Part shown: positions 1 through 64,000 of the stretch, in pieces
Numbering within the stretch: position 1 is the first letter of the stretch
Layout of the letters: every line of letters begins with the position of its first letter
Source: Sphingomonas hankyongi
GTDB taxonomy: Bacteria > Pseudomonadota > Alphaproteobacteria > Sphingomonadales > Sphingomonadaceae
Assembly: GCF_023516575.1 (NCBI RefSeq)
Contig: NZ_JAMGBE010000001.1
Coordinates: 124,001 to 188,000, forward strand
Length of the DNA: 64,000 nt
Direction: 5' to 3'
Notes under the pieces: model-generated
The model's database searches: none
The model's input: the letters and a program-made list of their open reading frames with translations, nothing else
What the model was told of the DNA's origin: nothing
Position numbers and translations under genes: made by a program

Positions 1-1299
1 TGCGTGCTGCCCTTTGTGAATATGAGCGGCGACCCTGAGCAGGAATATTTCAGCGACGGGATCACCGAGGACATCATCACCGACCTGTCGCAGGTATCTG
101 CGCTTTTCGTCGTGGCGCGGAACACCGCCTTTACGTTCAAGGGCCGCGTGATGGACGTGAAGGAGGTCGGGCACGCTCTGGACGTGACGCATGTGCTGGA
201 GGGCAGCGTCCGCAAAGCGGGTGACCGGGTAAGGATCACGGCGCAGCTGATCGATTCTGCGACCGGCGGTCACGTTTGGGCCGATCGCTACGATCGCGAC
301 CTCACCGACATCTTTGCCATTCAGGACGAGATTTCCAAAGCTATCGTATCGTCCCTGCGCCTGAAGCTGCTCCCTTCCGAAAAGAAGGCGATAGAGGCTC
401 GCGGCACCTCGAGTGTGGAGGCCTACAACCTCTATTTGATGGCGCGCCAGCAGTGGACCGAGGGCAGCCTGGGGGACGTTCGGCGGCAGGAAGCGATCAT
501 TCGCATGTGCAAGCAGGCGCTGACGTTCGATCCGGATTATGCGCAGGCATGGGCACTGATGGCGCTCGCTCAATCCCAGTTACGCTTCTGGCACGGCATG
601 ACCGTCGATCCGGAACCCGCAGCCGAGCGCGCCCTTGCGATAAACCCCAATCTTGCGGAGGCGCATTGCGTCAAGGCGCATCTGTTCGAAGAGCAGGGGA
701 AGAAAGCCGAAGCGACAGGCGAGATAGAGACCGCTGTTCGCCTCGACCCGGACTCGTGGGAAGTGAATCGCGAGGCAGCGCGGCTGCTCTTTCGACAGGG
801 GCGGATCCGCGATTCCATCCCTTATTTCGAAAAGGCCGCATCGCTGATGGAATCCGATTGGCACAACGCTGGAATGCTGATCACCTGCTATCGGGAGTCC
901 GGCGACCAGGACCAGATGCGGCGCGCGGCCCAAAGGACGGTCGAACGCACGGAGAAAGCCATTGCCGCGGACCCGTCGAACTCGACGGTCCTTGCTGCCG
1001 GAGTGACTGCTCTCGCGGCAATCGGCGAGGACGATAGGGCCAAGGACTGGATCGATCGTGCACTTTTGCTCGACCCCGACAACAACATCATGCGGTACAA
1101 TCTGGCATGCGCGCTAACGACCGATCTTGATGATGTTGATCGCGCCATTGAAGTGCTGGAGCCCTATTTCCGAACGACACTCGGGGTCACGCATATCCGC
1201 CATGCGGAGATCGATCCGGATCTTGACCGGCTGAGAGACGATCCCCGGTTCAAGAAGATGCTCGCCGAAGCGCGCGAACGGCTTCACATGAGTGCCTAG
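1..1299 (+). CDS. TolB-like / TPR repeat protein, 5' partial
   Basis: The reading frame is open at the window edge, so the N-terminus lies outside. The first ~120 visible residues match the TolB-like domain found behind winged-helix or adenylate-cyclase domains in proteobacterial signalling proteins (SDGITEDIITDLS, then VLEGSVRKAGDRVRITAQL and HVWADRYDRDL). The rest is a run of tetratricopeptide-like helical pairs (DPDYAQAWALMALAQ, NPNLAEAHCVKAHLFEEQGK, DPDSWEVNREAARLLFRQGR, LDPDNNIMRYNLACALT). In this family the missing N-terminus is usually a DNA-binding or cyclase domain; which one applies here cannot be seen. A role in signalling or regulation is inferred from the family only. Confidence 0.8.
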   Translation, partial: CVLPFVNMSGDPEQEYFSDGITEDIITDLSQVSALFVVARNTAFTFKGRVMDVKEVGHALDVTHVLEGSVRKAGDRVRITAQLIDSATGGHVWADRYDRDLTDIFAIQDEISKAIVSSLRLKLLPSEKKAIEARGTSSVEAYNLYLMARQQWTEGSLGDVRRQEAIIRMCKQALTFDPDYAQAWALMALAQSQLRFWHGMTVDPEPAAERALAINPNLAEAHCVKAHLFEEQGKKAEATGEIETAVRLDPDSWEVNREAARLLFRQGRIRDSIPYFEKAASLMESDWHNAGMLITCYRESGDQDQMRRAAQRTVERTEKAIAADPSNSTVLAAGVTALAAIGEDDRAKDWIDRALLLDPDNNIMRYNLACALTTDLDDVDRAIEVLEPYFRTTLGVTHIRHAEIDPDLDRLRDDPRFKKMLAEARERLHMSA

Positions 1300-1314
1300 G
1301 GAGCTGGTTCGGGA

Positions 1315-1545
1315 TCAATCGGCAGGCATGTAGAGTTGCTCGAAGATGTCGGGCTTGCAGGGATAATTCTCGCCGGCGACGCCGGTGATGATCCAGTCCC
1401 CGGGCGTAACTTTCAGGCGGCCTTCGGGGGTGTCGATATAGCCGCTGGCGTCTGCCGCTCCGTCCGCGAGGACTGCCGGATGGTCGCCGGGCTTGAACCA
1501 CTGAACGGCCTCGATGACCACTGGCTTCTTCACATATCGAGCCAT
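1315..1545 (-). CDS. Small phage-type conserved protein
   Basis: A 76-residue soluble protein. It opens with MARYVKKPVVIEAVQW and closes with GDWIITGVAGENYPCKPDIF, the two signature stretches of a small protein common in phage and prophage regions (VGDYIIKGVxGEFYPCKPDIFxxTY type). Function is unknown. The start at 1545 is chosen because MARYxKKPVVIEA is the family's usual N-terminus; ATGs at 1554 and 1581 lie in frame upstream. It sits between the TolB/TPR gene, which converges on it 15 bp away, and the L,D-transpeptidase. No other phage genes are adjacent, so it looks like a single domesticated gene. Confidence 0.7.
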   Translation of the reverse strand: MARYVKKPVVIEAVQWFKPGDHPAVLADGAADASGYIDTPEGRLKVTPGDWIITGVAGENYPCKPDIFEQLYMPAD

Positions 1546-1599
1546 TGCCGACATCGTGCGCCGTTCGTCCGACGTCCGCAATGGGTTCGGCAGGTGGGT

Positions 1600-2574
1600 C
1601 TATTTGGCGGTTTCGTCGGCGAGGACCGTCGTCGATTCTCCTGCGCTTCCGGCCTTCAGGGACTCCGGGGTGACGATGACCACGCTCCCCGGACGGACCG
1701 CGGCGGCCAGGGCGGCGCGGAATGCGTCTGGCGCATCGAAGCGCTTCAGCTCTTCGGGCCCGACATCCATCGTCCCGCCCGCGCCGGAGAAGCGGAGCTT
1801 GAGCCAGTGCTTGCCGCTATCGTCCCACGACTTCAGCACGTAGGCGGTTCCACCCTGAAGGTCGCCGTTGACGCGGACGGGGGCCGAGCCGATCTCCTTG
1901 CCGTCCTGGATCACCACCGCCTTCTGGTCGGCGGCGCTGACGACCACCGAAAGCGGGTCGTAGGAGGCCGTCGCAGGCGGATTCCACTGGTAGGAGGCCT
2001 TGCTGAAGGATGCCTGCGGGCCGGCCGGATTGGCCGCCAGCGGCTCGCCCGAATCCTGCGGCCGGATCGGGATGTGCGCGATGACGACCGTCATCCCCAG
2101 CTCCGTCTGGCCGAACAGCAATTTGGAGAATTGCAGCGGCAGGCGAATGCAGCCGTGCGATGCCGGGTAGCCGGGCAGCTTGCCGGCATGCAGCGCGATC
2201 CCCTTCCAGGTCAGCCGCTGCATGTTGGGCATTGGCGCGTTGTTATAGGTCTTCGAATAATGCTCCTCCCTTTTCTGGAGGATCGAGAAGACGCCGGTCG
2301 GAGTCTCGTGGCCCGGGGCGCCGCTAGAGATGGTCGAGGCCGCGATCGGCACTCCGTTGCGGAACATGACCAGCCGCTGCGTCTCGAGATTGACGATCAC
2401 CAGCGCGGGGCCTTCGCCGGTCAGCTCCGGAGCCCAGACGAATTGGCCGGGCTTCAGCGTCTGCGCAACGTCGAGGATTGCACGATCGCCGCGCTTGACC
2501 GCCTGGGCGGCGGCGCTGGTGGGGACAAGGGCGATTGCAAGGGCGGCAAGCGCCGCGATCGGAGATTGATTCAT
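1600..2574 (-). CDS. L,D-transpeptidase (YkuD domain), secreted
   Basis: A predicted periplasmic peptidoglycan cross-linking enzyme of 324 aa. It begins with a signal peptide (hydrophobic to about residue 20, cleavage near TSAAAQA). The YkuD domain spans about residues 56-160 with the catalytic motif HAGKLPGYPASHGCIRLP: His129, His140 and nucleophile Cys142. L,D-transpeptidases form 3-3 cross-links or attach proteins to peptidoglycan. The C-terminal ~150 residues carry no motif I can name. The start at 2574 gives a clean signal peptide; the longer ORF to 2637 would put a charged stretch before it. Confidence 0.88.
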   Translation of the reverse strand: MNQSPIAALAALAIALVPTSAAAQAVKRGDRAILDVAQTLKPGQFVWAPELTGEGPALVIVNLETQRLVMFRNGVPIAASTISSGAPGHETPTGVFSILQKREEHYSKTYNNAPMPNMQRLTWKGIALHAGKLPGYPASHGCIRLPLQFSKLLFGQTELGMTVVIAHIPIRPQDSGEPLAANPAGPQASFSKASYQWNPPATASYDPLSVVVSAADQKAVVIQDGKEIGSAPVRVNGDLQGGTAYVLKSWDDSGKHWLKLRFSGAGGTMDVGPEELKRFDAPDAFRAALAAAVRPGSVVIVTPESLKAGSAGESTTVLADETAK

Positions 2575-2642
2575 CCGCAGACTATCATTCGGCCGAATCG
2601 CAAATCTCATCGGGTGATTTCCCGATGCGGGATGCAACTGGC

Positions 2643-3653
2643 TTACCGGATGAGGACCGCCCCCGGCCGGCCGAGATGGTCCGCCAGTCCTTTTACGCAG
2701 CTTTCATGCTCCGCCCGGAGCCGAGCTACGCTGGCCACGTCCGGATCCTGCAGATCATATCCCGCGGTGCGCAGCCGGACGGCGACCTGCTCGATCGCCG
2801 CGGTCACATCCTCCGGCGGATCGCGCTCCACGCCAAGCAGGGCCGCGAGTTCTTCGGACATACGCAGGGCGTCCTCCCGCAACAGGACCGCCGGACCGCG
2901 CAGATCCGGCTCGTCGAGCATCCGCTCGGCGATCAGCGCGAGATCGAGCAGCGCGCCCAGCGCCGCTGGCCAGCCGGCGCCGGTGCCCATCGACTGGAAA
3001 TATATCAGCGACGGATGGGACGAATGGCTCTGGCGCACGGTCGCGCACCAGTTTCGTCCTTCCTTCAGTACTTCGGGAAGCTCGCCGCGATTGCCGATTG
3101 CCGCGAACTTCTCGAGCAGCGTCAGCGCCGACGGCGGATCCCCCGCGGACGTGTTGAGCTTGATGATCCCGATGTCGCGCTGGGAGACGCTGCTCTGAAC
3201 CATCAGCAAATAGGTCACCGCCATGGTCATCACCGCCAGCCCGCAGAAGCCCGCGGCGAGCACGACCCAGCGGCCCGGTCCGGTCGCGTTGGTTTCGCTG
3301 AGCCCGACCGTGACGAGTGAGCTGCCGACCAGGTAGAAGCCGTCCCAGAAGCTCCTGAGCGGCGGATGGAAGGAGGATGGAAGGGCGTAGCTGATCATCG
3401 CGAAGCCGATGCACAGCAGGAACATCCAGATGACGAAGCAGCCGACGAGGATGGTGGGCGCGAACACGGCGCTAAGGCCCCGGCGGCGGCCCCGAACGGC
3501 TTTCCAGAGCGGCAGGAGCCCGCGTGCGAGCCTTCGCGCGACACGCAGCGAAGTGCGGCTTCCGCCCGGAACGACGACGGTGTCGAACACATCCGCCAGC
3601 GTTAGCGCGACGATCAGGATTCCTCCCGCCAGCAGGATGATTTCAACAGCCAT
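2643..3653 (-). CDS. Ion-channel-domain membrane protein with atypical filter
   Basis: A 336-aa inner-membrane protein. An N-terminal hydrophobic segment (residues 3-24) is followed by a basic stretch and two helices (about 64-90 and 129-152) that flank a pore-loop-like segment, as in two-TM potassium channels (Ion_trans_2). The filter position reads VTVGLSETN (about 114-122) instead of TVGYGD, so potassium selectivity cannot be assumed. The C-terminal ~180 residues are soluble and helical. The start at 3653 puts the first membrane helix at the N-terminus; the ORF extends to 3761, but that extension overlaps the divergent transporter gene. Confidence 0.7.
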   Translation of the reverse strand: MAVEIILLAGGILIVALTLADVFDTVVVPGGSRTSLRVARRLARGLLPLWKAVRGRRRGLSAVFAPTILVGCFVIWMFLLCIGFAMISYALPSSFHPPLRSFWDGFYLVGSSLVTVGLSETNATGPGRWVVLAAGFCGLAVMTMAVTYLLMVQSSVSQRDIGIIKLNTSAGDPPSALTLLEKFAAIGNRGELPEVLKEGRNWCATVRQSHSSHPSLIYFQSMGTGAGWPAALGALLDLALIAERMLDEPDLRGPAVLLREDALRMSEELAALLGVERDPPEDVTAAIEQVAVRLRTAGYDLQDPDVASVARLRAEHESCVKGLADHLGRPGAVLIR

Positions 3654-3709
3654 GGAGTAGCGAAACTCGCCAGGGGTGCGCTTCGCTCCGCCGCTTAGTA
3701 CAAAGCAGG

Positions 3710-5002
3710 ATGGCCGAGCCGCACCGTCCAGTGTCCCACGCGTCGCTCGCGGTGGCGGCATTCTCGACCATCGTCGAATGGTACGACTTCACGCTCTACC
3801 TTTATTTCGCCACGGTGCTGTCGAGAGTGTTCTTCGGTGGCGGTGCGCAGTCCCTGCTCGTCACCCTCGGCGGATTTGCGATCGCCTATCTGATGCGGCC
3901 GCTGGGCGCCGTCGTGTTCGGCCATATCGGGGACCGGATCGGGCGGCGCCACATGCTGCTGCGATCGGTGGCGATGATGACCGCGGCGATGCTCGCGACG
4001 GCATTGCTGCCTACGCGCGCCGAGATCGGAGCTGCTGCCGGCGGGTTGCTGATCTTCCTGCGCTGCGTGATGGGTTTCTCGGTCGGTGGTGAATATACCG
4101 GCGTGGTCGCCTACCTGCTCGAGGGAGCGCCGGAGAGCCGGCGCGGCCTGATCGCTTCCTCGGCGTCGGCGGCCAGCGAGATAGGTGCGCTTCTCGCCGT
4201 TGGCGTGTCCGCCCTGACCGTCGCTTCGATGAGCGAGGACAGCCTGCAGAGCTGGGGATGGCGCATCCCCTTCTTCGTCGGCGCCATACTTGCCGGCAGC
4301 GTGTGGGTCGCCCGCTCGACGATGCAGGAATCGCCCGAATTCGAACGCCAGCAGTCGCACGGAACGGTTCCGGACGTCCCATTGCGCCATGCGCTTGCCA
4401 CCCAGCGAGGAGCGATCGCCCGCTCCTTCGCCATCTCCGCGCTCGGTTCGATCACTTATTATGTCGGGATCACCTACGTGCCGGCCTTCCTGACATCGGC
4501 AGGTTCGTTCTCCGAGGGCAGCGCCTTGTGGCTTTCTACAATTGCCGCTGTCGCGGTCATCCTCGTCACGCCGTTCACCGGCGCCTTGTCCGATCACATC
4601 GGCCGACGACCGGTGCTCATCATCCTCTCGTTGCTCAGCGCGGCGCTGCCGGCCGCGATGTTCTCGCTGATGGCGAGCGGAGGTCCGGGAGCGGCGCTGG
4701 TCGGCGCGCTGGTTCTCGCCTGCGTGGCGGGCTCCTTCAGCGCTGTCGGCGCGGTTGCGACGGCCGAGCAGTTCGCTGGCGAAGGGCGGGTGACCGGCCT
4801 CGCGCTCGGTGCGACCATGGCGACCGCCGTCTTCGGCGGGTTCACTCCCTGGCTTGCTCAGCTGCTGATCGAAAGGACAGGATGGGCGATGGCGCCCGGC
4901 GCGATGATTGCCTTGGTCGCAGTGGCGGTCCTGCCAATTTTCGTGATGATGCGGGAGACGGCGCCGATCAGCGCGCGCCCCACCCGGTCAGCATCGTCTT
5001 GA
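3710..5002 (+). CDS. MFS transporter, metabolite:H+ symporter (MHS) family
   Basis: A 430-aa, 12-helix major facilitator. The opening STIVEWYDFTLYLYFATVLS and the loop motif GHIGDRIGRRHML between helices 2 and 3 are typical of the MHS family (citrate, proline/betaine, alpha-ketoglutarate and shikimate permeases). A second motif, GALSDHIGRRPVL, marks the start of the C-terminal half. The substrate cannot be told from sequence. The last 35 bp overlap, in the opposite direction, the 3' end of the sugar-transferase gene. Confidence 0.85.
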   Translation: MAEPHRPVSHASLAVAAFSTIVEWYDFTLYLYFATVLSRVFFGGGAQSLLVTLGGFAIAYLMRPLGAVVFGHIGDRIGRRHMLLRSVAMMTAAMLATALLPTRAEIGAAAGGLLIFLRCVMGFSVGGEYTGVVAYLLEGAPESRRGLIASSASAASEIGALLAVGVSALTVASMSEDSLQSWGWRIPFFVGAILAGSVWVARSTMQESPEFERQQSHGTVPDVPLRHALATQRGAIARSFAISALGSITYYVGITYVPAFLTSAGSFSEGSALWLSTIAAVAVILVTPFTGALSDHIGRRPVLIILSLLSAALPAAMFSLMASGGPGAALVGALVLACVAGSFSAVGAVATAEQFAGEGRVTGLALGATMATAVFGGFTPWLAQLLIERTGWAMAPGAMIALVAVAVLPIFVMMRETAPISARPTRSASS

Positions 5003-6242
5003 TCGTGCGCAGCAGGATCAGAAGATCCAGCCAGGGCGAGAAATATTTGATGTAGTAGAAGTCGTACTGCAGCTTGCGGTGAACCTGGTCCACCTCGGCC
5101 ACATGTCCCTGGTTCACCTGCGCCCAGCCGGAAATCCCTGGCTTCACGACGTGGCGGTAGCGGTAGAAGGGAATCTCGCTCGTGTACCAGATCGATAGGA
5201 CCTCCGCCTCGGGCCGGGGTCCGATCCAGCTCATCTGCCATTTCAGGATGTTGAAGATCTGCGGCAGCTCGTCGAGGCGAGTGTTGCGCAGGAAGCGGCC
5301 TGCGCGGGTGACACGGTCGTCGTCGTCCTGCGTGATCGCGGCGTGACGCTCGTCGCCAATCTCGACCGGCAGCATCGTCCTGAACTTGTATACGGTGAAA
5401 TTCTTGCCGGTGTGACCGACACGCTTCTGGCGGAACAGTGCCGGGCCCCGGCTCTCAAGTCGGATGGCGACGGCGATAAGCGCCATCACCGGCAGCGCGA
5501 CCGGCAGCAACAGCAAGGCGAGGATAAAATCACCGAAGCTCTTGAGGTAGAAATAGCCGCGCGCCGGCAAGAGCGATCCGAAGCTGTTCTCCGACAATTG
5601 CTCCAGCTCCACCCGTCCAGTCAGCGATTCCGACAATTGCTTGACCTGGTAGACGATGCGCCCGGCGAGCGCCGCGTCGGCGAGGAAAGCCTCCCATTCG
5701 TCGGGCAGGTCAGCGCTGAAATCCGCGACAATCGCGGAGCAATTGCGTGCGTCATGGAGGCGCGGGCGGGCGAGGACCTTCCAGTCGACGGAATCGATGG
5801 CCTGAAGAGCCTGGACCTTTCCGAATGGAACTACCGCGATGCGTCGGCGAACGCGCCGGTCCGCGTAAACGTAGAGCGCATACAGCCAGACAACGTGAAG
5901 CACGAACCCGAGCGCCAGCCCAACGCGGTCGTAGGGAAAGCGCGCCATCGTGAACCAGACCAGAGTCAGACCGTGCCCGCTGAGCGCCGATGGGAAGATC
6001 ACATAAGCGCGGCGAATGCCCGGATAGGTCTCGATGCTAAGGCGCATCCAGAAAGCGATGACGATAGCGGCGGCATTGGCGACCAGCGTATTGACGGTCG
6101 ATGCCTCGGACAGCTCGCCCGGCAGCGGTCCACGAAGGACCCAGGGCAGCAACGCGCCTATGATCAAGGCGCTCGCGAACTGGAAACGCTTCCGGGTGAA
6201 GATGGAAGCCTCGCGAACCGCGGGCAGCCGGTCGTGCTTCAT
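4968..6242 (-). CDS. Exopolysaccharide priming sugar transferase
   Basis: A 424-aa membrane enzyme of the bacterial sugar transferase family (PF02397 type), which transfers a sugar-1-phosphate to undecaprenyl phosphate to start a polysaccharide repeat unit. Four or five N-terminal helices (about 20-140) are followed by a central region and the catalytic domain from about residue 225. The catalytic domain has a membrane helix ([20 protein letters not shown]), the substrate motif [32 protein letters not shown] and [13 protein letters not shown]. It lies 90 bp downstream of UDP-glucose dehydrogenase on the same strand, which fits synthesis of an acidic exopolysaccharide or capsule. The donor sugar is not determined. 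Confidence 0.88.
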
Positions 6243-6332
6243 CTATGAATCCTCGCGCATACGCAGCCGACCTTCCGGACCACTATACGCGGATCGATCC
6301 TTTCGGATGCAAAAAGAACCGATGTGGAGGGA

Positions 6333-7649
6333 TCAGGCCGCGACAGTACGCCCGCGACCCACGCCGAAATATGTCAGGCCAGCTTCCTCCGCCTCTTGGC
6401 GATCGTAGACGTTGCGCAAGTCGACGAGCACCTTGCCGCCCATCGATGATGCGATCTTGTCGAGATCGAGCGCCCGGAACTCGTCCCATTCCGTCACGAT
6501 CACCAGCGCATCGGCGCCACTGGCAGCGGCATAGGCATCATGGGCGAATTCGATATTGTTGAAGACCTTCTCCGCCTGTTCCCTAGCGACCGGATCGAAG
6601 GCGCTGACTTTAGCGCCGCGTTCGACGAGCGAATTGATGAGCGGAATGGACGGAGCATCTCGCATGTCGTCCGTGTTGGGCTTGAAGGCGAGGCCGAGGA
6701 CGCCGATCCTTTTGCCCTGCACCGAACTGCCGATTGCCCTTTCGACGCGATCGACCATCGCCGCTTTCCGGTCGTCGTTGACGCCGACAGTGGTGCGCAC
6801 GATGCGCTGGTCGACGCCGAACTTCTCCGCGGTCTGAAGCAACGCGAGCGTATCCTTGGGGAAGCAGCTTCCGCCGTAGCCAGGCCCGGCGTGGAGAAAT
6901 TTCGGCCCGATCCGGTTATCGAGACCGATGCCGCGCGCAACGTCCTGGACGTCGGCGTCCACGGCCTCACAGAGGTCGGCAATTTCGTTGATGAAGCTGA
7001 TCTTGACCGCGAGGAAAGCGTTCGCGGCATATTTCGTAAGCTCGGCGGTGCGCCTCCCAGTGAACAGGATCGGCGCGCGGTTGAGGAACAACGGCCGATA
7101 GATCTCACGCAGGATTTCGCGCGCATGCTCGTCCTCAGCGCCGACCACGATCCTGTCCGGATGCTTGAAGTCGGCGATCGCCGCACCTTCCCGAAGGAAC
7201 TCCGGATTCGAAGCGACAGAGACTCCGGTCACGCCCTCTTCCTTGAGGATCCGCTCGATCTCGTCGCCCGTCCCGACCGGCACCGTCGATTTGGTAACGA
7301 CGACGGTCCCCGGCTTGATGACTTTCGCAAGCTCCCGCACCGCATCGAAGACGAAGGTGAGATCGGCATGGCCGTCGCCGCGGCGCGCCGGGGTTCCGAC
7401 GGCGATGAAGACCGCCTGCGCATTCGCTACACCGCTCGGCAAATCCGTCGTGAACGTCAGCCGACCGTGCTCCGAGTTCGCCTTCACCAGAGCTTCGAGA
7501 CCAGGCTCCCAGATCGGCATCCTGCCGGCCTGAAGTCCTTCGATCTTGCCGGCGTCCATGTCGACGCAGCAGACCTGGTGACCGAAATCGGCAAAGCAGG
7601 CACCGGAAACGAGCCCGACATAGCCGGTACCGATCATTGCGATGCGCAT
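6333..7649 (-). CDS. ugd: UDP-glucose 6-dehydrogenase
   Basis: A 438-aa cytosolic enzyme oxidising UDP-glucose to UDP-glucuronate with two NAD+. The N-terminus has the Rossmann motif GTGYVG at residues 7-12, followed by an acidic residue pair (VDMD) for NAD ribose binding. The catalytic cysteine lies in GPGYGGSCFPKDT, near residue 260. The UDP-binding C-terminal domain includes GLAFKPNTDDMRDAPS. Length is normal for the bacterial family. UDP-glucuronate is a precursor of acidic exopolysaccharides, matching the priming sugar transferase that follows it. Confidence 0.95.
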   Translation of the reverse strand: MRIAMIGTGYVGLVSGACFADFGHQVCCVDMDAGKIEGLQAGRMPIWEPGLEALVKANSEHGRLTFTTDLPSGVANAQAVFIAVGTPARRGDGHADLTFVFDAVRELAKVIKPGTVVVTKSTVPVGTGDEIERILKEEGVTGVSVASNPEFLREGAAIADFKHPDRIVVGAEDEHAREILREIYRPLFLNRAPILFTGRRTAELTKYAANAFLAVKISFINEIADLCEAVDADVQDVARGIGLDNRIGPKFLHAGPGYGGSCFPKDTLALLQTAEKFGVDQRIVRTTVGVNDDRKAAMVDRVERAIGSSVQGKRIGVLGLAFKPNTDDMRDAPSIPLINSLVERGAKVSAFDPVAREQAEKVFNNIEFAHDAYAAASGADALVIVTEWDEFRALDLDKIASSMGGKVLVDLRNVYDRQEAEEAGLTYFGVGRGRTVAA

Positions 7650-7770
7650 GCCTACTCCGTGAAAGCGATGGGGAAGGCGCCCCTTAGCCGCTGCGCCGCA
7701 CTATGAACAAGGCGTTCAGCGCAAGGCCTCGATTCCGCCGCAAAATATCTATATTGGCGCGGCCCTTCCG

Positions 7771-9189
7771 ATGAACGTCACAACACTTCCCAAGCCCCCG
7801 CGCGTCGGGCTGGTCTCACTCGGCTGTCCCAAGGCACTGGTCGACAGCGAGCGTATCATGACCAAGCTGCGCGCCGATGGATACGACATGTCGCCCGATT
7901 ATGCGGGCGCGGACGTGGTACTGGTCAACACCTGCGGCTTCCTCGACAGCGCGAAGGAAGAGAGCCTGGAGGCCATTGGCGAAGCGATCGCGGAGAATGG
8001 GCGGGTCGTCGTCACCGGCTGCATGGGCAAGGAAGCCGAGGTCATTCGCGAGCGTTTCCCGGATGTGCTCGCCGTCACCGGGCCGCAGCAATATGAGGAA
8101 GTCGTCGCGGCGGTGCATGAAGCCGCGCCGCCTGTCCCGTCCCCGTTCATCGACCTTGTCCCGGAAGCGGGCCTCAAGCTTACGCCGCGACACTACAGCT
8201 ATCTGAAGATTTCGGAGGGCTGCAATCACCGCTGCGCCTTCTGCATCATCCCGTCGATCCGCGGCGACCTCAGCAGCCGGCGTCCCGACGCCATCCTGCG
8301 CGAGGCCGAAAAGCTCGTCGCCGCGGGTACCAAGGAGCTGCTGGTCATCAGCCAGGATACCAGCGCCTACGGCCTCGACCTCAAGCACGCCGTTTACCCG
8401 CTCAAGGACGGCAGCGAAGTCCGCGCCCACATGACCGACCTTGCGGCAAAACTCGGCGGACTGCGCACGCCCGAAGGCGAGACGCCCTGGATCCGCCTGC
8501 ACTACGTCTATCCCTATCCCCACGTCGACCGCGTCATCCCGCTGATGGCCGAAGGCAAAGTCCTCCCTTACCTGGACATCCCCTTCCAGCACGCCAGCCC
8601 GAAGGTGCTGAAGGCCATGAAGCGCCCTGCGAACGAAGCCAAGGTGCTTGAGCGTCTCCACGCCTGGCGCGCGCTGGTCCCCGACATTGCCATCCGCTCC
8701 AGCTTCGTCGTCGGCTTCCCCGGCGAGACCGAGGCGGACTTTCAATATCTTCTCGACTGGCTTCAGGAAGCGCAGCTCGATCGCGTCGGCGCGTTCAAGT
8801 TCGAGCCCGTCCAGGGCGCGGCCGCCAACGACCTGCCGAATCCCGTTTCCGACGAGGAAAAATACGACCGGTACGAGCGCATCATGGAGCTCTCCGCGCG
8901 CATCAGCGCCGAGAAGCTCGCCGCCAAGGTCGGCTCGACCATCGATGTTCTAATCGACCGGGTGGACGATCAGCCTTCGGACGAGCGTGGGCCCGATCTC
9001 GCCCATCTCGACGCCCCGCACCCGGCGCATCATCACGGCGTCGGCGCCACCGGCCGTTCCAAAGCGGATGCTCCCGAGATTGATGGCGAGGTACATCTTC
9101 GCGATGCCGGCGGACTCCAGCCCGGCGACTTCGTCCGCGTCCGCATCGAGGATTCCGACGAGCACGACCTGTACGGAGTCCCGCTCTAG
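7771..9189 (+). CDS. rimO: Ribosomal protein uS12 methylthiotransferase RimO
   Basis: A 472-aa radical-SAM enzyme that adds a methylthio group to the conserved aspartate of ribosomal protein S12. The N-terminal UPF0004 domain supplies the auxiliary-cluster cysteines ([27 protein letters not shown]). The radical-SAM cluster motif is [10 protein letters not shown]-terminal TRAM domain ends with [10 protein letters not shown]. The TRAM domain is unusual: between [10 protein letters not shown] and [14 protein letters not shown] there is a His/Pro-rich insert of about 25 residues that I do not expect in RimO. The stop codon shares the tetramer CTAG with the convergent gene downstream. Confidence 0.95.
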
Positions 9190-9973
9190 CCAAAGGGATT
9201 CTTCGGCCTTCTGACGCAAGGCTTCCACACGATGTGATTGCGTTTATCGTCGGCGGCGTCATCGACGATCCACTTGTCGACTTCCGTTTTGTCGTCCCAG
9301 CCCATCGCCTTCATCCCTTCAGCGAGCGGCGACACGCCGAAGGCCGAGAACGAGAAACGGCTGCGATCAATGTCGTAAAGCGCCTGGATTAGCTCGACAC
9401 GGGTCTCGGGCGTCAGCCGCATCGGGAATGCCAAGGCAGAGAGCTTCGTCGCCGCACGATCCTCGAGTTCCTGGTTGTCGCGGACCACCTGTATCAGGTC
9501 GTAGATCCCAACCAGCTGCTCGAATTTCTGGCGATCCATCGGCGCGAGTGCGCCGGTCGCCAGCGCGCTATTCCATGCCGACGTCGAGAAAGTGTCGCGC
9601 GGCCTTTGATAGACGCTCGGAAAGACCGTGGGCGCGGAGTAACGCCCCGGTCCAGGCTTAAGGAAGACGAGCGCATTGTCGTCGAGACCCGGCCAATATC
9701 CCGATCGCCGGTCAACGCCGCCTTGAGCAGGTTGGCCCGATCAAGATGGCATTGGCTGATCGCGTCGCGCCAGATGAGGCTTGTCAGCGCAGAGCGGACC
9801 TCATCATGAATAGCGTCCTCGGCAGCTTGCATGTCCGAGACTGCACGGCGCCGTTCGACCAATTCCTGCAGCCACAGCGCAATCAGCACGCCCGCAACGA
9901 CGACGACCAATTCCATCGACCAGTGACTGACGCTGCGCTTCTGGTCGGCACTCAACCGCCGCAACAATGCCAT
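9186..9973 (-). pseudogene. Membrane-anchored hypothetical protein, split by a frameshift
   Basis: Two overlapping minus-strand frames encode one protein. The first (start 9973, MALLRRLSADQKRS) has a single membrane helix (MELVVVVAGVLIALWLQ) and reads on to LKAALTGDR near 9703. The second frame resumes at GYWPGLDDNALVFLKPGPGR and runs through the internal ATG at 9539 to the stop at 9186. The two join if one base is added at the GGG run (CCC on the plus strand at 9700-9702), giving roughly 262 residues. Either the gene is broken or the base is a sequencing error. The family resembles proteobacterial single-pass proteins with a small periplasmic domain; function unknown. Confidence 0.7.
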
Positions 9974-10120
9974 AACTTGTCCCCTCCGCCAGCCTAACAT
10001 GCCGCGCCGGCTCGGGCCATGCCGCAGCTGAACAAGCACAACTCGGCGAAACGCTCGGCCAAGTTACCGAACCGCCCGGAACCTAATCGCAGCAGCGAGG
10101 GTTCGCGACTGGAGCGCGGG

Positions 10121-10591
10121 ATGGAGATGCCCGTGCGACTTCCGAAGATCAGCATTCTGGCCATCGCCTCCATCACATTGATGGCGACCGCCAACACCGA
10201 CACGATCCCTGTTGCGAAAGAAAGCTACACCGTTCCCCTATCCGGTGCCGCAGAGGCGACCCTCGATCATCCTGAAGGGGGTGCGGGCGACCTCGATGGC
10301 GCGGGTTCGGTGCGTCTCGCCATCGACGAGTCGAAGCAACAGATCTGCTACAAGTTCAAGCTGTCTGGGCTCGCGACGCCACTGATGGCGCACATTCACC
10401 GCGGCCATCCGCACCAGATCGGACCGACGGTCGTGACACTGTTCACCGGAATGGACGAAGACCTCTCCCGGTGCGTGTTGTGGACCAACAAGCAGCTCGC
10501 GGCGATCGTCGCCGATCCATCCGATTATTACGTGAACGTTTATACGACCGAATATCCGGACGGCGCCCTTCGCGGGCAGCTAGCCGCATAA
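10121..10591 (+). CDS. CHRD-domain protein, exported
   Basis: A 156-aa protein with an N-terminal signal-like hydrophobic stretch (ISILAIASITLMATAN). The body has CHRD features: ESYTVPLSGAAEAT near the start, GSVRLAIDESKQQICYKFKLSGL, MAHIHRG and the ending YVNVYTTEYPDGALRGQL. CHRD domains occur in secreted or periplasmic bacterial proteins of uncertain function. The ATG at 10121 is preferred because GGAG lies about 9 bases upstream; the open frame extends to 10019 but begins with polar residues and no signal peptide. It converges on petC with a 16-bp gap. Confidence 0.8.
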   Translation: MEMPVRLPKISILAIASITLMATANTDTIPVAKESYTVPLSGAAEATLDHPEGGAGDLDGAGSVRLAIDESKQQICYKFKLSGLATPLMAHIHRGHPHQIGPTVVTLFTGMDEDLSRCVLWTNKQLAAIVADPSDYYVNVYTTEYPDGALRGQLAA

Positions 10592-10607
10592 GCTTCCGAC
10601 GTCGTTC

Positions 10608-11531
10608 CTAGCCGGCGACGCCCTGCTTCGCCTTGGCGCTCCGGCTCTTCGCCTGGTTCTTCGGCTCCAGCGGACCGGTGACGCGAACCTTGCGCTTCGC
10701 CTCGTACCAGATTTGCCGATACGCAAGGTAGCCGAGGATTGACGCGATCAGCAGGAAGACGACGACAGCAAGTCCTGCCGCATGCCGGCTCTCGAGCTTT
10801 GGCTCGGCGGTCCACACCAGGAAGGCCGCGACGTCCGTCGCCATCTGGTCCACTGTGCCCTTAGTCCCATCGGCGAACGTCACCTGGCCTTCAGCGGTCA
10901 GCGGCGGCGGCATCGCGATATTCAGGTTCGCGAACCACGGATTGTAGTGCAGCCCCGGAGGCGTCTTGGCGTCCGGATGCTCCTTGAGCAGCTCCGGCGA
11001 CTGATTACGATAACCGGTCAGCAAAGCGTGGACATAAGAGGCGCCGCCCTCGCGCGACTTGGTGATCAGCGAGAGGTCAGGCGGAAGCGCGTTGTTGTTC
11101 GCCGCGCGCGCCGCGATTTCGTTGGCATAAGGCGACGGGAAGCGATCCGACGGAACCGCCTTGCGCGACGAAGCTTCACCCGTCTCCGGGTTGATGCTCG
11201 GAACCTGCACCTGCCACTGGTCGGCGATCGCCTTGATCTCCGGCTCCTCGTAGCCGAGCGCATGCAGATCGCGGAACGACACCAGGCTCAGGCTGTGGCA
11301 GGCCGAGCAGACTTCCTTGTAGACCTGGAAGCCGCGCTGCAGCTGCGCCTTGTCGAACTTGCCGAAGGGACCGTCGCTGGAAAGGCGCAGGTGCTGCGGA
11401 TGCTGGTGCAAGGCCTCGGCGGCCAGCTCCTCGGGCGGATTGCTGAAGTAATTCGACACGCCGACGACGAGCGAGATCAGCAGAACGCCGGCGAAGACCA
11501 GCCCGACCAGGAAACCGATAACTCGGACCAT
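10608..11531 (-). CDS. petC: Cytochrome c1 of the bc1 complex
   Basis: A 307-aa membrane-anchored c-type cytochrome, the third gene of a petABC operon. It accepts electrons from the Rieske protein and passes them to soluble or membrane cytochrome c. An N-terminal helix (VIGFLVGLVFAGVLLISLVVGV) precedes the heme-binding motif VCSACHSL. A C-terminal transmembrane anchor (HAAGLAVVVFLLIASILGYLAY) is followed by a basic tail rich in Lys and Ala. Start at 11531 (MVRVIGFL), 17 bp after the petB stop; the longer frame upstream of it is a shadow inside petB. Confidence 0.94.
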   Translation of the reverse strand: MVRVIGFLVGLVFAGVLLISLVVGVSNYFSNPPEELAAEALHQHPQHLRLSSDGPFGKFDKAQLQRGFQVYKEVCSACHSLSLVSFRDLHALGYEEPEIKAIADQWQVQVPSINPETGEASSRKAVPSDRFPSPYANEIAARAANNNALPPDLSLITKSREGGASYVHALLTGYRNQSPELLKEHPDAKTPPGLHYNPWFANLNIAMPPPLTAEGQVTFADGTKGTVDQMATDVAAFLVWTAEPKLESRHAAGLAVVVFLLIASILGYLAYRQIWYEAKRKVRVTGPLEPKNQAKSRSAKAKQGVAG

Positions 11532-11547
11532 CTTTGCTTTCGCCCCC

Positions 11548-12864
11548 TTACTCGGCCGCAGCCGTGGCAACTGAACCGTGCCGCGGTTTCTGCCCTGCCG
11601 GCGCGGCTTCCGCCTTCTCGCCATGCAGGACGCTATCGGTGATCGACGCCGGCAGCGGCAGCGGCGTTTCGAACCTCGAGACCAGCGGCAGGATCACGAG
11701 GAAATGAAGGAAATAATAGGCAGCGGCGATCTGACCGATCGCGACGCGGGCCGGGCTGATCGGCGCGCCGCCGATGTACCCCAGGATGACGACGTCAGCG
11801 ACGAGCAGCCAGAAGAAGCGCTTGAACACCGGGCGATAGCTGCCCGAACGAACCGGCGACTTGTCGAGCCAGGGCAGGAAGAAGAGCAGCAGGATCGACA
11901 GGAACATCGCCAGCACGCCCCACAGCTTCGCGGGGAAGATGAAGTCGACGGTGAAGGAGCGCAGGATCGCGTAGAACGGCCAGAAATACCATTCGGGCAC
12001 GATGTGCGCCGGCGTCGCCAGCGGATTGGCCGGAATGTAATTGTCCGGGTGGCCCAGATAGTTGGGCGCGTAATAGGTCACGATCGCGTACAGGCCGAGG
12101 AAGGCGGCGGCGAACCAGCCGTCCTTCGCCGTATAGAACGGATGGAACGGCAGGGTGTCGCGCTCATCCTTCACGTCGACGCCGGTGGGGTTGCCCGATC
12201 CCGGGATATGCAGGGCCCAGATGTGCAGGACCACCACGGCGGCAATCACGAACGGCAGCAGATAGTGCAGCGAGAAGAAGCGGCTGAGCGCAGCCTGGTC
12301 CGGCGCGTAACCGCCCAGCAGCCAGACGCGGATCGGCTCCCCGACCAGCGGGAATGCGGAGAAGAAGCCGGTGATCACCTGAGCGCCCCAGTAGCTCATC
12401 TGTCCCCAGGGCAGCACGTAGCCCATGAATGCCGTCGCCATCATCAGCAGGTAGATGACGAGGCCGAGCATCCACACCAGCTCTCGCGGCGCCTTGTAGG
12501 AGCCGTAAAAGAGACCGCGGAAGATATGGATATAGGTGACGATGAAGAAGAAGCTCGCCCCGTTCATGTGCGCATAGCGGATCAACCACCCGGCGTTGAC
12601 GTCGCGCATGATGTGCTCGACCGAGGTGAAGGCATGGTCGGCGCTGGCGAAATACCACATCGCCAGCACGATGCCGGTGACGATCTGGATGGTCAGGAAG
12701 ATCCCGGCGAGGACGCCGAAATTCCACCAATAATTGAGGTTGCGGGGCACCGGATAGCCGCCGCCGATCGCACCGTAGACGAGGCGCGGGAGCGGCAGGC
12801 GCTCATCCATCCAGCGCATGAAGGGATGCTTGGGTTCGTACGCCTTGGCCCAGGAGAAGCTCAT
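11548..12864 (-). CDS. petB: Cytochrome b of the bc1 complex
   Basis: A 438-aa polytopic inner-membrane subunit carrying both b hemes and the quinol-oxidation and quinone-reduction sites. Signatures include [19 protein letters not shown], the heme-ligand helix [36 protein letters not shown] and [14 protein letters not shown] (PEWY quinol site). It has eight predicted helices plus a polar C-terminal tail. The start ATG overlaps the stop of petA by four bases (ATGA), indicating translational coupling. Confidence 0.96.
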
Positions 12865-13454
12865 TTACCCTTACCCCCGCCGATCTGAACCGTAGTCGGT
12901 GAAATGAAGCTGTATTCCGGCACCTGCAGGTTCAGCGGAGCCGGCCCGCTGCGGATGCGAGCCGCAGTGTCGTAAGCCGACCCGTGGCACGGGCAGAAAT
13001 AACCGCCGTACGGCCCGCGGTTCTCGCCCTCGCCGGCGCCCAGCGGCACGCAGCCGAGGTGGGTGCAGACGCCGAGCGTGATCAGCCAGTTCGCCTTGCC
13101 GGGCTTGGTCCTGTCGGCGAGCGACTGCGGATCGCGAAGCTCCGACAGCGGTACTGCGTTCGCCGCCTTGATTTCCGCCGGCGTCAGGTTGCGGATGAAC
13201 ACCGGCTGCTTGCGCCAGCTGGTCTTGATCGCCTGGCCGGGCTGGATCTTCGAAATGTCGACTTCGGTGGTGGCCAAGGCCAGCACGTCGGCCGGCGGCG
13301 CCATTTGCACCAGCAGCGGAGCGACCGCCGCGACTGCACCGACGCCAGCGAAGCTGACTGCGGCAACGTTCAGGAAGTCGCGACGGCGGACTCCCCCTTC
13401 AGTGGCTGTGTCTTGTGAACCTGCAGCGGACTGTGCCTCAGTGGCCATGCTCAC
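12861..13454 (-). CDS. petA: Rieske iron-sulfur subunit of the bc1 complex
   Basis: A 197-aa protein and first gene of the petABC operon. The N-terminus has a twin-arginine-like RRRDFLN motif and one membrane helix ([22 protein letters not shown]), as in alphaproteobacterial Rieske proteins, which use the Tat pathway. The [2Fe-2S] ligands are in CTHLGC and CPCHGSAYD. Two in-frame ATGs (13454 and 13448) are possible starts. A long inverted repeat sits about 20-40 bp upstream and may be its operator. Confidence 0.95.
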
Positions 13455-13475
13455 CCTTCAGACCGATTAGCTCCG

Positions 13476-13493
13476 AGTGCCTGGACAGGCACT
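13476..13493. promoter_or_regulatory. Perfect dyad upstream of petABC
   Basis: Two 8-bp arms, AGTGCCTG and CAGGCACT, are separated by only two bases, 22 bp upstream of the petA start. The tiny spacer is poor for an RNA hairpin but suits a dimeric transcription factor site in the bc1 promoter. It does not match the FNR/FnrL consensus. The regulator is unknown. Confidence 0.5.
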
Positions 13494-13615
13494 TGCGCGA
13501 CGCCGCGCCGGGTCATCCTGGATCGGACGGCCCGGAGCGATTGGCGGGCCTGATAGCGAGGGGAACCTAGGCTGCCAAGGGGCGGAATGTGCCCGCCGCG
13601 CGACGATCTGCCCGG

Positions 13616-14185
13616 CTAGTCTTTCGCGACGCAAAGAACGTCCGCGAGGAAGCTCCGGCCGGCGACGGCCTGCACGTCCTCGTGGGCAGCCGACCGCCAG
13701 CCATGGGACCGGCAGAAGGCATCGGCGCGCGAGCCTGCGTCGCCTCCTCCGGCCGGCATCTCAATGCGATTTCCGCCCTCGCTGGGAGCGACGAAATATT
13801 CGCTCGCGAAGCCGCGCAGCACCTGCGGGGCGACCGAAGCGACGGGCACGCCTGCCGCGACCGCCGCTGCGGTTGCCGCGGCCAGCACCGCCTGCCCGGC
13901 CGGCCTCACCGACCTTATGGTCATTGCCGTCGTGGGGTCCGACGCGCTGACGCGCCGGCAGCCGGAAAATTTATTTCCGGTGCACAGGTCCCACTCCTGG
14001 CCGGCAGGCACCTGAACGCTGCGGACAGTGAACACTTCCATATATTGCGACGGGCCATCCAGGCTCCGGCTGACGCCCTTGAAATGGCCTTTGCTGTAAA
14101 GGACCAGCTCCCCCGATTCCTGCGCGCCGGCAGGTGCAGAAAGGGCGACCGCAACAAGAGCCGCACCGATGATCAACTTGCGCAT
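13616..14185 (-). CDS. Exported beta/gamma-crystallin-like protein
   Basis: A 189-aa protein with a signal peptide (LIIGAALVAVALSAPAGAQ). After it comes a Greek-key-like motif, LVLYSKGHFKGVSRSL with a second half near VQVPAGQEWDLCTGNKFSGC, as in beta/gamma-crystallin proteins. The middle is Ala/Val-rich (QAVLAAATAAAVAAGVPVASV) and could be a membrane segment or linker. The C-terminal domain has cysteines (DAFCRSHGW, DVLCVAKD) that could form a disulfide. Start at 14185 follows a GGGGGA ribosome-binding site. Function unknown; the family suggests a calcium-binding envelope protein. Confidence 0.65.
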   Translation of the reverse strand: MRKLIIGAALVAVALSAPAGAQESGELVLYSKGHFKGVSRSLDGPSQYMEVFTVRSVQVPAGQEWDLCTGNKFSGCRRVSASDPTTAMTIRSVRPAGQAVLAAATAAAVAAGVPVASVAPQVLRGFASEYFVAPSEGGNRIEMPAGGGDAGSRADAFCRSHGWRSAAHEDVQAVAGRSFLADVLCVAKD

Positions 14186-14331
14186 TCCATTCCCCCTAAG
14201 GCCCGTCGCCGGCAGATTGTCTCCCGCAGCGGGACTAAGCAAGTGCGGCGAGCCGCCCTACCCTCACGCCCGCCCGAACTTCACCGTCCGGCGAGAGCGG
14301 ATATCCTTGGCGCTTTGCGGGAGTGCGAGTG

Positions 14332-14595
14332 ATGAACTGGTTCATCGGGCGGGCGGAGGCCCTGTCGAATCCGGAGGCAGCGCGGCACAAGGCGCTCGAG
14401 CGCCTGCGCGACCTCGCCCAGCTGGACGATCCTGAGAGCCTCGTAGTGCCGATCCTCCTCGATGCCATCCTCATGGCGGAATCCTATCGGGGGGCGCGGC
14501 ACCAGATCAGCTTCCTCCCAGAGCTAACGCGAAGCGTGGACGCGTTGCTGCGCGAACTGACGATCGTCGACAAGACCAAGGAGTGGTCGGAGTAA
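14332..14595 (+). CDS. Hypothetical cytosolic protein (87 aa)
   Basis: A small soluble, helical, acidic protein (MNWFIGRAEAL ... VDKTKEWSE). No motif recognised. ATG 14332 is preceded by a GGGAG at about 12 bases; an in-frame GTG at 14323 is an alternative. It converges with the TSUP gene with only 6 bp between stops. Confidence 0.6.
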   Translation: MNWFIGRAEALSNPEAARHKALERLRDLAQLDDPESLVVPILLDAILMAESYRGARHQISFLPELTRSVDALLRELTIVDKTKEWSE

Positions 14596-14601
14596 TCGCG
14601 G

Positions 14602-15492
14602 TCAGATCGCGGCGGCAGCGTCGGGTGTCACCCGTTCGGAACGGCGTCCCGAAGAAGCCGCGCGAAGCATGACCGCGGCGGCATAAACGACGACGATGAA
14701 GACGAGCCATCGAAGCATTTCGAGGGGCATGGTCACAACGATGTAGGCCGCGACGAATACGGCGGGGATCCCTCCCAGCGTCAGGCCAACAACGACGCGC
14801 AGATCCAGGTTGCCGGTGTTGATGTGCCGAATTCCCGCCCCCGATCCCATCAGCGCCGCAGCGCCGGCCATGATCGGGAAGCACAGCCTCGGGTCCATGC
14901 CCATCAGGCTGAGGACGACGAGCGTCGGCGCATAATTGCCGACGCCATAGTTCAAGAGGACGCCGAAGCCGAAGTTCGCGACGATCGCCAGGATCGTGAG
15001 GGATATCGGCAATGACGATGCCGTTCCTCCGCCGGGGAAAAGATGGAGGTTCGTCATCCCATATGCGGTTGCGGCCAGCAGGAGGCCGATCGCCACGACG
15101 AGCTGAACGATCCATACGCGGGTCCTGTGGACGAGGGGCGCCCCCAGCAGACCGCCCATCAGACACGCGAGCACGCAGCCGACGAGAAGGACCGGATCGA
15201 CCTTCACCCCGAGCCGGATCAGGAAAATGACCGATTCGACGACCGCTGAGATGGTCAGTCCGACCAGGATCGTCGGGGGGATCAGACGGTCCGGAACGAT
15301 GCGCCGAAATTTCAGCCATGCGGTCGTCGGGGCGAAGGACCCGATCCCGAGCGTATCGAAAAAGGACACTATCGCGCCGAGCACGGTGGTTTCGGCAGTG
15401 GGCATCGCTCGATGAGTCACTGCGGCCCGGACCAGGACGGCCGTGAAAAGCAGGCCTGTGAGGATCACAGGCACAAGCAGCGCGATCAGCAT
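14602..15492 (-). CDS. TauE/SafE (TSUP) family anion exporter
   Basis: A 296-aa inner-membrane protein with about eight helices. The N-terminal repeat reads LGAIVSFFDTLGIGSFAPTTAWLKF and the second repeat FGFGVLLNYGVGNYAPTLVVLSLMGM; paired motifs of this kind define the TSUP superfamily, which moves sulfite, sulfoacetate and related anions. The exact substrate is not visible, and the gene has no sulfur-metabolism neighbours. Confidence 0.8.
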   Translation of the reverse strand: MLIALLVPVILTGLLFTAVLVRAAVTHRAMPTAETTVLGAIVSFFDTLGIGSFAPTTAWLKFRRIVPDRLIPPTILVGLTISAVVESVIFLIRLGVKVDPVLLVGCVLACLMGGLLGAPLVHRTRVWIVQLVVAIGLLLAATAYGMTNLHLFPGGGTASSLPISLTILAIVANFGFGVLLNYGVGNYAPTLVVLSLMGMDPRLCFPIMAGAAALMGSGAGIRHINTGNLDLRVVVGLTLGGIPAVFVAAYIVVTMPLEMLRWLVFIVVVYAAAVMLRAASSGRRSERVTPDAAAAI

Positions 15493-15640
15493 CGTGTTTC
15501 TCCCGCCCTATTAGCGGGATGCTAACCGATCGATGGCGGCAAACAACCGTAGCCGCGCCGAGTGAAATATTCGCTCCCCTCCTGACTTCCGGCCGTGGCT
15601 CGGGAATCTGATCTCCCAAGCTCGAATCACACCGCGCTTC

Positions 15641-15658
15641 GCCCGGCCGCCGCCGGGC
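15641..15658. promoter_or_regulatory. GC-rich hairpin in the glnA leader
   Basis: GCCCGGC and GCCGGGC form a perfect 7-bp stem with a 4-base loop, 54 bp before the glnA start. It could shape the 5' untranslated region; in GC-rich DNA some such stems arise by chance. No sigma-54 (GG-N10-GC) promoter is evident in the 219-bp gap upstream of glnA. Confidence 0.3.
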
Positions 15659-15711
15659 CTGTCGCATTTGGTCGGGCGAACGACACAAACGAGTTCAAGA
15701 ACGAGGGCAAC

Positions 15712-17124
15712 ATGGCTTCCGACGCAGGCAAGATCCTTTCACGCATCAAGGACGAGGAGATCGACTGGGTCGACCTCCGCTTCACCGACCCCAAGGGCAA
15801 GTGGCAGCACCTGACCATGGCTTCCGGACTGATCGACGAGGATCAGCTGACCGACGGTTTCATGTTCGACGGAAGCTCCATTGCCGGCTGGAAGGCCATC
15901 AACGAGTCCGACATGATCCTGAAGCCGGATCTCGACGCCGCTTATGTCGATCCGTTCAGCGCGACACCGATGATGGTCCTGTTCTGCAACGTCGTCGAGC
16001 CGTCGACCGGCGAGCTTTACGGACGCGACCCGCGCTCGACCGCGACGCGGGCCGAAGCTTATCTCAAGCAGACCGGCGTCGGCGACACCGTGTTCGTCGG
16101 TCCCGAAGCCGAGTTCTTCATGTTCGACGACGTTCGGTTCGAGGACGGCTACAGCGCCTCGTCGTTCCGCATCGACGACATCGAGCTGCCGACGAACACG
16201 ATGCGCGAATATGAAGGCGGCAACCTCGCCCACCGCCCGCGCGCCAAGGGCGGTTATTTCCCCGTGGCCCCCGTCGACAGCGCGATGGACATCCGCGGCG
16301 AGATGGTCACGACAATGATCGAGATGGGCCTGCCGATGGACAAGCACCATCACGAGGTCGCCGCCGCCCAGCATGAGCTGGGGCTAACCTATGGCGGCCT
16401 GGTTGAAACCGCCGACCGCATGCAGATCTACAAATATGTCGTCCACATGGTGGCGCATGCCTACGGCAAGACGGCAACCTTCATGCCCAAGCCCATCGCC
16501 AAGGATAATGGCAGCGGCATGCACACCCACATGTCGATCTGGAAGGGCGGCAAGCCGCTCTTCGCCGGGAACGGCTATGCAGGCCTCAGCGAGACGGCAC
16601 TCTTCTTCATCGGCGGCGTGATCAAGCATGCGCGAGCCCTCAACGCTTTCACCAATCCGACGACCAACAGCTACAAGCGCCTGGTCCCGGGCTTCGAGGC
16701 GCCCGTGCTGCTGGCTTATTCGAGCCGCAATCGGTCGGCCTCATGCCGTATCCCATACGGCGCAGGCGAGAAGGCCAAGCGCGTCGAGTTTCGCTTCCCG
16801 GATGCACTCGCCAATCCCTATCTCGCTTATTCCGCGCTCCTGATGGCCGGCCTCGACGGTATCCAGAACCGCATTCATCCTGGCGATCCGATGGACAAGA
16901 ACCTGTACGACCTGCCGCCGCAGGAGCTGGTCAACGTCCCGACCGTCTGCGGATCGCTGCGCGAAGCGCTGGTGAGCCTGATGAACGACCGCGCCTTCCT
17001 CACGCGCGGAGACGTGTTCAGCGACGACCAGATTGACAGCTACATCGAGCTCAAGTGGGAAGAGGTCATGCGGTGGGAGACGACCCCCAGCCCCGTCGAG
17101 TTCGACATGTATTATTCGGCCTAG
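15712..17124 (+). CDS. glnA: Glutamine synthetase, type I
   Basis: A 470-aa cytosolic enzyme condensing glutamate and ammonia with ATP. Signatures: the beta-Grasp domain start ([20 protein letters not shown] [12 protein letters not shown]), [12 protein letters not shown]-site [30 protein letters not shown] and the adenylylation loop KNLYDLPP with the modifiable tyrosine near residue 400. ATG 15712 is chosen because GAGGGC precedes it; the frame runs open to 15595. glnB, the usual alphaproteobacterial partner just upstream, is absent here. Regulation by adenylylation is expected from the intact tyrosine motif. Confidence 0.96.
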
Positions 17125-17212
17125 GGTCAGCAGCTAGCGCAGTCGGCCGTGCACCATTCCGTAACCCTGTCGTGCGCATAATGCCCACGCGTGGGTTGCG
17201 GAGTGGGGGTAG

Positions 17213-18115
17213 ATGAACATCCGGGCGAAAGTCTTCGGTGGGAAAGCCGAGAAGCCAGAAGCGGTCCTGGCTGCAAAGAAGCCGAAGGGCGCGCAGACCG
17301 ATCTGCTGCATAGCGTCGCTGTAAGGCGAGAGGAAACGCGCCGCGGGAATACGCGCGTCGCCGATCGCCATCGCCTGGCGGACGAGCAGGCCAGCGTGAT
17401 CCATGGCGAACAGAGCTTCCTCGTCGAACTTGTAAACGTGTCCGGAGGCGGCGCGATGATCAGCGCGTCGTTCGAGCCCATGCTGTGGGACCGGGTCGAC
17501 CTTCACCTTGGAGACGGCGGGGTAATCGAAGCCGTGGTTCGTTGGCTCAAGGGCGATCGCATCGGCCTCGAGTTCGCGCATGAAACCCGGATCGAATGCT
17601 CCCCTGACGAACAAGCCGCGATTCTTCGGGACACCATCACGCGCAGCTTTCCCAATCTCGAATTCGAAGCGCCAGACGCCCGTCCGCAACAGGAGGCGGA
17701 TGTGGGCGAAGAAGGGCGCCGCGAGCGCAGGCATCCGCTCATCTGGACTGCCCAGCTCCATCACGATTACCAGACGGCGCAGGTACGGCTGCGCAACATC
17801 TCGGCGACGGGCGCGCTGATCGAGTGCGACGCTCCCCCTCGCGTCGGCGCGGAACCCTTACTGGACTTCGGTGAAGCCGGCACCGTGTTCGCGACCGTGA
17901 GCTGGGTGGTCGGGGATCAGGCCGGCCTGCGGTTTCACTCGCCGTTCGATTTGTCGCTGCTCGCGCGTTCGCGGCCCGACGTTGCGCCCGTCCGGTGGGA
18001 TCGTCCCGACTATCTCGGCTCCTCGCCGGCAGCGGACTCTCCCTGGGCCGAGGAATGGGGCCGCATGTCGCTCAGCGAGCTTCGCGACGAGCTGGAAGGC
18101 TTCATGAAGCGCTAG
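17213..18115 (+). CDS. Tandem PilZ-domain protein
   Basis: A 300-aa soluble protein with two PilZ domains, which usually bind cyclic di-GMP. Domain 1 (about residues 40-145) has RRGNTR and NVSGGGAMI. Domain 2 (about 165-265) has RRERRHPLIW followed by NISATGALI and a second strand, ATVSWVVGDQAGLRF. Both keep the RxxxR and (D/N)xSxxG elements, in the N form. A C-terminal acidic tail follows. The stop shares CTAG with the convergent membrane protein. A role in motility or polysaccharide control is inferred from the family. Confidence 0.82.
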   Translation: MNIRAKVFGGKAEKPEAVLAAKKPKGAQTDLLHSVAVRREETRRGNTRVADRHRLADEQASVIHGEQSFLVELVNVSGGGAMISASFEPMLWDRVDLHLGDGGVIEAVVRWLKGDRIGLEFAHETRIECSPDEQAAILRDTITRSFPNLEFEAPDARPQQEADVGEEGRRERRHPLIWTAQLHHDYQTAQVRLRNISATGALIECDAPPRVGAEPLLDFGEAGTVFATVSWVVGDQAGLRFHSPFDLSLLARSRPDVAPVRWDRPDYLGSSPAADSPWAEEWGRMSLSELRDELEGFMKR

Positions 18116-19506
18116 TCGCGCGCGTAGACCACGCCGACCTTATCTTCGTGAACCTTCCGCCATCCGGCTGATCGGTCGAGCAACGCCACCAGCTTCACGT
18201 ACCGGTGCGGCAGGATGGCCCAGCGAATGTTCCACCTTTGCACCGCCTGCGCGAGCGCTGCTGCATCGCCATCGGTGATGCGCTTGTATCCGACGACCAG
18301 TTCGTCGCCGTACATGTCGCCGCGGCCGTCCACATAAGGGCGGATGCCGGACAGGATGAGCGGACCGCCCATCGCATAACCGTTGAGCACCGGCTCAGAC
18401 CGCAATTGCATCGGCACGGCCGCGATGAGTTGCCAAGGGTTCGCTTCATTGCTCGGCAGCGTGATCGGCAGGACCGCTCGAACGACCACGAGTGCTGCGG
18501 CGGCAGCTGTCACGAACCAAGGGATGGCTGGAGCTGTCCGCTCATGTGGCCGGGCAAGGCCCGTCGGCAGCAGCATCGCCGAGACGATCGCGAGGACGGC
18601 CTGATGGCGCGTCTGAAGCATCGCCAAGACCAGCAGGAAGCCGAGCAAGGCCCAACGGACGGGATGCAGGCGCGGGCGATGGAGCCAGATGAGAAGCAGC
18701 GCCGCGGTGACCGCGAGGAAAAAGAAGGGCGTGACTTTCGGGCTGGACGGCTTCCACTCGTCGATAAGCGGAAGCATCTCCAGATTGGCGATGCGCAGCG
18801 GATGAAGCACTCCTTCGAGGCCATTGGCGTTCACGAAGATCGCAGCCAGGCACGCGGCCCCGAAGAGGCCCCAGCTTCGAAGCGCCGCGCCGCGATCCGG
18901 TGAAGCGACTAGCGCTTCGAGGCCGAATGCGGCCGCGATGACCAGTCCGATCACGAAACTGCCGTGCAGATTCGCCCAGACGACCATCAGCAAGGCGGCG
19001 GCGAGCGGCGGCGCGCGCTGCCGGTCCCGGGCGCGGAGCATCAGCCAGGTCCAGAAGGCGATGAGCGCCCAGGCGAGCAGATGCGGCCGTGCGAGCATCA
19101 TCGGGATGAGGACAATGTCCATCAGGACGATGAGTCCCAATATGCGCCATGGCCCGACGAACCTCGCGGCGTTGACGTAGACCGTCGCGTGCAGCGCGAT
19201 CAGCGCCGCAGTGGCAAGCGCGGCAATCCCGGCATAACCGGCAAGCCGGTGCGCTCCCGCCATGAGCACTTCGGCAAGCCATTCGATCGGAACCCATGGC
19301 CGTCCAGCCCAAGTGAACGAGAAAGGGTCCGTGTGCGGGATAGCGCGATGGTCGAGGATCCACTGGCCCGTTGCGATGTGCCAGCTGACGTCGCCATCGT
19401 TGAAGATCGTGCCGGAGCTGCCGAGCGCCGCAGGGATCAGCAGCACGCCCAGAAGCAGAGGAAGCGATTGGCGGAGATCCGTCGAACCCGCTGCCTTCGC
19501 CATCAA
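18112..19506 (-). CDS. Polytopic membrane protein, GT-C glycosyltransferase-like
   Basis: A 464-aa protein with ten or more hydrophobic helices. The first external loop contains DGDVSWHIATGQWILDH and SFTWAGRPWVPIEWLAEV. The placement of acidic residues in that loop recalls GT-C enzymes that use polyprenyl-phosphate sugars. The soluble C-terminus ends KVHEDKVGVVYARD, like the periplasmic tail of such proteins. Substrate is unknown. Its ATG overlaps the stop of the upstream MHS transporter (ATGA). No dedicated partner is seen. Confidence 0.6.
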   Translation of the reverse strand: MMAKAAGSTDLRQSLPLLLGVLLIPAALGSSGTIFNDGDVSWHIATGQWILDHRAIPHTDPFSFTWAGRPWVPIEWLAEVLMAGAHRLAGYAGIAALATAALIALHATVYVNAARFVGPWRILGLIVLMDIVLIPMMLARPHLLAWALIAFWTWLMLRARDRQRAPPLAAALLMVVWANLHGSFVIGLVIAAAFGLEALVASPDRGAALRSWGLFGAACLAAIFVNANGLEGVLHPLRIANLEMLPLIDEWKPSSPKVTPFFFLAVTAALLLIWLHRPRLHPVRWALLGFLLVLAMLQTRHQAVLAIVSAMLLPTGLARPHERTAPAIPWFVTAAAAALVVVRAVLPITLPSNEANPWQLIAAVPMQLRSEPVLNGYAMGGPLILSGIRPYVDGRGDMYGDELVVGYKRITDGDAAALAQAVQRWNIRWAILPHRYVKLVALLDRSAGWRKVHEDKVGVVYARD

Positions 19507-20834
19507 TCTTCCTCGATGAGGCTGGCCGTCTTGGTTTCCGGCAGCATCAGGAAGCCGACCGCGGCCATTCCGATGATTGCGGTCAGATACCAGTAGAAGC
19601 CGCTCTCAATCCCACCCTGCTTGAACCACAATGCGACATATTCGGCGGTGCCTCCGAACAAGGTGTTGCCGACCGCATAGGGTAAGGCGACACCGAGCGT
19701 CCGGATGTGCGCGGGAAAGAGCTCGGCTTTGATGAGGCCGCTGATCGACGTGTAAGCGCCGAGCAATAGCAACGGGACGAGAACCAGCGCGAGCGCGGCC
19801 ATGGGAGTCGGAGCGCGGCTGATCGCCGTGAACACCGGTACCGACACCAGCATCCCACCGAAGCCGAAGACGTAAAGCATCGGCTTGCGGCCCCATCGAT
19901 CCGCGGCCATTCCCCACCAGGGCTGAATCAGCATGAATATGATCAGCGCGATGGTCATGATCTCGGTCGCGACCGAGCGTGAGAAGCCGCTCGTATTGAC
20001 GAGGAACTTCTGCATGTAGGTCGTGTAGGCGTAGAAGGCGGCCGAGCCGCCGCCGCTGATCGCCGCGACAATAAGGAATTCGCGAGGGTGCTGCCTCCAT
20101 AGCGAACCCGCCGTCGATCGCTGCCGATCCGCGGACTGGTTCGTGAAGGATTGTGTTTCGGCGAGCCGCGTGCGGAGGACATAGACCGCCAGTGCGAGCA
20201 CGGCACCGACGCCGAAAGCCACGCGCCAGCCCCATTCCTGAAGCTGCGTTTCCGACATCGTCGCCTGAAGCAGCACAACGACCGCAAGCGCCAGCAGCTG
20301 CCCCCCGATCAGGGTGATATATTGAAAGCTGGCCCAGAACGCGCGCCTGTTCCGCAAGGCCATTTCCGACAGATAGGTCGCGCTAGCGCCATATTCTCCG
20401 CCGACCGACAGGCCCTGCAGCATACGGGCGATGACCAGCACTGCCGGTGCGATTGCGCCCGAGCTGGCATAAGTCGGCGCGGCCGCGATCATCAGGGAGC
20501 CGCCAGCCATCAGCGCCACGGACAATGCGAGGCCCGATTTGCGGCCGTGGCGATCCGAATAGATACCCATCAGCCACGCGCCGATCGGTCGCATCAGGAA
20601 GCCTACCGCGAAAATAGCGGCTGCGCTGAGCAGCTGGGCAGTGGCGTCCTCCTTCGGAAAGAAGACGGGTGCGAAGTAAATGGTCAGGACGGAATAAGCG
20701 TACCAGTCGTACCACTCGACGAGGTTGCCCGCCGAGCCGCCGACTATGCTCTTGAGCCGCGATCGGCGCAGCCCTCCGCCAGCGTCAGGCACCGGCCGCG
20801 GTCGCCCTCGATCGCGCGGCCGCGCCGTGACCAT
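19503..20834 (-). CDS. MFS transporter, MHS family (alpha-ketoglutarate permease-like)
   Basis: About 443 aa, 12 helices. Family signatures are GNLVEWYDWYAYSVLTIYFA and GIYSDRHGRKSGL, both typical of KgtP/proline-betaine type symporters. The 5' end overlaps the end of the amino-acid permease gene by 50 bp if the ATG at 20834 is used; an in-frame GTG at 20792 would shrink the overlap to 8 bp, so the start is uncertain. Substrate is probably a carboxylate or amino acid, by family. Confidence 0.82.
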   Translation of the reverse strand: MVTARPRDRGRPRPVPDAGGGLRRSRLKSIVGGSAGNLVEWYDWYAYSVLTIYFAPVFFPKEDATAQLLSAAAIFAVGFLMRPIGAWLMGIYSDRHGRKSGLALSVALMAGGSLMIAAAPTYASSGAIAPAVLVIARMLQGLSVGGEYGASATYLSEMALRNRRAFWASFQYITLIGGQLLALAVVVLLQATMSETQLQEWGWRVAFGVGAVLALAVYVLRTRLAETQSFTNQSADRQRSTAGSLWRQHPREFLIVAAISGGGSAAFYAYTTYMQKFLVNTSGFSRSVATEIMTIALIIFMLIQPWWGMAADRWGRKPMLYVFGFGGMLVSVPVFTAISRAPTPMAALALVLVPLLLLGAYTSISGLIKAELFPAHIRTLGVALPYAVGNTLFGGTAEYVALWFKQGGIESGFYWYLTAIIGMAAVGFLMLPETKTASLIEED

Positions 20835-22206
20835 AAATGAAGTAGAGCACGATCCCGATGGCCTGCGCGGTCACGAAGAAAAGCTGGGTGCGGTTGGGAA
20901 GGCTTATGAAGAGGTAGAGACAGCCCAATATCCCGACCGTGCCGACCAGCCAGGGCAATGGCGTGCGGAACCGTCGCTCCCTGCCCGGTTCGCGGACGCG
21001 CATGACCAGCATTGCCGCGCAGACAGCAACAAAAGCCGCCAGGGTGCCCGCATTCGCGAGCGCTGCGATCGAGGTCAGGGGAATCAACCCTGCGAAGACC
21101 GAGGTCACGATCGCCGTGAAGATGGTGATGCGCACCGGCGTGCCCCGGCCCGACACACGCGCGAGGCGGCTCGGAAGGAGGCCATCCCTGGCTACCGTGA
21201 AGAAGATGCGGCTCTGTCCGTAGAAGAAAGCCAGGATGACGGTCGGCAGCGCGATAACCGCCGAAGCACCAAGCACGCGCGCGGCCCATGGCTGTCCGAT
21301 CTCCCTGAGGATCAGGGCCAGGGGCTCTGGGCTGTCGGCGAAACCCGTGTAAGCGACGGCGCCGATCGCTGCCGCCGCGACCACCATGTAGATGACAACA
21401 CAGACGAGCATGGAGCCGACGATACCGATCGCGAGATCCCGGCTCGGGTTTTTCGCTTCCTCGGCGGCAGTGGCGATCGCGTCGAACCCATAGAAAGCGA
21501 AGAAGATGATCGCAGCGGCGGCCATGACCCCGACTTCGCTTCCCGAGGGTCCGCTGCGCGGGAAGCCATACGGCATGAACGGCTCGAAATGCGCCGCGTT
21601 GAAGACCGGCAAGGCGACGGCGATGAAGAGCGCAAGCGCGAGCATCTTGATCACGACGAGAATGGCATTGAGCGTGGCGCTCTCACGCGTGCCGGCGATC
21701 AGGAGGCCGGCGACCACGACGATGATGAAGATCGCCGGAACGTTGACGATCCCGCCGAGCTCCGGCCCCTTCACCAGTGCGTCCGGCAAGCCCATGCCGA
21801 CCGAGTTGAGGAACCCGGCCGCATAGCCGGACCAGCCGACCGCGACTGCGCTCACCACCAGAGTATATTCGAGGATCAGGGCGACGCCGACCATCCACGC
21901 CAGCAGCTCCCCAAACACCACATAGGAATAAGTGTAGGCCGAGCCCGAAGCGGGAATCATGGTTGCGACTTCCGCATAAGCGAGCGCGGCGCAGGCGCAG
22001 ATCAAACCGGCTATCGCGAAGGAAAGGATCACGGCGGGGCCCGCCTTCCCGGCGCCGACGCCGATGAGGGTCAAGATGCCAGTCCCGACGATCGCGCCGA
22101 CGCCTAGCGCTACGAGATGCGGCCAGGAGAGCGATTGCTTGAGCCTATGCTCCTCCGGCATGTCCTCACGCGCGACGACCGGCTTACGGAAATTCCAATT
22201 CTTCAT
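20785..22206 (-). CDS. Amino acid permease (APC superfamily)
   Basis: A 473-aa, 12-helix transporter. The first helix has VGAIVGTGILTLIGVGAG, the glycine-rich unwound helix that binds the amino acid in APC proteins. Later motifs include SYVVFGELLAWMVG and FFAFYGFDAIATAAEEAKNPSRDL, characteristic of cationic-amino-acid-transporter-like bacterial permeases. Substrate specificity cannot be given. The stop lies inside the 5' end of the next transporter gene, so the two are probably cotranscribed. Confidence 0.88.
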   Translation of the reverse strand: MKNWNFRKPVVAREDMPEEHRLKQSLSWPHLVALGVGAIVGTGILTLIGVGAGKAGPAVILSFAIAGLICACAALAYAEVATMIPASGSAYTYSYVVFGELLAWMVGVALILEYTLVVSAVAVGWSGYAAGFLNSVGMGLPDALVKGPELGGIVNVPAIFIIVVVAGLLIAGTRESATLNAILVVIKMLALALFIAVALPVFNAAHFEPFMPYGFPRSGPSGSEVGVMAAAAIIFFAFYGFDAIATAAEEAKNPSRDLAIGIVGSMLVCVVIYMVVAAAAIGAVAYTGFADSPEPLALILREIGQPWAARVLGASAVIALPTVILAFFYGQSRIFFTVARDGLLPSRLARVSGRGTPVRITIFTAIVTSVFAGLIPLTSIAALANAGTLAAFVAVCAAMLVMRVREPGRERRFRTPLPWLVGTVGILGCLYLFISLPNRTQLFFVTAQAIGIVLYFIYGHGAAARSRATAAGA

Positions 22207-22249
22207 TCGCTCCCCCTTGGCGCTACGCTCGCAATGACGGAGGCGTCCG

Positions 22250-25200
22250 TCAATAATCCTTGCTGACGCGAACGCTCGCGCTCGTCCGACCGATCGTGGA
22301 AACGGTGGACAGCAGCGAAAGCCAGCGCGTCATCTGATATTCAACGCGTGTCGCGGAATAGCCCTGCCCGTCCGTGATCACCTCGGCGAACAATTTCCGA
22401 GTGATATATTTGCCCGCCGCGATCGACGTCTTTTGCCCAGTCGCTACGTCAGCCGGCACGATCCGAAGCCTGTCGAGACCGACGGCTCTGCGCAGCGCGT
22501 TGATCGGATCGAGGCTGCCCGATCCGGACTGCAGCGCAGCGACCGCAGACGCCAATTGCAGGGCTTCCGGCGCAGACAGGTTCGTGATCGAAGTGCCGAA
22601 GAGGATGCGCGAAAGCAATTCGTCCTGCGGCAGGGCTGGCGTGCTTGCGAAGGTGATTTCAGGCTTCTGGCCTGTGCCCTGGACGAGAACCCGCGCATCC
22701 AGCCCCTGCACCTGCGCCTCGGCCCGGATATCGAGCTGCGGATCGGGCGGGCTTTCGCCGCGGAACCGGATGATGCCATGGTCGAGACGGAAATTGCGTC
22801 CGGCAAAATCGTAATCGCCTCGAACGAGGTCTGCGCGACCAGTAAACCGAGGCGCATCGGCAAGACCTCCGACCTGAAGGTCGGTCGTCCACCGGCTGGT
22901 GATGCCCAAGCCCTCTACACGCAGGTCATTACCGGCCAGCTTGATGTCGAGCCGCCAGGGCTGAAGTTGCTCGGGTTCGATGATGTCTTCGGGCGCAACG
23001 CCGCTCTCACGAACGTTGAGCTTCGGTACACCCGACGATGCCGTCGCGCGACCCAGCCTGAACAGGCCGCGATCGAGCTTGAGGTTGCCGGAAATCGTCC
23101 CGGTCTGCCCGTTGGACCGAATTTGAACTGGGCCCGTCACACGCGCCGCGACGTCGTCGCGATTGAGAAGAAGCGCCTGCGTTGCATTGAACGAAAGGTC
23201 GAGCGCGGTTCGTCCGCCGGCGAAGGTGGCTGTGCCGGTGCCGGTGACCGAGCCGCCGCCGGATGTCCGCCCCGACATCTGTGAAAAGATCAGCTGCGGG
23301 CCGGAGAAGCGCGCCTGGGTCGCCAGCTGGTCGATCACCATGCCCGTGACGGCGCTTTCAAGTCGCGCGTTTTGCGTCCGCAGCGAACCGCGAATGACCG
23401 GCGCAGTCAGACGTCCGCCAATATCCGCGCCGACCGACAGCGGGCCCGACAGATCGAAGATCTCGGTACCGGAAAGCCTCCACAAAGTATCGGCCGGCCC
23501 GTTGTAGCGAAGCTGGGCAAAGAGCGGCGCGCCCATCAGCTCAGCAAGCAGCGGCCCGCTTCCCATTGGAGCAAAGCGCGCCTGCGCTCGGCCAACGACT
23601 GCGCCGTCGCTTGCGGCGACCGCGCGGAGCGCGGCCTGATTACCGTTCACCACGGCGGCAATGCCCATGTCGATCGGCTTGGAAGCGAGGACGAGGCCGG
23701 CCCTGCTGAGACCGCGGACCTTCAGGTCGAGGCGGCCGTTGCGATTGCCCTTCCACGCATAATCCACGCGCCCGCTGGCCGATCCGCGCAGGTCGAGGTT
23801 GGGCCAGCCGATATCGAGGATTTCGAGCGGCATGGCCTGCACCTGTGCGTGCACCTCGGGCCGCGATCCGCTGCGGCCGGACACAATCGCCGTTCCACCG
23901 GCGAAAGTCAGGCCGGTCGGAGCAAGCGCCCAGCCGTCTCCGCTGCGGGTTAGCACGGCCGCTTGCCGCAGTTGCAGCGGTTCAGTGCCGATACGGCCGC
24001 CGCCGGTCAGTCGGATCGTATCGGGGGAGACGTCGGCAAGCGTCGAAAAGGAGAATGCTGCCCCACGCCGGCCGGCGAATGCAGCCCGCACCTGGCCGGC
24101 CCCGTTGACCAGCTTGGCGTTGGCCGTGAGCCGCGCGAGGCTCAGACCTCCGGCCTCGATCCCGCGAGCGTCGACCGAGCCGTCGATCGTAGTGCGCTCA
24201 TCGGCAACGATGATCGTGCCATCAGCACGACCGGCGCGAACCGCGAAATCCGGAAAGGTCGCGCCATTCGCCACAAGGTGCGCTTCGATGCGCTGGGCGC
24301 CGGCCGTGGGCGAAAAATCCAGCGTTCCGCCAAGGGATCCCCCGGCCAGGGTCAGGCGACCGGTGAAGCCTCCGGGATCCGACCTCAGGTCACCGCTTGC
24401 GTGCGCCCCGCCTGCATCCAGCGAGGCGATCGAGATTACGGTCTGGCCACCCTTCGGAAGAAGGATGCGGCCGTTGCTCGTGAACGGCCCGAGCTTGGAA
24501 TCGCCGTTGGCGCGATAGTCGAAACCCGCCGCTGTCGGCATGAGGAGCAGGTGCATTGCACGGATGCCGAGGGCTTCATTGGGACGTTCAAGCAATAGCT
24601 CGACGCGCGGCCGCTCAATGTGGCCGTCCAATGTCATCGTTAGCGGACCATAGTTCGATTGCCGCCCGCTCGCGACGATATGGAAGGTGCCGTCGCGAAA
24701 CCGCTGACCACTGCCGCTAAGGCGCAGAGCCGGGGAATAAAGCTGCAGGTTAGAGAAATGCACGACGCCGTCATTGCCGCGCTCGAGGTTCGTTTCGAGC
24801 CGCGGCAATCCACCCGTCATCTCACGAAAGAAGCTGTTGTCCAGCCGGCGGACCCAGGCCTTTCCCGTGCCGACGACGCGGGAGCCCTTCCCGCCAGGAC
24901 CCGGCACGACCTTGAGGTCAGTGACGACGTCGACGATCCCGAGACCGGGGATGAAGTATCGGCTCATCGCTCCGGAGAGCAGGACCTCGAAGCGGCCGTT
25001 CACCAGGTCGATAAGAAGCGACAATTTTCCGCTGATCTTCGCGGAGGTCAGGCGAAGGTTTTCCCCACGGACAAGCTTCGGCGTGATCGTGAGCCAGCCG
25101 TCGAGGCGCGGATTAGCGAGGATTGCCCCGCCGATGTCGCCGATGCCGGTAATCGCCCGCGCCTGCAGCCGCAGGGGAACGCGCATCGGCCACGGCGCGA

Positions 25201-26416
25201 ACCGCCCCCGGCCTTCCGCGCGGACATCGACGAAGCCCGTATTGTCGAACTTCACGTCGGGTGAGGTCAGCCGATAGGAGTAGGTCGCGGTCGCAAACGG
25301 CCCATCCAGCGTCCAGACCATCCGCACGTTGCGGCCGGTCATGTTCGGGAACAACGAGGATGGCTTCAGCAGATCGAGGCCGAGCCGCATGTGCCGATAT
25401 TCGTTACCAGCCAGATCGATAGCGCCCCTCGCGACGGCCCGAAGGGAAGGCGAACTGAGCGCGAGCTGGCCGTCGAGGTTGCGGTTGGCCAAAGTCGCGT
25501 CGCCCCGCACATTGACGACCGGCGTCGCAAGCCTGGCGAGCTTACCCCTCAGGAATTGCGCAGGCGCTATTTTCCCCTGGAGCCGGTAGCGGCCCGAGTC
25601 GACGCCAAGAGCTAGTCGGGCCGTCGGACGACCAGACAGGTTTAGCGAGGCGATTCCGCGCCAGCGCGACCAGTCGCCATTCCCGCCAATGCTCAGGTCG
25701 ATCGCTCGGCGGGTCCCAAACAACGCGGGCACGACACCGTTCGCCGGGGAAATCACTCTTGCTCCAATGTCGAATTTGCCGCGATCCGGTTCCGAATCCA
25801 GCCGCAGCGCGATCCGATCGCCGCCGTTGTTGAGCGCTGCGTTTAGTTCGACCAGTGCGCGGCCGGAGCGCACATCCGCCTTGCCCCACAAGCGGCCGCT
25901 GCGTGCCTGGCCGCTCACACCCGGGCCAATATCGAGCCGATTAACGCGCAGATCCCCAATGTGGATGTCGAAGCCGGGCAGGATCGGGCCGCGCCGACCG
26001 GTCGGCTTGAGCTTGGGCAAACGCACCAGCGTCATATGGTCCGCGGTAACGCTGTCGACGTGCAGCGAGTTGTAGAGCCAGGCTCCCGGCGCCCAGTCGA
26101 GCTTGATGTTCGGGGAGGTCAAGAACACGCCCCGCGAATCCGAAACCGTTACCCCCTTCAGCTGGGACTTGCCGAAGATCGACCCTTCTATGCGCCCGAT
26201 CCGGATTTTTAGGCCAGACGCAGTCTCCAATCTGCTGATGCGGTCGACGATGAAGCGGTGCCCCGGCGCCGTGTCCAGCAAGACGAGCCCGATGGCGAGC
26301 AGGAGCAAGAGCGCAATGAAAAGCGCAAGCAGCTCGTTCAAGAGGCGGCGCGGCCAGTCAGAGCGAATGCGCCGGGGCGGAGGCGCGCTGTCGCTCGGAA
26401 GTACCGCTTCGCTCAC
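22250..26416 (-). CDS. tamB: Translocation and assembly module subunit TamB
   Basis: About 1388 aa. An N-terminal membrane anchor (LLNELLALFIALLLLLAIGLVLL) is followed by a very long beta-rich periplasmic region and the conserved C-terminal TamB domain (FRLDHGIIRFRGESPPDPQLDIRAEA, ILFGTSI, ending RTSASVRVSKDY). TamB bridges the two membranes with TamA and helps outer-membrane protein and phospholipid traffic. The GTG at 26416 is chosen: it comes 2 bases after the tamA stop (TAGGCGTG) and gives a normal N-terminus. The open frame continues to 26557, but that part is antisense-free shadow inside tamA. Confidence 0.93.
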   Translation of the reverse strand: MSEAVLPSDSAPPPRRIRSDWPRRLLNELLALFIALLLLLAIGLVLLDTAPGHRFIVDRISRLETASGLKIRIGRIEGSIFGKSQLKGVTVSDSRGVFLTSPNIKLDWAPGAWLYNSLHVDSVTADHMTLVRLPKLKPTGRRGPILPGFDIHIGDLRVNRLDIGPGVSGQARSGRLWGKADVRSGRALVELNAALNNGGDRIALRLDSEPDRGKFDIGARVISPANGVVPALFGTRRAIDLSIGGNGDWSRWRGIASLNLSGRPTARLALGVDSGRYRLQGKIAPAQFLRGKLARLATPVVNVRGDATLANRNLDGQLALSSPSLRAVARGAIDLAGNEYRHMRLGLDLLKPSSLFPNMTGRNVRMVWTLDGPFATATYSYRLTSPDVKFDNTGFVDVRAEGRGRFAPWPMRVPLRLQARAITGIGDIGGAILANPRLDGWLTITPKLVRGENLRLTSAKISGKLSLLIDLVNGRFEVLLSGAMSRYFIPGLGIVDVVTDLKVVPGPGGKGSRVVGTGKAWVRRLDNSFFREMTGGLPRLETNLERGNDGVVHFSNLQLYSPALRLSGSGQRFRDGTFHIVASGRQSNYGPLTMTLDGHIERPRVELLLERPNEALGIRAMHLLLMPTAAGFDYRANGDSKLGPFTSNGRILLPKGGQTVISIASLDAGGAHASGDLRSDPGGFTGRLTLAGGSLGGTLDFSPTAGAQRIEAHLVANGATFPDFAVRAGRADGTIIVADERTTIDGSVDARGIEAGGLSLARLTANAKLVNGAGQVRAAFAGRRGAAFSFSTLADVSPDTIRLTGGGRIGTEPLQLRQAAVLTRSGDGWALAPTGLTFAGGTAIVSGRSGSRPEVHAQVQAMPLEILDIGWPNLDLRGSASGRVDYAWKGNRNGRLDLKVRGLSRAGLVLASKPIDMGIAAVVNGNQAALRAVAASDGAVVGRAQARFAPMGSGPLLAELMGAPLFAQLRYNGPADTLWRLSGTEIFDLSGPLSVGADIGGRLTAPVIRGSLRTQNARLESAVTGMVIDQLATQARFSGPQLIFSQMSGRTSGGGSVTGTGTATFAGGRTALDLSFNATQALLLNRDDVAARVTGPVQIRSNGQTGTISGNLKLDRGLFRLGRATASSGVPKLNVRESGVAPEDIIEPEQLQPWRLDIKLAGNDLRVEGLGITSRWTTDLQVGGLADAPRFTGRADLVRGDYDFAGRNFRLDHGIIRFRGESPPDPQLDIRAEAQVQGLDARVLVQGTGQKPEITFASTPALPQDELLSRILFGTSITNLSAPEALQLASAVAALQSGSGSLDPINALRRAVGLDRLRIVPADVATGQKTSIAAGKYITRKLFAEVITDGQGYSATRVEYQMTRWLSLLSTVSTIGRTSASVRVSKDY

Positions 26417-26418
26417 GC

Positions 26419-28425
26419 CTAGAACGCCTGACCCAGGGAAACGGTGACGGCGACCGGGCCGTCGCCGCTTTCTCGGTTGAGCGGCATGCCAACATCTATC
26501 CTGATCGGGCCGAAGCTCGAGTAATAGCGCACGCCGATTCCCGCCCCGAACCGCCAATCGGAAAAGCTGGGAGTCGTGTCGGTCGACAGCGAACCGCCAT
26601 CAAAGAACGGCACGATGCCGAAATTCCCGCCGAATTGACTCAGGCGGATGCGGGCTTCGATCGCGAATTCCGCGAGGCCGCGCCCGCCGACAGGATCTCC
26701 GTCAATGTCACGGGGCCCGAGGCGCTGGTATCCATAGCCGCGGACCGACCCGCCGCCACCTGCATAGAAGCGTCGCGAAGGGGCAATGTCGAACGCTCCC
26801 GCCCCGAAGATCGTCCCCAGCCGAACCCGGCCGGCAGCGACGACGCGGTCGGACACCGGGTGATAGGCGCTCGCGTCGAACTGGCCGCGAACGTAGGTAA
26901 AAGCGCCACCGTGCGCGGAGATTTCCGGGCTGACCCGCGCGCTCAGTCGAAACCCTTTCGTCGGATCGAGCAGGCTGTCGCTGCCGTCATAGCCGATCGT
27001 CGCCGGAACCGCCGCGATCAGGAATTTCTTGGTGTCCTTGAGGCCAGACGTATCGAATACACCCCGCTCGTCAGTCGCCAGAAGCTCGGCGCCACCGCTC
27101 CACGTCCATTTCTTCTGCCAGATGAAGTTGCTCTGCCGCTCGATATTACCGGCGAGAAGTATGGTCTTCGCCTCGTAGGCATCGAACTTACGATGCGAGG
27201 CCGAAGCCTGCAGATTGAGGACCTGATCGCGCTTCATGAAGTTATTGCGGCGGAACTGTGCTCCGAGAAGCTGCTCATTAGTGCCGGCGATTCCCCTAAG
27301 GGTCAGCGCGCCCTCGGGATTGAAGAAATTGCGATCCTGCCAGCTTCCCTCGATCCGTGCGCCCTCGCCGGTGCCATATCCAAGCTCACCGGCTATGGTG
27401 TGCGAGGGCGCGGGCTCCAGGTGCACCTCGAGATCGACCGTGCGCCCGCCGTCGACCGGCACAACCTGGACGTCGGCGGTCGATACCAAACCGGTCGCAA
27501 TCAATGCCCGACGCAAGTCGTCCACCTTCGAACGCTTGAAGGGGTCGCCGGAATCGAAGCGCGCGATGGTTGCGATATGGCGCGGACTGAACGGAGGCTC
27601 GCCGCTGACACGTATCGCGCCGAAGCGCGCCGGCTCGCCCGGCGTGACGGTCAAAGTGAGGGTCGCGAGATGAGTTTCGTGATTGATTTCGATGTCGGGT
27701 TCGCCGAGCTTGGCGCTCGCAAAGCCCTCTTCGCCCAAAGCCGTCCGCAAGGCCAGCTGGGCTGCGATCACGTCTTCTGCGATGACCGGATCACCGTCCT
27801 TGACGGCGAAGACATCCCGCAGCTTCCCTGCTTCCTCGCCGGTCGCTTCGAGCCCGGACAATGTCACGGTCGCGAAGCGATATTGCTGGCCAGGCTCCGT
27901 CTCCAGGATCACTCGAAGCGCATTGCCCTGCCGCTCGATCCGCGGCTCGACCATGGCATCATAATAACCCTGGCTGCGCAGCAACTCGGCCAGCAGCTCC
28001 GCATCCGCGCGCGATCGACGATCGATCTGCGCGGCGTTGGCGGTCTTGTCGCGCTCCTGCTCCAGCGTCGATTGCTTGCGGAAAGCTTCGAGGAAGCCTT
28101 CCGCATCGCCGGCTGCTTCGAGCCCCGTGACGATGACGCTGTATCGCTGTTCGCCGGTCGCGGTGTTCGTGGACACATCCGCAGTTCCGGGCGGAGTTTC
28201 AACCGGAGTTGCGGGCGTCGCGTCCGGCGGCGTTGGAGCCTCGGGCTCTTTCGCATTGAGGTCCGGCCAATCGACACCGATGTCCGGCATGGGATCGAGC
28301 GGAGCCGACGGATCCAGCTCAGCCGGGTCGGCGGACTGCGCTACGACTTGTGGTGCCGCGAGGCCGCAGACCGCCACCGCGCACATTAGCCGCGTGGCTA
28401 CCCGCACTGATCCCCACCCGACCAT
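26419..28425 (-). CDS. tamA: Outer-membrane assembly factor TamA (BamA/Omp85 family)
   Basis: A 668-aa outer-membrane protein. It has a signal peptide (LMCAVAVCGLAAPQVVAQ), a Pro/acid-rich linker of about 60 residues, and POTRA domains (for example YSVIVTGLEAAGDAEGFLEAF and FATVTLSGLEATGEEAGKLRD). The C-terminal barrel has the Omp85 signatures FYAGGGGSVRGYGYQRLGP and GPIRIDVGMPLN and ends in an aromatic residue (SLGQAF), the outer-membrane insertion signal. It is cotranscribed with tamB. Confidence 0.92.
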   Translation of the reverse strand: MVGWGSVRVATRLMCAVAVCGLAAPQVVAQSADPAELDPSAPLDPMPDIGVDWPDLNAKEPEAPTPPDATPATPVETPPGTADVSTNTATGEQRYSVIVTGLEAAGDAEGFLEAFRKQSTLEQERDKTANAAQIDRRSRADAELLAELLRSQGYYDAMVEPRIERQGNALRVILETEPGQQYRFATVTLSGLEATGEEAGKLRDVFAVKDGDPVIAEDVIAAQLALRTALGEEGFASAKLGEPDIEINHETHLATLTLTVTPGEPARFGAIRVSGEPPFSPRHIATIARFDSGDPFKRSKVDDLRRALIATGLVSTADVQVVPVDGGRTVDLEVHLEPAPSHTIAGELGYGTGEGARIEGSWQDRNFFNPEGALTLRGIAGTNEQLLGAQFRRNNFMKRDQVLNLQASASHRKFDAYEAKTILLAGNIERQSNFIWQKKWTWSGGAELLATDERGVFDTSGLKDTKKFLIAAVPATIGYDGSDSLLDPTKGFRLSARVSPEISAHGGAFTYVRGQFDASAYHPVSDRVVAAGRVRLGTIFGAGAFDIAPSRRFYAGGGGSVRGYGYQRLGPRDIDGDPVGGRGLAEFAIEARIRLSQFGGNFGIVPFFDGGSLSTDTTPSFSDWRFGAGIGVRYYSSFGPIRIDVGMPLNRESGDGPVAVTVSLGQAF

Positions 28426-28525
28426 CGTCAGTGAGACTTAGCCAGCGCCCCTGAATGGCGCCAGTATGAATGCTGTTCGAGACTGGCGGAGGCCGCTGTT
28501 TAAATGTCCTTGAATTCAGGACCTT

Positions 28526-28735
28526 TTAGTGGACCGCCCCGAGGATCTCGTCGCTATTCAAAACAGCGATGACGCGTTCAATCTGCCGCCAGTGGCAAAA
28601 GCGCACCACATTGCCTTCGCTGCGGCTTCGCTCCGCGAGCGCCGCAGCTTCATACATCGCGCCTTCGCCGAACCGATCGATCAGATCCGACGCGTCGGCC
28701 AGCGCATTGCGTCCATGGATGAAGAGAGCGTTCAT
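28526..28735 (-). CDS. Small conserved hypothetical protein (69 aa)
   Basis: Starts MNALFIHGRNALADASDLI and contains GNVVRFCHWRQIERVIAVL. The pattern resembles a short protein seen often in sphingomonads (recalled, not checked). The frame extends upstream to 28945 through the divergent small gene, but ATG 28735 gives the family-like N-terminus. Downstream of the stop is an imperfect hairpin (GTCCT/AGGAC around a GAATTC core, 28505-28522) that could serve as its terminator. Function unknown. Confidence 0.6.
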   Translation of the reverse strand: MNALFIHGRNALADASDLIDRFGEGAMYEAAALAERSRSEGNVVRFCHWRQIERVIAVLNSDEILGAVH

Positions 28736-28844
28736 TCTGCGAGCATATCGCGGTGCGATTGCAGACTGGCGCATGAAGATCGTCAATCGCTCGTTGACCA
28801 TCTTTGCGGTGGAGGCGGCGCTTGGGCTCTGGCATGGGCCTCGC

Positions 28845-29018
28845 ATGAGAGCGAGCGTGACCAGGGCCGGCGGGTGCTTCCTGACCATCTTCATCCTGAC
28901 CGGCTTCGTCGTGGGCCTGGCCATCGGCAATCCCATGAAGGGCATACTTGGGGGGACCGCAGTCGGCGCGGTCCTCGCGCTCCTCGTCTGGCTGCTCGAT
29001 AGCCGGTCGAAGGCCTAG
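28845..29018 (+). CDS. Small two-helix membrane protein (57 aa)
   Basis: Begins MRASVTRAGGC; two hydrophobic segments (FLTIFILTGFVVGLAIG and GILGGTAVGAVLALLVWLL) flank the turn NPMKG, and the protein ends in basic residues. Upstream in-frame ATG 28773 is an alternative start. Its stop shares CTAG with the convergent S24 repressor gene. Function unknown. Confidence 0.55.
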   Translation: MRASVTRAGGCFLTIFILTGFVVGLAIGNPMKGILGGTAVGAVLALLVWLLDSRSKA

Positions 29019-29665
29019 ACGACTTTACGCGACGCCCAGATCACCCTGCCGATGCAGTGGATTTCATCGATCCCGCAATCGGGCCAGTCGGGATAAGCCG
29101 GATTGTCGGACTGAACAGTCACGCGACGGCCCATCGGATGCATCGCAACCCGCTTCACGACGAGCGCGTCATCTATGCGTAGGACGTAAATGCCGTCCCG
29201 CAGCCGATCGACAGCGTCACCAAGGTCGACCAGGATTTCATCTCCGGCATTGAGCGTGGGCGACATCGAATCGCCTTCTACGCGGACGATCGACAAGCTC
29301 GCAGCGGGCGTGCTCGTCAGGCCCTTGAGCCATCGCTCATCGAAAGCAAAATACGGCTTGCCCAGTTCCTGGGTCACGATTGCGCCCGGTCCCGCCGAGA
29401 CCGCGACAGGGTGGCGGCTCACACTGAGCAAGCCCTGAGAAATCGTCGGGTCGTCCGGTGGACCGCCAAGAAGTGACTCAGAAACCGAGAAGTATCGCGC
29501 GAGCTTGCGCCGCTCTTCCTCCTTGAGGCGCTTGGGTACGCCGCGACGAACGAACTGCTGGATGTAAGCCGCATTCCGGCCGAGCATTCGCGACAAACCC
29601 GCGAAGTCCTCCCCCCGCTCTGTACAAAGACGCTCAAGAAACTCGCGTGGGTCGGAGGAAGACAT
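29015..29665 (-). CDS. CI/LexA-type repressor with S24 peptidase domain
   Basis: A 216-aa protein. Residues 1-65 form a helix-turn-helix-like domain (LSRMLGRNAAYIQQFVRRGVPKRL). The C-terminal S24 domain (about 95-210) has the self-cleavage serine in VEGDSMSPTL (Ser133) and the general-base lysine in DDALVVKRV (Lys171). Such repressors cleave themselves after DNA damage and derepress their targets. A TAGG-N6-CCTA site 16-31 bases upstream of its start suggests autoregulation, and the same sequence recurs before the divergent gene at 29884. Confidence 0.85.
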   Translation of the reverse strand: MSSSDPREFLERLCTERGEDFAGLSRMLGRNAAYIQQFVRRGVPKRLKEEERRKLARYFSVSESLLGGPPDDPTISQGLLSVSRHPVAVSAGPGAIVTQELGKPYFAFDERWLKGLTSTPAASLSIVRVEGDSMSPTLNAGDEILVDLGDAVDRLRDGIYVLRIDDALVVKRVAMHPMGRRVTVQSDNPAYPDWPDCGIDEIHCIGRVIWASRKVV

Positions 29666-29680
29666 GGTTACTCCCTAATT

Positions 29681-29696
29681 ATAGGAAAGTGCCTAG
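29681..29696. promoter_or_regulatory. Repressor operator copy 1
   Basis: ATAGGAAAGTGCCTAG, containing a TAGG-N6-CCTA dyad, lies 16 bp upstream of the S24 repressor start. It is identical in 15 of 16 bases to the copy at 29814-29829. Further CCTA...TAGG pairs sit at 29674-29685 (4-bp spacing) and 29692-29705 (6-bp spacing), making a clustered array. Confidence 0.55.
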
Positions 29697-29792
29697 ACAA
29701 GTAGGAATTGCGTTGGGAGGTAAGCCGGGCCGAGTCGTAAGGACTATAAGGATTGGCCTGTGAAGTTGCTTAGAGAAGTGGAGAAGTTTCCC

Positions 29793-29810
29793 CTATCGGC
29801 CCTCCGATAG
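29793..29810. repeat. Inverted repeat CTATCGG/CCGATAG
   Basis: A perfect 7-bp inverted repeat with a 4-base spacer in the 218-bp intergenic region between the repressor and the divergent membrane protein. It could be a hairpin or a second factor's site; it is unrelated in sequence to the TAGG/CCTA dyads. Confidence 0.4.
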
Positions 29811-29813
29811 AGG

Positions 29814-29829
29814 ATAGGTAAGTGCCTAG
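29814..29829. promoter_or_regulatory. Repressor operator copy 2
   Basis: ATAGGTAAGTGCCTAG, one base different from copy 1, lies 54 bp upstream of the ATG of the divergent membrane protein. The position fits repression of that gene's promoter by the S24 protein. Confidence 0.5.
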
Positions 29830-29883
29830 CCTCAGATTTCTGCGCTTTTCTAGGACTCCACAACGGGGTTCAAGAAAGGCAGG

Positions 29884-30693
29884 ATGTATCCGATGCGAGT
29901 TCGAGCAGCTACTGCAATTGGGTCTGGTGCAAGCCTCGTTGCGAGTATTGGCGTGCCGATAGCATTCCCGCATGTAGATCCGTGGATCGGTAAAACGCTC
30001 TTACTATTCGCGGTGGCGCTTGGCGCATTGGCGCTGGGCTTATACTGGCCTCATCGTAAAGGCGGCGGAGACACGGAACAGGCGGTCAGTACCCAGGGCC
30101 CCCATTCTCCGGGTTTTGGAACAGTGCATGGCGATGTGAACATCACGCACGGGGCCCCCGTAGCGGAACAGCAGCCGCGAAAGCCCGCCTACGGCGGTTG
30201 GAACGAAGACAACTTGGCGGCCCTTGAGCGGATATCGAGAGGAATTAGCAACCCGCGCGGGTTGGCGACGTTCAAAGCCGATAAAAGGTGTCCCGAAACT
30301 CCTGCTTGGCGATCGCTCAACGAAGTCGCCAAAAGAATAGGCGATACGGAGGAAGGTTTACCTAGGGCGCGACGGCAGTTGCGGCAGGCCGCCGTTGAGG
30401 GGCGTGTGCAGATTTGGGGTCAGCAGGACATTCCGCCGCAGCACTTGCAGGACGACCGACGCAAACAAATCTGGACACCAATTGAGCCAGAGTGGCAACA
30501 TCACGAGATCAATATTCTCGCCACGCGGCCTGAAGATGACGACAAATGGCATACTGAGGATGAGGAGTTGCCGGGTCGGCGAGGCAATCGATACTGGTCG
30601 CTTAGGGTAGATGGTGACGATATAAGCAGACGCTTCCCGAGGCCGCCGACACCGAAACCACATTTTGAGGGGCCGGGAGGATGGATGCGATGA
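29884..30693 (+). CDS. Two-helix membrane protein with soluble C-terminal domain, accessory
   Basis: A 269-aa protein of unknown family. Two N-terminal helices (AIGSGASLVASIGVPIAF and TLLLFAVALGALALGLYW) anchor it; a basic stop-transfer (PHRKGG) puts the rest in the cytoplasm. A Gly/Ser/Asn-rich linker (HSPGFGTVHGDVNITHG) is of a type common in phage-associated small membrane proteins. The C-terminal ~170 residues are polar and rich in Arg, Trp and Pro, with no motif I can name. Codon use is less GC-biased than the neighbours, suggesting transfer. It is probably controlled by the divergent S24 repressor. Confidence 0.65.
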   Translation: MYPMRVRAATAIGSGASLVASIGVPIAFPHVDPWIGKTLLLFAVALGALALGLYWPHRKGGGDTEQAVSTQGPHSPGFGTVHGDVNITHGAPVAEQQPRKPAYGGWNEDNLAALERISRGISNPRGLATFKADKRCPETPAWRSLNEVAKRIGDTEEGLPRARRQLRQAAVEGRVQIWGQQDIPPQHLQDDRRKQIWTPIEPEWQHHEINILATRPEDDDKWHTEDEELPGRRGNRYWSLRVDGDDISRRFPRPPTPKPHFEGPGGWMR

Positions 30694-30830
30694 CCTGGCA
30701 GAACCGCTTTGATCGACTCTTGAAGGCTATGGTGCAGGGTGAGCCGCCTAGGCCGAAGTCGCGTGATGCATCCTCATCTCAAGAGGACAATCCGCTTCAT
30801 CCTCAAGATCGCGAAGTGAACAAGCAATAG
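30690..30830 (+). CDS. Tiny protein overlapping the accessory membrane protein (46 aa)
   Basis: Begins MTWQNRFDRLLKAMVQGEPP and ends REVNKQ. The ATG overlaps the stop of the membrane-protein gene (ATGA), the usual sign of translational coupling. The last 83 bp run antisense to the 3' end of hicB. The N-terminal pattern (RFDRLLKAMVxGE) resembles short proteins from sphingomonad accessory regions, as far as I can recall. Function unknown. Confidence 0.5.
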   Translation: MTWQNRFDRLLKAMVQGEPPRPKSRDASSSQEDNPLHPQDREVNKQ

Positions 30831-31173
30831 CTTTGAGAAGCCGATCGGCTGCGATCTCAAGAGCCTCTTCGCCAAACTCATTCAAGCTCATTCCAGCGAG
30901 GTCGGCGGCCTTTGCGGCTTTCGCATGAGTGCTTTCTGGTACGCGCAAATATACATTGCCAGAGTAGGATCTCTCTGGCGTTTTCCCGATCTTGGCGCAG
31001 GTAGAAAGATAGTCATCAACGGCTTCGTAGAACGCCTCAACGAGACCCTGAACATTGTCGGAATGAAAGCCGACATTGTCATCAATCCCGGCAATGCGAC
31101 CGACAAAAATCCCATCGTCGGCGTCAAACTCCACGCGCGCCTGATATCCTTTGTGAGTAATTACGTTTTTCAT
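30748..31173 (-). CDS. hicB: HicB-family antitoxin
   Basis: A 141-aa protein. The N-terminal domain (GYQARVEFDADDGIFVGRIAGI) is the partially degraded RNase-H-like fold of HicB. Residues ~74-115 (VYLRVPESTHAKAAKAADLAGMSLNEFGEEAL) are a ribbon-helix-helix DNA-binding domain that would autoregulate the operon. Its ATG overlaps the stop of hicA (ATGA). Confidence 0.88.
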   Translation of the reverse strand: MKNVITHKGYQARVEFDADDGIFVGRIAGIDDNVGFHSDNVQGLVEAFYEAVDDYLSTCAKIGKTPERSYSGNVYLRVPESTHAKAAKAADLAGMSLNEFGEEALEIAADRLLKAIACSLRDLEDEADCPLEMRMHHATSA

Positions 31174-31424
31174 GGCTCCAACCCCAATCGAGTGAGGTAC
31201 GCACGCGCGTCTTCGACTTGGTATTTCTTGGCCTCTTTATCTGGGTGCGGCCTATGAAACGTGGCGATCATGTCGTCCTTCGCAAAGCGAACGCGAGCGC
31301 CGTTTCCTTCTATCACTTCGCAACCCAATGCCACGAACAGTCCTTCAATGTCGTCCCATGCGATCGTGGCGGACGTTGGCTTCCGAAAAATCGCAGCAAG
31401 GACACGTCTTTGCTTCCTGTTCAT
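31170..31424 (-). CDS. hicA: HicA-family toxin
   Basis: An 84-aa mRNA-interferase-type protein (MNRKQRRVLAAIF, then IAWDDIEGLFVALGCEVIEGNGARVRFA and FHRPHPDKE). HicA has a dsRNA-binding-like fold and cleaves mRNA. The canonical G-S-H catalytic stretch is replaced by G-N-G-A-R (40-44), so the active residue may be His57 or the member may be atypical. ATG 31424 gives the standard N-terminus. Gene order toxin-antitoxin is typical for hicAB. The start codon abuts the presumed end of the IS1595 element. Confidence 0.85.
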   Translation of the reverse strand: MNRKQRRVLAAIFRKPTSATIAWDDIEGLFVALGCEVIEGNGARVRFAKDDMIATFHRPHPDKEAKKYQVEDARAYLTRLGLEP

Positions 31425-31436
31425 GTAAGCACTTAA

Positions 31437-31462
31437 TGCTTGCACAACTCTTAACGCAAGCA
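31437..31462. promoter_or_regulatory. Inverted repeat upstream of hicAB
   Basis: TGCTTGC (31437-31443) and GCAAGCA (31456-31462) form an inverted repeat with a 12-base spacer, and a third GCAAGC copy lies at 31473-31478. The site sits 13-54 bases upstream of hicA, where the HicB ribbon-helix-helix domain is expected to bind. Because the IS end is also here, the operator may be partly IS-derived. Confidence 0.4.
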
Positions 31463-31479
31463 AAAGGTGCTAGCAAGCT

Positions 31480-32361
31480 TTACCGAGTAAATGAGTACAG
31501 AAGCCGGTCGAGCATCAGGTGCGGGACGTGGCGCATGTTCCAGCGATACTCAAACTCGCCCAGGTACTTGGCAAGGTGCTTGCCAGAAACGTGGATGTGC
31601 GTTCCGTTGATGCCGCGTTTCAGCATCGCCCAGAAGCCCTCAAGAGTGTTCACTGTGCAGCCAGTGGGGCCGACATACTCGAACACCTTGTGGTTCACGC
31701 GCTCGTGTTTGTAGCCGCACTCGCCAAGGTTCTGGAACGAAGCGTGCTGGTCGGTGTGAACGGTCGTTCCCGGCAGCACGAAGTCCTGAATGAACGGGCG
31801 CAAGTGATGCTCGCGGCGGGTCGGAACCACGCGGGTAATCAGTTCGCCGCCCTTCTCTAGGATGCCAAGCACAATCGACTTGTTCTGAAGCTGCGGGCCT
31901 TGGCCCTTGCCGCGAACGACGCCGCCCACGAGCGTTTCGTCAATCTCGACCGTCTCGCCAGCGCCGCCCAGCGGATCGTCGCTATCCAGCGATGCCATGT
32001 ACTTCCTGATCTGGTCGCACATCCGCCACGCGGTCTTGTAGGTAACGCCAATCTCGCGCTCGACACGCTTCGCGGCCACGCCGTTCCGCGTCGTGGTGAA
32101 CAGGAACATGACATAGAACCAGTCGCGGAGGCTGGTCCGGGTCCGATCAAAGGGCGTTCCGGCAGTCGGGTACACCTGATGAGCGCACCACTGGCACTGG
32201 TACGAACGGCGCTTGGCAATGCGCGAGTACTTCGCCGGACGCTTGCACTTGGGGCAATGGAAGTCGGTCCCGTAGCGAACCTGAAACAGGTGATCCAAGC
32301 AGCTTTCTTCGGTCGGAAAGCGGTCCTGAAACTGGCGAAGCGTGGTTCCCTTGTGTGCCAT
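31480..32361 (-). CDS. IS1595-family transposase
   Basis: A 293-aa protein. The N-terminal zinc ribbon has Cys36/Cys39 (CPKC) and Cys56/Cys59 (CQWC). The DDE-type catalytic domain contains VEIDETLVGG, TVHTDQHASF and ends YRWNMRHVPHLMLDRLL; this fold matches the ISXO2-like domain of IS1595. The reading frame is intact from ATG to stop, so the element could be active. It lies between hicA and a gene that seems to have lost its normal start. Confidence 0.92.
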   Translation of the reverse strand: MAHKGTTLRQFQDRFPTEESCLDHLFQVRYGTDFHCPKCKRPAKYSRIAKRRSYQCQWCAHQVYPTAGTPFDRTRTSLRDWFYVMFLFTTTRNGVAAKRVEREIGVTYKTAWRMCDQIRKYMASLDSDDPLGGAGETVEIDETLVGGVVRGKGQGPQLQNKSIVLGILEKGGELITRVVPTRREHHLRPFIQDFVLPGTTVHTDQHASFQNLGECGYKHERVNHKVFEYVGPTGCTVNTLEGFWAMLKRGINGTHIHVSGKHLAKYLGEFEYRWNMRHVPHLMLDRLLYSFTR

Positions 32362-32389
32362 AATAGGCAGTTTGTACCACGAATGTTTA

Positions 32390-32563
32390 CATGTCGCAAG
32401 GGGATATATTCCGAAGTTTCTGCGCCGGAGTGAAGTTGCTCCAACCCGTTTTGGACGCGACGCGGTGGGAGACCCACGCTTCGTTTTCGACCTTCGTAAC
32501 GGCCGCGATCCGCGACCCCAGACCGTCGAGAGGGTACGCGCCTATCTGGAGGCCTTCCAATGA
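32390..32563 (+). pseudogene. Small phage-like/regulatory protein, 5' end disrupted at the IS
   Basis: The frame ...IPKFLRRSEVAPTRFGRDAV followed by GDPRFVFDLRNGRDPRPQ is like a short helix-turn-helix-type protein seen in sphingomonads (…APTRFGRxAVxDPRFVxDLRxGREP). Its normal N-terminus is missing: in this frame no ATG exists between the IS end and the conserved part, and upstream codons are IS sequence. An out-of-frame ATG at 32391 (ATGTCGCAAGGGG) would restore a plausible start if one G were added to the G run at 32400-32403. The downstream gene overlaps its stop by ATGA. The 5' limit given is approximate. Confidence 0.5.
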
Positions 32564-32886
32564 TGCGCGTGGCGATGTCGCAGGCCGCATCGGGTCTGCT
32601 GAGGGCGCTGGTTGCCAGATCGGGTGCGGAACGAAATAGGATTTTGCTTACGGAATGGACGTCGGTGGACTGGCAGTCGCTCACATTCATCGGAGAGCGC
32701 CACGAAGGCCGATTTCGCATCGATGGGGTGGATGCGAACGAGATCGTGGAGCGAATGATGACCGGAATCGATGACGCAGAATTTCAGATTGCCGGCCATG
32801 TGGTGGCGGACATAGCAATCGTGGAGGAGCGATCTGAACCGGAGGGGCGGATTCTGCTCGTGGAAGCGCTGACAATCGCTGAATGA
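32560..32886 (+). CDS. Hypothetical soluble protein (108 aa)
   Basis: A compact alpha/beta protein (RILLTEWTSVDWQSLTFIGERHE, then AEFQIAGHVVADIAIVEE). The pattern resembles conserved sphingomonad hypotheticals. It is translationally coupled to the truncated gene upstream (ATGA), so the two formed an operon. Function unknown. Confidence 0.65.
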   Translation: MMRVAMSQAASGLLRALVARSGAERNRILLTEWTSVDWQSLTFIGERHEGRFRIDGVDANEIVERMMTGIDDAEFQIAGHVVADIAIVEERSEPEGRILLVEALTIAE

Positions 32887-33408
32887 CTATTTGAGCGAGC
32901 GGCGGAGTTCGGCAAGCGCGTCGTATAACGCCTGTGAAGCGTCGTAGAGTGCTTCCGAAGTATCCGGGGGTGCGGATTGACTGGCGCGGTCGAGGTGGCG
33001 GTCGATCCGATTCTGAAGCTCGCCGGGACTTGGCATGCTGGACGGATCGAACAGCCTGACGACCCGCGAGTCTGGTCCAAGCTCCGCGAGGATGTCATCG
33101 AGCAAGAGCACTACATCGTCCGACCCCGCGTGTCCCGGCCGCAGCCTGTCCTCTTCCGTCAGGAGGAGTTCCTCGACCTCACATGCCTCGAAAGCCGTCG
33201 GCGCGAAATGTGGGAGGCGGAAGGTCGCGGGCTTCGGCTGGACGGCGCGCAGCGCTGCATAACCGGTCAAGCCGGCTGCCGCACCAGCAGCCGCGGCGAC
33301 ATAGGCCGGTCCTAGAAGTGTCGCGGCAAAGCCTCCCGCCAAGGCAAGCGCCGAGGCGGCAAGGGAATCGACCCCGAGTTCGACTCGTTCGGCGTGGGCC
33401 CAGCTCAT
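32887..33408 (-). CDS. Hypothetical membrane-associated protein (173 aa)
   Basis: An N-terminal Ala/Gly-rich hydrophobic region (residues ~14-53) that could form one or two helices is followed by an acidic soluble domain (VEELLLTEEDRL, DDVVLLLDDILAELGPDSRVVRLFD) and a helical C-terminus (ALYDASQALYDALAELRRSLK). No family recognised. Its stop directly abuts the convergent gene's stop. Confidence 0.6.
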   Translation of the reverse strand: MSWAHAERVELGVDSLAASALALAGGFAATLLGPAYVAAAAGAAAGLTGYAALRAVQPKPATFRLPHFAPTAFEACEVEELLLTEEDRLRPGHAGSDDVVLLLDDILAELGPDSRVVRLFDPSSMPSPGELQNRIDRHLDRASQSAPPDTSEALYDASQALYDALAELRRSLK

Positions 33409-33459
33409 GGCCGGGCAAATAACGCGAAATCCTTGCCAGCCGGTTAGGCCGACATCTCG

Positions 33460-34020
33460 CTACGCAGGCTCTCGAACCGCGGGGGCGACCTCGATCAGGC
33501 CAATCAATGCGTCCGTAAAAGCCTCGACATCCTGCGGATTGCGGCTCGTCACGATGTTGCCGTCCGTCACGGCCGCCTCATCAAGCACGATCGCTCCAGC
33601 GTTCTTGAGGTCGGTCCGAATCGAAGGCCAGCTCGTTGCCTGCCTCCCACGCAACAAATCGGCCTCAACGAGGAGCCAAGGCCCATGGCAGATCGCTGCA
33701 ATTGGTTTTCCAAGGCGCGCAAAATCGCCGATCAGGCTGACCACATCCTTGTTCATCCGCAGCTGATCGGGATTGCGAACCCCGCCAGGGAGAATAAGCG
33801 CGTCGAAGTCCTCGGCTTGCGCCTCGTCCACTGTCATGTCCGGGCGGATGGTCTTGCCAGGGTCGTCGTGGACAGTCGCCTGGATCGGATCTCGTTTGAG
33901 AGAGGCGAGCTGAACATCCGCGCCTCGCTCCGACAGGATCTGGCGCGGTCCGAAGAGCTCCCACTCTTCGAAGCCGTCCGTCGCAACGATCAAAACACGC
34001 GCCTTCGAAAGCTGGGGCAT
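33460..34020 (-). CDS. DJ-1/PfpI family protein
   Basis: A 186-aa soluble protein of the type-1 glutamine-amidotransferase fold. It opens with ARVLIVATDGFEEWELFGP (Glu in the nucleophile-contact position) and has the nucleophile elbow AAICHGPW with Cys111-His112. Family members (YhbO, PfpI) act as stress chaperones or glyoxal deglycases; the activity here is inferred from the family. Divergent from topoisomerase IB across an 83-bp gap. Confidence 0.9.
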   Translation of the reverse strand: MPQLSKARVLIVATDGFEEWELFGPRQILSERGADVQLASLKRDPIQATVHDDPGKTIRPDMTVDEAQAEDFDALILPGGVRNPDQLRMNKDVVSLIGDFARLGKPIAAICHGPWLLVEADLLRGRQATSWPSIRTDLKNAGAIVLDEAAVTDGNIVTSRNPQDVEAFTDALIGLIEVAPAVREPA

Positions 34021-34103
34021 GACAATCCTCCTCGCACAACAGGAACTCGCCCCCCGCCTGCTCGCTTATGCCTGCCAATGACTGAAGTGAAGCAGAAGTC
34101 GGC

Positions 34104-35126
34104 ATGCTGAGGCATAGCAGCGATACGGAGCCGGGAATCAGCCGGAAGCGCATGGGTCGCTACTGGGCCTATTTCGATTCCGAAGGCGGTAGGATCACCG
34201 ACCGCGACGAGATCGATCGGCTCAATGCGATCGGCTTGCCGCCAGCCTATGAGCAAGCCTGGTTTTGCGCCGATCCCAACGGACATCTGCAGGCGACTGG
34301 CATCGACGCGCGCGGGCGCAAGCAATATCGCTACCACGAGGATTTCCGCGCAAAGCGTGAGAGCGCGAAATATGAGGGGCTGCTGGAGTTTGGAAAGGCC
34401 CTTCCAAAGCTCCGGCGACGGGTCGAACGGGACTTGAAGCGACGGAAGCTGGAGCGCGACACAGTCTTGGCGGCGATCGTACGCCTGCTCGACACCGAGC
34501 ATATGCGGATCGGCAACGAACAATATGCCAAGGAGAACAAAAGCTTCGGAGTGACGACGTTGCGCGGTCGCCATTTACGCCGAAAGGGCAGCAAGATGTT
34601 GATGCGCTTTACCGGCAAGCACGGCATCGTCCACGAGGCAAACATCACCGACACCAATTTGAAGCGGATCGTCAAACGCTGCCAGGAGCTCCCAGGCCAG
34701 ATGCTGTTCCAATATGTGAATGGTAGCGGTGAGCCGCAGGCCGTCACGTCTGGCGACGTCAACGATTATATCCGTGGTGCTACTGGCGCGGAATTCACGG
34801 CCAAGCATTTCCGGACGTGGGGCGCGAGCGTCATTGCCTTCGACCAGCTGCTCAAAAAGGCGGACGCCGCGCGCATTTCGGTCAAGACAGTCGTCGAGCC
34901 TGTTGCCGAAGCGCTCGGCAACACCGTGGCGATGAGCCGGAAGGCTTACGTCCACCCTGCCTTGATCGAGGCGATCAAGGATGAACCGCGCGACCCCCTG
35001 AATGGCATGAACCGCCCACGCGGGAGGAAATGGCTTTCATCGGAGGAAGTCGGCTTGCTGCAGTTCCTTGCCCGCGGCGGAAAGCGCGCTCGGAGGCGGA
35101 AGAGCGAGCAAAAGACCGTTGCTTGA
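34104..35126 (+). CDS. DNA topoisomerase IB
   Basis: A 340-aa monomeric type IB enzyme of the poxvirus/bacterial group. It relaxes supercoils via a 3'-phosphotyrosine; the catalytic tyrosine lies in SRKAYVHP (near residue 285). The conserved core also shows FGVTTLRGRHL, RFTGKHG and AKHFRTWGASV (with the catalytic His/Arg). It starts MLRHSSDTEPGISRKR, a standard leader, and has a basic C-terminal tail (GGKRARRRKSEQK). Confidence 0.93.
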   Translation: MLRHSSDTEPGISRKRMGRYWAYFDSEGGRITDRDEIDRLNAIGLPPAYEQAWFCADPNGHLQATGIDARGRKQYRYHEDFRAKRESAKYEGLLEFGKALPKLRRRVERDLKRRKLERDTVLAAIVRLLDTEHMRIGNEQYAKENKSFGVTTLRGRHLRRKGSKMLMRFTGKHGIVHEANITDTNLKRIVKRCQELPGQMLFQYVNGSGEPQAVTSGDVNDYIRGATGAEFTAKHFRTWGASVIAFDQLLKKADAARISVKTVVEPVAEALGNTVAMSRKAYVHPALIEAIKDEPRDPLNGMNRPRGRKWLSSEEVGLLQFLARGGKRARRRKSEQKTVA

Positions 35127-35160
35127 TTTCGCAGGCCCGCTCCGGCCATTGAAAGGGGCG

Positions 35161-36222
35161 ATGGATCAAAGGATCGACTGGCCTTCCCGCACAGCTTCCT
35201 GGGTGAACCAGAACGGCGAAGCACTGATGATCGGCCTTGGCGTCGCCGTCGGGCTGGTGGTGGTCATGCTGATCCTCCGCAGCATCGGCGAACGAGTCAG
35301 GGCGGCGGACCCGGACTGCACCACTTGGCGGTCGGTGATCGGACATGTCCTCGCCAAGACCAGCGTCATCTTCATGGTGATTGCGGCGCTCGACACCGTC
35401 GCCAGTTATGTCGAGCCACCGCGGCTAATCGCCCGGACGCTCGACATCGCCTTCATCATTGCCTTCGCGCTGCAAGGCGCCGTCTGGGCGCGGGAATTGA
35501 TCCTCGGACTGATCGGCCGGCGCGTCGCCGAAGATGAAGGCCGCGGCACGCTGGGCAACGCGATGGGCGTGATCCGCGTCCTCGTCAGCGTCGCTCTCTT
35601 TGCCGTGGCGATCATCCTTATCCTCGACAATCTCGGCGTGAACGTCACGGCGCTAATCGCGGGCCTTGGGATTGGCGGCATCGCCATAGGCCTCGCCGCG
35701 CAGGGCATTTTCTCGGATCTCTTCGCTGCGCTGGCGATCCTGTTCGACAAGCCATTCAAGAAGGGCGACACGATCCGATACGACCAGAGCACGGGGACGG
35801 TCGAACGGATCGGATTGAAGACGACGCGCCTGCGCTCGCTCACCGGCGAGCAATTGGTCATGGGCAATACGAAGCTGCTCGAGCGGGAAATCCACAACCT
35901 TGCTGCAGCCAAGGCGCGAAGGATGACCGTCTATTTCGCGGTAGACGGGCGCGCCGCCGCGCAGACGCTCGACGCCGTCGCAGCCGCGGCGGACGAAGCC
36001 GTCGCTTCGCAGAAAGGATGCAAGCTGGTTCGCTGCGTGCTGGTGGGCGTCGGCGGCGGGGGGCTCGCACACGAGTTGGTCTATGACGATTCCGCGCTCG
36101 ACAACGATCGGATCGCACGTAATCGCGCCGCGATCCTCCGCGCGCTGATCGAGCGCATGGAAGCTCAACAGCTGCAGCTAGTCCAGGCCTCCGGCATTTC
36201 ACCGCCCCTAGCGCCTTTCTGA
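35161..36222 (+). CDS. Mechanosensitive channel, MscS family
   Basis: A 353-aa inner-membrane channel that opens on osmotic downshock. Several N-terminal helices lead to the pore-lining helix with AGLGIGGIAIGLAAQGIFSDLFAALAI, followed by the beta domain FKKGDTIRYDQSTGTVERIGLKTTRLRS and a soluble C-terminal domain. ATG 35161 (MDQRIDWPS) is used; the open frame begins within topoisomerase IB. Confidence 0.9.
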   Translation: MDQRIDWPSRTASWVNQNGEALMIGLGVAVGLVVVMLILRSIGERVRAADPDCTTWRSVIGHVLAKTSVIFMVIAALDTVASYVEPPRLIARTLDIAFIIAFALQGAVWARELILGLIGRRVAEDEGRGTLGNAMGVIRVLVSVALFAVAIILILDNLGVNVTALIAGLGIGGIAIGLAAQGIFSDLFAALAILFDKPFKKGDTIRYDQSTGTVERIGLKTTRLRSLTGEQLVMGNTKLLEREIHNLAAAKARRMTVYFAVDGRAAAQTLDAVAAAADEAVASQKGCKLVRCVLVGVGGGGLAHELVYDDSALDNDRIARNRAAILRALIERMEAQQLQLVQASGISPPLAPF

Positions 36223-36256
36223 TTGCGTCTTATTCACACGCTTGCAAATAAGCCGC

Positions 36257-36712
36257 ATGCCTATCGCCAGCATCGACGAGATACGCGCCCGCATTGGCGA
36301 TGAAATCGGGGTATCGAGCTGGCTGACCGTCGACCAGCCACGGATCGACGCGTTCGCCGACGCCACCGAAGATCACCAGTTCATCCATGTCGACCCGCAG
36401 GCGGCGGCAATGGTGGGCCTTGGCGGCACGATCGCGCATGGCTTCCTCTCGCTTTCCCTGCTGTCCCGGATGGCCGCCGACGCGATGCTGTTACCCGATG
36501 GGATGAAGATGGCCGTCAATTATGGCTTCGATCGGGTCCGGTTCATCGCCCCCGTCAGGTCCGGCCAGCGGGTGCGCGGACGCTTCATCCTTGACTCGGC
36601 CGAGGAGAAAGCGCCCGGACAATTGCTGTTAAGTCATACGGTGACGGTGGAGATCGAGGGCGAAGACAAGCCTGCGCTCATCGCCAGCTGGCTAGGTTTG
36701 ATATTCATTTGA
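36257..36712 (+). CDS. MaoC-like (R)-enoyl-CoA hydratase
   Basis: A 151-aa hot-dog-fold protein. The hydratase-2 motif is [18 protein letters not shown] (catalytic Asp and His), followed by [14 protein letters not shown]. Such enzymes make or use (R)-3-hydroxyacyl-CoA, including PHA precursors. It is followed 10 bp later by a thiolase, so both probably act in acyl-CoA metabolism. ATG 36257 is used; the frame opens at a TTG 15 bp upstream. Confidence 0.88.
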
Positions 36713-36722
36713 GGAGTTTCGA

Positions 36723-37901
36723 ATGCGCGACGCCGTGATCGTTTCCACCGCGCGGACCCCAATTGGGCGGGCTTACAAGGGCGGGTTCAATGCAACTCCT
36801 GGACCGACCCTGGGCAGCTTCTCGCTCAAGCCCGCGATCGAGCGGGCCGGAATCGATCCGGGCGAGATCGACGACGTCGTATGGGGCGCGGTGCTCACGC
36901 AAGGCACCCAATTCGGCAACATCGGACGGCAGGTCGCGCTCCGCGCCGGCTGCCCTGTCACGGTGTCGGGCATGACGATCGACAGGCAATGTTCTTCGGG
37001 GCTGATGGCAATCGCCACCGCCGCCAAGCAGATCATCACCGACAAGATGGATGTCGTCGCGGCCGGCGGGCAGGATAGCATCTCGCTCGTCCAGACACCT
37101 GAAATGCGGATCGCGCCCGATCCGTCGCTGATCGCGATGCACAAGCACATCTACATGCCGATGCTTCAGACCGCGGAGACTGTCGCCCAGCGCTACGGGA
37201 TCAACCGTGAGCGGCAGGACGAATATGCGCTCAAGAGCCAGCAGCGCACCGCCGCTGCGCAGGCCGCCGGCCGCTTTGACGACGAGATCGTGCCCGTGAC
37301 CACGACGATGATGGTCAAGGACAAGGAGACGGGCGAAGTATCGCAAAGGGAAGTCACGATTTCCAAGGACGAGGGAAATCGCGCCGATACGACGTTGGAG
37401 GGCCTGGCCGGCCTCAATCCCGTGCTCGGCCCCGACACGTCCATCACCGCAGGAAATGCCAGCCAGCTCTCCGACGGAAGCTCCGCGTCGATCCTGATGG
37501 AGGCGAAGGAAGCCGAGCGCCGCGGAATCGCTCCGATGGGGCGCTATATCGGAATGGCGGTCGCCGGCACGGAGCCGGACGAGATGGGCATCGGCCCGAT
37601 AGATGCCGTGAACAAGCTGCTGAAGCGCTTTGACTTCAAGGTCGACGACATTGGCCTGTGGGAATTGAACGAGGCCTTCGCGGTGCAGGTTCTCTACAGC
37701 GCCGAAAAATTGGGAATTCCCGAAGATCGCATGAACGTCGACGGCGGGTCGATCTCGATCGGCCATCCCTATGGAATGAGCGGAGCCAGAATGACCGGCC
37801 ACGCCTTGATCGAAGGCAAGCGCCGTGGCGTCAAATATGTCGTCGTGACCATGTGCGTCGGTGGCGGCATGGGTGCGGCGGGGCTGTTCGAGGTCCTGTA
37901 G
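36723..37901 (+). CDS. Thiolase (acetyl-CoA acyltransferase family)
   Basis: A 392-aa cytosolic enzyme that cleaves or forms 3-ketoacyl-CoA. Active-site residues are visible: Cys90 in [10 protein letters not shown], the His in [17 protein letters not shown] and the second Cys in [17 protein letters not shown]. Length is standard. Whether it prefers acetoacetyl-CoA or longer or branched substrates cannot be told. Confidence 0.93.
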
Positions 37902-37904
37902 GCA

Positions 37905-38504
37905 GTGGGCGCGGTCGAGCTGATCGCGCTTGCCTCGACAGTCAGCCTTCTAGCTGGCTGGCGGCTCTATTTCGTCACCTTCATCGTCGGGATTGCGATG
38001 AAGCTGGGGTGGATCGGCCTGCCGGAGCAGCTTCACGCGCTCGACGTGCTGGCGAACGACTGGATTATCGGGATCGCCGCGGTCGGCGCACTGGCCGAGT
38101 TCTTCGCCGACAAGATCGCCTGGGTCGACAGCGCTTGGGACGCGATCCACAGCGTCGTACGCCCGATCGGCGGCGCGTTGCTCAGCATGGCGATCGTCGA
38201 CGGCGGCGATCCGGCGTGGCAGGTCGGCAGCTTCCTGCTGGGCGGAGGCGCTGCATTTCTCGCCCACGCCGGCAAGGCGGGTGCCCGCGCACTGGTCAAT
38301 GCGAGCCCCGAGCCGTTCTCCAACATTGTCGTCTCGACCGGAGAGGATGTGATGACCGGCGGACTACTTGCCCTCGCGATCGCCAACCCGGTCGCGGCGC
38401 TGTTGATCGCGATCATCCTCGTGCTTTTGTCGATCTGGCTCGTGATCGAAGCAAGGCGGATCCTACGCCGGATCATTGAACCCAAACGGCAGCGAACGGG
38501 TTGA
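37905..38504 (+). CDS. DUF4126 family membrane protein
   Basis: A 199-aa protein with 4-5 helices (MGAVELIALASTVSLLAGWR, VGALAEFFADKIAWVD, LGGGAAFLAHAGKAGARA, NPVAALLIAIILVLLSIWLVI), matching DUF4126, whose function is unknown. It starts with GTG three bases after the thiolase stop, so it is cotranscribed. Confidence 0.78.
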   Translation: MGAVELIALASTVSLLAGWRLYFVTFIVGIAMKLGWIGLPEQLHALDVLANDWIIGIAAVGALAEFFADKIAWVDSAWDAIHSVVRPIGGALLSMAIVDGGDPAWQVGSFLLGGGAAFLAHAGKAGARALVNASPEPFSNIVVSTGEDVMTGGLLALAIANPVAALLIAIILVLLSIWLVIEARRILRRIIEPKRQRTG

Positions 38505-38527
38505 GTGCGCTAAAGAGGAGGATGCCG

Positions 38528-38776
38528 ATGCCCGTTTCCGAACAGCCGCTGGTCGAGCGCGTCGCGCGCGTCCTCGCTGGGGCCGCGCACAGCAGCAATG
38601 CTGAAGGAAGCGACCCGTCCGCCGGCGAAAAGATCGATCTCGTGTGGAAGGAACATGTGAACCAGGCGCTGGCGGTGCTGCACACGATGCGGGAACCCGA
38701 TGAGCGCATGGCCAAGGTCGGCGACCCGGAGACCTGGTCGCGAATGGTCGAAGAAGCGATTGAAAGCGCCGAGTGA
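38528..38776 (+). CDS. Small cytosolic protein (82 aa)
   Basis: Starts MPVSEQPLVERVARVLAGAA and ends ETWSRMVEEAIESAE. The Shine-Dalgarno AGAGGAGG (38514-38521) is seven bases before ATG 38528 and only one before the ATG at 38522, which decides the start. The stop overlaps the GTG of the next gene (GTGA). Function unknown. Confidence 0.65.
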   Translation: MPVSEQPLVERVARVLAGAAHSSNAEGSDPSAGEKIDLVWKEHVNQALAVLHTMREPDERMAKVGDPETWSRMVEEAIESAE

Positions 38777-40167
38777 GCGCACGGGCCGCTGAGCGCCCGC
38801 GTACCCAGGGACATCCCACTTGGACGCTCGTAACCTGCGTCCTCGCGTCCAGCCTCTCCTTCGTCGAGGGATCGGTCCTGAGCGTGGCCTTGCCTGCGAT
38901 CCGCGAAAGCTACGGCGCGGGGGCCCAGCAAGTGCAGTGGGTGGTCAACGCCTATTTGCTGCCGCTGTCGGCATTGTTGCTGCTTGGCGGCGCTCTTGGC
39001 GACCACTTCGGACGGCGACTTCTGCTCGTCATTGGGACAAGCATCTTCGCTGCGACCTCCCTGATCTGCGCCTTGGCTCCAAGCCTCTCGGTCCTGCTCG
39101 CCGCGCGGGCCGCGCAGGGCATCGGCGCCGCGCTCCTGCTGCCCAACAGCCTGGCGCTGTTGAATACCGCGTTCCAGGGCGAGAGACGCGGCCGCGCGGT
39201 CGGGATTTGGGCGGCGGCGGGCGCGGCGGCGGCGGCGGTCGCCCCACTCCTCGGCGGCTGGCTTGTCGACAATGTCGGTTGGCCGGCGATCTTCTACATC
39301 AACCTTCCACTTGCAGCCGGGGCAATCCTGCTTGCCCTCTGGTTCGTTGCTGAAAGCCGTGAAAGCGGCGCAGGACGGACCGACTACGCGGGCGCGCTTC
39401 TCGCAACAGCCGGCCTCGGCGGACTGACCTATGCGCTCACGCTGTGGTCGGCGACCGGCCGGTTTGGACCTCAGGCGCAAATCGTCACCGCGCTGGGAGT
39501 AGCGCTGAGCGCCGGATTCCTCCTGATCGAGCATCGCAGGGGAAGACGAGCGATGATGCCGCTCGAGCTGTTTGGGGGCCGCTGCTTCTCGGGCCTCAAT
39601 CTGCTCACCTTCCTGCTCTACGGAGCCTTCTCCGCTGCGATGCTGCTCATTCCCTACGTGCTGATCACGTCCGGCGGCTATTCCCCCGTCCAGGCCGGCC
39701 TGGCGATGCTTCCCTTGCCGATCCTGATGACGTCAGCCTCTCCGTTCATGGGCGGTCTCGCGATGCGGATCGGGCCGCGCATTCCGCTCACCATTGGTCC
39801 GCTCGTGGTGGCTGCGGGCATGTGCCTCGGGCCGCTCATCACGTCCGATAGCAGCTACTGGGCCGGTACCTTCCCCGCGATACTGTTAATGGCACTCGGA
39901 ATGACGATTGCCGTGGCGCCCTTGACCTCGTCTGTTTTGGGATCAGTGGAGGAGCAGCATGTCGCCATGGCCTCCGGCTTCAACAGTGCGGTCGCACGGA
40001 CTGGAGGGTTGATCGCTACCGCACTTCTCGGGGCAGTGCTGGCGAGCGAGGGCGAGCGACTGTTCGCCGGCTTTCACGTGGCGATGTTCGTATCTGCGGC
40101 GGTCGCAGCGGCGGCGAGCATCGTCGCGCTCACGATGCTCGGCGGCGTCAGGATGAAGAAGATCTAG
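38773..40167 (+). CDS. MFS drug-type exporter, DHA2 (EmrB/QacA) family
   Basis: A 464-aa transporter with about 14 helices. Signatures: SFVEGSVLSVALPAIRESYGAG, QWVVNAYLLPLSALLLLGGALGDHFGRRLLL and RAAQGIGAALLLPNSLALLN. GTG start overlaps the upstream stop. Substrate unknown; the family exports toxic organic compounds. Its stop shares CTAG with the convergent DUF885 gene. Confidence 0.9.
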   Translation: MSARAAERPRTQGHPTWTLVTCVLASSLSFVEGSVLSVALPAIRESYGAGAQQVQWVVNAYLLPLSALLLLGGALGDHFGRRLLLVIGTSIFAATSLICALAPSLSVLLAARAAQGIGAALLLPNSLALLNTAFQGERRGRAVGIWAAAGAAAAAVAPLLGGWLVDNVGWPAIFYINLPLAAGAILLALWFVAESRESGAGRTDYAGALLATAGLGGLTYALTLWSATGRFGPQAQIVTALGVALSAGFLLIEHRRGRRAMMPLELFGGRCFSGLNLLTFLLYGAFSAAMLLIPYVLITSGGYSPVQAGLAMLPLPILMTSASPFMGGLAMRIGPRIPLTIGPLVVAAGMCLGPLITSDSSYWAGTFPAILLMALGMTIAVAPLTSSVLGSVEEQHVAMASGFNSAVARTGGLIATALLGAVLASEGERLFAGFHVAMFVSAAVAAAASIVALTMLGGVRMKKI

Positions 40168-42008
40168 CCCTTCGCCTTCGCAATGAAACCGTCGATGACT
40201 GTCTCGAGCAACGTCATCGGAACGCTGCCCCCGAGCACGACGGCGTCGTCGAAGCGGCGCAGGTCGTATTTCGCGCCGAGCGCCGCCTGGGCCTTGTCGC
40301 GCAATCGCACGATCTCGAGCTGGCCGACCTTATACCCGCAAGCCTGGCCCGGCATCGCGCAATAACGATCCACTTCCGCCTGAACCGACGATCGCGGGTC
40401 TCCGTTGGTATTTACGAACCAGTCTGTCGCCTGGTCGCGGGTCCATTGCATTGCGTGAAGTCCCGTGTCGACGACGAGGCGGCAAGCGCGGAAGCCCATC
40501 GATTGCAGGTAGCCGAGCTGCCCCAAAGGATCGTCGGCATAGACGCCGAGCTCATCGGCAAGCTGCTCGGCATAGAGCGCCCAGCCTTCGCTATAGGCGT
40601 TGAAGGCAAGCATGGACCGGATCAGCGGCATGCGATTGGCATAGTCGCCCTGCCAGACGTGGCCGGGAATGCCCTCGTGATAACAGAGCGTCGGAAGCGA
40701 GAATTTCGGCCACTCTGAGGTGTCGCGCAGGTTGATATAATATTGGCCGGGCACCTTGCCGTCGATCGAGCCGGCCGCCGCGTACCCGCCCGGAGCGCCC
40801 GCCTCTATCGCGGGCGGCACCCGCTTGATGATCAAGCGTCCCGGAACCATCGTCGCGAAAGCCCGAGGCAGGCGCGTTCTAACGTCGGCGATGCGGCCAT
40901 TGAGATAGGCCAGCAACTGCTCGCGGCCTGCAGCCGTATTGGGATAAAGCTGCGCCGGATCCTTCCCAAGCGCGGCCATGCGCTCCCCAACCGTGCCGCC
41001 GGTCAGCCCCTGCTTCTGCATGATGCCTTCCATCCGCGCCTGGATCGTTTTGACCTGATCAAGGCCGAGCTGATGGATTTCCTGCGGCGAACGGGTCGTG
41101 GTGGTCCCGGCCTTGAGCGCCCAGCGGTAGTAGGCTTCGCCGTTCTTGAAATGCCAGACGCCCGCATCGGACTTCGCGACTGCGCGATGCTGTTTCAATT
41201 CTTCGACCTGCCGCTGCAGCGCCGGGATCACGCCAGTCGCCATTGACTGCTTCACGCGCTCGGCAAGTTTGTCGTCCGACAGCCGGGCCTCGCCCATCTT
41301 CTTGCGGAACGTGGCCAAAACGGCTGACTTTTCCGGATCTTCCGATGCGCCGCCGCTGATGATCGCTATGGTCTTGTCGAGATTGAAATTGGGGGCGACC
41401 ACACCAACACCGCGGTCATGCTTCAGCCGCTCGGTCTCGCCGTCGACGTTTCGCGCATAGGCGTCGACCCTGTCCGCAAAGGCCGCGGCATCTTCCGCGT
41501 TCGCGATCGTATGCCGGCTCTCCAGGAAGTCGGGCAAATCGACGTAGCTGCTGCCCAACTGGTTGACGACATAAGGCGTGTTGCGAAAGCCGTTGTTCGG
41601 ATCGAGGACGAGTGGGTCGCCGAAGCCGAATGCATAGCCTTCCTGGGCCAGCTCGTGAGCCTGGAGCGCCACCGCCCCGTTCAGCTTGTCTGGCACCGAC
41701 AGGTCGGCGAGGTCCATCGATTTGAGGGTCGCGAGCCGCTTTCCGATGCCTTCGCGCCGGGCCGCGAAACCGGCCGGCGTCTGGTCCTGCCATTGATGGG
41801 CCAGCGGCGCGAGCTTGTCCTTCGCGATGCCGAGGATCGTTGCATTTTGTGGATATTCGGCAAGGATCTGCTCAGCGATCCCCTGCAGTTGCGCCGCGAG
41901 ATCGGCATTGCCATGCTGAGCACCGGATCCGCCGGAAACCTTGCACCCGGCGAGCAGTCCAGCCGCGGCCGCCGTGCCAAGGAATTCGCGCCTGCAAATG
42001 GAATCCAT
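40164..42008 (-). CDS. DUF885 family Tat-exported lipoprotein
   Basis: A 614-aa protein. The N-terminus has a twin-arginine motif (CRREFLGTAA) and a lipobox LLAGC with Cys22, so it is likely Tat-exported and lipidated. The body belongs to DUF885; the motif LCYHEGIPGHVWQ resembles a metal-binding active-site segment, suggesting a peptidase-like enzyme, though this is not proven for the family. Length is normal. Confidence 0.85.
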   Translation of the reverse strand: MDSICRREFLGTAAAAGLLAGCKVSGGSGAQHGNADLAAQLQGIAEQILAEYPQNATILGIAKDKLAPLAHQWQDQTPAGFAARREGIGKRLATLKSMDLADLSVPDKLNGAVALQAHELAQEGYAFGFGDPLVLDPNNGFRNTPYVVNQLGSSYVDLPDFLESRHTIANAEDAAAFADRVDAYARNVDGETERLKHDRGVGVVAPNFNLDKTIAIISGGASEDPEKSAVLATFRKKMGEARLSDDKLAERVKQSMATGVIPALQRQVEELKQHRAVAKSDAGVWHFKNGEAYYRWALKAGTTTTRSPQEIHQLGLDQVKTIQARMEGIMQKQGLTGGTVGERMAALGKDPAQLYPNTAAGREQLLAYLNGRIADVRTRLPRAFATMVPGRLIIKRVPPAIEAGAPGGYAAAGSIDGKVPGQYYINLRDTSEWPKFSLPTLCYHEGIPGHVWQGDYANRMPLIRSMLAFNAYSEGWALYAEQLADELGVYADDPLGQLGYLQSMGFRACRLVVDTGLHAMQWTRDQATDWFVNTNGDPRSSVQAEVDRYCAMPGQACGYKVGQLEIVRLRDKAQAALGAKYDLRRFDDAVVLGGSVPMTLLETVIDGFIAKAKG

Positions 42009-42084
42009 CGCTCACCCTCCTGGTTGGAGAGGGCGCTATAGCGGCCTGCGAACGGGCTAACAGCAGATTTCGGTGGACGACGCC

Positions 42085-43314
42085 TCAGGCGTTGGCGGCG
42101 ATGAAGTCCTCGACGACAGGCGCGATCCTTTCGCGCCATTTACGGCCGTTGAAGATACCGTAATGGCCGACGTCTTTCGCCAGCAGGTACTTCTTCTTCG
42201 AGGCAGCGAGGTTCGGCGTGATGTCGAGCGCAGCCTTGGTCTGGCCGATGCCGGAAATGTCGTCGCGCTCGCCCTCGATGGCAAGCAGGGCAGTGTCGCG
42301 GATGGCGCCGGGATCGACCTTCCGTCCGCGATGCTTCATCCGCCCCTTTGGCAGCAGGTGCCGCTGGAACACGGCGTCTATGGTCTGAAGGTAGAATTCC
42401 GCCGTCATGTCGCAGACGGAGCGATATTCATCGTAGAAGGCACGCGTCGCCTCCGCGCTTTCCTCGTCGCCGACGACCAGGTGCTTGAACATCTCCCAGT
42501 GGCTGATGAGGTGCGAACCGAGGTTCATGGTCATGAAGCCCGCGAGCTGCAGGAAGCCCGGATATACCTTCCGTCCCGAGCCCGGATAAATCATCGGCAC
42601 CGTCGCGATGACATTGTTCTGGAACCAGGCGTGGGGCCGTTGCGTCGCTAGCGTGTTCACGGCAGTCGGCGCCTCCCGGGTGTCGATCGGCCCACCCATC
42701 ATTGTCAGCGTCTTCGGCCGCCATCGATTGCCATCCGCGTTCATGATCGCTGTCGCGGCAAATGCAGGCACCGCGGGCTGGCACACCGCAAGCAGATGCG
42801 GGCGCTCACCGGTCCTCTTCCCGATCAATTCGAGAAATTCGACCAGGTAATCGATGTAGTCGTCGAGATCGAAGCTTCCGTCCTTCAAGGGCACCAGCTT
42901 CGCGTCGCGCCAGTCGGTGATGTAGACGTCGTGCGTTGGCAGAAGGCGTTGAACCGTGCCGCGCAACAGCGTCGCATAGTGGCCGGACATGGGCGCGACG
43001 ATCAGCAGGCTGGCACCATCCTCTACGCCTTCGCGGCGGAAGTGCTTGAGCTGGCCGAATGGCTTGCGGAGCAGGACGTCCTCATAAACTGCGACCTGCT
43101 TCTTGCCGACCTGCACCTTGTCGATGCCGAACTCCGGCTTTCCGCGGGGTGCCGAAGCATGAGCGAATACTTCCAGGCTGGCCGCGACCAGCGGGCTCAT
43201 CGAGGAATAGGAAAAGGGATTGGCGGGATTGCTGAGCCAGCCGGCGCCTAACCCGGCAAGCTTGCTCGCACCTGCGAGAAACGAACGCTGAACCTCGTAC
43301 GCATCATAAAGCAT
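42085..43314 (-). CDS. phaZ: Intracellular polyhydroxyalkanoate depolymerase
   Basis: A 409-aa enzyme degrading stored PHA granules. It belongs to the short-chain intracellular depolymerase family: nucleophile Cys in PHLLAVCQPAVP (near residue 185), Asp in EGERDDISGIGQ and His in VGHYGIFNG. Start at 43314 (MLYDAYEVQRSFLAG), preceded by GGGAGGAAG. An 11-bp palindrome (TTGCGGCGCAA) in the divergent promoter region could be a PhaR site. PhaR and a PhaC-like gene lie 3.5 kb away. Confidence 0.9.
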   Translation of the reverse strand: MLYDAYEVQRSFLAGASKLAGLGAGWLSNPANPFSYSSMSPLVAASLEVFAHASAPRGKPEFGIDKVQVGKKQVAVYEDVLLRKPFGQLKHFRREGVEDGASLLIVAPMSGHYATLLRGTVQRLLPTHDVYITDWRDAKLVPLKDGSFDLDDYIDYLVEFLELIGKRTGERPHLLAVCQPAVPAFAATAIMNADGNRWRPKTLTMMGGPIDTREAPTAVNTLATQRPHAWFQNNVIATVPMIYPGSGRKVYPGFLQLAGFMTMNLGSHLISHWEMFKHLVVGDEESAEATRAFYDEYRSVCDMTAEFYLQTIDAVFQRHLLPKGRMKHRGRKVDPGAIRDTALLAIEGERDDISGIGQTKAALDITPNLAASKKKYLLAKDVGHYGIFNGRKWRERIAPVVEDFIAANA

Positions 43315-43376
43315 CGACAGCCCTTCCTCCCCGCAAAACAGATGTGGGCGGCCTTTGCTCCCCACGCAAGTTAATG

Positions 43377-43387
43377 TTGCGGCGCAA
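43377..43387. promoter_or_regulatory. Palindrome upstream of phaZ, possible PhaR site
   Basis: TTGCGGCGCAA is a perfect palindrome around one central base, 63 bp upstream of phaZ and followed by GTGCAGC at 43391. Known PhaR sites are TGC/GCA-rich dyads, and phaR lies in this window, so the link is plausible but inferred. Confidence 0.3.
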
Positions 43388-43487
43388 ATAGTGCAGCGCG
43401 GCATTAGGTGTGGAAAACTGCCGCTTGGGGCGCGCTGCCCGACAGATCGGCATTTGAGCTATGAGGCGGCACTGTTAGGGAAATGCC

Positions 43488-45266
43488 ATGGCCATTTCCG
43501 CCAACCGCCCGAAGGGCCGATCGGTCAGCGACCTCCGCATGGTGTGGCGCTTTGCGCTCCGCTACCCGGGCCACATCGCAATTGCAGCCCTTGCACTGCT
43601 CGTCGCGGCCGCGGCGACGTCCGGCATTCCCTACGCTTTCAAGCTGATCATCGACAAAGGCTTCGCTACCGGCGGCAACACTCGGGATATTGCCCGCTGG
43701 TTCGAATATCTTCTGATGCTTGTCGGCGTGATGGCGGTTGCGACCGCGACACGCTTCTACTTCGTTTCATGGTTGGGCGAGCGGACGGTCGCCGACATCA
43801 GGCTTGCCGTGCACCGCAACCTTTTGCGCCTTTCGCCAGGCTTCTTTGAAGAAAACCGTCCCGCCGAGATCACGTCCCGAGTGACGGTGGACACCACGAT
43901 CATCGAACAGGTCGTCGGCACCACTGTCTCGGTCGCGCTGCGCAACGTGGTGCTCGCATTCGCCTGCATGATCATCCTGTTCGCGCTGGCGCCGAAGCTG
44001 GCCGGCCTGATCCTTGTGGGCGCCCTCATGGTCGTTGCCCCCATCACCATTCTCGGGCAGCGCGTTCGCAAGATATCTCGGCATAGCCAGGATCGCATCG
44101 CAGACGTCGGCGCGGTGAACAGCGAAGTGCTCGGTGCGATCCGGATCGTTCAAGCTTTCAACCAGGAAGAACGCGAGAGATCGCGGTTCGCGGATGCGGT
44201 CGAACGGGTCTTCGGGACTGCCAAACGCCGCATTTTTCTTCGCGCTATCATGACGGCGATCGTCATTTTCCTGATGCTGGGCTCGATCACGCTGATCATC
44301 TGGCAAGGCGCGATCGACGTCGCCGCAGGACGGATCACGGGAGGCACGATCGCGGCGTTCGTGCTTTACGGCGGACTGCTCGCCGGCGCATTCGGAGCTC
44401 TCTCCGAAGTATATGGGGACCTCCTTCGCGCTGCCGGAGCATCCGAACGATTGTCCGAGCTGCTCGATGCGCGGCCCAATATCGTCGCCCCCGCCGATCC
44501 GGTTAGGCTGCCTGATCCGCCGCAAGGTGAGCTCACCTTCGACCGCGTGACGTTCCATTATCCGACGCGTCCGGACACATCGGCACTCAACGATTTCAGC
44601 CTCGTCGTGAAGCCACGCGAGCGACTTGCGCTGGTCGGGCCGTCTGGAGCAGGCAAGACAACCATCTTCCAGCTTGCGGAGCGTTTCTACGATCCGCAGG
44701 CCGGCCGCGTGCTGCTCGACGGCGTCGATCTTCGCGACGCAGATCCCGCCGACGTGCGGCAGCGCATCGCGATCGTGCCGCAGGAAACCATCATCTTCGC
44801 GGCGACTGCGCGCGACAATCTCCGCTACGGAAATTGGAACGCTAGCGAAGACGACCTGTGGGCCGCGGCGCGCGACGCAAATGCCGAGGAATTCCTGCGC
44901 GCGCTTCCGGAAGGTCTCGACACGTTCATGGGCGAAGGCGGTGCGCGGCTGTCGGGCGGCCAGCGCCAGCGAATCGCCATTGCACGCGCCTTGCTGCGCG
45001 ACGCCCCCTTGCTGCTGCTCGACGAAGCGACGTCCGCGCTCGATGCTGAAAGCGAGCGGCTGGTGCAGGATGCGCTCGACCGGCTGATGGCGCACCGGAC
45101 GACGATCGTCATCGCGCACCGGCTTGCAACGGTGCGCGCTGCGCACCGGATCGTCGTGATGGACCAGGGGCAGATCGTCGAAGAGGGGACGCACTCGACG
45201 CTCACCGCGCGCGGAGGACTCTACGCGCGGCTCGCGAAATTGCAGTTCGAGGATCGCGCCGCTTAG
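43488..45266 (+). CDS. ABC exporter, fused permease-ATPase
   Basis: A 592-aa half-transporter that would act as a homodimer. The N-terminal six-helix domain (residues ~25-315) precedes the ATPase domain: Walker A GPSGAGKTT, Q-loop VPQETIIF, signature LSGGQRQR, Walker B LLLLDEATSALD and the H-loop HRL. The layout matches the MsbA/lipid-and-drug exporter group; the substrate is unknown. Confidence 0.9.
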   Translation: MAISANRPKGRSVSDLRMVWRFALRYPGHIAIAALALLVAAAATSGIPYAFKLIIDKGFATGGNTRDIARWFEYLLMLVGVMAVATATRFYFVSWLGERTVADIRLAVHRNLLRLSPGFFEENRPAEITSRVTVDTTIIEQVVGTTVSVALRNVVLAFACMIILFALAPKLAGLILVGALMVVAPITILGQRVRKISRHSQDRIADVGAVNSEVLGAIRIVQAFNQEERERSRFADAVERVFGTAKRRIFLRAIMTAIVIFLMLGSITLIIWQGAIDVAAGRITGGTIAAFVLYGGLLAGAFGALSEVYGDLLRAAGASERLSELLDARPNIVAPADPVRLPDPPQGELTFDRVTFHYPTRPDTSALNDFSLVVKPRERLALVGPSGAGKTTIFQLAERFYDPQAGRVLLDGVDLRDADPADVRQRIAIVPQETIIFAATARDNLRYGNWNASEDDLWAAARDANAEEFLRALPEGLDTFMGEGGARLSGGQRQRIAIARALLRDAPLLLLDEATSALDAESERLVQDALDRLMAHRTTIVIAHRLATVRAAHRIVVMDQGQIVEEGTHSTLTARGGLYARLAKLQFEDRAA

Positions 45267-45874
45267 CTGGCGGGCGTACCCGAAGGCTTCGGCTTCCGCG
45301 CACGGGTCGTGCGCTTGCGCGTTGCTGTGCTGCGCGGCTTCTTCGTAGCGCTGCTTGCGCGCTTTGCGGCGGGCTTCCGCGCCGTCGAAGCGCGCGTGGC
45401 CGCGCCGGTCGCGGACTTGGCGCGGGTGGTGCTTGCTTTGCGTGCCGTGCTCGTCTTGCGCGTGGCAGTCGACTTGCGCGCCGTGCTTTTCCGTTTGGCG
45501 GTAGACTTACGCGCTGAAGTCTTGCGCGCGCCGCCCGTGGCCCGCGCGGCGCCAGTCACTTCATCGCCCGTCCATTTGCCGGACATCACGCGCTGCGCCG
45601 CTTCGGCCACCGCCTCGGCGATGATCGAACCGAGCTTGGTCGCGCTCGACACCATGTTTGTCGCTGCCTGCGATGCCGTATCCGCGGCATCGAGCCCCGC
45701 ATCGCGGATCTTGCGGCGCGCAGCCGGGCTGGCGCTGATCGCCGCCGCTGCGGCGGCAAGGCCGGCAGCGAGCATTTCCTTGCTCATCGCCGCCTTTGCA
45801 AGCTTGTCCGTGATATCGCTCGCGGAAGCCCTGGAAGAAGATCCCGTTGAACTCTTACGTGCGGATTTGGCCAT
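45263..45874 (-). CDS. Histone H1-like basic protein
   Basis: A 203-aa protein. The first ~105 residues are helical and Ala-rich (DKLAKAAMSKEMLAAGLAAA, MSGKWTGDEV). The last ~95 residues are almost only Lys, Arg, Ser, Thr and Ala in short repeats (ARKST, AKRKST, TARKAS), as in histone H1 tails and bacterial H1-like proteins. It probably binds DNA non-specifically and compacts it; alternatively it may be associated with PHA granules, since its neighbourhood is PHA-related. The gene converges on the ABC exporter with a 4-bp overlap (TTAG). Confidence 0.75.
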   Translation of the reverse strand: MAKSARKSSTGSSSRASASDITDKLAKAAMSKEMLAAGLAAAAAAISASPAARRKIRDAGLDAADTASQAATNMVSSATKLGSIIAEAVAEAAQRVMSGKWTGDEVTGAARATGGARKTSARKSTAKRKSTARKSTATRKTSTARKASTTRAKSATGAATRASTARKPAAKRASSATKKPRSTATRKRTTRARKPKPSGTPAS

Positions 45875-45996
45875 CGCTTATTCTCCCTCCGTCGCGTGAA
45901 AGACACTTTACGGCTGTAACGGTTCCCTAATGACAATTAGCGCGAATTTACAGACGTAAGAAAAGAACCGGAAAATCGCGGAGCCCAGATATGTTA

Positions 45997-46029
45997 AAGG
46001 GCACCGCTGCGTCTCGCAGCGATGCCCTT
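45997..46029. terminator. Strong hairpin (AAGGGCA-CGCTGCG stem)
   Basis: Arms AAGGGCA + CGCTGCG (45997-46011) pair with CGCAGCG + TGCCCTT (46015-46029) with one C-A mismatch and a 3-base loop. It ends the candidate small transcript read on the minus strand, where it is followed by TTTAACAT: a weak U stretch. It may be a terminator, an RNA stabiliser, or part of a micro-ORF. Confidence 0.5.
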
Positions 46030-46071
46030 CGACATGGTCAGCGGCCGAAGGTGTTGGCCGTTCGTCAGCTT

Positions 46072-46122
46072 TTAGGGCCTGCGAACACCCCTCTCCGACC
46101 TCCCTGCTGAACCATGAGACAT
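46072..46122 (-). CDS. Micro-ORF with near-perfect Shine-Dalgarno, candidate leader peptide or sRNA
   Basis: Sixteen codons, MSHGSAGRSERGVRRP, with an ATG seven bases after AAAGGAGG. The whole upstream stretch GAAAGGAGGTGATCC (46124-46138, minus strand) is the exact complement of the 3' end of 16S rRNA. Downstream come a CGGCC/GGCCG hairpin (46042-46060), a second possible 13-codon ORF (45994-46035, MSKGIAARRSGAL) and the strong hairpin at 45997-46029. The 367-bp region between the H1-like gene and the next gene contains only these elements. Whether the peptide is made is unknown. Confidence 0.45.
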   Translation of the reverse strand: MSHGSAGRSERGVRRP

Positions 46123-46241
46123 CGGATCACCTCCTTTCGCTGCGTTGAAGCCATGGAGAAGATGAGTCTTATGCGCGCGCAACGCAAGACTTGTTGAGAT
46201 GTGAATTTTCGGCAATTATCCTGCGCTTCGCGCCGGACGAT

Positions 46242-46709
46242 TCAGGTGCGGCAATCTTCTACAACACGCGCGATTTCTTCCCATGATGGAAGCACGAGCG
46301 CCGGTTGCCCGGTTACGCTGACGCCCAGCCGTCCGCGGCTGAACGCCATCGCGTCGAGCAGGCCGTCCATCGCCGCGAGATCCGCGACAAGCTGCTGCGT
46401 CGTCGGCTGGTAGCTCGCGGGGATGCTGCGCGACAGCGAGCTGGTCCAAACGGAAAGGAAAGGCGCGGCCCCGGTGGCGGCCTTCGCGATCGTCACCCGC
46501 CGTGTCGCGCGCGTGCAGCGCAGCGTCAGCTGAGCGGGGCCAGCGCCATTCCGGAAGCTCGCCTCGCTGCCGGTGGCCGTGCGACTGTAAGTCCAGTCGC
46601 CGGCAATCGGCGTTGAATATTGCAAGTCGACGGCAGCCGTCGCCGCGGTTTGCGCAGAAAGCGGAGATGCACAGGCCAGCGCGAGCGCGGCAACGCGAAA
46701 TTTCTTCAT
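46242..46709 (-). CDS. Exported hypothetical protein (155 aa)
   Basis: A signal peptide (VAALALACASPLSAQ) is followed by a mature domain beginning VDLQYSTPIAGDWTYSRTATGSEASFR, with cysteines at LTLRCTRATRRV and VVEDCRT that may form a disulfide. No named family. It is 4 bp downstream of phaR, so the two may be cotranscribed. Confidence 0.65.
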   Translation of the reverse strand: MKKFRVAALALACASPLSAQTAATAAVDLQYSTPIAGDWTYSRTATGSEASFRNGAGPAQLTLRCTRATRRVTIAKAATGAAPFLSVWTSSLSRSIPASYQPTTQQLVADLAAMDGLLDAMAFSRGRLGVSVTGQPALVLPSWEEIARVVEDCRT

Positions 46710-46713
46710 GGGA

Positions 46714-47235
46714 CTAGCGGTTCAGGCGATCGACTTTGGCTTGCAGCGCAGCAAGTTCCGCGCGGAGCTGGTCGACGTCGGATGCCGGGCCTGGTTTCGC
46801 TTCGGGCTTGGTCTTGCCGGAGAAGGCGCGGCTCGCATCCTCGAACATCGCCATGTTGCGCTTCGCGATATCGGCGAGAACGTTTCCGCCGAGCGCATCG
46901 CGCACCGCGCTCTGGTTACGCTGGAATGCGTCCATCGCGGCTTCGAGATATTGGGGCACGAAATTCTGCATCGAGTTCCCATAGAGGCCGATGAGCTGCT
47001 TGAGAAAGCTGATCGGCAGCATGGTCGAGCCGCGCGCCTCTTCCTCGACGATGATCTGCGTCAGCACCTGGCGGGTGATGTCCTCGCCGGTCTTGGCATC
47101 GACGACTTCGAACTCGCGGCCTTCGCGCACCATTTGCGCGAGACGGTCGAGCGTGATGTATGTCGAGCTCTCGGTGTCGTAGAGACGCCGGTTGGCGTAC
47201 TTCTTGATCGTCACCTTATCCGATGCTTTGGCCAT
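46714..47235 (-). CDS. phaR: PHA synthesis repressor PhaR
   Basis: A 173-aa regulator. The N-terminal PHB/PHA accumulation regulator domain starts KVTIKKYANRRLYDTESSTYITL; the second domain is LPISFLKQLIGLYGNSMQNFVPQYLE. The C-terminal helix is a likely coiled coil (DQLRAELAALQAKVDRL). PhaR binds DNA and PHA granules, repressing phasin and its own gene until granules form. Start at 47235 (MAKASDKV). It is divergent from the PhaC-like gene; a TGCGCTGCA element lies in the short shared promoter region. Confidence 0.92.
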   Translation of the reverse strand: MAKASDKVTIKKYANRRLYDTESSTYITLDRLAQMVREGREFEVVDAKTGEDITRQVLTQIIVEEEARGSTMLPISFLKQLIGLYGNSMQNFVPQYLEAAMDAFQRNQSAVRDALGGNVLADIAKRNMAMFEDASRAFSGKTKPEAKPGPASDVDQLRAELAALQAKVDRLNR

Positions 47236-47305
47236 CAACCGCTCCCAGACGCGAGGAAACCGCTTACTACTGGAGGATAGTGCGCTGCAACATGAACCGC
47301 AGATC

Positions 47306-48316
47306 ATGAAGGCGCCGAGGCCGCTTCCCTTGTTCCTTGAGCTTGTCCGCGAAGTTGCCGGCGACGATCCTGCGCTGGCACGAGATGCACTCGCGGGGCT
47401 TCGCGCATACCAGGCCGCGAACCGTGGGAGCAGCGCGCCTGAAAAGCCCGAGTTTTTCCGCCTCGGCCCCGTTTCCGTGCGCGACTACGGCGGAGACGGC
47501 CCGCCGGCTCTGCTGATTCCTTCGCTGATCAATCCGCCGCGCATTCTGGACCTCGATGACGATGTCTCACTCGCCCTGGCGGTCGCGCGGATGAATCGAC
47601 GAGCGCTGCTGCTTGACTGGGGCGACGCCGCTTCGCGCAACCTGTCGGTGTCCGGGCATATCGAAGAGCTGCTTGTCCCGGCGGTACGCAGCATGGGCGA
47701 GCCGGTCGCCCTGATCGGATATTGTCTCGGCGGGACGATGGCGACGGCAGCGGCGAACCTTGTCGATGTGGAGCGGGTCGTGACGCTCGCAGCGCCCTGG
47801 CACTTCTCGCACTATCCCGAAGCTTCGCTGACCGCCCTTCATGATATGTGGCGGGCGGCCGAGCCCGCGGCGCGAACGCTTGCCGCTTTGCCGATGGAGG
47901 TCCTTCAGGCGGCATTCTGGTCGCTCGACCCGACGCGCACCGTCCGCAAATTCGCGGGCTTCGGCAAGCTCGATCCGGCCAGCCCCGAAGCGCATCGATT
48001 CGTCGAGCTCGAGGATTGGGCCAATGAGGGGGAGCCCCTGCCCTATCCCGCCGCCAGGGAGCTGATCGAAGACCTGTTCGGGCGAGATGTCCCCGGCAAG
48101 GGAGAGTGGAGCGTAGGCGGGCGCGTGGTCAGGGACAAACTGCCTGTTCCAATGCTCAACCTGACGGCCGACGAGGACCGGATCGCGCCGGCAGCAACGG
48201 CTCCGGCCGGCAACAGGATCGGCATCGCATCCGGCCATGTCGGAATGATTGTCGGCTCGGCGCGAACGAAGGTCCACGAAGCGCTGCGCGGCTTCCTCGA
48301 CCCCGCTTGCCGCTAG
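47306..48316 (+). CDS. PhaC-like (class III-sized) alpha/beta hydrolase
   Basis: A 336-aa protein. The nucleophile elbow [12 protein letters not shown] places Cys140 in a G-x-C-x-G-G box, as in PHA synthases (hydrolases usually have Ser). Asp in [12 protein letters not shown] and His in [10 protein letters not shown] complete the triad. The length resembles class III PhaC, which needs PhaE, but no phaE is here. It may polymerise hydroxyacyl-CoA or be a related acyltransferase. Start at 47306; a five-codon upstream ORF (47292-47309) overlaps it by ATGA. Confidence 0.75.
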
Positions 48317-48345
48317 CCGCAGCGGAAGCTAAGCCCCGCGCTCAA

Positions 48346-48422
48346 GCACCCGTAGCTCAGCTGGATAGAGCGTTGCCCTCCGAAGGCAAAGGCCACAGGT
48401 TCGAATCCTGTCGGGTGCGCCA
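48346..48422 (+). tRNA. tRNA-Arg (anticodon CCG)
   Basis: A 77-base tRNA with CCA encoded. Acceptor GCACCCG pairs with CGGGTGC; the anticodon stem-loop TTGCC-CTCCGAA-GGCAA gives anticodon CCG; the T arm is ACAGG-TTCGAAT-CCTGT. No integrase or att duplication is adjacent. Confidence 0.97.
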
Positions 48423-48467
48423 CTCTCCTTTTGCTCTCCAGCGCAACGCCTTGTCAGGACGATCGGA

Positions 48468-49364
48468 TTGAAGCGCAAATTCAGCATCATAACCACCTGC
48501 AAGGGCAGGCTGGAGCATCTCAAGCAGAGCCTTCCGGCGATGGTTGCTCAAGATGGCGCGGACGTCGTGGTCGTCGATTATTCTTGCCCCGAGCGCGCCG
48601 GAGACTGGGTGGAAAGCGCATTCCCTTCGGTGCAAGTGGTGCGCGTCGACGGCGAAGAGGGCTTTTCCAACTGGCGGGCGCGCAACCTTGGAGCCGAAGT
48701 GGCGAAGGGCGACATGCTGTTGTTCTGCGACGCCGACACCGTCCTGGCTCCCAACGCCGCGGACGCGATCGCCAAATCAATGCCAGACGACACGTACGGC
48801 TTCTTCAAAGCGGACTCGACGGCTCACTTCAACAAGAGCGGTCTTCGGCTGGGAAGGAACCAGCTGCGCGGATTCCAGGTCGTCCCGGCGGAAGCCTTTC
48901 GCGAGCTCGGCGGCTATGACGACGTCCCGATCGGATGGGGAGCCGGAGGCGACACCGACCTCGAGGAACGCCTGGTACTGCTCGGACTGAAGCCGAATTC
49001 GCTGGGCGACGGCATCGTCGAAGAAGTGTTCGAGCACGACAACGCGGCGCGAACCGCGTTCCACAAGGCGCCGATACGGATCAGCTACGCTGCAGGACTG
49101 CTCTATCGCCGGGCGAAGATGGCGCTGATGCGGATTCGGCGCACGACGAACCTTCCCCGCGAGGAGCGGGAGAACCTCTATAATATCGCTCGTCGCGCTG
49201 CTGCGCGCCTTGCACGCGGAGCGAACGAGACCAAGATTCGGCTCAATATCGAGAACCAGGTCGTGGGGATGCCGAGGCAGCTGGGATTCGGACAGGGCAA
49301 ATGCGTGGTCTCGATCAACGTCGAGCTCGACATGCAAAATCCGATGCCCATTCCCCCGCGCTAG
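48468..49364 (+). CDS. Family 2 glycosyltransferase
   Basis: A 298-aa GT-A fold enzyme. It opens KFSIITTCKGRLEHLKQSL, has the metal-binding DAD at residues 88-90 (FCDADT) and an acceptor-site region with GGYDDVPIGWGAGGDTDLEERL. No ATG fits; TTG 48468 with AGGA at 48455-48458 is used. Product unknown. Confidence 0.82.
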   Translation: MKRKFSIITTCKGRLEHLKQSLPAMVAQDGADVVVVDYSCPERAGDWVESAFPSVQVVRVDGEEGFSNWRARNLGAEVAKGDMLLFCDADTVLAPNAADAIAKSMPDDTYGFFKADSTAHFNKSGLRLGRNQLRGFQVVPAEAFRELGGYDDVPIGWGAGGDTDLEERLVLLGLKPNSLGDGIVEEVFEHDNAARTAFHKAPIRISYAAGLLYRRAKMALMRIRRTTNLPREERENLYNIARRAAARLARGANETKIRLNIENQVVGMPRQLGFGQGKCVVSINVELDMQNPMPIPPR

Positions 49365-49411
49365 GGACCGCTAGCAGGAACCACCTCCGACGCGTTTCCG
49401 TTGAGGGGTGC

Positions 49412-50197
49412 ATGGACCAGCTTGTTGCATCCAAACCGAACGGTAGCCTGATCCAGCCGACGGCGGCGGCGGAGGCATTTTATTGCGAAGTCCTCCAGCA
49501 CATGGCGGACTCCGAAATACCGTTCCTGGTCTCGGGGACATATGCGCTTGCCAGCTACACCGGAATCGACCGTCCGACGAAGGACGTTGACGTCTTCGCG
49601 AAGGCCGGCGATGCGCTGCGGTTGCTCGCTTACTTCCGCGATCACGGTTTCGACACCGTAGTGGTGGACGAAAGATGGCTGGCGCGGGTCACTCGCGGCG
49701 AGCTGTTCGTCGACATCATCTACAACATGCCGACCTCGTCCACGCACGTTACCGACGAATGGTTCGAAAACGCCCCGACGGCGGAGCTGTTTGGAGCGAA
49801 GGTCCATCTCGTTCCTCCGACCGAGTTCATCTGGTCCAAGATCTTCGTCCAGGACCATCATCGTTACGATGGCGCCGACGTCGCGCACATGATCCTGAAG
49901 TGCCACCGTCACATCGACTGGCGCCGCCTGCTCTCCCGAATGGAGCTCTATTGGGAAGTGTTGCTGATCGCGGTGATGAATTTCCGCTTCGTCTATCCGA
50001 GCGAGCGCGACGCCATTCCGGATTGGCTGCTCGACGAGCTGTTGGAGCGCCTGCGCAACCAGGCCGCCGTCGAGCCTCCGGGCAAGAAAGTGTGTCGCGG
50101 CCGCATCTTCTCTCCACGCGACTATGCGATCGATGTCGATGAGTGGGGCTTTTCCGAAGCAGTAGGAAATCTTGAAGAGCAATATGGAACCGAGTGA
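49412..50197 (+). CDS. Nucleotidyltransferase-fold protein
   Basis: A 261-aa soluble protein. Residues 39-62 carry SGTYALASYTGIDRPTKDVDVF, the G-S/T ... D-x-D core of minimal nucleotidyltransferases (as in AbiEii-like and MNT-like proteins). The rest is helical and contains GRIFSPRDYAIDVDEWG. Start at 49412 with GAGGGG upstream. The stop lies 14 bp inside the start of the metallophosphoesterase gene, suggesting a two-component operon. Target unknown. Confidence 0.72.
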   Translation: MDQLVASKPNGSLIQPTAAAEAFYCEVLQHMADSEIPFLVSGTYALASYTGIDRPTKDVDVFAKAGDALRLLAYFRDHGFDTVVVDERWLARVTRGELFVDIIYNMPTSSTHVTDEWFENAPTAELFGAKVHLVPPTEFIWSKIFVQDHHRYDGADVAHMILKCHRHIDWRRLLSRMELYWEVLLIAVMNFRFVYPSERDAIPDWLLDELLERLRNQAAVEPPGKKVCRGRIFSPRDYAIDVDEWGFSEAVGNLEEQYGTE

Positions 50198-50912
50198 CGG
50201 GAAGCTGCGAGTAGCGGCGATCGGCGACCTGCACGTGCAGGAAAGCGATACCGCGCCTTATCGCGAGCTCTTCACGGAAATCTCGCAGGCCGCGGACGTG
50301 CTCGTCCTATGCGGAGACCTAACGAATTTCGGGAAGACTACGGAAGCTGAAATCCTAGCCGAAGATATTCGCACCTGCTCGATCCCGGTCCTCGGCGTGC
50401 TTGGAAATCACGATTTCGAATGCGGCCAGCCGGAGAAGGTCGCCGAAATCCTCCACGATGCGGGCATGACTATTCTCGACGAGCAGGCCGTAGAAATCGA
50501 GGGAGTGGGATTCGCCGGCGTGAAGGGCTTCATGGGCGGATATGGCCGCGGCGAGCTGGCGCCATTCGGCGAACCTATCGCCAAGCTCTTCGTGGATGAG
50601 GCTATGAACGAAGCGCGAAAGCTAGAGAACGGCTTGCGGTCATTACGCACCGAACGAAGCGTCGCCGTGCTGCACTATTCGCCGACGGAGGAGACGCTGG
50701 AAGGCGAGCCGACCGCCATCCACCAATATCTGGGCTCGCAGCGGCTTGCCGACGCCATCGACCGGTTCGACCATGTCAAAGCGGTCGTCCATGGCCATGC
50801 GCACCACGGAAAATATGAAGGGCGCACGCCGGGCGGGACGCCGGTCTTCAATGTCGCGCAATTCGTCCTGAAGCCCTTATTCGGCAAACGCTACGCGGTC
50901 CTGGAAATCTAG
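50184..50912 (+). CDS. Metallophosphoesterase
   Basis: A 242-aa enzyme. Dinuclear-metal motifs run in canonical order: GDLH (14-17), VLCGDLTNFG, GVLGNHDFE, LHYSP and VHGHAHHGK. Likely a phosphodiesterase or phosphatase. ATG 50184 is used; the frame opens at TTG 50172. It overlaps the nucleotidyltransferase gene by 14 bp. Its stop shares CTAG with the convergent PerM-like gene. Confidence 0.85.
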   Translation: MEPSDGKLRVAAIGDLHVQESDTAPYRELFTEISQAADVLVLCGDLTNFGKTTEAEILAEDIRTCSIPVLGVLGNHDFECGQPEKVAEILHDAGMTILDEQAVEIEGVGFAGVKGFMGGYGRGELAPFGEPIAKLFVDEAMNEARKLENGLRSLRTERSVAVLHYSPTEETLEGEPTAIHQYLGSQRLADAIDRFDHVKAVVHGHAHHGKYEGRTPGGTPVFNVAQFVLKPLFGKRYAVLEI

Positions 50913-51958
50913 CCCTTGGTCTCGCCCGGAATCGGCGTCGGCGTATGCAGGGTCTCGATAACGTAAAGGCGCTTGACCAGCACGTACATCACCACCGTCA
51001 AGGGCGCCGCCAGGATGATGCCCAAGGTTCCGAACAATGCGCCGAATGCGATCAGCGAAAAGAGCAGGACGACGCCTGGAAGGTCGACAGCATATTGCTG
51101 GACCAGCGGCGTCAGCAGATAGCCTTCGAACTGCTGGACCGCGAAGTAGAGGAGCAGCACCCACAAAGCGAGGTCCGGGCTGACCGCCAGTGCCAGCAGC
51201 ACGGCAGGGACCATCGACAAAACCGGTCCGAGGAAGGGAATGAATTCCAGGATTCCGGCGAGCAAGCCCAGCGTGAAGGCGGAAGGCATGCCAAGCGCCC
51301 AAAGCCCGATCCCCGTCAGGAGGCCGACCACCGTCATTGAGATGAGTTGACCGCGGAGCCACAGCCGCAACGCCCGTTCGGACTCGCTGATCGCTTCACC
51401 CGCAAGCTCTCGCTTCCCGGGCGGAACGAGTTTGATTGCGCCGATGAGATAGAAGCGCGGCTGCGTAGCAAGGAAGATCCCCGCGACCAGCACGACCAGC
51501 ACGTCGGCGATCCCGCTGCCGATCGAAAGGACCGTACGGCCAAAGGCGGAAAAGCTGCTTCCGCCCGGCGCACGGATGCTTTGCACAAAGTTCTTGATCT
51601 GCTCGCCCAGGCCCAGGTCGCCGAGCCGGGCTTCGATGATCTTCCATGCAGCTGGAAGCGTTTCGCGCAGCGCGTGGACCTGTTGTGCGACATGCGAGCC
51701 GAAGAGCGCGATCAGGCCCAGAACGAGGCCGAGAATGAGGACGATCGAGGTTGCGATTGCGATTCCCGGCCTGCACCCGGTCAGCTGAGCGATCCGGTCC
51801 GCGAACGAGCGGAAGATTGTCGCCACCACGACTGCACCGAAGATCATCAGGATCAACGTCCTGAGCTGCCACGCCAGCAGGAACAGCGCGACGAGGCCGA
51901 GGACGATCAATACTCGGCGGACGAAGGCGCGTTCGGTCAGTCCACCTGGATCGGCCAT
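50909..51958 (-). CDS. AI-2E/PerM family transporter
   Basis: A 349-aa protein with 7-8 helices (VLIVLGLVALFLLAWQLRTLILMIFGAVVV, ending VLLFSLIAFGALFGTLGIILAAPLTVVMYVLVKRLYV). The family includes AI-2 exporters and Na+/H+ antiporters; substrate here unknown. Start 51958 abuts the E2 stop. Confidence 0.85.
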   Translation of the reverse strand: MADPGGLTERAFVRRVLIVLGLVALFLLAWQLRTLILMIFGAVVVATIFRSFADRIAQLTGCRPGIAIATSIVLILGLVLGLIALFGSHVAQQVHALRETLPAAWKIIEARLGDLGLGEQIKNFVQSIRAPGGSSFSAFGRTVLSIGSGIADVLVVLVAGIFLATQPRFYLIGAIKLVPPGKRELAGEAISESERALRLWLRGQLISMTVVGLLTGIGLWALGMPSAFTLGLLAGILEFIPFLGPVLSMVPAVLLALAVSPDLALWVLLLYFAVQQFEGYLLTPLVQQYAVDLPGVVLLFSLIAFGALFGTLGIILAAPLTVVMYVLVKRLYVIETLHTPTPIPGETKG

Positions 51959-51959
51959 T

Positions 51960-53180
51960 TCAGGCGACGGGCCAGCTTTCGAGGATCTCGACAAAACGGG
52001 CCAGCCAGGCATTAGTCTGGTGTCCGTCGACGACCCTGTGATCGATGGTCAGCGTCACATAGGCCATCGGACGGATCAGGATCGCATCCTGTCCGCCGAT
52101 CTCCCGAACGATCGCACGCTTTTCGAGCTTGCCAATCCCAAGGATCGCGGCCTGCCCCTGATGCAGGATGATCGGGGCGGCGAGGAGGGATCCGGAAACG
52201 CCATGGTTGGAGATCGTAAAGCTGCCTCCCGACACCTCCGACCGCTCCAGCCTTCCGTCGCGCGCGCGCCTCGTGAGATCATCGAGCTTGGCGCCGATTT
52301 GCTCCAGGCTGAGTGCGCCGGCGTCCTTGACCACCGGCACGACAAGCCCTTTTTCGCCCAGCGCGGTGCCGACGCCAATGTCGATGGTCGGCGAAATGGC
52401 GATGCGGTCCTCCTCCCAGCGCCCATTGATCGCCGGAGCAACCGCCATCGCGTCGGCAGCAGCCTTCACAATGTACGCGGTGTAGCTGAGCTTCGTGCCC
52501 TTCGCCGCTGCAGCCGCCTTGTGCGCGGCCACCGCGGAGAAGTCGGCCTCGAAGACGGCCGTGACGTGCGGCTGATCCGCGACCGCCCGAACCATGTTCT
52601 CTGCGATGGTTCGACGCATGCGGTCGTGCGGAATGTCCTGAGCGGAAAATTCTCGCGGCTGGGCCGTCGCCGGTTCGCCGACGCTGACGACAGTCGCGGA
52701 TGCCACCGCCCGATCCACATCCTCGCGCGTGATTCGCCCGTCGCGCCCCGTTCCCGCAATACGGCTCGCCTCGATCCCATGCTGCTGGAGCGCTCGGCGG
52801 ACGGATGGCGAGAGGCGAGTTTCGGCCTCGTTCCCCGACGTAGGCCGGGGCTCAGGAGCGCCAGAAGGTGCTGAGCTAGCTGAGGGCGACGAAGGCTTCG
52901 CCTCCTCGGCCCCTGCCTTCGCTGGGGTACTTGGTGCCGCAATGTCGCCGTTCGAATCGATCCGCGCGAGCACTGCTCCTGGGACGGCTTCGTCGTCGGT
53001 CTGAAGAAGTATCTCAGCCAAGACGCCGGCCGCCGGCGCAGGCACCTCCTGCGTGACCTTGTCCGTCTCGAGCTCGACCAAGGGCTCGTTCTCGAAGACC
53101 AGGTCGCCTACCTGCCGCAGCCAGGCGCGCACGACCGCCTTGGTGCCTTCCTGCTCGTCGGGGACGCGGACGTCGATCAA
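51960..53180 (-). CDS. 2-oxoacid dehydrogenase E2 (dihydrolipoamide acyltransferase)
   Basis: About 406 aa. The lipoyl domain has the attachment lysine in ELETDKVTQEVPAP; the E1/E3-binding domain is LSPSVRRALQQHGIEASRIAGTG; the catalytic domain ends with IDHRVVDGHQ (His-Asp). TTG 53180 comes right after the E1 stop (TGACTTG) and gives the family-like N-terminus LIDVRVPDEQEG; ATG 53213 is an alternative that overlaps E1. Together with E1 it makes an acyl-CoA from a 2-oxoacid; E3 is not in the window. Confidence 0.9.
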   Translation of the reverse strand: MIDVRVPDEQEGTKAVVRAWLRQVGDLVFENEPLVELETDKVTQEVPAPAAGVLAEILLQTDDEAVPGAVLARIDSNGDIAAPSTPAKAGAEEAKPSSPSASSAPSGAPEPRPTSGNEAETRLSPSVRRALQQHGIEASRIAGTGRDGRITREDVDRAVASATVVSVGEPATAQPREFSAQDIPHDRMRRTIAENMVRAVADQPHVTAVFEADFSAVAAHKAAAAAKGTKLSYTAYIVKAAADAMAVAPAINGRWEEDRIAISPTIDIGVGTALGEKGLVVPVVKDAGALSLEQIGAKLDDLTRRARDGRLERSEVSGGSFTISNHGVSGSLLAAPIILHQGQAAILGIGKLEKRAIVREIGGQDAILIRPMAYVTLTIDHRVVDGHQTNAWLARFVEILESWPVA

Positions 53181-53181
53181 G

Positions 53182-55239
53182 TCAGAACCCCACCAAGCGC
53201 TCGATCTCGGCACGTATTCGCGCCGGTGACGGCAGGGCCCATTCCATCAGTTTCGGATGATGCGGACTCGGAATGTCGGGCATCGTGACTCGCGCAACAG
53301 GTGCATCGAGGTCGAGGAAAGCCTCGTCCGCCACAGTTGCAGCGATCTCGGCGCCGAAGCCGCCAGTGCGAAGATCCTCGTGTACGATGAGGCAGCGCCG
53401 CGTCCGGCGAACGCTATCGAGGACCATGTCCCTGTCCCAAGGCATGAGCGTGCGAAGGTCGATCACGTCCGCACTGATGCCTTCGGCGGCCGCCTCGCAG
53501 CGCGGCACCATCGCGCCCCACGTCACGATCGTGATCTTTTCGCCTTCGCGTGTTTTCTTCGCCCGCCCAAACGGCAGGACATAATCGTCCCCCGGCCACG
53601 GCCGCCTCGCCCAACTGTCGTCGAGCATCGCCCGATGTTCGAAGAACAACACTGGATCATTGCCTCGCAGGCTTCCGCGCAGCAGACCCACTGCGTCTTC
53701 CGCATTCGAAGGCACCGCGACCTTCCATCCCGGGTTGTGAACGAATTCGACCTCGTTCGTCATCGAGTGCCAGGGGTCGCCGCATTTGAAGAAGCCGCCC
53801 GGAACGCGAAGCACCATCGGCGCTGCAAAGCGGTTGTGCGTGCGCCACCGCATCGTCCCGCAATCGTGGATCTGCTCGGTGGCAGGCTCGGCATATTTGC
53901 GGAACTGGATTTCGGGCACAGGCATCAGGCCGGCAAGGGCCATTCCGACAGCCCGGCCGACGATTCCCTCCTCATTCAGGGAGGTGTCGAACACGCGATC
54001 GCGGCCGAACTTCTCCTGCAATCCGAGCGTCACCGCGTGGACGCCGCCTTTCGGACCTACATCCTCTCCGAAAACCAGCACCCGCGGATTGACCGCGATC
54101 TCCTGATCTAGAACCCGCCGGATCGCGGTGACCATGTTGATGCGTTGGCCGGAAGATTCGGGCTGCTCGGTAAAATGCGGAACCTGATAGTCGCCATTCC
54201 ACAGCCCCCCGACCTGCTGCATCTCGCCCTCGTAGAAGACGTTGCTCGTAACCTTCTCGGGAGGCGAGACGCCGCGCGCCTCGGCCTCGGTGCGGGCCGC
54301 TTCGACCTGCCATGCGGTTTCCCGTTCGAGGTCCGCCCATTGCGCGTCGCCAACCTGCAGCTTCGCGACATGGGCCTTCAACTTCGGAAGCGGATCGCGC
54401 TGCCACTCCGCCGCGATCTCATCTTCGGACTTGTAGGTCTGCGTGTCCTGGTAGCTGTGACCTTCCAGCCGCGGCACAGTCAGTCGCAGCAATGCCGGCG
54501 AGCGCTTCGTGCGGACATGCTGGACCGCCTCAAGGACAAGCTTCGACGCCCCGATCGGATCCGTGCCGTCGCCGTTGAAGATCGTAAGGCCGGCGAAACT
54601 GTCGAGATTCGCTGCGATATTCTTGCCAGGTGTTTGATACTCCGAGGGAACGGAGATTCCGTAGCCGTTGTCCTCGACGTATATTAACAGTGGCAAGGTT
54701 TGCGTCGTCGCAATAGTTAGCGCAGACCAAAATCCCCCTGTCGCGCAGCTGGCATCCCCTCCGAGGACCAGTGAAATGGCGTCCGCAGGGCCCTCATTCA
54801 GCACTTTGCTCTTGTATGCGATTGCCTGCGCCCAGCCCGCCGCGGGCGTGTATTGGGCGCCCACTCCGCCGCACATCGGAAGCGCATGTGCTCCGCCGGG
54901 GTTCGGATAGTTGAAAACGACGCCAATATCGCGGCCATCCGAATAGCCCCCGGCGAGGCCCATTCCCGAGCCTAAAGCGTCTGCGAGCGGGACTCCTAGC
55001 GCGAGCAAAAGCGGGCGTGACCGGTAATAGCCGAACACTCCGTCGCCGTCCTTGAGCTGCAGACCGAGCAGCACCTGCGCCATGTCATGGCCGCGCGCCG
55101 AGAATTGGTAGAGCACCTTCTTGGCAGGAACGAGCTCCTGCTCTTCGAGCCGGTCCATCTCGCGGCTGGTCAGGACCAGCCTTGCGACCTCGCGCCAGTC
55201 GATTTCGGCGGAAACCCGGCCGGGGTCGCGGTCGGCCAT
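53182..55239 (-). CDS. Fused 2-oxoacid dehydrogenase E1 (alpha + beta)
   Basis: A 685-aa protein in which the usual E1-alpha and E1-beta subunits are one chain. The N-terminal half has the TPP motif GGDASCATGGFWS...VEDNGYGIS. The C-terminal half (from about residue 350) has VLVFGEDVGPKGGVHAVT and the E1-beta transketolase C-terminal part. ATG 55239 is used, two bases after the aminotransferase stop. By family the substrate is a branched-chain or aryl 2-oxoacid; the gene's position next to an aromatic aminotransferase and paa genes argues for phenylpyruvate. Confidence 0.9.
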   Translation of the reverse strand: MADRDPGRVSAEIDWREVARLVLTSREMDRLEEQELVPAKKVLYQFSARGHDMAQVLLGLQLKDGDGVFGYYRSRPLLLALGVPLADALGSGMGLAGGYSDGRDIGVVFNYPNPGGAHALPMCGGVGAQYTPAAGWAQAIAYKSKVLNEGPADAISLVLGGDASCATGGFWSALTIATTQTLPLLIYVEDNGYGISVPSEYQTPGKNIAANLDSFAGLTIFNGDGTDPIGASKLVLEAVQHVRTKRSPALLRLTVPRLEGHSYQDTQTYKSEDEIAAEWQRDPLPKLKAHVAKLQVGDAQWADLERETAWQVEAARTEAEARGVSPPEKVTSNVFYEGEMQQVGGLWNGDYQVPHFTEQPESSGQRINMVTAIRRVLDQEIAVNPRVLVFGEDVGPKGGVHAVTLGLQEKFGRDRVFDTSLNEEGIVGRAVGMALAGLMPVPEIQFRKYAEPATEQIHDCGTMRWRTHNRFAAPMVLRVPGGFFKCGDPWHSMTNEVEFVHNPGWKVAVPSNAEDAVGLLRGSLRGNDPVLFFEHRAMLDDSWARRPWPGDDYVLPFGRAKKTREGEKITIVTWGAMVPRCEAAAEGISADVIDLRTLMPWDRDMVLDSVRRTRRCLIVHEDLRTGGFGAEIAATVADEAFLDLDAPVARVTMPDIPSPHHPKLMEWALPSPARIRAEIERLVGF

Positions 55240-55241
55240 GG

Positions 55242-56441
55242 TCAGGCGTCCAGAGCCTCGGCCACGGCGGCGATAAATCGATCGATCTGCGCATCGCTCA
55301 TGCCGACGACATTGAAACGTCCCGAATCCGCCATGTAGATCGCGTGATCCTCCCGGAGCTTGAGCACTTGCTCCTTCGACAGCGGCAGCATCGAGAACAT
55401 CCCGAACTGCCGCCCGATAAAGGCGAGGCGGGGGTCCGCGGCAGCGAGCCGCGCGCGTACTGAATTGATGCGGTCGCGCATTCCGGCGAGCTCGACGAGC
55501 CAGTCTGAACGGAGCTGCGGATCGTCGAGGATGATGCGCGCCGAGGCAGCGCCGTGATCGGGAGGCATCGACCACATCTCCCGCGCGCGCTGGAAAACAT
55601 GCGCCATCGCTCGCGCCGATGCCTCGGGAGACCCGGTCTTAAGGAAAAGCGAGCCGACGCGGTCGCGATAGACGCTGAAATTCTTGTCGCAGCTCTGAGC
55701 GATGATCACTTCGTCGCAGGACGAGAGCATCAGCCGAACGCCAAACGCATCCTCCTCAAGGCCGCGGCCGAACCCCTGATAAGCGATGTCGATGAATGGA
55801 ATGAGGCCTCGCTCGACCACCACGTCGCGCACCTGCCTCCACTGAGGCTCATCGAGGTCGGCGCCCGTGGGATTGTGGCAGCAGCCATGAAGCAAGGCGA
55901 CGTCGCCACGTTCGGCTTTCGATAACGCGTCCAGCATCGCATCGAAACGGATGCTGCCCTGCCCGCGCTCGTAGTAAGGATATTCAGCGATCTCGAGGCC
56001 AACCGCGCGAACCAGCGGCGGATGATTTGGCCAGGTCGGCGTACCGATCAGCACTCGTGCGGATGGGTTTGCCGTCGCCAGCAATTCGAAACCCAGCCGA
56101 AGTGCCCCGCAGCCACCGGGCGTCTGCACACCAACGATACGATCGTCGTCGGCATGCTCGCCTAGCAAGATCGGCCGCAACAACTCGGCAAAGCGCTTGT
56201 CGCCCGCACTTCCGAGGTACGACTTGCTTTCCTGCGTCTCCAGCAGGCGGCGCTCCGCCTCTTTCATGACCTTGAGGATCGGCGTGCGCCCCTCTCCGTC
56301 ACGAAAGACGCCGACTCCAACGTCGATCTTTTCCGGGCGAGGGTCAGCATTGCACAGCGCGATAAGCTGCAGGAGCGAATCGCTCTCCACGGGCGGCAGG
56401 TCGGCAAGCCCCCTTGCCTTCACGTCGGGTCGGTCCAGCAT
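55242..56441 (-). CDS. Aromatic amino acid aminotransferase
   Basis: A 399-aa PLP enzyme of the AspC/TyrB subfamily. Signatures: VGVGVFRDGEGRTPIL, GGCGALRLGFELL, HGCCHNPTGADL and the PLP lysine region SCDKNFSVYRDRVGSL, with C-terminal RFNVVGMS. It would convert phenylalanine and tyrosine to their 2-oxoacids. It lies between paaE and the E1 gene on the same strand. Confidence 0.88.
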   Translation of the reverse strand: MLDRPDVKARGLADLPPVESDSLLQLIALCNADPRPEKIDVGVGVFRDGEGRTPILKVMKEAERRLLETQESKSYLGSAGDKRFAELLRPILLGEHADDDRIVGVQTPGGCGALRLGFELLATANPSARVLIGTPTWPNHPPLVRAVGLEIAEYPYYERGQGSIRFDAMLDALSKAERGDVALLHGCCHNPTGADLDEPQWRQVRDVVVERGLIPFIDIAYQGFGRGLEEDAFGVRLMLSSCDEVIIAQSCDKNFSVYRDRVGSLFLKTGSPEASARAMAHVFQRAREMWSMPPDHGAASARIILDDPQLRSDWLVELAGMRDRINSVRARLAAADPRLAFIGRQFGMFSMLPLSKEQVLKLREDHAIYMADSGRFNVVGMSDAQIDRFIAAVAEALDA

Positions 56442-56460
56442 CGGAGCGCGATTAGCGAAC

Positions 56461-57534
56461 TCAGGCGTCGTAATCCACTGCAACCCCGTCACCGACGGGG
56501 ACGGACTGGCACGTCAGAACATAGCCAGCGGCGACTTCCTCATCGGTGAGGCCGTAGCGAGCGGCCATTTCCACCTTGCCGCCGGTCACTTTCGCCCTGC
56601 ACGTGGCGCACACGCCGGCCTTGCAGGCAAAGGGCGCGGGGAGGCCCGCGGAACGCGCACTGTCAAGAATGTTGGCCTCGGTGAAAGCGACCCGGCGCGT
56701 GCGACCATCGAGCGTCACGGCCACAGTAACGCCGGCCGCTTGGCTCTGCAGTTGCGCCATCTCCGCGGCCATCGCCGCTGACGGTCGGTCCGCCGTGAAG
56801 CGTTCGATATGGATAAGGCTCTTGTCGACGCCGCGGTCGAGCAGTGCGCCTTCGGCAGCGTCCATCATCGGCCCGGGCCCGCAGATGAACCATCCCGCAA
56901 TGGCTGCGGGATCCCCGATAAGCTCCTCGATGGCCGCCTCGCAGGTCGGCTTGTCGAGCATGCCGTTAAACAGCTCGATATCCTGCTCCTCCTCAGCGAG
57001 GAAATGATAGAGCTCGAAGCGGTCGAGATAGCGATCCTTCAGTTGGGCAAGCGCTTCGAGGAAGATCACCGAGTTGCTGTCGCGGTTCCCGTAGAAGAGC
57101 GTGAAGCGGCTCCGGGGCTCCTGGGACAGCGCAGTGCGGATGAGCGAAATCACCGGCGTGATGCCCGACCCCCCGGCGAACCCCACGAAGTGACGCTTCG
57201 CATTGGCGTCGAAGTCCGTCGTAAAACTCCCATGCGGCGTCATCACGTCGATTACGTCGCCAGCCTTGAGATTGTCGCCGATCCAGTTGGAGAAAACGCC
57301 GTTCGCAATGCGCTTGACCGTGACCATCACGTCACCGTCGTCCGGAGCAGTACACAGCGAATAATTGCGCCGCACTTCATCGCCGTTGATATTCGCACGA
57401 AGGGTAAGATGCTGGCCGGCGCGGAATCGGAACGCCTCAGTCAGCTCGGGCGGGATGTCGAAGCGGATCGAGTTTGCTTCGTCCGTCTCGGGGACGACCT
57501 CGGCGACGCGCAAGGCGTGGAAATGCTCGGCCAT
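56461..57534 (-). CDS. paaE: Phenylacetyl-CoA epoxidase reductase PaaE
   Basis: A 357-aa flavoprotein. The FAD/NAD ferredoxin-reductase part (RFRAGQHLTLRANING, GFAGGSGITPVISLI, FTLFYGNRDS) is followed by a C-terminal plant-type [2Fe-2S] domain (CKAGVCATCRAKV, VLTCQSVP). It delivers electrons to the PaaABC(E) di-iron epoxidase. The ATG overlaps the paaC stop by one base (TAATG), with no paaD between them. Confidence 0.93.
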   Translation of the reverse strand: MAEHFHALRVAEVVPETDEANSIRFDIPPELTEAFRFRAGQHLTLRANINGDEVRRNYSLCTAPDDGDVMVTVKRIANGVFSNWIGDNLKAGDVIDVMTPHGSFTTDFDANAKRHFVGFAGGSGITPVISLIRTALSQEPRSRFTLFYGNRDSNSVIFLEALAQLKDRYLDRFELYHFLAEEEQDIELFNGMLDKPTCEAAIEELIGDPAAIAGWFICGPGPMMDAAEGALLDRGVDKSLIHIERFTADRPSAAMAAEMAQLQSQAAGVTVAVTLDGRTRRVAFTEANILDSARSAGLPAPFACKAGVCATCRAKVTGGKVEMAARYGLTDEEVAAGYVLTCQSVPVGDGVAVDYDA

Positions 57535-58277
57535 TACCAGGTCGCGTCGGGATAGGTGCGCGGTAGGAACTGCATGGCCGCGAGGAGATGCCCGAGATGC
57601 TCGCTGTGATGGCCGCGTCGTCCTCCGACGATCGGCCGCTGCTCGGGAGGCGCTTCGAGATTGGCTTCTGCCAGAATTGAAGCGAGCGCCAATCGATACT
57701 CCTGCTCCAAGCTCCGCGGATCGGGGGCAACGCCGCGATCGATCATTTCCTCAAGAATTTCGTCGACTTCGAACAACTCAGGGGTGAAACGCCAGCACCA
57801 CGCAAGCCCGTCCGCCATGCGATTGGCGCTCTCTTCGCTCCCGTCGCCGAGACGCACGGTCCAGTCGCTGGCGAGCTCCCGATGATAGGCGACTTCCTTC
57901 ACGGCCTTGTGCGCGAATTCCGCGAGGAAGGTGTCCTTCGATGCGGTCAGCCGCTGCAGCATCAGATGTTGCCAAGTCGTGTAGAGCAAGTGGCGCGCGA
58001 TGGTCTGGGCAAAGTCCCCATTCGGCTGCTCGACAAGCAAGCAGTTGCGGAAGTCGAGCACGTCACGGTGGAACGCCAGGCGGTCGCCATCGCCCGCTTC
58101 GCCGAGGAGCAAGGTGGCCTGGCCCACCAGGTCCAAGGCGAGATTGGCAAGGCTGATGTCGACTTCGAGGACCGGTCCATGGCCGCACCACTCGCTGAGG
58201 CGCTGGCCGAGCACGAGCGCATCGTCGCCTAGGCGCAGCAGATACTCTGTGCGCGGATCAACAGCGACGGTCGCCAT
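57534..58277 (-). CDS. paaC: Phenylacetyl-CoA epoxidase structural subunit PaaC
   Basis: A 247-aa catalytically inactive ferritin-like partner of PaaA. It shows the family's RLGDDALVLGQRLSEWCGHGPVLE, LIGQ-like DLVGQATLL and EVAYHRELASDW. Start 58277 is used; the ORF upstream runs through a REP-like element and is an artefact. Confidence 0.93.
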   Translation of the reverse strand: MATVAVDPRTEYLLRLGDDALVLGQRLSEWCGHGPVLEVDISLANLALDLVGQATLLLGEAGDGDRLAFHRDVLDFRNCLLVEQPNGDFAQTIARHLLYTTWQHLMLQRLTASKDTFLAEFAHKAVKEVAYHRELASDWTVRLGDGSEESANRMADGLAWCWRFTPELFEVDEILEEMIDRGVAPDPRSLEQEYRLALASILAEANLEAPPEQRPIVGGRRGHHSEHLGHLLAAMQFLPRTYPDATW

Positions 58278-58285
58278 CAAGTGCA

Positions 58286-58346
58286 CCCCTGCGCAGGCAG
58301 GGGTCCAGCCCCCCAAGAGATTCTGGGCTCCTGCCTTCGCAGGAGC
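58286..58346. repeat. REP-like double hairpin between paaB and paaC
   Basis: Two perfect stem-loops: CCCCTGC/GCAGGGG (58286-58303) and GCTCCTGC/GCAGGAGC with loop CTTC (58327-58346). The sequence GTTCC-like TGCCTTCGCAGGAG recalls dispersed palindromic repeats of sphingomonads. It sits inside the operon and may alter mRNA stability between paaB and paaC. Confidence 0.65.
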
Positions 58347-58356
58347 ACAGTTCGGA

Positions 58357-58641
58357 TCATATGTGCTTCACCTCGTCCGGGATGTCGTAGAATGTGGGGT
58401 GGCGGTAGATCTTGTTCTCGGCGGGCTCGAACAGCTCACCCGCCTGCTCGGGGTCGCTCGCGACGATGTCCACCGAGCGGACGACCCACAGGCTCACCCC
58501 TTCCATCCGCCGCGTGTAGGTGTCGCGCGCATGGGCGAGCGCGAGCTCCGCGTCAGGAGCATGAACGCTGCCAACATGACGATGCGAAAGGCCACCCTTG
58601 GAGCGGACGAAGACCTCCCAAAGCGGCCAGTCACTGCTCAC
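58357..58641 (-). CDS. paaB: Phenylacetyl-CoA epoxidase subunit PaaB
   Basis: A 94-aa protein ([20 protein letters not shown], then [10 protein letters not shown]-like [21 protein letters not shown]). PaaB bridges PaaAC dimers. It starts with GTG overlapping the paaA stop (GTGA). Confidence 0.92.
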
Positions 58642-59618
58642 GCCGCCTTCCTTGCGCGGCGCTTCTCTTCATGCGCAGCAGCCGCCTCGCGGACCCAAGC
58701 GCCCTTCTCCCAAGCCTCGCGACGCGCCGTCATGCGCTCCTTCGCGACAGGGCCCTCGCCCTTCACGACGGCATAGAATTCATCCCAATCGATCTCGCCG
58801 AAATCATAGCCGCCCTTCTCCTCATTCCATTTGAGGTCCGGGTCGGGAACGGTGAGGCCAAGGAATTCCGCCTGGGGGACGGTGATGTCGACGAACTTCT
58901 GGCGAAGCTCGTCATTGGTCTCGCGCTTGATGCGCCAGCGCATCGACTGCGCCGTATTGGGGCTGTCTGCGTCGGGCGGCCCGAACATCATCAGCGACGG
59001 CCACCACCACCGGTTTAGGGCGTCCTGGGCCATCCTTTTCTGGTCCGACGACCCGTTCGCCATCGCGATCATGATCTCGTAGCCCTGGCGCTGGTGAAAG
59101 CTTTCTTCCTTGCAGATCCGAACCATAGCACGGGCATAGGGTCCGTATGACGTTCGCTGCAGCGGGACCTGGTTCATGATCGCGGCACCGTCGACCAGCC
59201 AGCCGATCGCGCCGATGTCCGCCCAGGTGAGCGTCGGATAATTGAAGATCGTCGAATATTTGGCCTTCCCCGAGTGAAGGGCCTCAACCATTTCCTCGCG
59301 GCTCGTCCCCAGCGTCTCGGCGGCGCAGTAGAGGTATAGGCCATGTCCGGCCTCGTCCTGGACCTTGGCGAGCAGGATCGCCTTGCGCCGCAGGGAGGGC
59401 GCCCGCGTGATCCAATTGCCCTCGGGAAGCATGCCGACAATCTCTGAATGCGCGTGCTGGCTGATCTGCCGCGTCAGCGTCCTTCGATAAGCCTCGGGCA
59501 TCCAGTCCTTCGGCTCGATGAACTCGTCGGCCGTTACCCGCGCTTCGAATGCCTCGAGGAGCTTCGGGTCCTCGAGATTTTCTATCTTCGCCGTCTTCTG
59601 AAGCTCTGTCGTATACAT
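58638..59618 (-). CDS. paaA: Phenylacetyl-CoA epoxidase catalytic subunit PaaA
   Basis: A 326-aa di-iron monooxygenase that epoxidises the ring of phenylacetyl-CoA. Ligand motif [13 protein letters not shown] is present, with the second half ([11 protein letters not shown]). Start 59618 ([11 protein letters not shown]); the open frame upstream to 59735 is not coding. Confidence 0.95.
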
Positions 59619-59649
59619 GGGCGCGATGTAGCCTCTGCAACATGAACGT

Positions 59650-60075
59650 TCAAATCTCGACAACCGCTCCGCCAAGCGTTCGCGAATAGCCTGTGAATTC
59701 CGCCACGGTGCGGCCATTCGCCGTGTGCACCGCAACGCGCGTGACGCCAGCCCGTCCTTCCCGCGCGACCTCGGCGGCTTCCGCGATCAGCGTTTCACCC
59801 TCGCGCACCTTGTCGAGGAATACGATCGACGCCTGCGCCGCCACGCTCGCATGATTGGCGCCATTGCAGGCATAAGCAAAAGCGGTGTCGGCGAGGGCGA
59901 AGATCATGCCGCCGTGCGCGATGCCGTGGCTATTGAGCATGTCCGCACGCACGACCATGGAAACACGCGCATAATCCTCGCGCGCTTCTTCGATTTGAAT
60001 GCCCCACGCGGGACCGGTCCCTTCGCCCGCGAGCATTGCACGCGCGACCCGGTCTGCGAGCAAGTTTGCGTCCAC
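59650..60075 (-). CDS. paaI: Hydroxyphenylacetyl-CoA thioesterase PaaI
   Basis: A 141-aa hot-dog thioesterase with the HGG motif ([20 protein letters not shown]). It rescues CoA from dead-end intermediates of the phenylacetate pathway. It starts with GTG preceded by AGGAGGAGG, 26 bp from the divergent paaG start, and reads toward paaA. Confidence 0.92.
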
Positions 60076-60101
60076 GCCTCCTCCTTCGCTAGGCGAATGG
60101 C

Positions 60102-60881
60102 ATGGCTTACGAGACCATCGACTTCAAGGCGGATGGGCCCCTCGCCCGAATCACGCTCAACCGGCCCGATCGGCTCAACAGTTTCACCGCGCAGATGCAT
60201 CAGGAGCTTCGCGACGCTTTGTCGAAGCTTGGCGATGCGCGCGTGATCGTCCTCACCGGCGCGGGACGCGGCTTCTGCGCGGGGCAGGACCTCAACGACC
60301 GCGCCGTTGCTCCGGGAGAAGCGGTAGACCTCGGCCAGACGGTCGAGAATTACTGGAACCCTTTGATCCGAACGCTGACATCGCTTCCGCAGCCGGTCAT
60401 TGCACGCGTGAACGGCGTCGCCGCCGGAGCCGGAGCGAATATCGCGCTCGCCTGCGACATCGTCGTCGCAGTGAAGGACGCCAAGTTCATTCAAAGCTTC
60501 TCTGCGCTGGGACTCATTCCCGATAGTGGCGGTAGCTGGCACCTTCCTCGACTTGTGGGCCAAGCTCGCGCTCTCGGGCTAGCGCTGACCGGCGAGCCCA
60601 TCACCGGCGAGCAAGCCGCCGAATGGGGCTTGATCTGGAAGGCGGTCGACGGCGAATGGCTGGATCAGGAAGTGGACTCCATCGCCAACAAGCTGGCAGC
60701 GCTTCCGCCTCTCGGGCTTGCAGCGATCAAATCGATCATTCGGACGAGCGGATCGCGCACCTTGGATGAGGAGCTCGACCTCCAGCGCGACGAAATGCGG
60801 CGGCTGGGCTTCACCGAGGATTATCGCGAAGGCGTCGCGGCGTTCCTCGAGAAACGGCCGGCCAAATTCACGGGGCGCTAG
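60102..60881 (+). CDS. paaG: Epoxyphenylacetyl-CoA isomerase PaaG
   Basis: A 259-aa crotonase-fold enzyme that converts the ring epoxide to an oxepin-CoA. Signatures GAGRGFCAGQDL, GVAAGAGANIALACD and SALGLIPDSGGSW with the catalytic Asp. Divergent from paaI; its stop shares CTAG with the next gene. Confidence 0.9.
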   Translation: MAYETIDFKADGPLARITLNRPDRLNSFTAQMHQELRDALSKLGDARVIVLTGAGRGFCAGQDLNDRAVAPGEAVDLGQTVENYWNPLIRTLTSLPQPVIARVNGVAAGAGANIALACDIVVAVKDAKFIQSFSALGLIPDSGGSWHLPRLVGQARALGLALTGEPITGEQAAEWGLIWKAVDGEWLDQEVDSIANKLAALPPLGLAAIKSIIRTSGSRTLDEELDLQRDEMRRLGFTEDYREGVAAFLEKRPAKFTGR

Positions 60882-61897
60882 GCCCCCGCTTTCACCGCAA
60901 AGCTCCAGGCAGCTTGTGCGAGCGTGGGAACACGCTTGGCCATCTCCGCGGCCCGCGCATGTGACGCCGTGCCGTCCAGTACCCGCTTCTTGATGCCCTG
61001 GACGATGCCGGCGAGCCGGAACAGATTGTAGGCGAAATACCAGTCGAGCTCTTGCGCGACGGGCACTCTGGCGCGTTCCGTGTAACGGCCAACGATCTCT
61101 TCAAGGGTCGGGATTCCGAGCGCCAACAGGTCGAGACCCGCAAGTCCGGCTCCGCCATCGGCGGGCATCATCCATTGCATGGCAAGATAGGAGAAGTCGG
61201 CCAGCGGATCGCCGAGCGTCGCCAGCTCCCAGTCCAGCACGGCCGTCAACGTCCCGTCTCCGTCGAACACGACATTGTCGATGCGGTAATCGCCGTGAAC
61301 GATGGAGGTTCGTGCTTGCTGCGGCAGGGTCTCGGGCAGGAATGCGATCAGCCGTTCCATCTCCGGCAGATAATCGGTCTGCGAGTCGCGATATTGCCGC
61401 GTCCAGCGCATGACCTGGCGCTCGAAATAATTGCCTGGCCTGCCGAAATCGCCAAGGCCGGCAGCTTCGGGATCGATGGTGTGGAGGTCGGCGAGCGTGT
61501 CGACCAATTGCTCGTACATGCGGCGCCGCGTCGCAGCGTCGAACTCCGGCAGCGCGCCGTCGGCATAGGGGCGACCGTGGGCCATCTCCATGACGTAGAA
61601 GATCGCGCCAATGACTTCCGGATCCTCGCAAAGCGCCAACGGCTGCGGAATCGGGTAATCGAGCGGATGAAGCGCCGACAGCAAGCGAAATTCACGGTCG
61701 ACCGCATGCGCCGATGCGAGCAATTCGCCGAACGGCTTGCGGCGAAGCACGTAATCTCCCGATGCCGAGCGGATGCGATAGGTCGGGTTCGATTGGCCGG
61801 ACGGATATTTGGTGAGTTGGAAGGGCCCGCTGAAGCCTTCGACATTCGCTTCCAGCCAGCGCCCAAGCGCTTCCTCGTCAATCTGCCGTTCGCTCAC
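60878..61897 (-). CDS. APH-type kinase paired with acyl-CoA dehydrogenase (ACAD10/11-like)
   Basis: A 339-aa protein with an intact kinase site: [12 protein letters not shown] and the metal loop [11 protein letters not shown], as in the phosphotransferase half of ACAD10/ACAD11. Such kinases phosphorylate 4-hydroxyacyl-CoA, by analogy with LvaA. The ATG overlaps the upstream acyl-CoA dehydrogenase stop by four bases. Confidence 0.82.
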
Positions 61898-63129
61898 CGA
61901 TGCTTCTTAAACTCGAGCCGCGCGATCGATCGCCGGTGCACCTCGTCCGGCCCGTCGGCGAGACGCAGAGTCCGAATCGACGCATAAGCGCTTGCGAGCC
62001 CCGTGTCCTCGGACACACCCGCGGCGCCGAAAGCCTGGATGGCGTCGTCGATGACCCTGAGCGCCATGATCGGCGCGGCAACCTTGATCATCGCGATCTC
62101 GCCCTGCGCCGCCTTGTTTCCGGCGCGATCCATCATGTCCGCGGCCTTCAGGCACAGGAGCCGGGTCATCTCGATGTCGATGCGCGCATTGGCGATGCGC
62201 TCTTCCCACACGCCCTGCTCGGCGATCGTCTTGCCGAAGGCCGTGCGGGACATCAGCCTTTTGACCATCGCGGCGAGCGCTTCTTCGGCGGCGCCGATCG
62301 TCCGCATGCAATGGTGGATGCGTCCGGGCCCGAGGCGCCCCTGCGCGATCTCGAAGCCCCTGCCCTCGCCCAGCAGCATGTTGGACGGAGGGAGCCGCAC
62401 ATCGTTGAGCTCGATCTCCATATGCCCGTGCGGCGCGTCGTCGTAGCCGAACACCGGGAGGTGCCGTTTCACGGTAACGCCGGCCGCATCGAGCGGCATG
62501 AGGATCATCGACTGCTGCTTGTGGGTATCGGCGTTGGGGTCGGTCTTGCCCATCAAAATCGCAACCTTGCAGCGCGGATCGCCCGCGCCGCTCGACCACC
62601 ACTTCCGCCCGTTGATCACATATTCGTTACCGCGCATCTCGATGCGGCATTTGATGTTCGTCGCGTCCGATGAGGCCACATCGGGCTCGGTCATCAGGAA
62701 GGCAGAGCGGATCTCGCCGTCCATCAGCGGCTTCAGCCATTCGTCCTTTTGCTCGCGCGAGCCGTAACGGTGCAGGACTTCCATGTTGCCGGTGTCAGGC
62801 GCGGAGCAATTGAACACCTCCGAGGCCCAGAGAATGCGCCCCATCTCTTCGGCGCAAAACGCATATTGGAGATTGCTGAGGCCCGGTCCTTCGAAGTGGA
62901 AGCTGTCGTCGACGGGATTGCCCCCGTGAGATGGAGGCATGAACAGGTTCCACAGGCCCTCGCCCCGCGCCTTTTCCTTCAGCTGCTTGACGACCGGGAG
63001 AACCTTCCAGCGATCCCCATCGCGCTGCTGCGCCTGATAGTCGCCAGCACGCGGGCGGACATGCTCGTCCATGAAGGCGCGAACCCGGTCGCGCCACTCG
63101 GTCTCGGCCGATCCAAGGCTGAAATCCAT
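61894..63129 (-). CDS. Acyl-CoA dehydrogenase (ACAD11-like)
   Basis: A 411-aa FAD flavoprotein. Signatures: [46 protein letters not shown] and the C-terminal acyl-CoA dehydrogenase domain. Overlap with the kinase gene suggests a shared substrate. Its start region overlaps, divergently, that of the SDR gene. Confidence 0.9.
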
Positions 63130-63175
63130 GCCTGCCGCCTACCAGTTGTTCCTGGGCATGGCTATGAGCAGCAAA

Positions 63176-63928
63176 ATGGGCAGGCTCCAAGGCAGGATTG
63201 CGATTGTGACGGGCGCCGCCTCGGGCATCGGCAAGGCGGCGGTCGAATTGTTTCTTAGCGAAGGCGCGACGGTCGTCGGAGCGGACGTTACGGAAGGCGC
63301 CGATATGGCCTGCGACGCCGGCAGCGAGGAGCAGGTTCGAGGGCTTATCGATCGCGTAAGCAGGGATCATGGCGGGCTCGACATTTTCTTCGCCAATGCA
63401 GGAATTTCGGGAGGCTTCGCTTCAATCTCCGAGCAGACCGCCGAAGACTGGGCCGAGATTCTTCGCATCAACCTCATCGGCCCTTTTCTCGCGATAAAAT
63501 ATGCGGCGCCGGTCATGAAGGATCGCGGCGGAGGCTCGATTATCTGCACGGCAAGCGTTGCAGGCCTGCGCTCGGGTGCCGGCGGCGCGGCTTACTCGGC
63601 GTCCAAGGCCGGCGTCATCAATCTCGTCCAGACCGCGGCGCAACAGCTCTCCGGCACAAACATTCGCGTGAACGCCATCTGCCCGGGCTTGATCGAGACC
63701 GGAATGACGAAGCCAATCTACGACATGGCGCGCGACCGCGGCCAAGAGCATCGCATCGGAGAACTCACGCCGTTGCAGCGTGGCGGCGAACCGATCGAAA
63801 TCGCCCGCGCGGCGCTGTTCCTAGCCTCCGACGAAGCCAGCTATATCAACGGCCAGGGGCTGGTCGTCGATGGAGGGCTCGCGAGCAGCCACCCGACAAC
63901 TCGGCGGTTCGACATCCGGATGCTTTGA
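63176..63928 (+). CDS. Short-chain dehydrogenase/reductase
   Basis: A ~250-aa NAD(P)-dependent enzyme: TGAASGIG cofactor motif, NAGISGG, catalytic Ser in CTASVAGL and YSASK. Starts at 63176, 63164 or 63158 are possible; none has a strong Shine-Dalgarno. Probably acts on the same acyl-CoA intermediates as the divergent neighbours. Confidence 0.85.
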
Positions 63929-63937
63929 AAAGTCGCG

Positions 63938-63957
63938 AATGCGCCGAGGCGCGCATT
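63938..63957. terminator. Inverted repeat after the SDR gene
   Basis: AATGCGC/GCGCATT, 7 bp with a 6-base loop, 10 bp after the SDR stop, without a T-tract. Possible terminator. Nothing else is visible up to position 64000. Confidence 0.35.
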
Positions 63958-64000
63958 AGGGTCAAACCGGATTTGGATCGGGCCCCCAGTCGAATATCGG

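Follow-up and report, generated by a model that had tools for sequence, protein, structure and literature searches.

The minus strand of a 367-bp gap in the window, the stretch of 64,000 nucleotides of Sphingomonas hankyongi DNA analysed here, carries an exact 15-nt complement of a 16S rRNA 3' tail, followed by a start codon, a 16-codon open reading frame (ORF) and two hairpins. The question this locus raises is what so extreme a Shine-Dalgarno sequence (SD) is for, and whether it belongs to a leader peptide, to a free-standing small gene or to an RNA that sequesters ribosomes, all of which had been suggested from the sequence in the original prediction. On the comparisons described below, our preferred reading, to which we assign a probability of about one half, is that the element constitutes a free-standing gene for a small RNA of ~150 nt on the minus strand, with its own promoter, homologous to the CC2171 RNA family and containing a short ORF that is translated.

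The 16S complement and its surroundings in the window

The flanking ORFs end at 45874 and 46242, which agrees with the predicted gap of 367 bp. The SD lies at 46138-46124 on the minus strand and reads GAAAGGAGGTGATCC, an exact 15-nt match to the complement of the 16S tail. The tail used, GGATCACCTCCTTTCTAAGG, was taken from a genome of the same genus (G013, locus L049); the complement is exact for the G013 tail and, by inference, would be so for the genus as a whole. The 15-mer is unique in the organism's own 2.55-Mb assembly, where its one exact match is the window site and its reversed control has 0, so that the extended complement stands as it had been predicted. The shorter 10-mer AAGGAGGTGA is found at 6 sites in the genome, as is its reversed control (likewise 6), and among the 6 sites of this 10-mer it is at the window site only that the exact match extends both ways. 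The predicted duplex of the SD with the 16S tail has an energy of -28.0 kcal/mol, versus -9.2 for AGGAGG. A fragment of a 16S gene was considered as a source of the complement and rejected, as the sequence flanking it is not 16S when compared with the true 16S end at L049.

The ATG at 46122-46120, seven bases past the GGAGG core, opens a frame of 16 codons (46122-46072, minus strand; peptide MSHGSAGRSERGVRRP) that closes with a TAA at 46074-46072; this ORF was confirmed from the letters, and the short frame is conserved in relatives. The 33-nt terminator-like hairpin at 45997-46029 was likewise found where it had been predicted, though it is followed by a T run of only three: its end is CCCTTTAAC, with the hairpin finishing in CCCTT, the next base T, and then AAC. 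Because the run is this short, a terminator scan by a T-run rule called none at this hairpin; T runs are longer in many relatives than in the window element. Upstream of the SD, a putative -35-like hexamer, CTTGCG (46188-46183), and a putative -10-like hexamer, CATCTT (46164-46159), were assigned by eye on the pattern of a promoter-like signature of the relatives; the transcript would be expected to start near 46152. The minus-strand fold of 45993-46155 has a z score of -6.1, and 0/200 shuffled sequences were equally stable.

Relatives, Rfam identity and neighbouring genes

Element DNA was found in 30/61 related genomes, and all 30 fall within the genus of the window; by group, this is 30/37 genomes of the genus (the organism's own included) and 0/24 of other families. 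A 14-mer pattern matched in 49/61 genomes of the genus, and 30 of its 50 sites were read, 29 being the element and 1 a true 16S end. Eleven relatives have a paralogue, type B, at other loci (L062-L072), with GAAAGGAGGTGGTCAG or GGTCTG as its SD and mostly CATTGTC:GACAATG as the long-range helix, P1, discussed below. In the organism's own genome no second copy was found with <=3 mismatches to one type A and one type B pattern.

At the curated thresholds of Rfam the element is unmatched, the only hit that the window gives being a tRNA at another position. By E-value threshold, however, RF01867 (CC2171, a Caulobacter sRNA) matches 45998-46146 on the minus strand with 45.5 bits and an E-value of 1.5e-8, short of its gathering cut-off of 75 bits. 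The alignment is complete, covering model positions 1-159 and including GAAAGGAGGUGAUCC and UGUCUCAU. Window element and family share the same 5' GAAAGGAGGUGAUCC and NUGUCUCAU, the closing helix, the terminator and alignment over their whole length; they differ in the start codon (ATG in the window, GUG in the model consensus) and in P1 (CAUGGU:ACCAUG in the window, CAUUGUC:GACAAUG in the model), and also in that Rfam lists an sRNA whereas a short frame is found conserved here. On this evidence the window element is a homologue of the CC2171 family, without being called as a member. The family is reportedly due to Landt et al. 2008.

A search with RF01867 across the order matched 13/60 genomes, which are 13/14 of those from the family of the window, none of them above the cut-off. 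Across the class (E<=1e-3) it matched 39/190 genomes, 7 of them above the cut-off, with scores graded from 90.5 to 27.7 bits; Caulobacter vibrioides served as the control and was matched in both searches. Of 23 RF01867 places that were read, 3 (L217, L220 and L222) have no SD and start and are chance matches on terminators that belong to other genes; for one genome (G240) such a chance match is the only one. Judged from these scores, the Rfam threshold misses most relatives and the family is spread more widely than it indicates. The pattern AAAGGAGGTGRTCNRRTGTCTCAT matched 26/289 genomes of the class with <=1 mismatch (reversed control 0) and, with <=2 mismatches, 7/76 genomes of one order and 52/96 of another. 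All 15 SD mismatches in the 96-genome order are A-to-G changes, so that wobble pairing with the tail is preserved, though a single family supplies all of them and they are not independent cases. Pooled with the earlier loci, these searches gave 144 distinct elements. Conservation across sphingomonads had been named as the check on the original prediction, and the element proves not to be strain-specific, with relatives in many alphaproteobacterial families.

Several RF01867 matches (L207-L210, L213, L214, L216, L218, L219 and L221) form a branch with an AGTGA- or AGCGG-like P1 after codon 2. By eye, an ACCTYC-like segment also occurs in this branch, close to where the ORF ends; the branch scores far below the Rfam cut-off and the model covers it poorly. 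Spread by plasmids was considered as well and rejected, as the sole plasmid record sharing 29 nt is from Azospirillum and is itself a relative with a longer ORF.

The signature CTT[GA]..N15-19..[CTA]AT..T is present upstream of 75/144 elements, where 2.3 would be expected from shuffled sequences, and in 73/75 it ends 19-23 nt ahead of the SD. The gene upstream in the window (46242-46709) encodes a small protein that has a signal-peptide-like N-terminus and no Pfam match, and in the sphingomonad family a gene of this type precedes the element in 11/11 distinct type A loci outside the genus and in most of those within it. Downstream, at 45263-45874, is a Lys/Ala-rich gene whose 203-aa product has no Pfam or NCBIfam match. 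If the micro-ORF were a leader peptide or part of an attenuator, this gene would be its target: a Lys-rich gene follows the element in the same orientation at most type A loci of the genus, and in 68/88 type A locus records (all origins, many of which repeat one place), and the short T run after the window hairpin could be read in the same way. However, among the distinct type A loci contributed by other genera of the window's family, 11/11 have no Lys-rich gene detected in the ~1.5 kb downstream, and beyond that family crude ORF calls place varying genes there, often on the opposite strand. We therefore give very little credence to the leader that had been put forward as one possibility, since downstream genes differ by family and the Lys/Ala-rich gene is linked to the element only inside the genus. 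Because the downstream genes differ between families, the element looks like a stand-alone gene and is unlikely to act as a leader in the family as a whole; the suggestion of a stand-alone small gene is upheld by the promoter-like signature, the class-wide conservation and the changing neighbours. The further idea that the plus strand might act as a mimic of the anti-SD tail is not borne out, as promoter-like signature, start, frame and terminators all read on the minus strand.

Polyhydroxyalkanoate genes are also found in this part of the window, at 42085-43404, 46714-47307 and 47192-48316 (PhaZ depolymerase, PhaR repressor, PhaC-like (below cut-offs)). In two relatives (L066 and L068) the type B paralogue lies beside a PhaZ-like gene, identified by its by-eye similarity to the PhaZ of the window.

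The short reading frame

In 142/144 elements the NTG frame closes after 15-26 codons, the exceptions being L011 (66 aa, the short frame lost) and L098 (58 aa), while the other two frames run from 2 codons up to the limit of the stretch, about 100. Among 49 dissimilar representatives the frame closes within 15-26 codons in 49/49, where dinucleotide shuffles would lead one to expect 8.5 and the other two frames give 7 and 8; no nominal probability should be quoted for this contrast, as the range was picked after the data had been seen. L098, which later turned out to be a relative with a longer ORF, had been dropped before the representative-frame, codon-position, indel and in-frame Trp tests, and counting it the result would be 49/50; L011 was dropped before the codon-position test and a by-eye comparison of relatives, and in the set of 49 fell into another cluster. 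The patterns that gathered the 144 elements fix most of the SD and the Ser at codon 2, prefer R as the start base and allow only certain bases in codon 3, so that conservation of the start, the Ser and the SD in this set is partly built in. What the patterns left free is how long the frame runs, P1 beyond its third pair, the nucleotide preceding the SD (G in 129/144) and the one that ends it (C in 129/144), to which are added the loci found by the covariance model. These last lie outside the start-codon pattern, and 20/23 of them have an SD, a start and 18-35 codons, with 15/20 within 15-26. When no base is imposed at its first position, the start is ATG in 9 of the 20, GTG in 6, TTG in 5 and CTG in 0. 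Codon 2 is TCT (11), TCC (3), TCG (2), TCA (2), AAA (1) or TTC (1), which is Ser in 18/20 by four different codons. In the larger set the stops TAA, TGA and TAG interchange.

These regularities bear on the reading in which the RNA is purely non-coding and the apparent ORF a by-product of constraints on the RNA. Rfam curates the family as an sRNA, and a strong fold, covariation in P1 and the lack of a third-position signal in most groups are all in keeping with this. We nevertheless consider it distinctly unlikely, as the length of this frame is restricted in 49/49 representatives and that of the other frames is not, a start of ATG, GTG or TTG follows the SD in 20/20 covariance-model loci although its first base was free, and the stops replace one another.

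If the frame is translated, the peptide itself may be what matters, the RNA being a small mRNA whose SD drives abundant synthesis of a functional but fast-changing product of 15-35 aa. The conserved short frame and the Ser codons just described would fit such a micropeptide gene. In the types outside the sphingomonads, moreover, the first TGGA (nt 24-60) is in frame in 52/58, giving a Trp codon that most of these members keep though its distance from the start varies; 30 elements are without the motif. An annotated 58-aa protein of Azospirillum thermophilum (L186, 1519-1695) begins from this same SD and start and is 70% identical over 43 aa to the protein of L098, which suggests that in Azospirillum the initiation site serves real proteins. 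By eye, this 58-aa protein (L186, L098) resembles a small signal-peptide-bearing protein.

Codon-position tests, however, show little or no purifying selection. Changes at positions 1, 2 and 3 number 2568, 2422 and 1760 in type A, with no third-position excess, and 893, 1018 and 1038 in the group f12, with almost none; a lean to the third position is confined to close f12 pairs (115, 118 and 149) and the small number of pairs within type B (25, 25 and 37). A conserved peptide was accordingly not seen in type A, with a slight third-position excess at most in f12 and type B. Gaps in a multiple of three make up 31/188 of those in the ORF in type A, 9/56 in f12 and 10/35 in type B, and 121/1208, 59/389 and 11/93 of those after the stop; this pairwise indel test does not favour coding, most gaps in both regions being of 1-2 nt and probably alignment noise. 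Compared by eye with L147, L148 has apparent compensating frameshifts that alter the middle of the peptide and keep the stop, and pairing of the RNA can account for part of the in-frame conservation. We thus regard a functional micropeptide as a serious candidate that is nonetheless unlikely.

The case for coding is one that rests mainly on the length of the frame. The peptide drifts while frame, length and stop stay, and for this reason selection seems to act on the translation of the short frame, with the peptide sequence hardly conserved. Of the proposed conservation of the 16 codons, then, the short length of the frame is kept and the sequence of the peptide is hardly kept.

The long-range helix and the ribosome

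P1 joins codons 3-5 to the segment right before the terminator hairpin. In the window its 5' strand, CATGGTTCAGC, lies at 46106-46116 (codons 3-6) and its 3' strand, GCTGACCATG, at 46033-46042, immediately before the hairpin, the pairing having been compared across relatives. Three forms account for 122/144 elements: CAUUGUC:GACAAUG (55), CAUGGUU:GACCAUG (53) and CAUUGUC:GGCAAUG (14). Rarer compensated forms are CATTGCC:GGCAATG (L113), CATGAAT:ATTCATG (L122) and ATGAGATT:AATCTCAT (L107), and in covariance-model loci other letters occupy the place of P1 by eye, namely GTGAA:TTCAC (L207), GCG:CGC (L218 and L221) and GAGA:TCTC (L215). P1 is almost invariant within type A (one U-G cell), and a good P1 was not found by the pairing search in several members of the set of 144. 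An extension of P1 in the window, GGTCGG at 46095-46100, pairs with TCGGCC at 46043-46048 in the SD-free fold and as type A alignment pairs 64-68; in type A this extension (GGTCGG:CCGGCC) shows partial variation. Predicted folds add an apical hairpin, GTTCG:CGAAC, at 46060-46086 (46086-46082 with 46064-46060), whose loop contains the stop codon of the micro-ORF. The covariation that had been called for as a check on the stems is supported by these compensatory changes in P1 among relatives. What comparison shows to be conserved is the element as such, with its long-range helix, its start codon and an ORF of restricted length. The Rfam 15 paper mentions one covarying pair added for the CC2171 family.

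A point against our preferred reading is that the SD itself is predicted to be largely hidden in the isolated RNA, its mean unpaired probability being not above 0.5 in 54/55 type A RNAs. For the window RNA the predicted fold with the SD hidden has an energy of -79.0 kcal/mol, versus -68.7 with the SD free, and the segment predicted to hide it is CACCUUC (CACCTTC in the DNA) at 46047-46053, a candidate internal anti-SD. Over 68 sequences the mean z for such an anti-SD and pseudoknot is 0.64, with 22 above 1 (L198 was lost by the pattern), a weak enrichment that is at most suggestive of an internal anti-SD and pseudoknot across the family. The SD may possibly pair with an internal CCUYC segment to form a pseudoknot across P1.

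An SD of this strength could also be imagined to act as a sponge, the RNA sequestering either the 16S tail or sRNAs that carry CCUCC. The 15-bp duplex of -28 kcal/mol would suit this purpose, and there is a precedent in Caulobacter, where the sRNA CrfA is described in PMC12559287 as a sponge of alphaR8 sRNAs carrying UUUCCUCCCU. With the alphaR8 core, however, the SD forms a duplex of only -8.7 kcal/mol, and a segment within the ORF that reaches -12.9 kcal/mol is not conserved in relatives by eye. Furthermore, the suhB family RF00519, which we take to correspond to alphaR8, has 0 matches in the organism's own genome, with Caulobacter vibrioides matched as a control; a sponge of alphaR8 was rejected on the grounds that this target family was not found there. 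Titration of ribosomes, we reason, would demand very high levels of the RNA, and a sponge would need neither start codon, frame nor stop, yet these are conserved. We give little credence to a sponge of either kind.

Returning to the translated small RNA, the conserved parts may be combined into a mechanism. The hyper-strong SD would allow the RNA to be bound close to its 5' end by a 30S subunit, which would then open P1, a helix that starts three bases past the start codon. The region around a start codon must be single-stranded in the ribosome (the 30S footprint), and the start of P1 would fall inside the stretch that the ribosome has to hold in this state; the 15-bp SD duplex (-28.0 kcal/mol) would supply the affinity that the 30S subunit needs to load despite P1. 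The 3' strand of P1 would be made last, ahead of the terminator, and since it adjoins the terminator, P1 could form only when the RNA is nearly complete. The finished RNA would then alternate between a folded state and a state engaged with the ribosome. Because the peptide drifts while frame, length and stop persist, it is probably the act of translation, opening or protecting the RNA, that is the function, rather than a specific peptide. We extend this only tentatively, as a possibility short of being likely, to the CC2171 family at large, which would consist of class-wide RNAs meant to be translated with the peptide immaterial; the perfect complement of the anti-SD, the start codon and a stop 15-35 codons later would turn the ribosome into a switch that opens the conserved long-range helix.

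The element has parallels among dual-function sRNAs of alphaproteobacteria, which likewise are small and contain a tiny ORF. One of these, rnTrpL of Sinorhizobium meliloti, has an ORF of 14 aa that encodes peTrpL (PMC10117765); rnTrpL is leaderless and part of an attenuator, whereas the window element, with its perfect SD, looks like a gene of its own. Pos19 of Rhodobacter is reportedly another dual-function sRNA with a tiny ORF. In Staphylococcus aureus, according to PMC13009471, extended SD pairing goes beyond the canonical core and helps weak start codons; the structure there shows two more base pairs, while 15 contiguous pairs are possible for the window element. There is also a likeness to Hok-type mRNAs, which have a 5'-3' fold-back: pairing of the start region with the 3' end could silence the window RNA at full length. 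The Hok-type mRNAs differ in their product, as the element peptides are not conserved and not hydrophobic-membrane-like; a hydrophobic membrane peptide of the kind made by type I toxins was not seen when the peptides were judged by eye.

As to expression, a table in PMC5596092, as we read it, has a 215-nt sRNA entry at the RF01867 match of Mesorhizobium huakuii, which would represent the expression of a relative. The passages found in the literature under the names CC2171 and RF01867 contain no description of the family as coding. The RNA family is thus known, and the conserved short reading frame is apparently unreported as far as literature searches go. If our reading is true, a family catalogued as non-coding would need to be redefined. 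In Caulobacter, a model species of the class, an SD precedes no more than 24.6% of CDSs, and its strength does not track translation efficiency (PMC4117421); because so few carry one, an alphaproteobacterial family that keeps a 15-nt complement would be a natural experiment on the purpose of extreme SD strength. The reading is directly testable in Caulobacter, for which ribosome profiling data exist.

Some sphingomonad members have long insertions after the stop of the micro-ORF, so that 203-228 nt (L089, L091 and L093-L095) or 192-193 nt (L018 and L021) are found up to P1. In all of these members the ORF stays at 18 codons.
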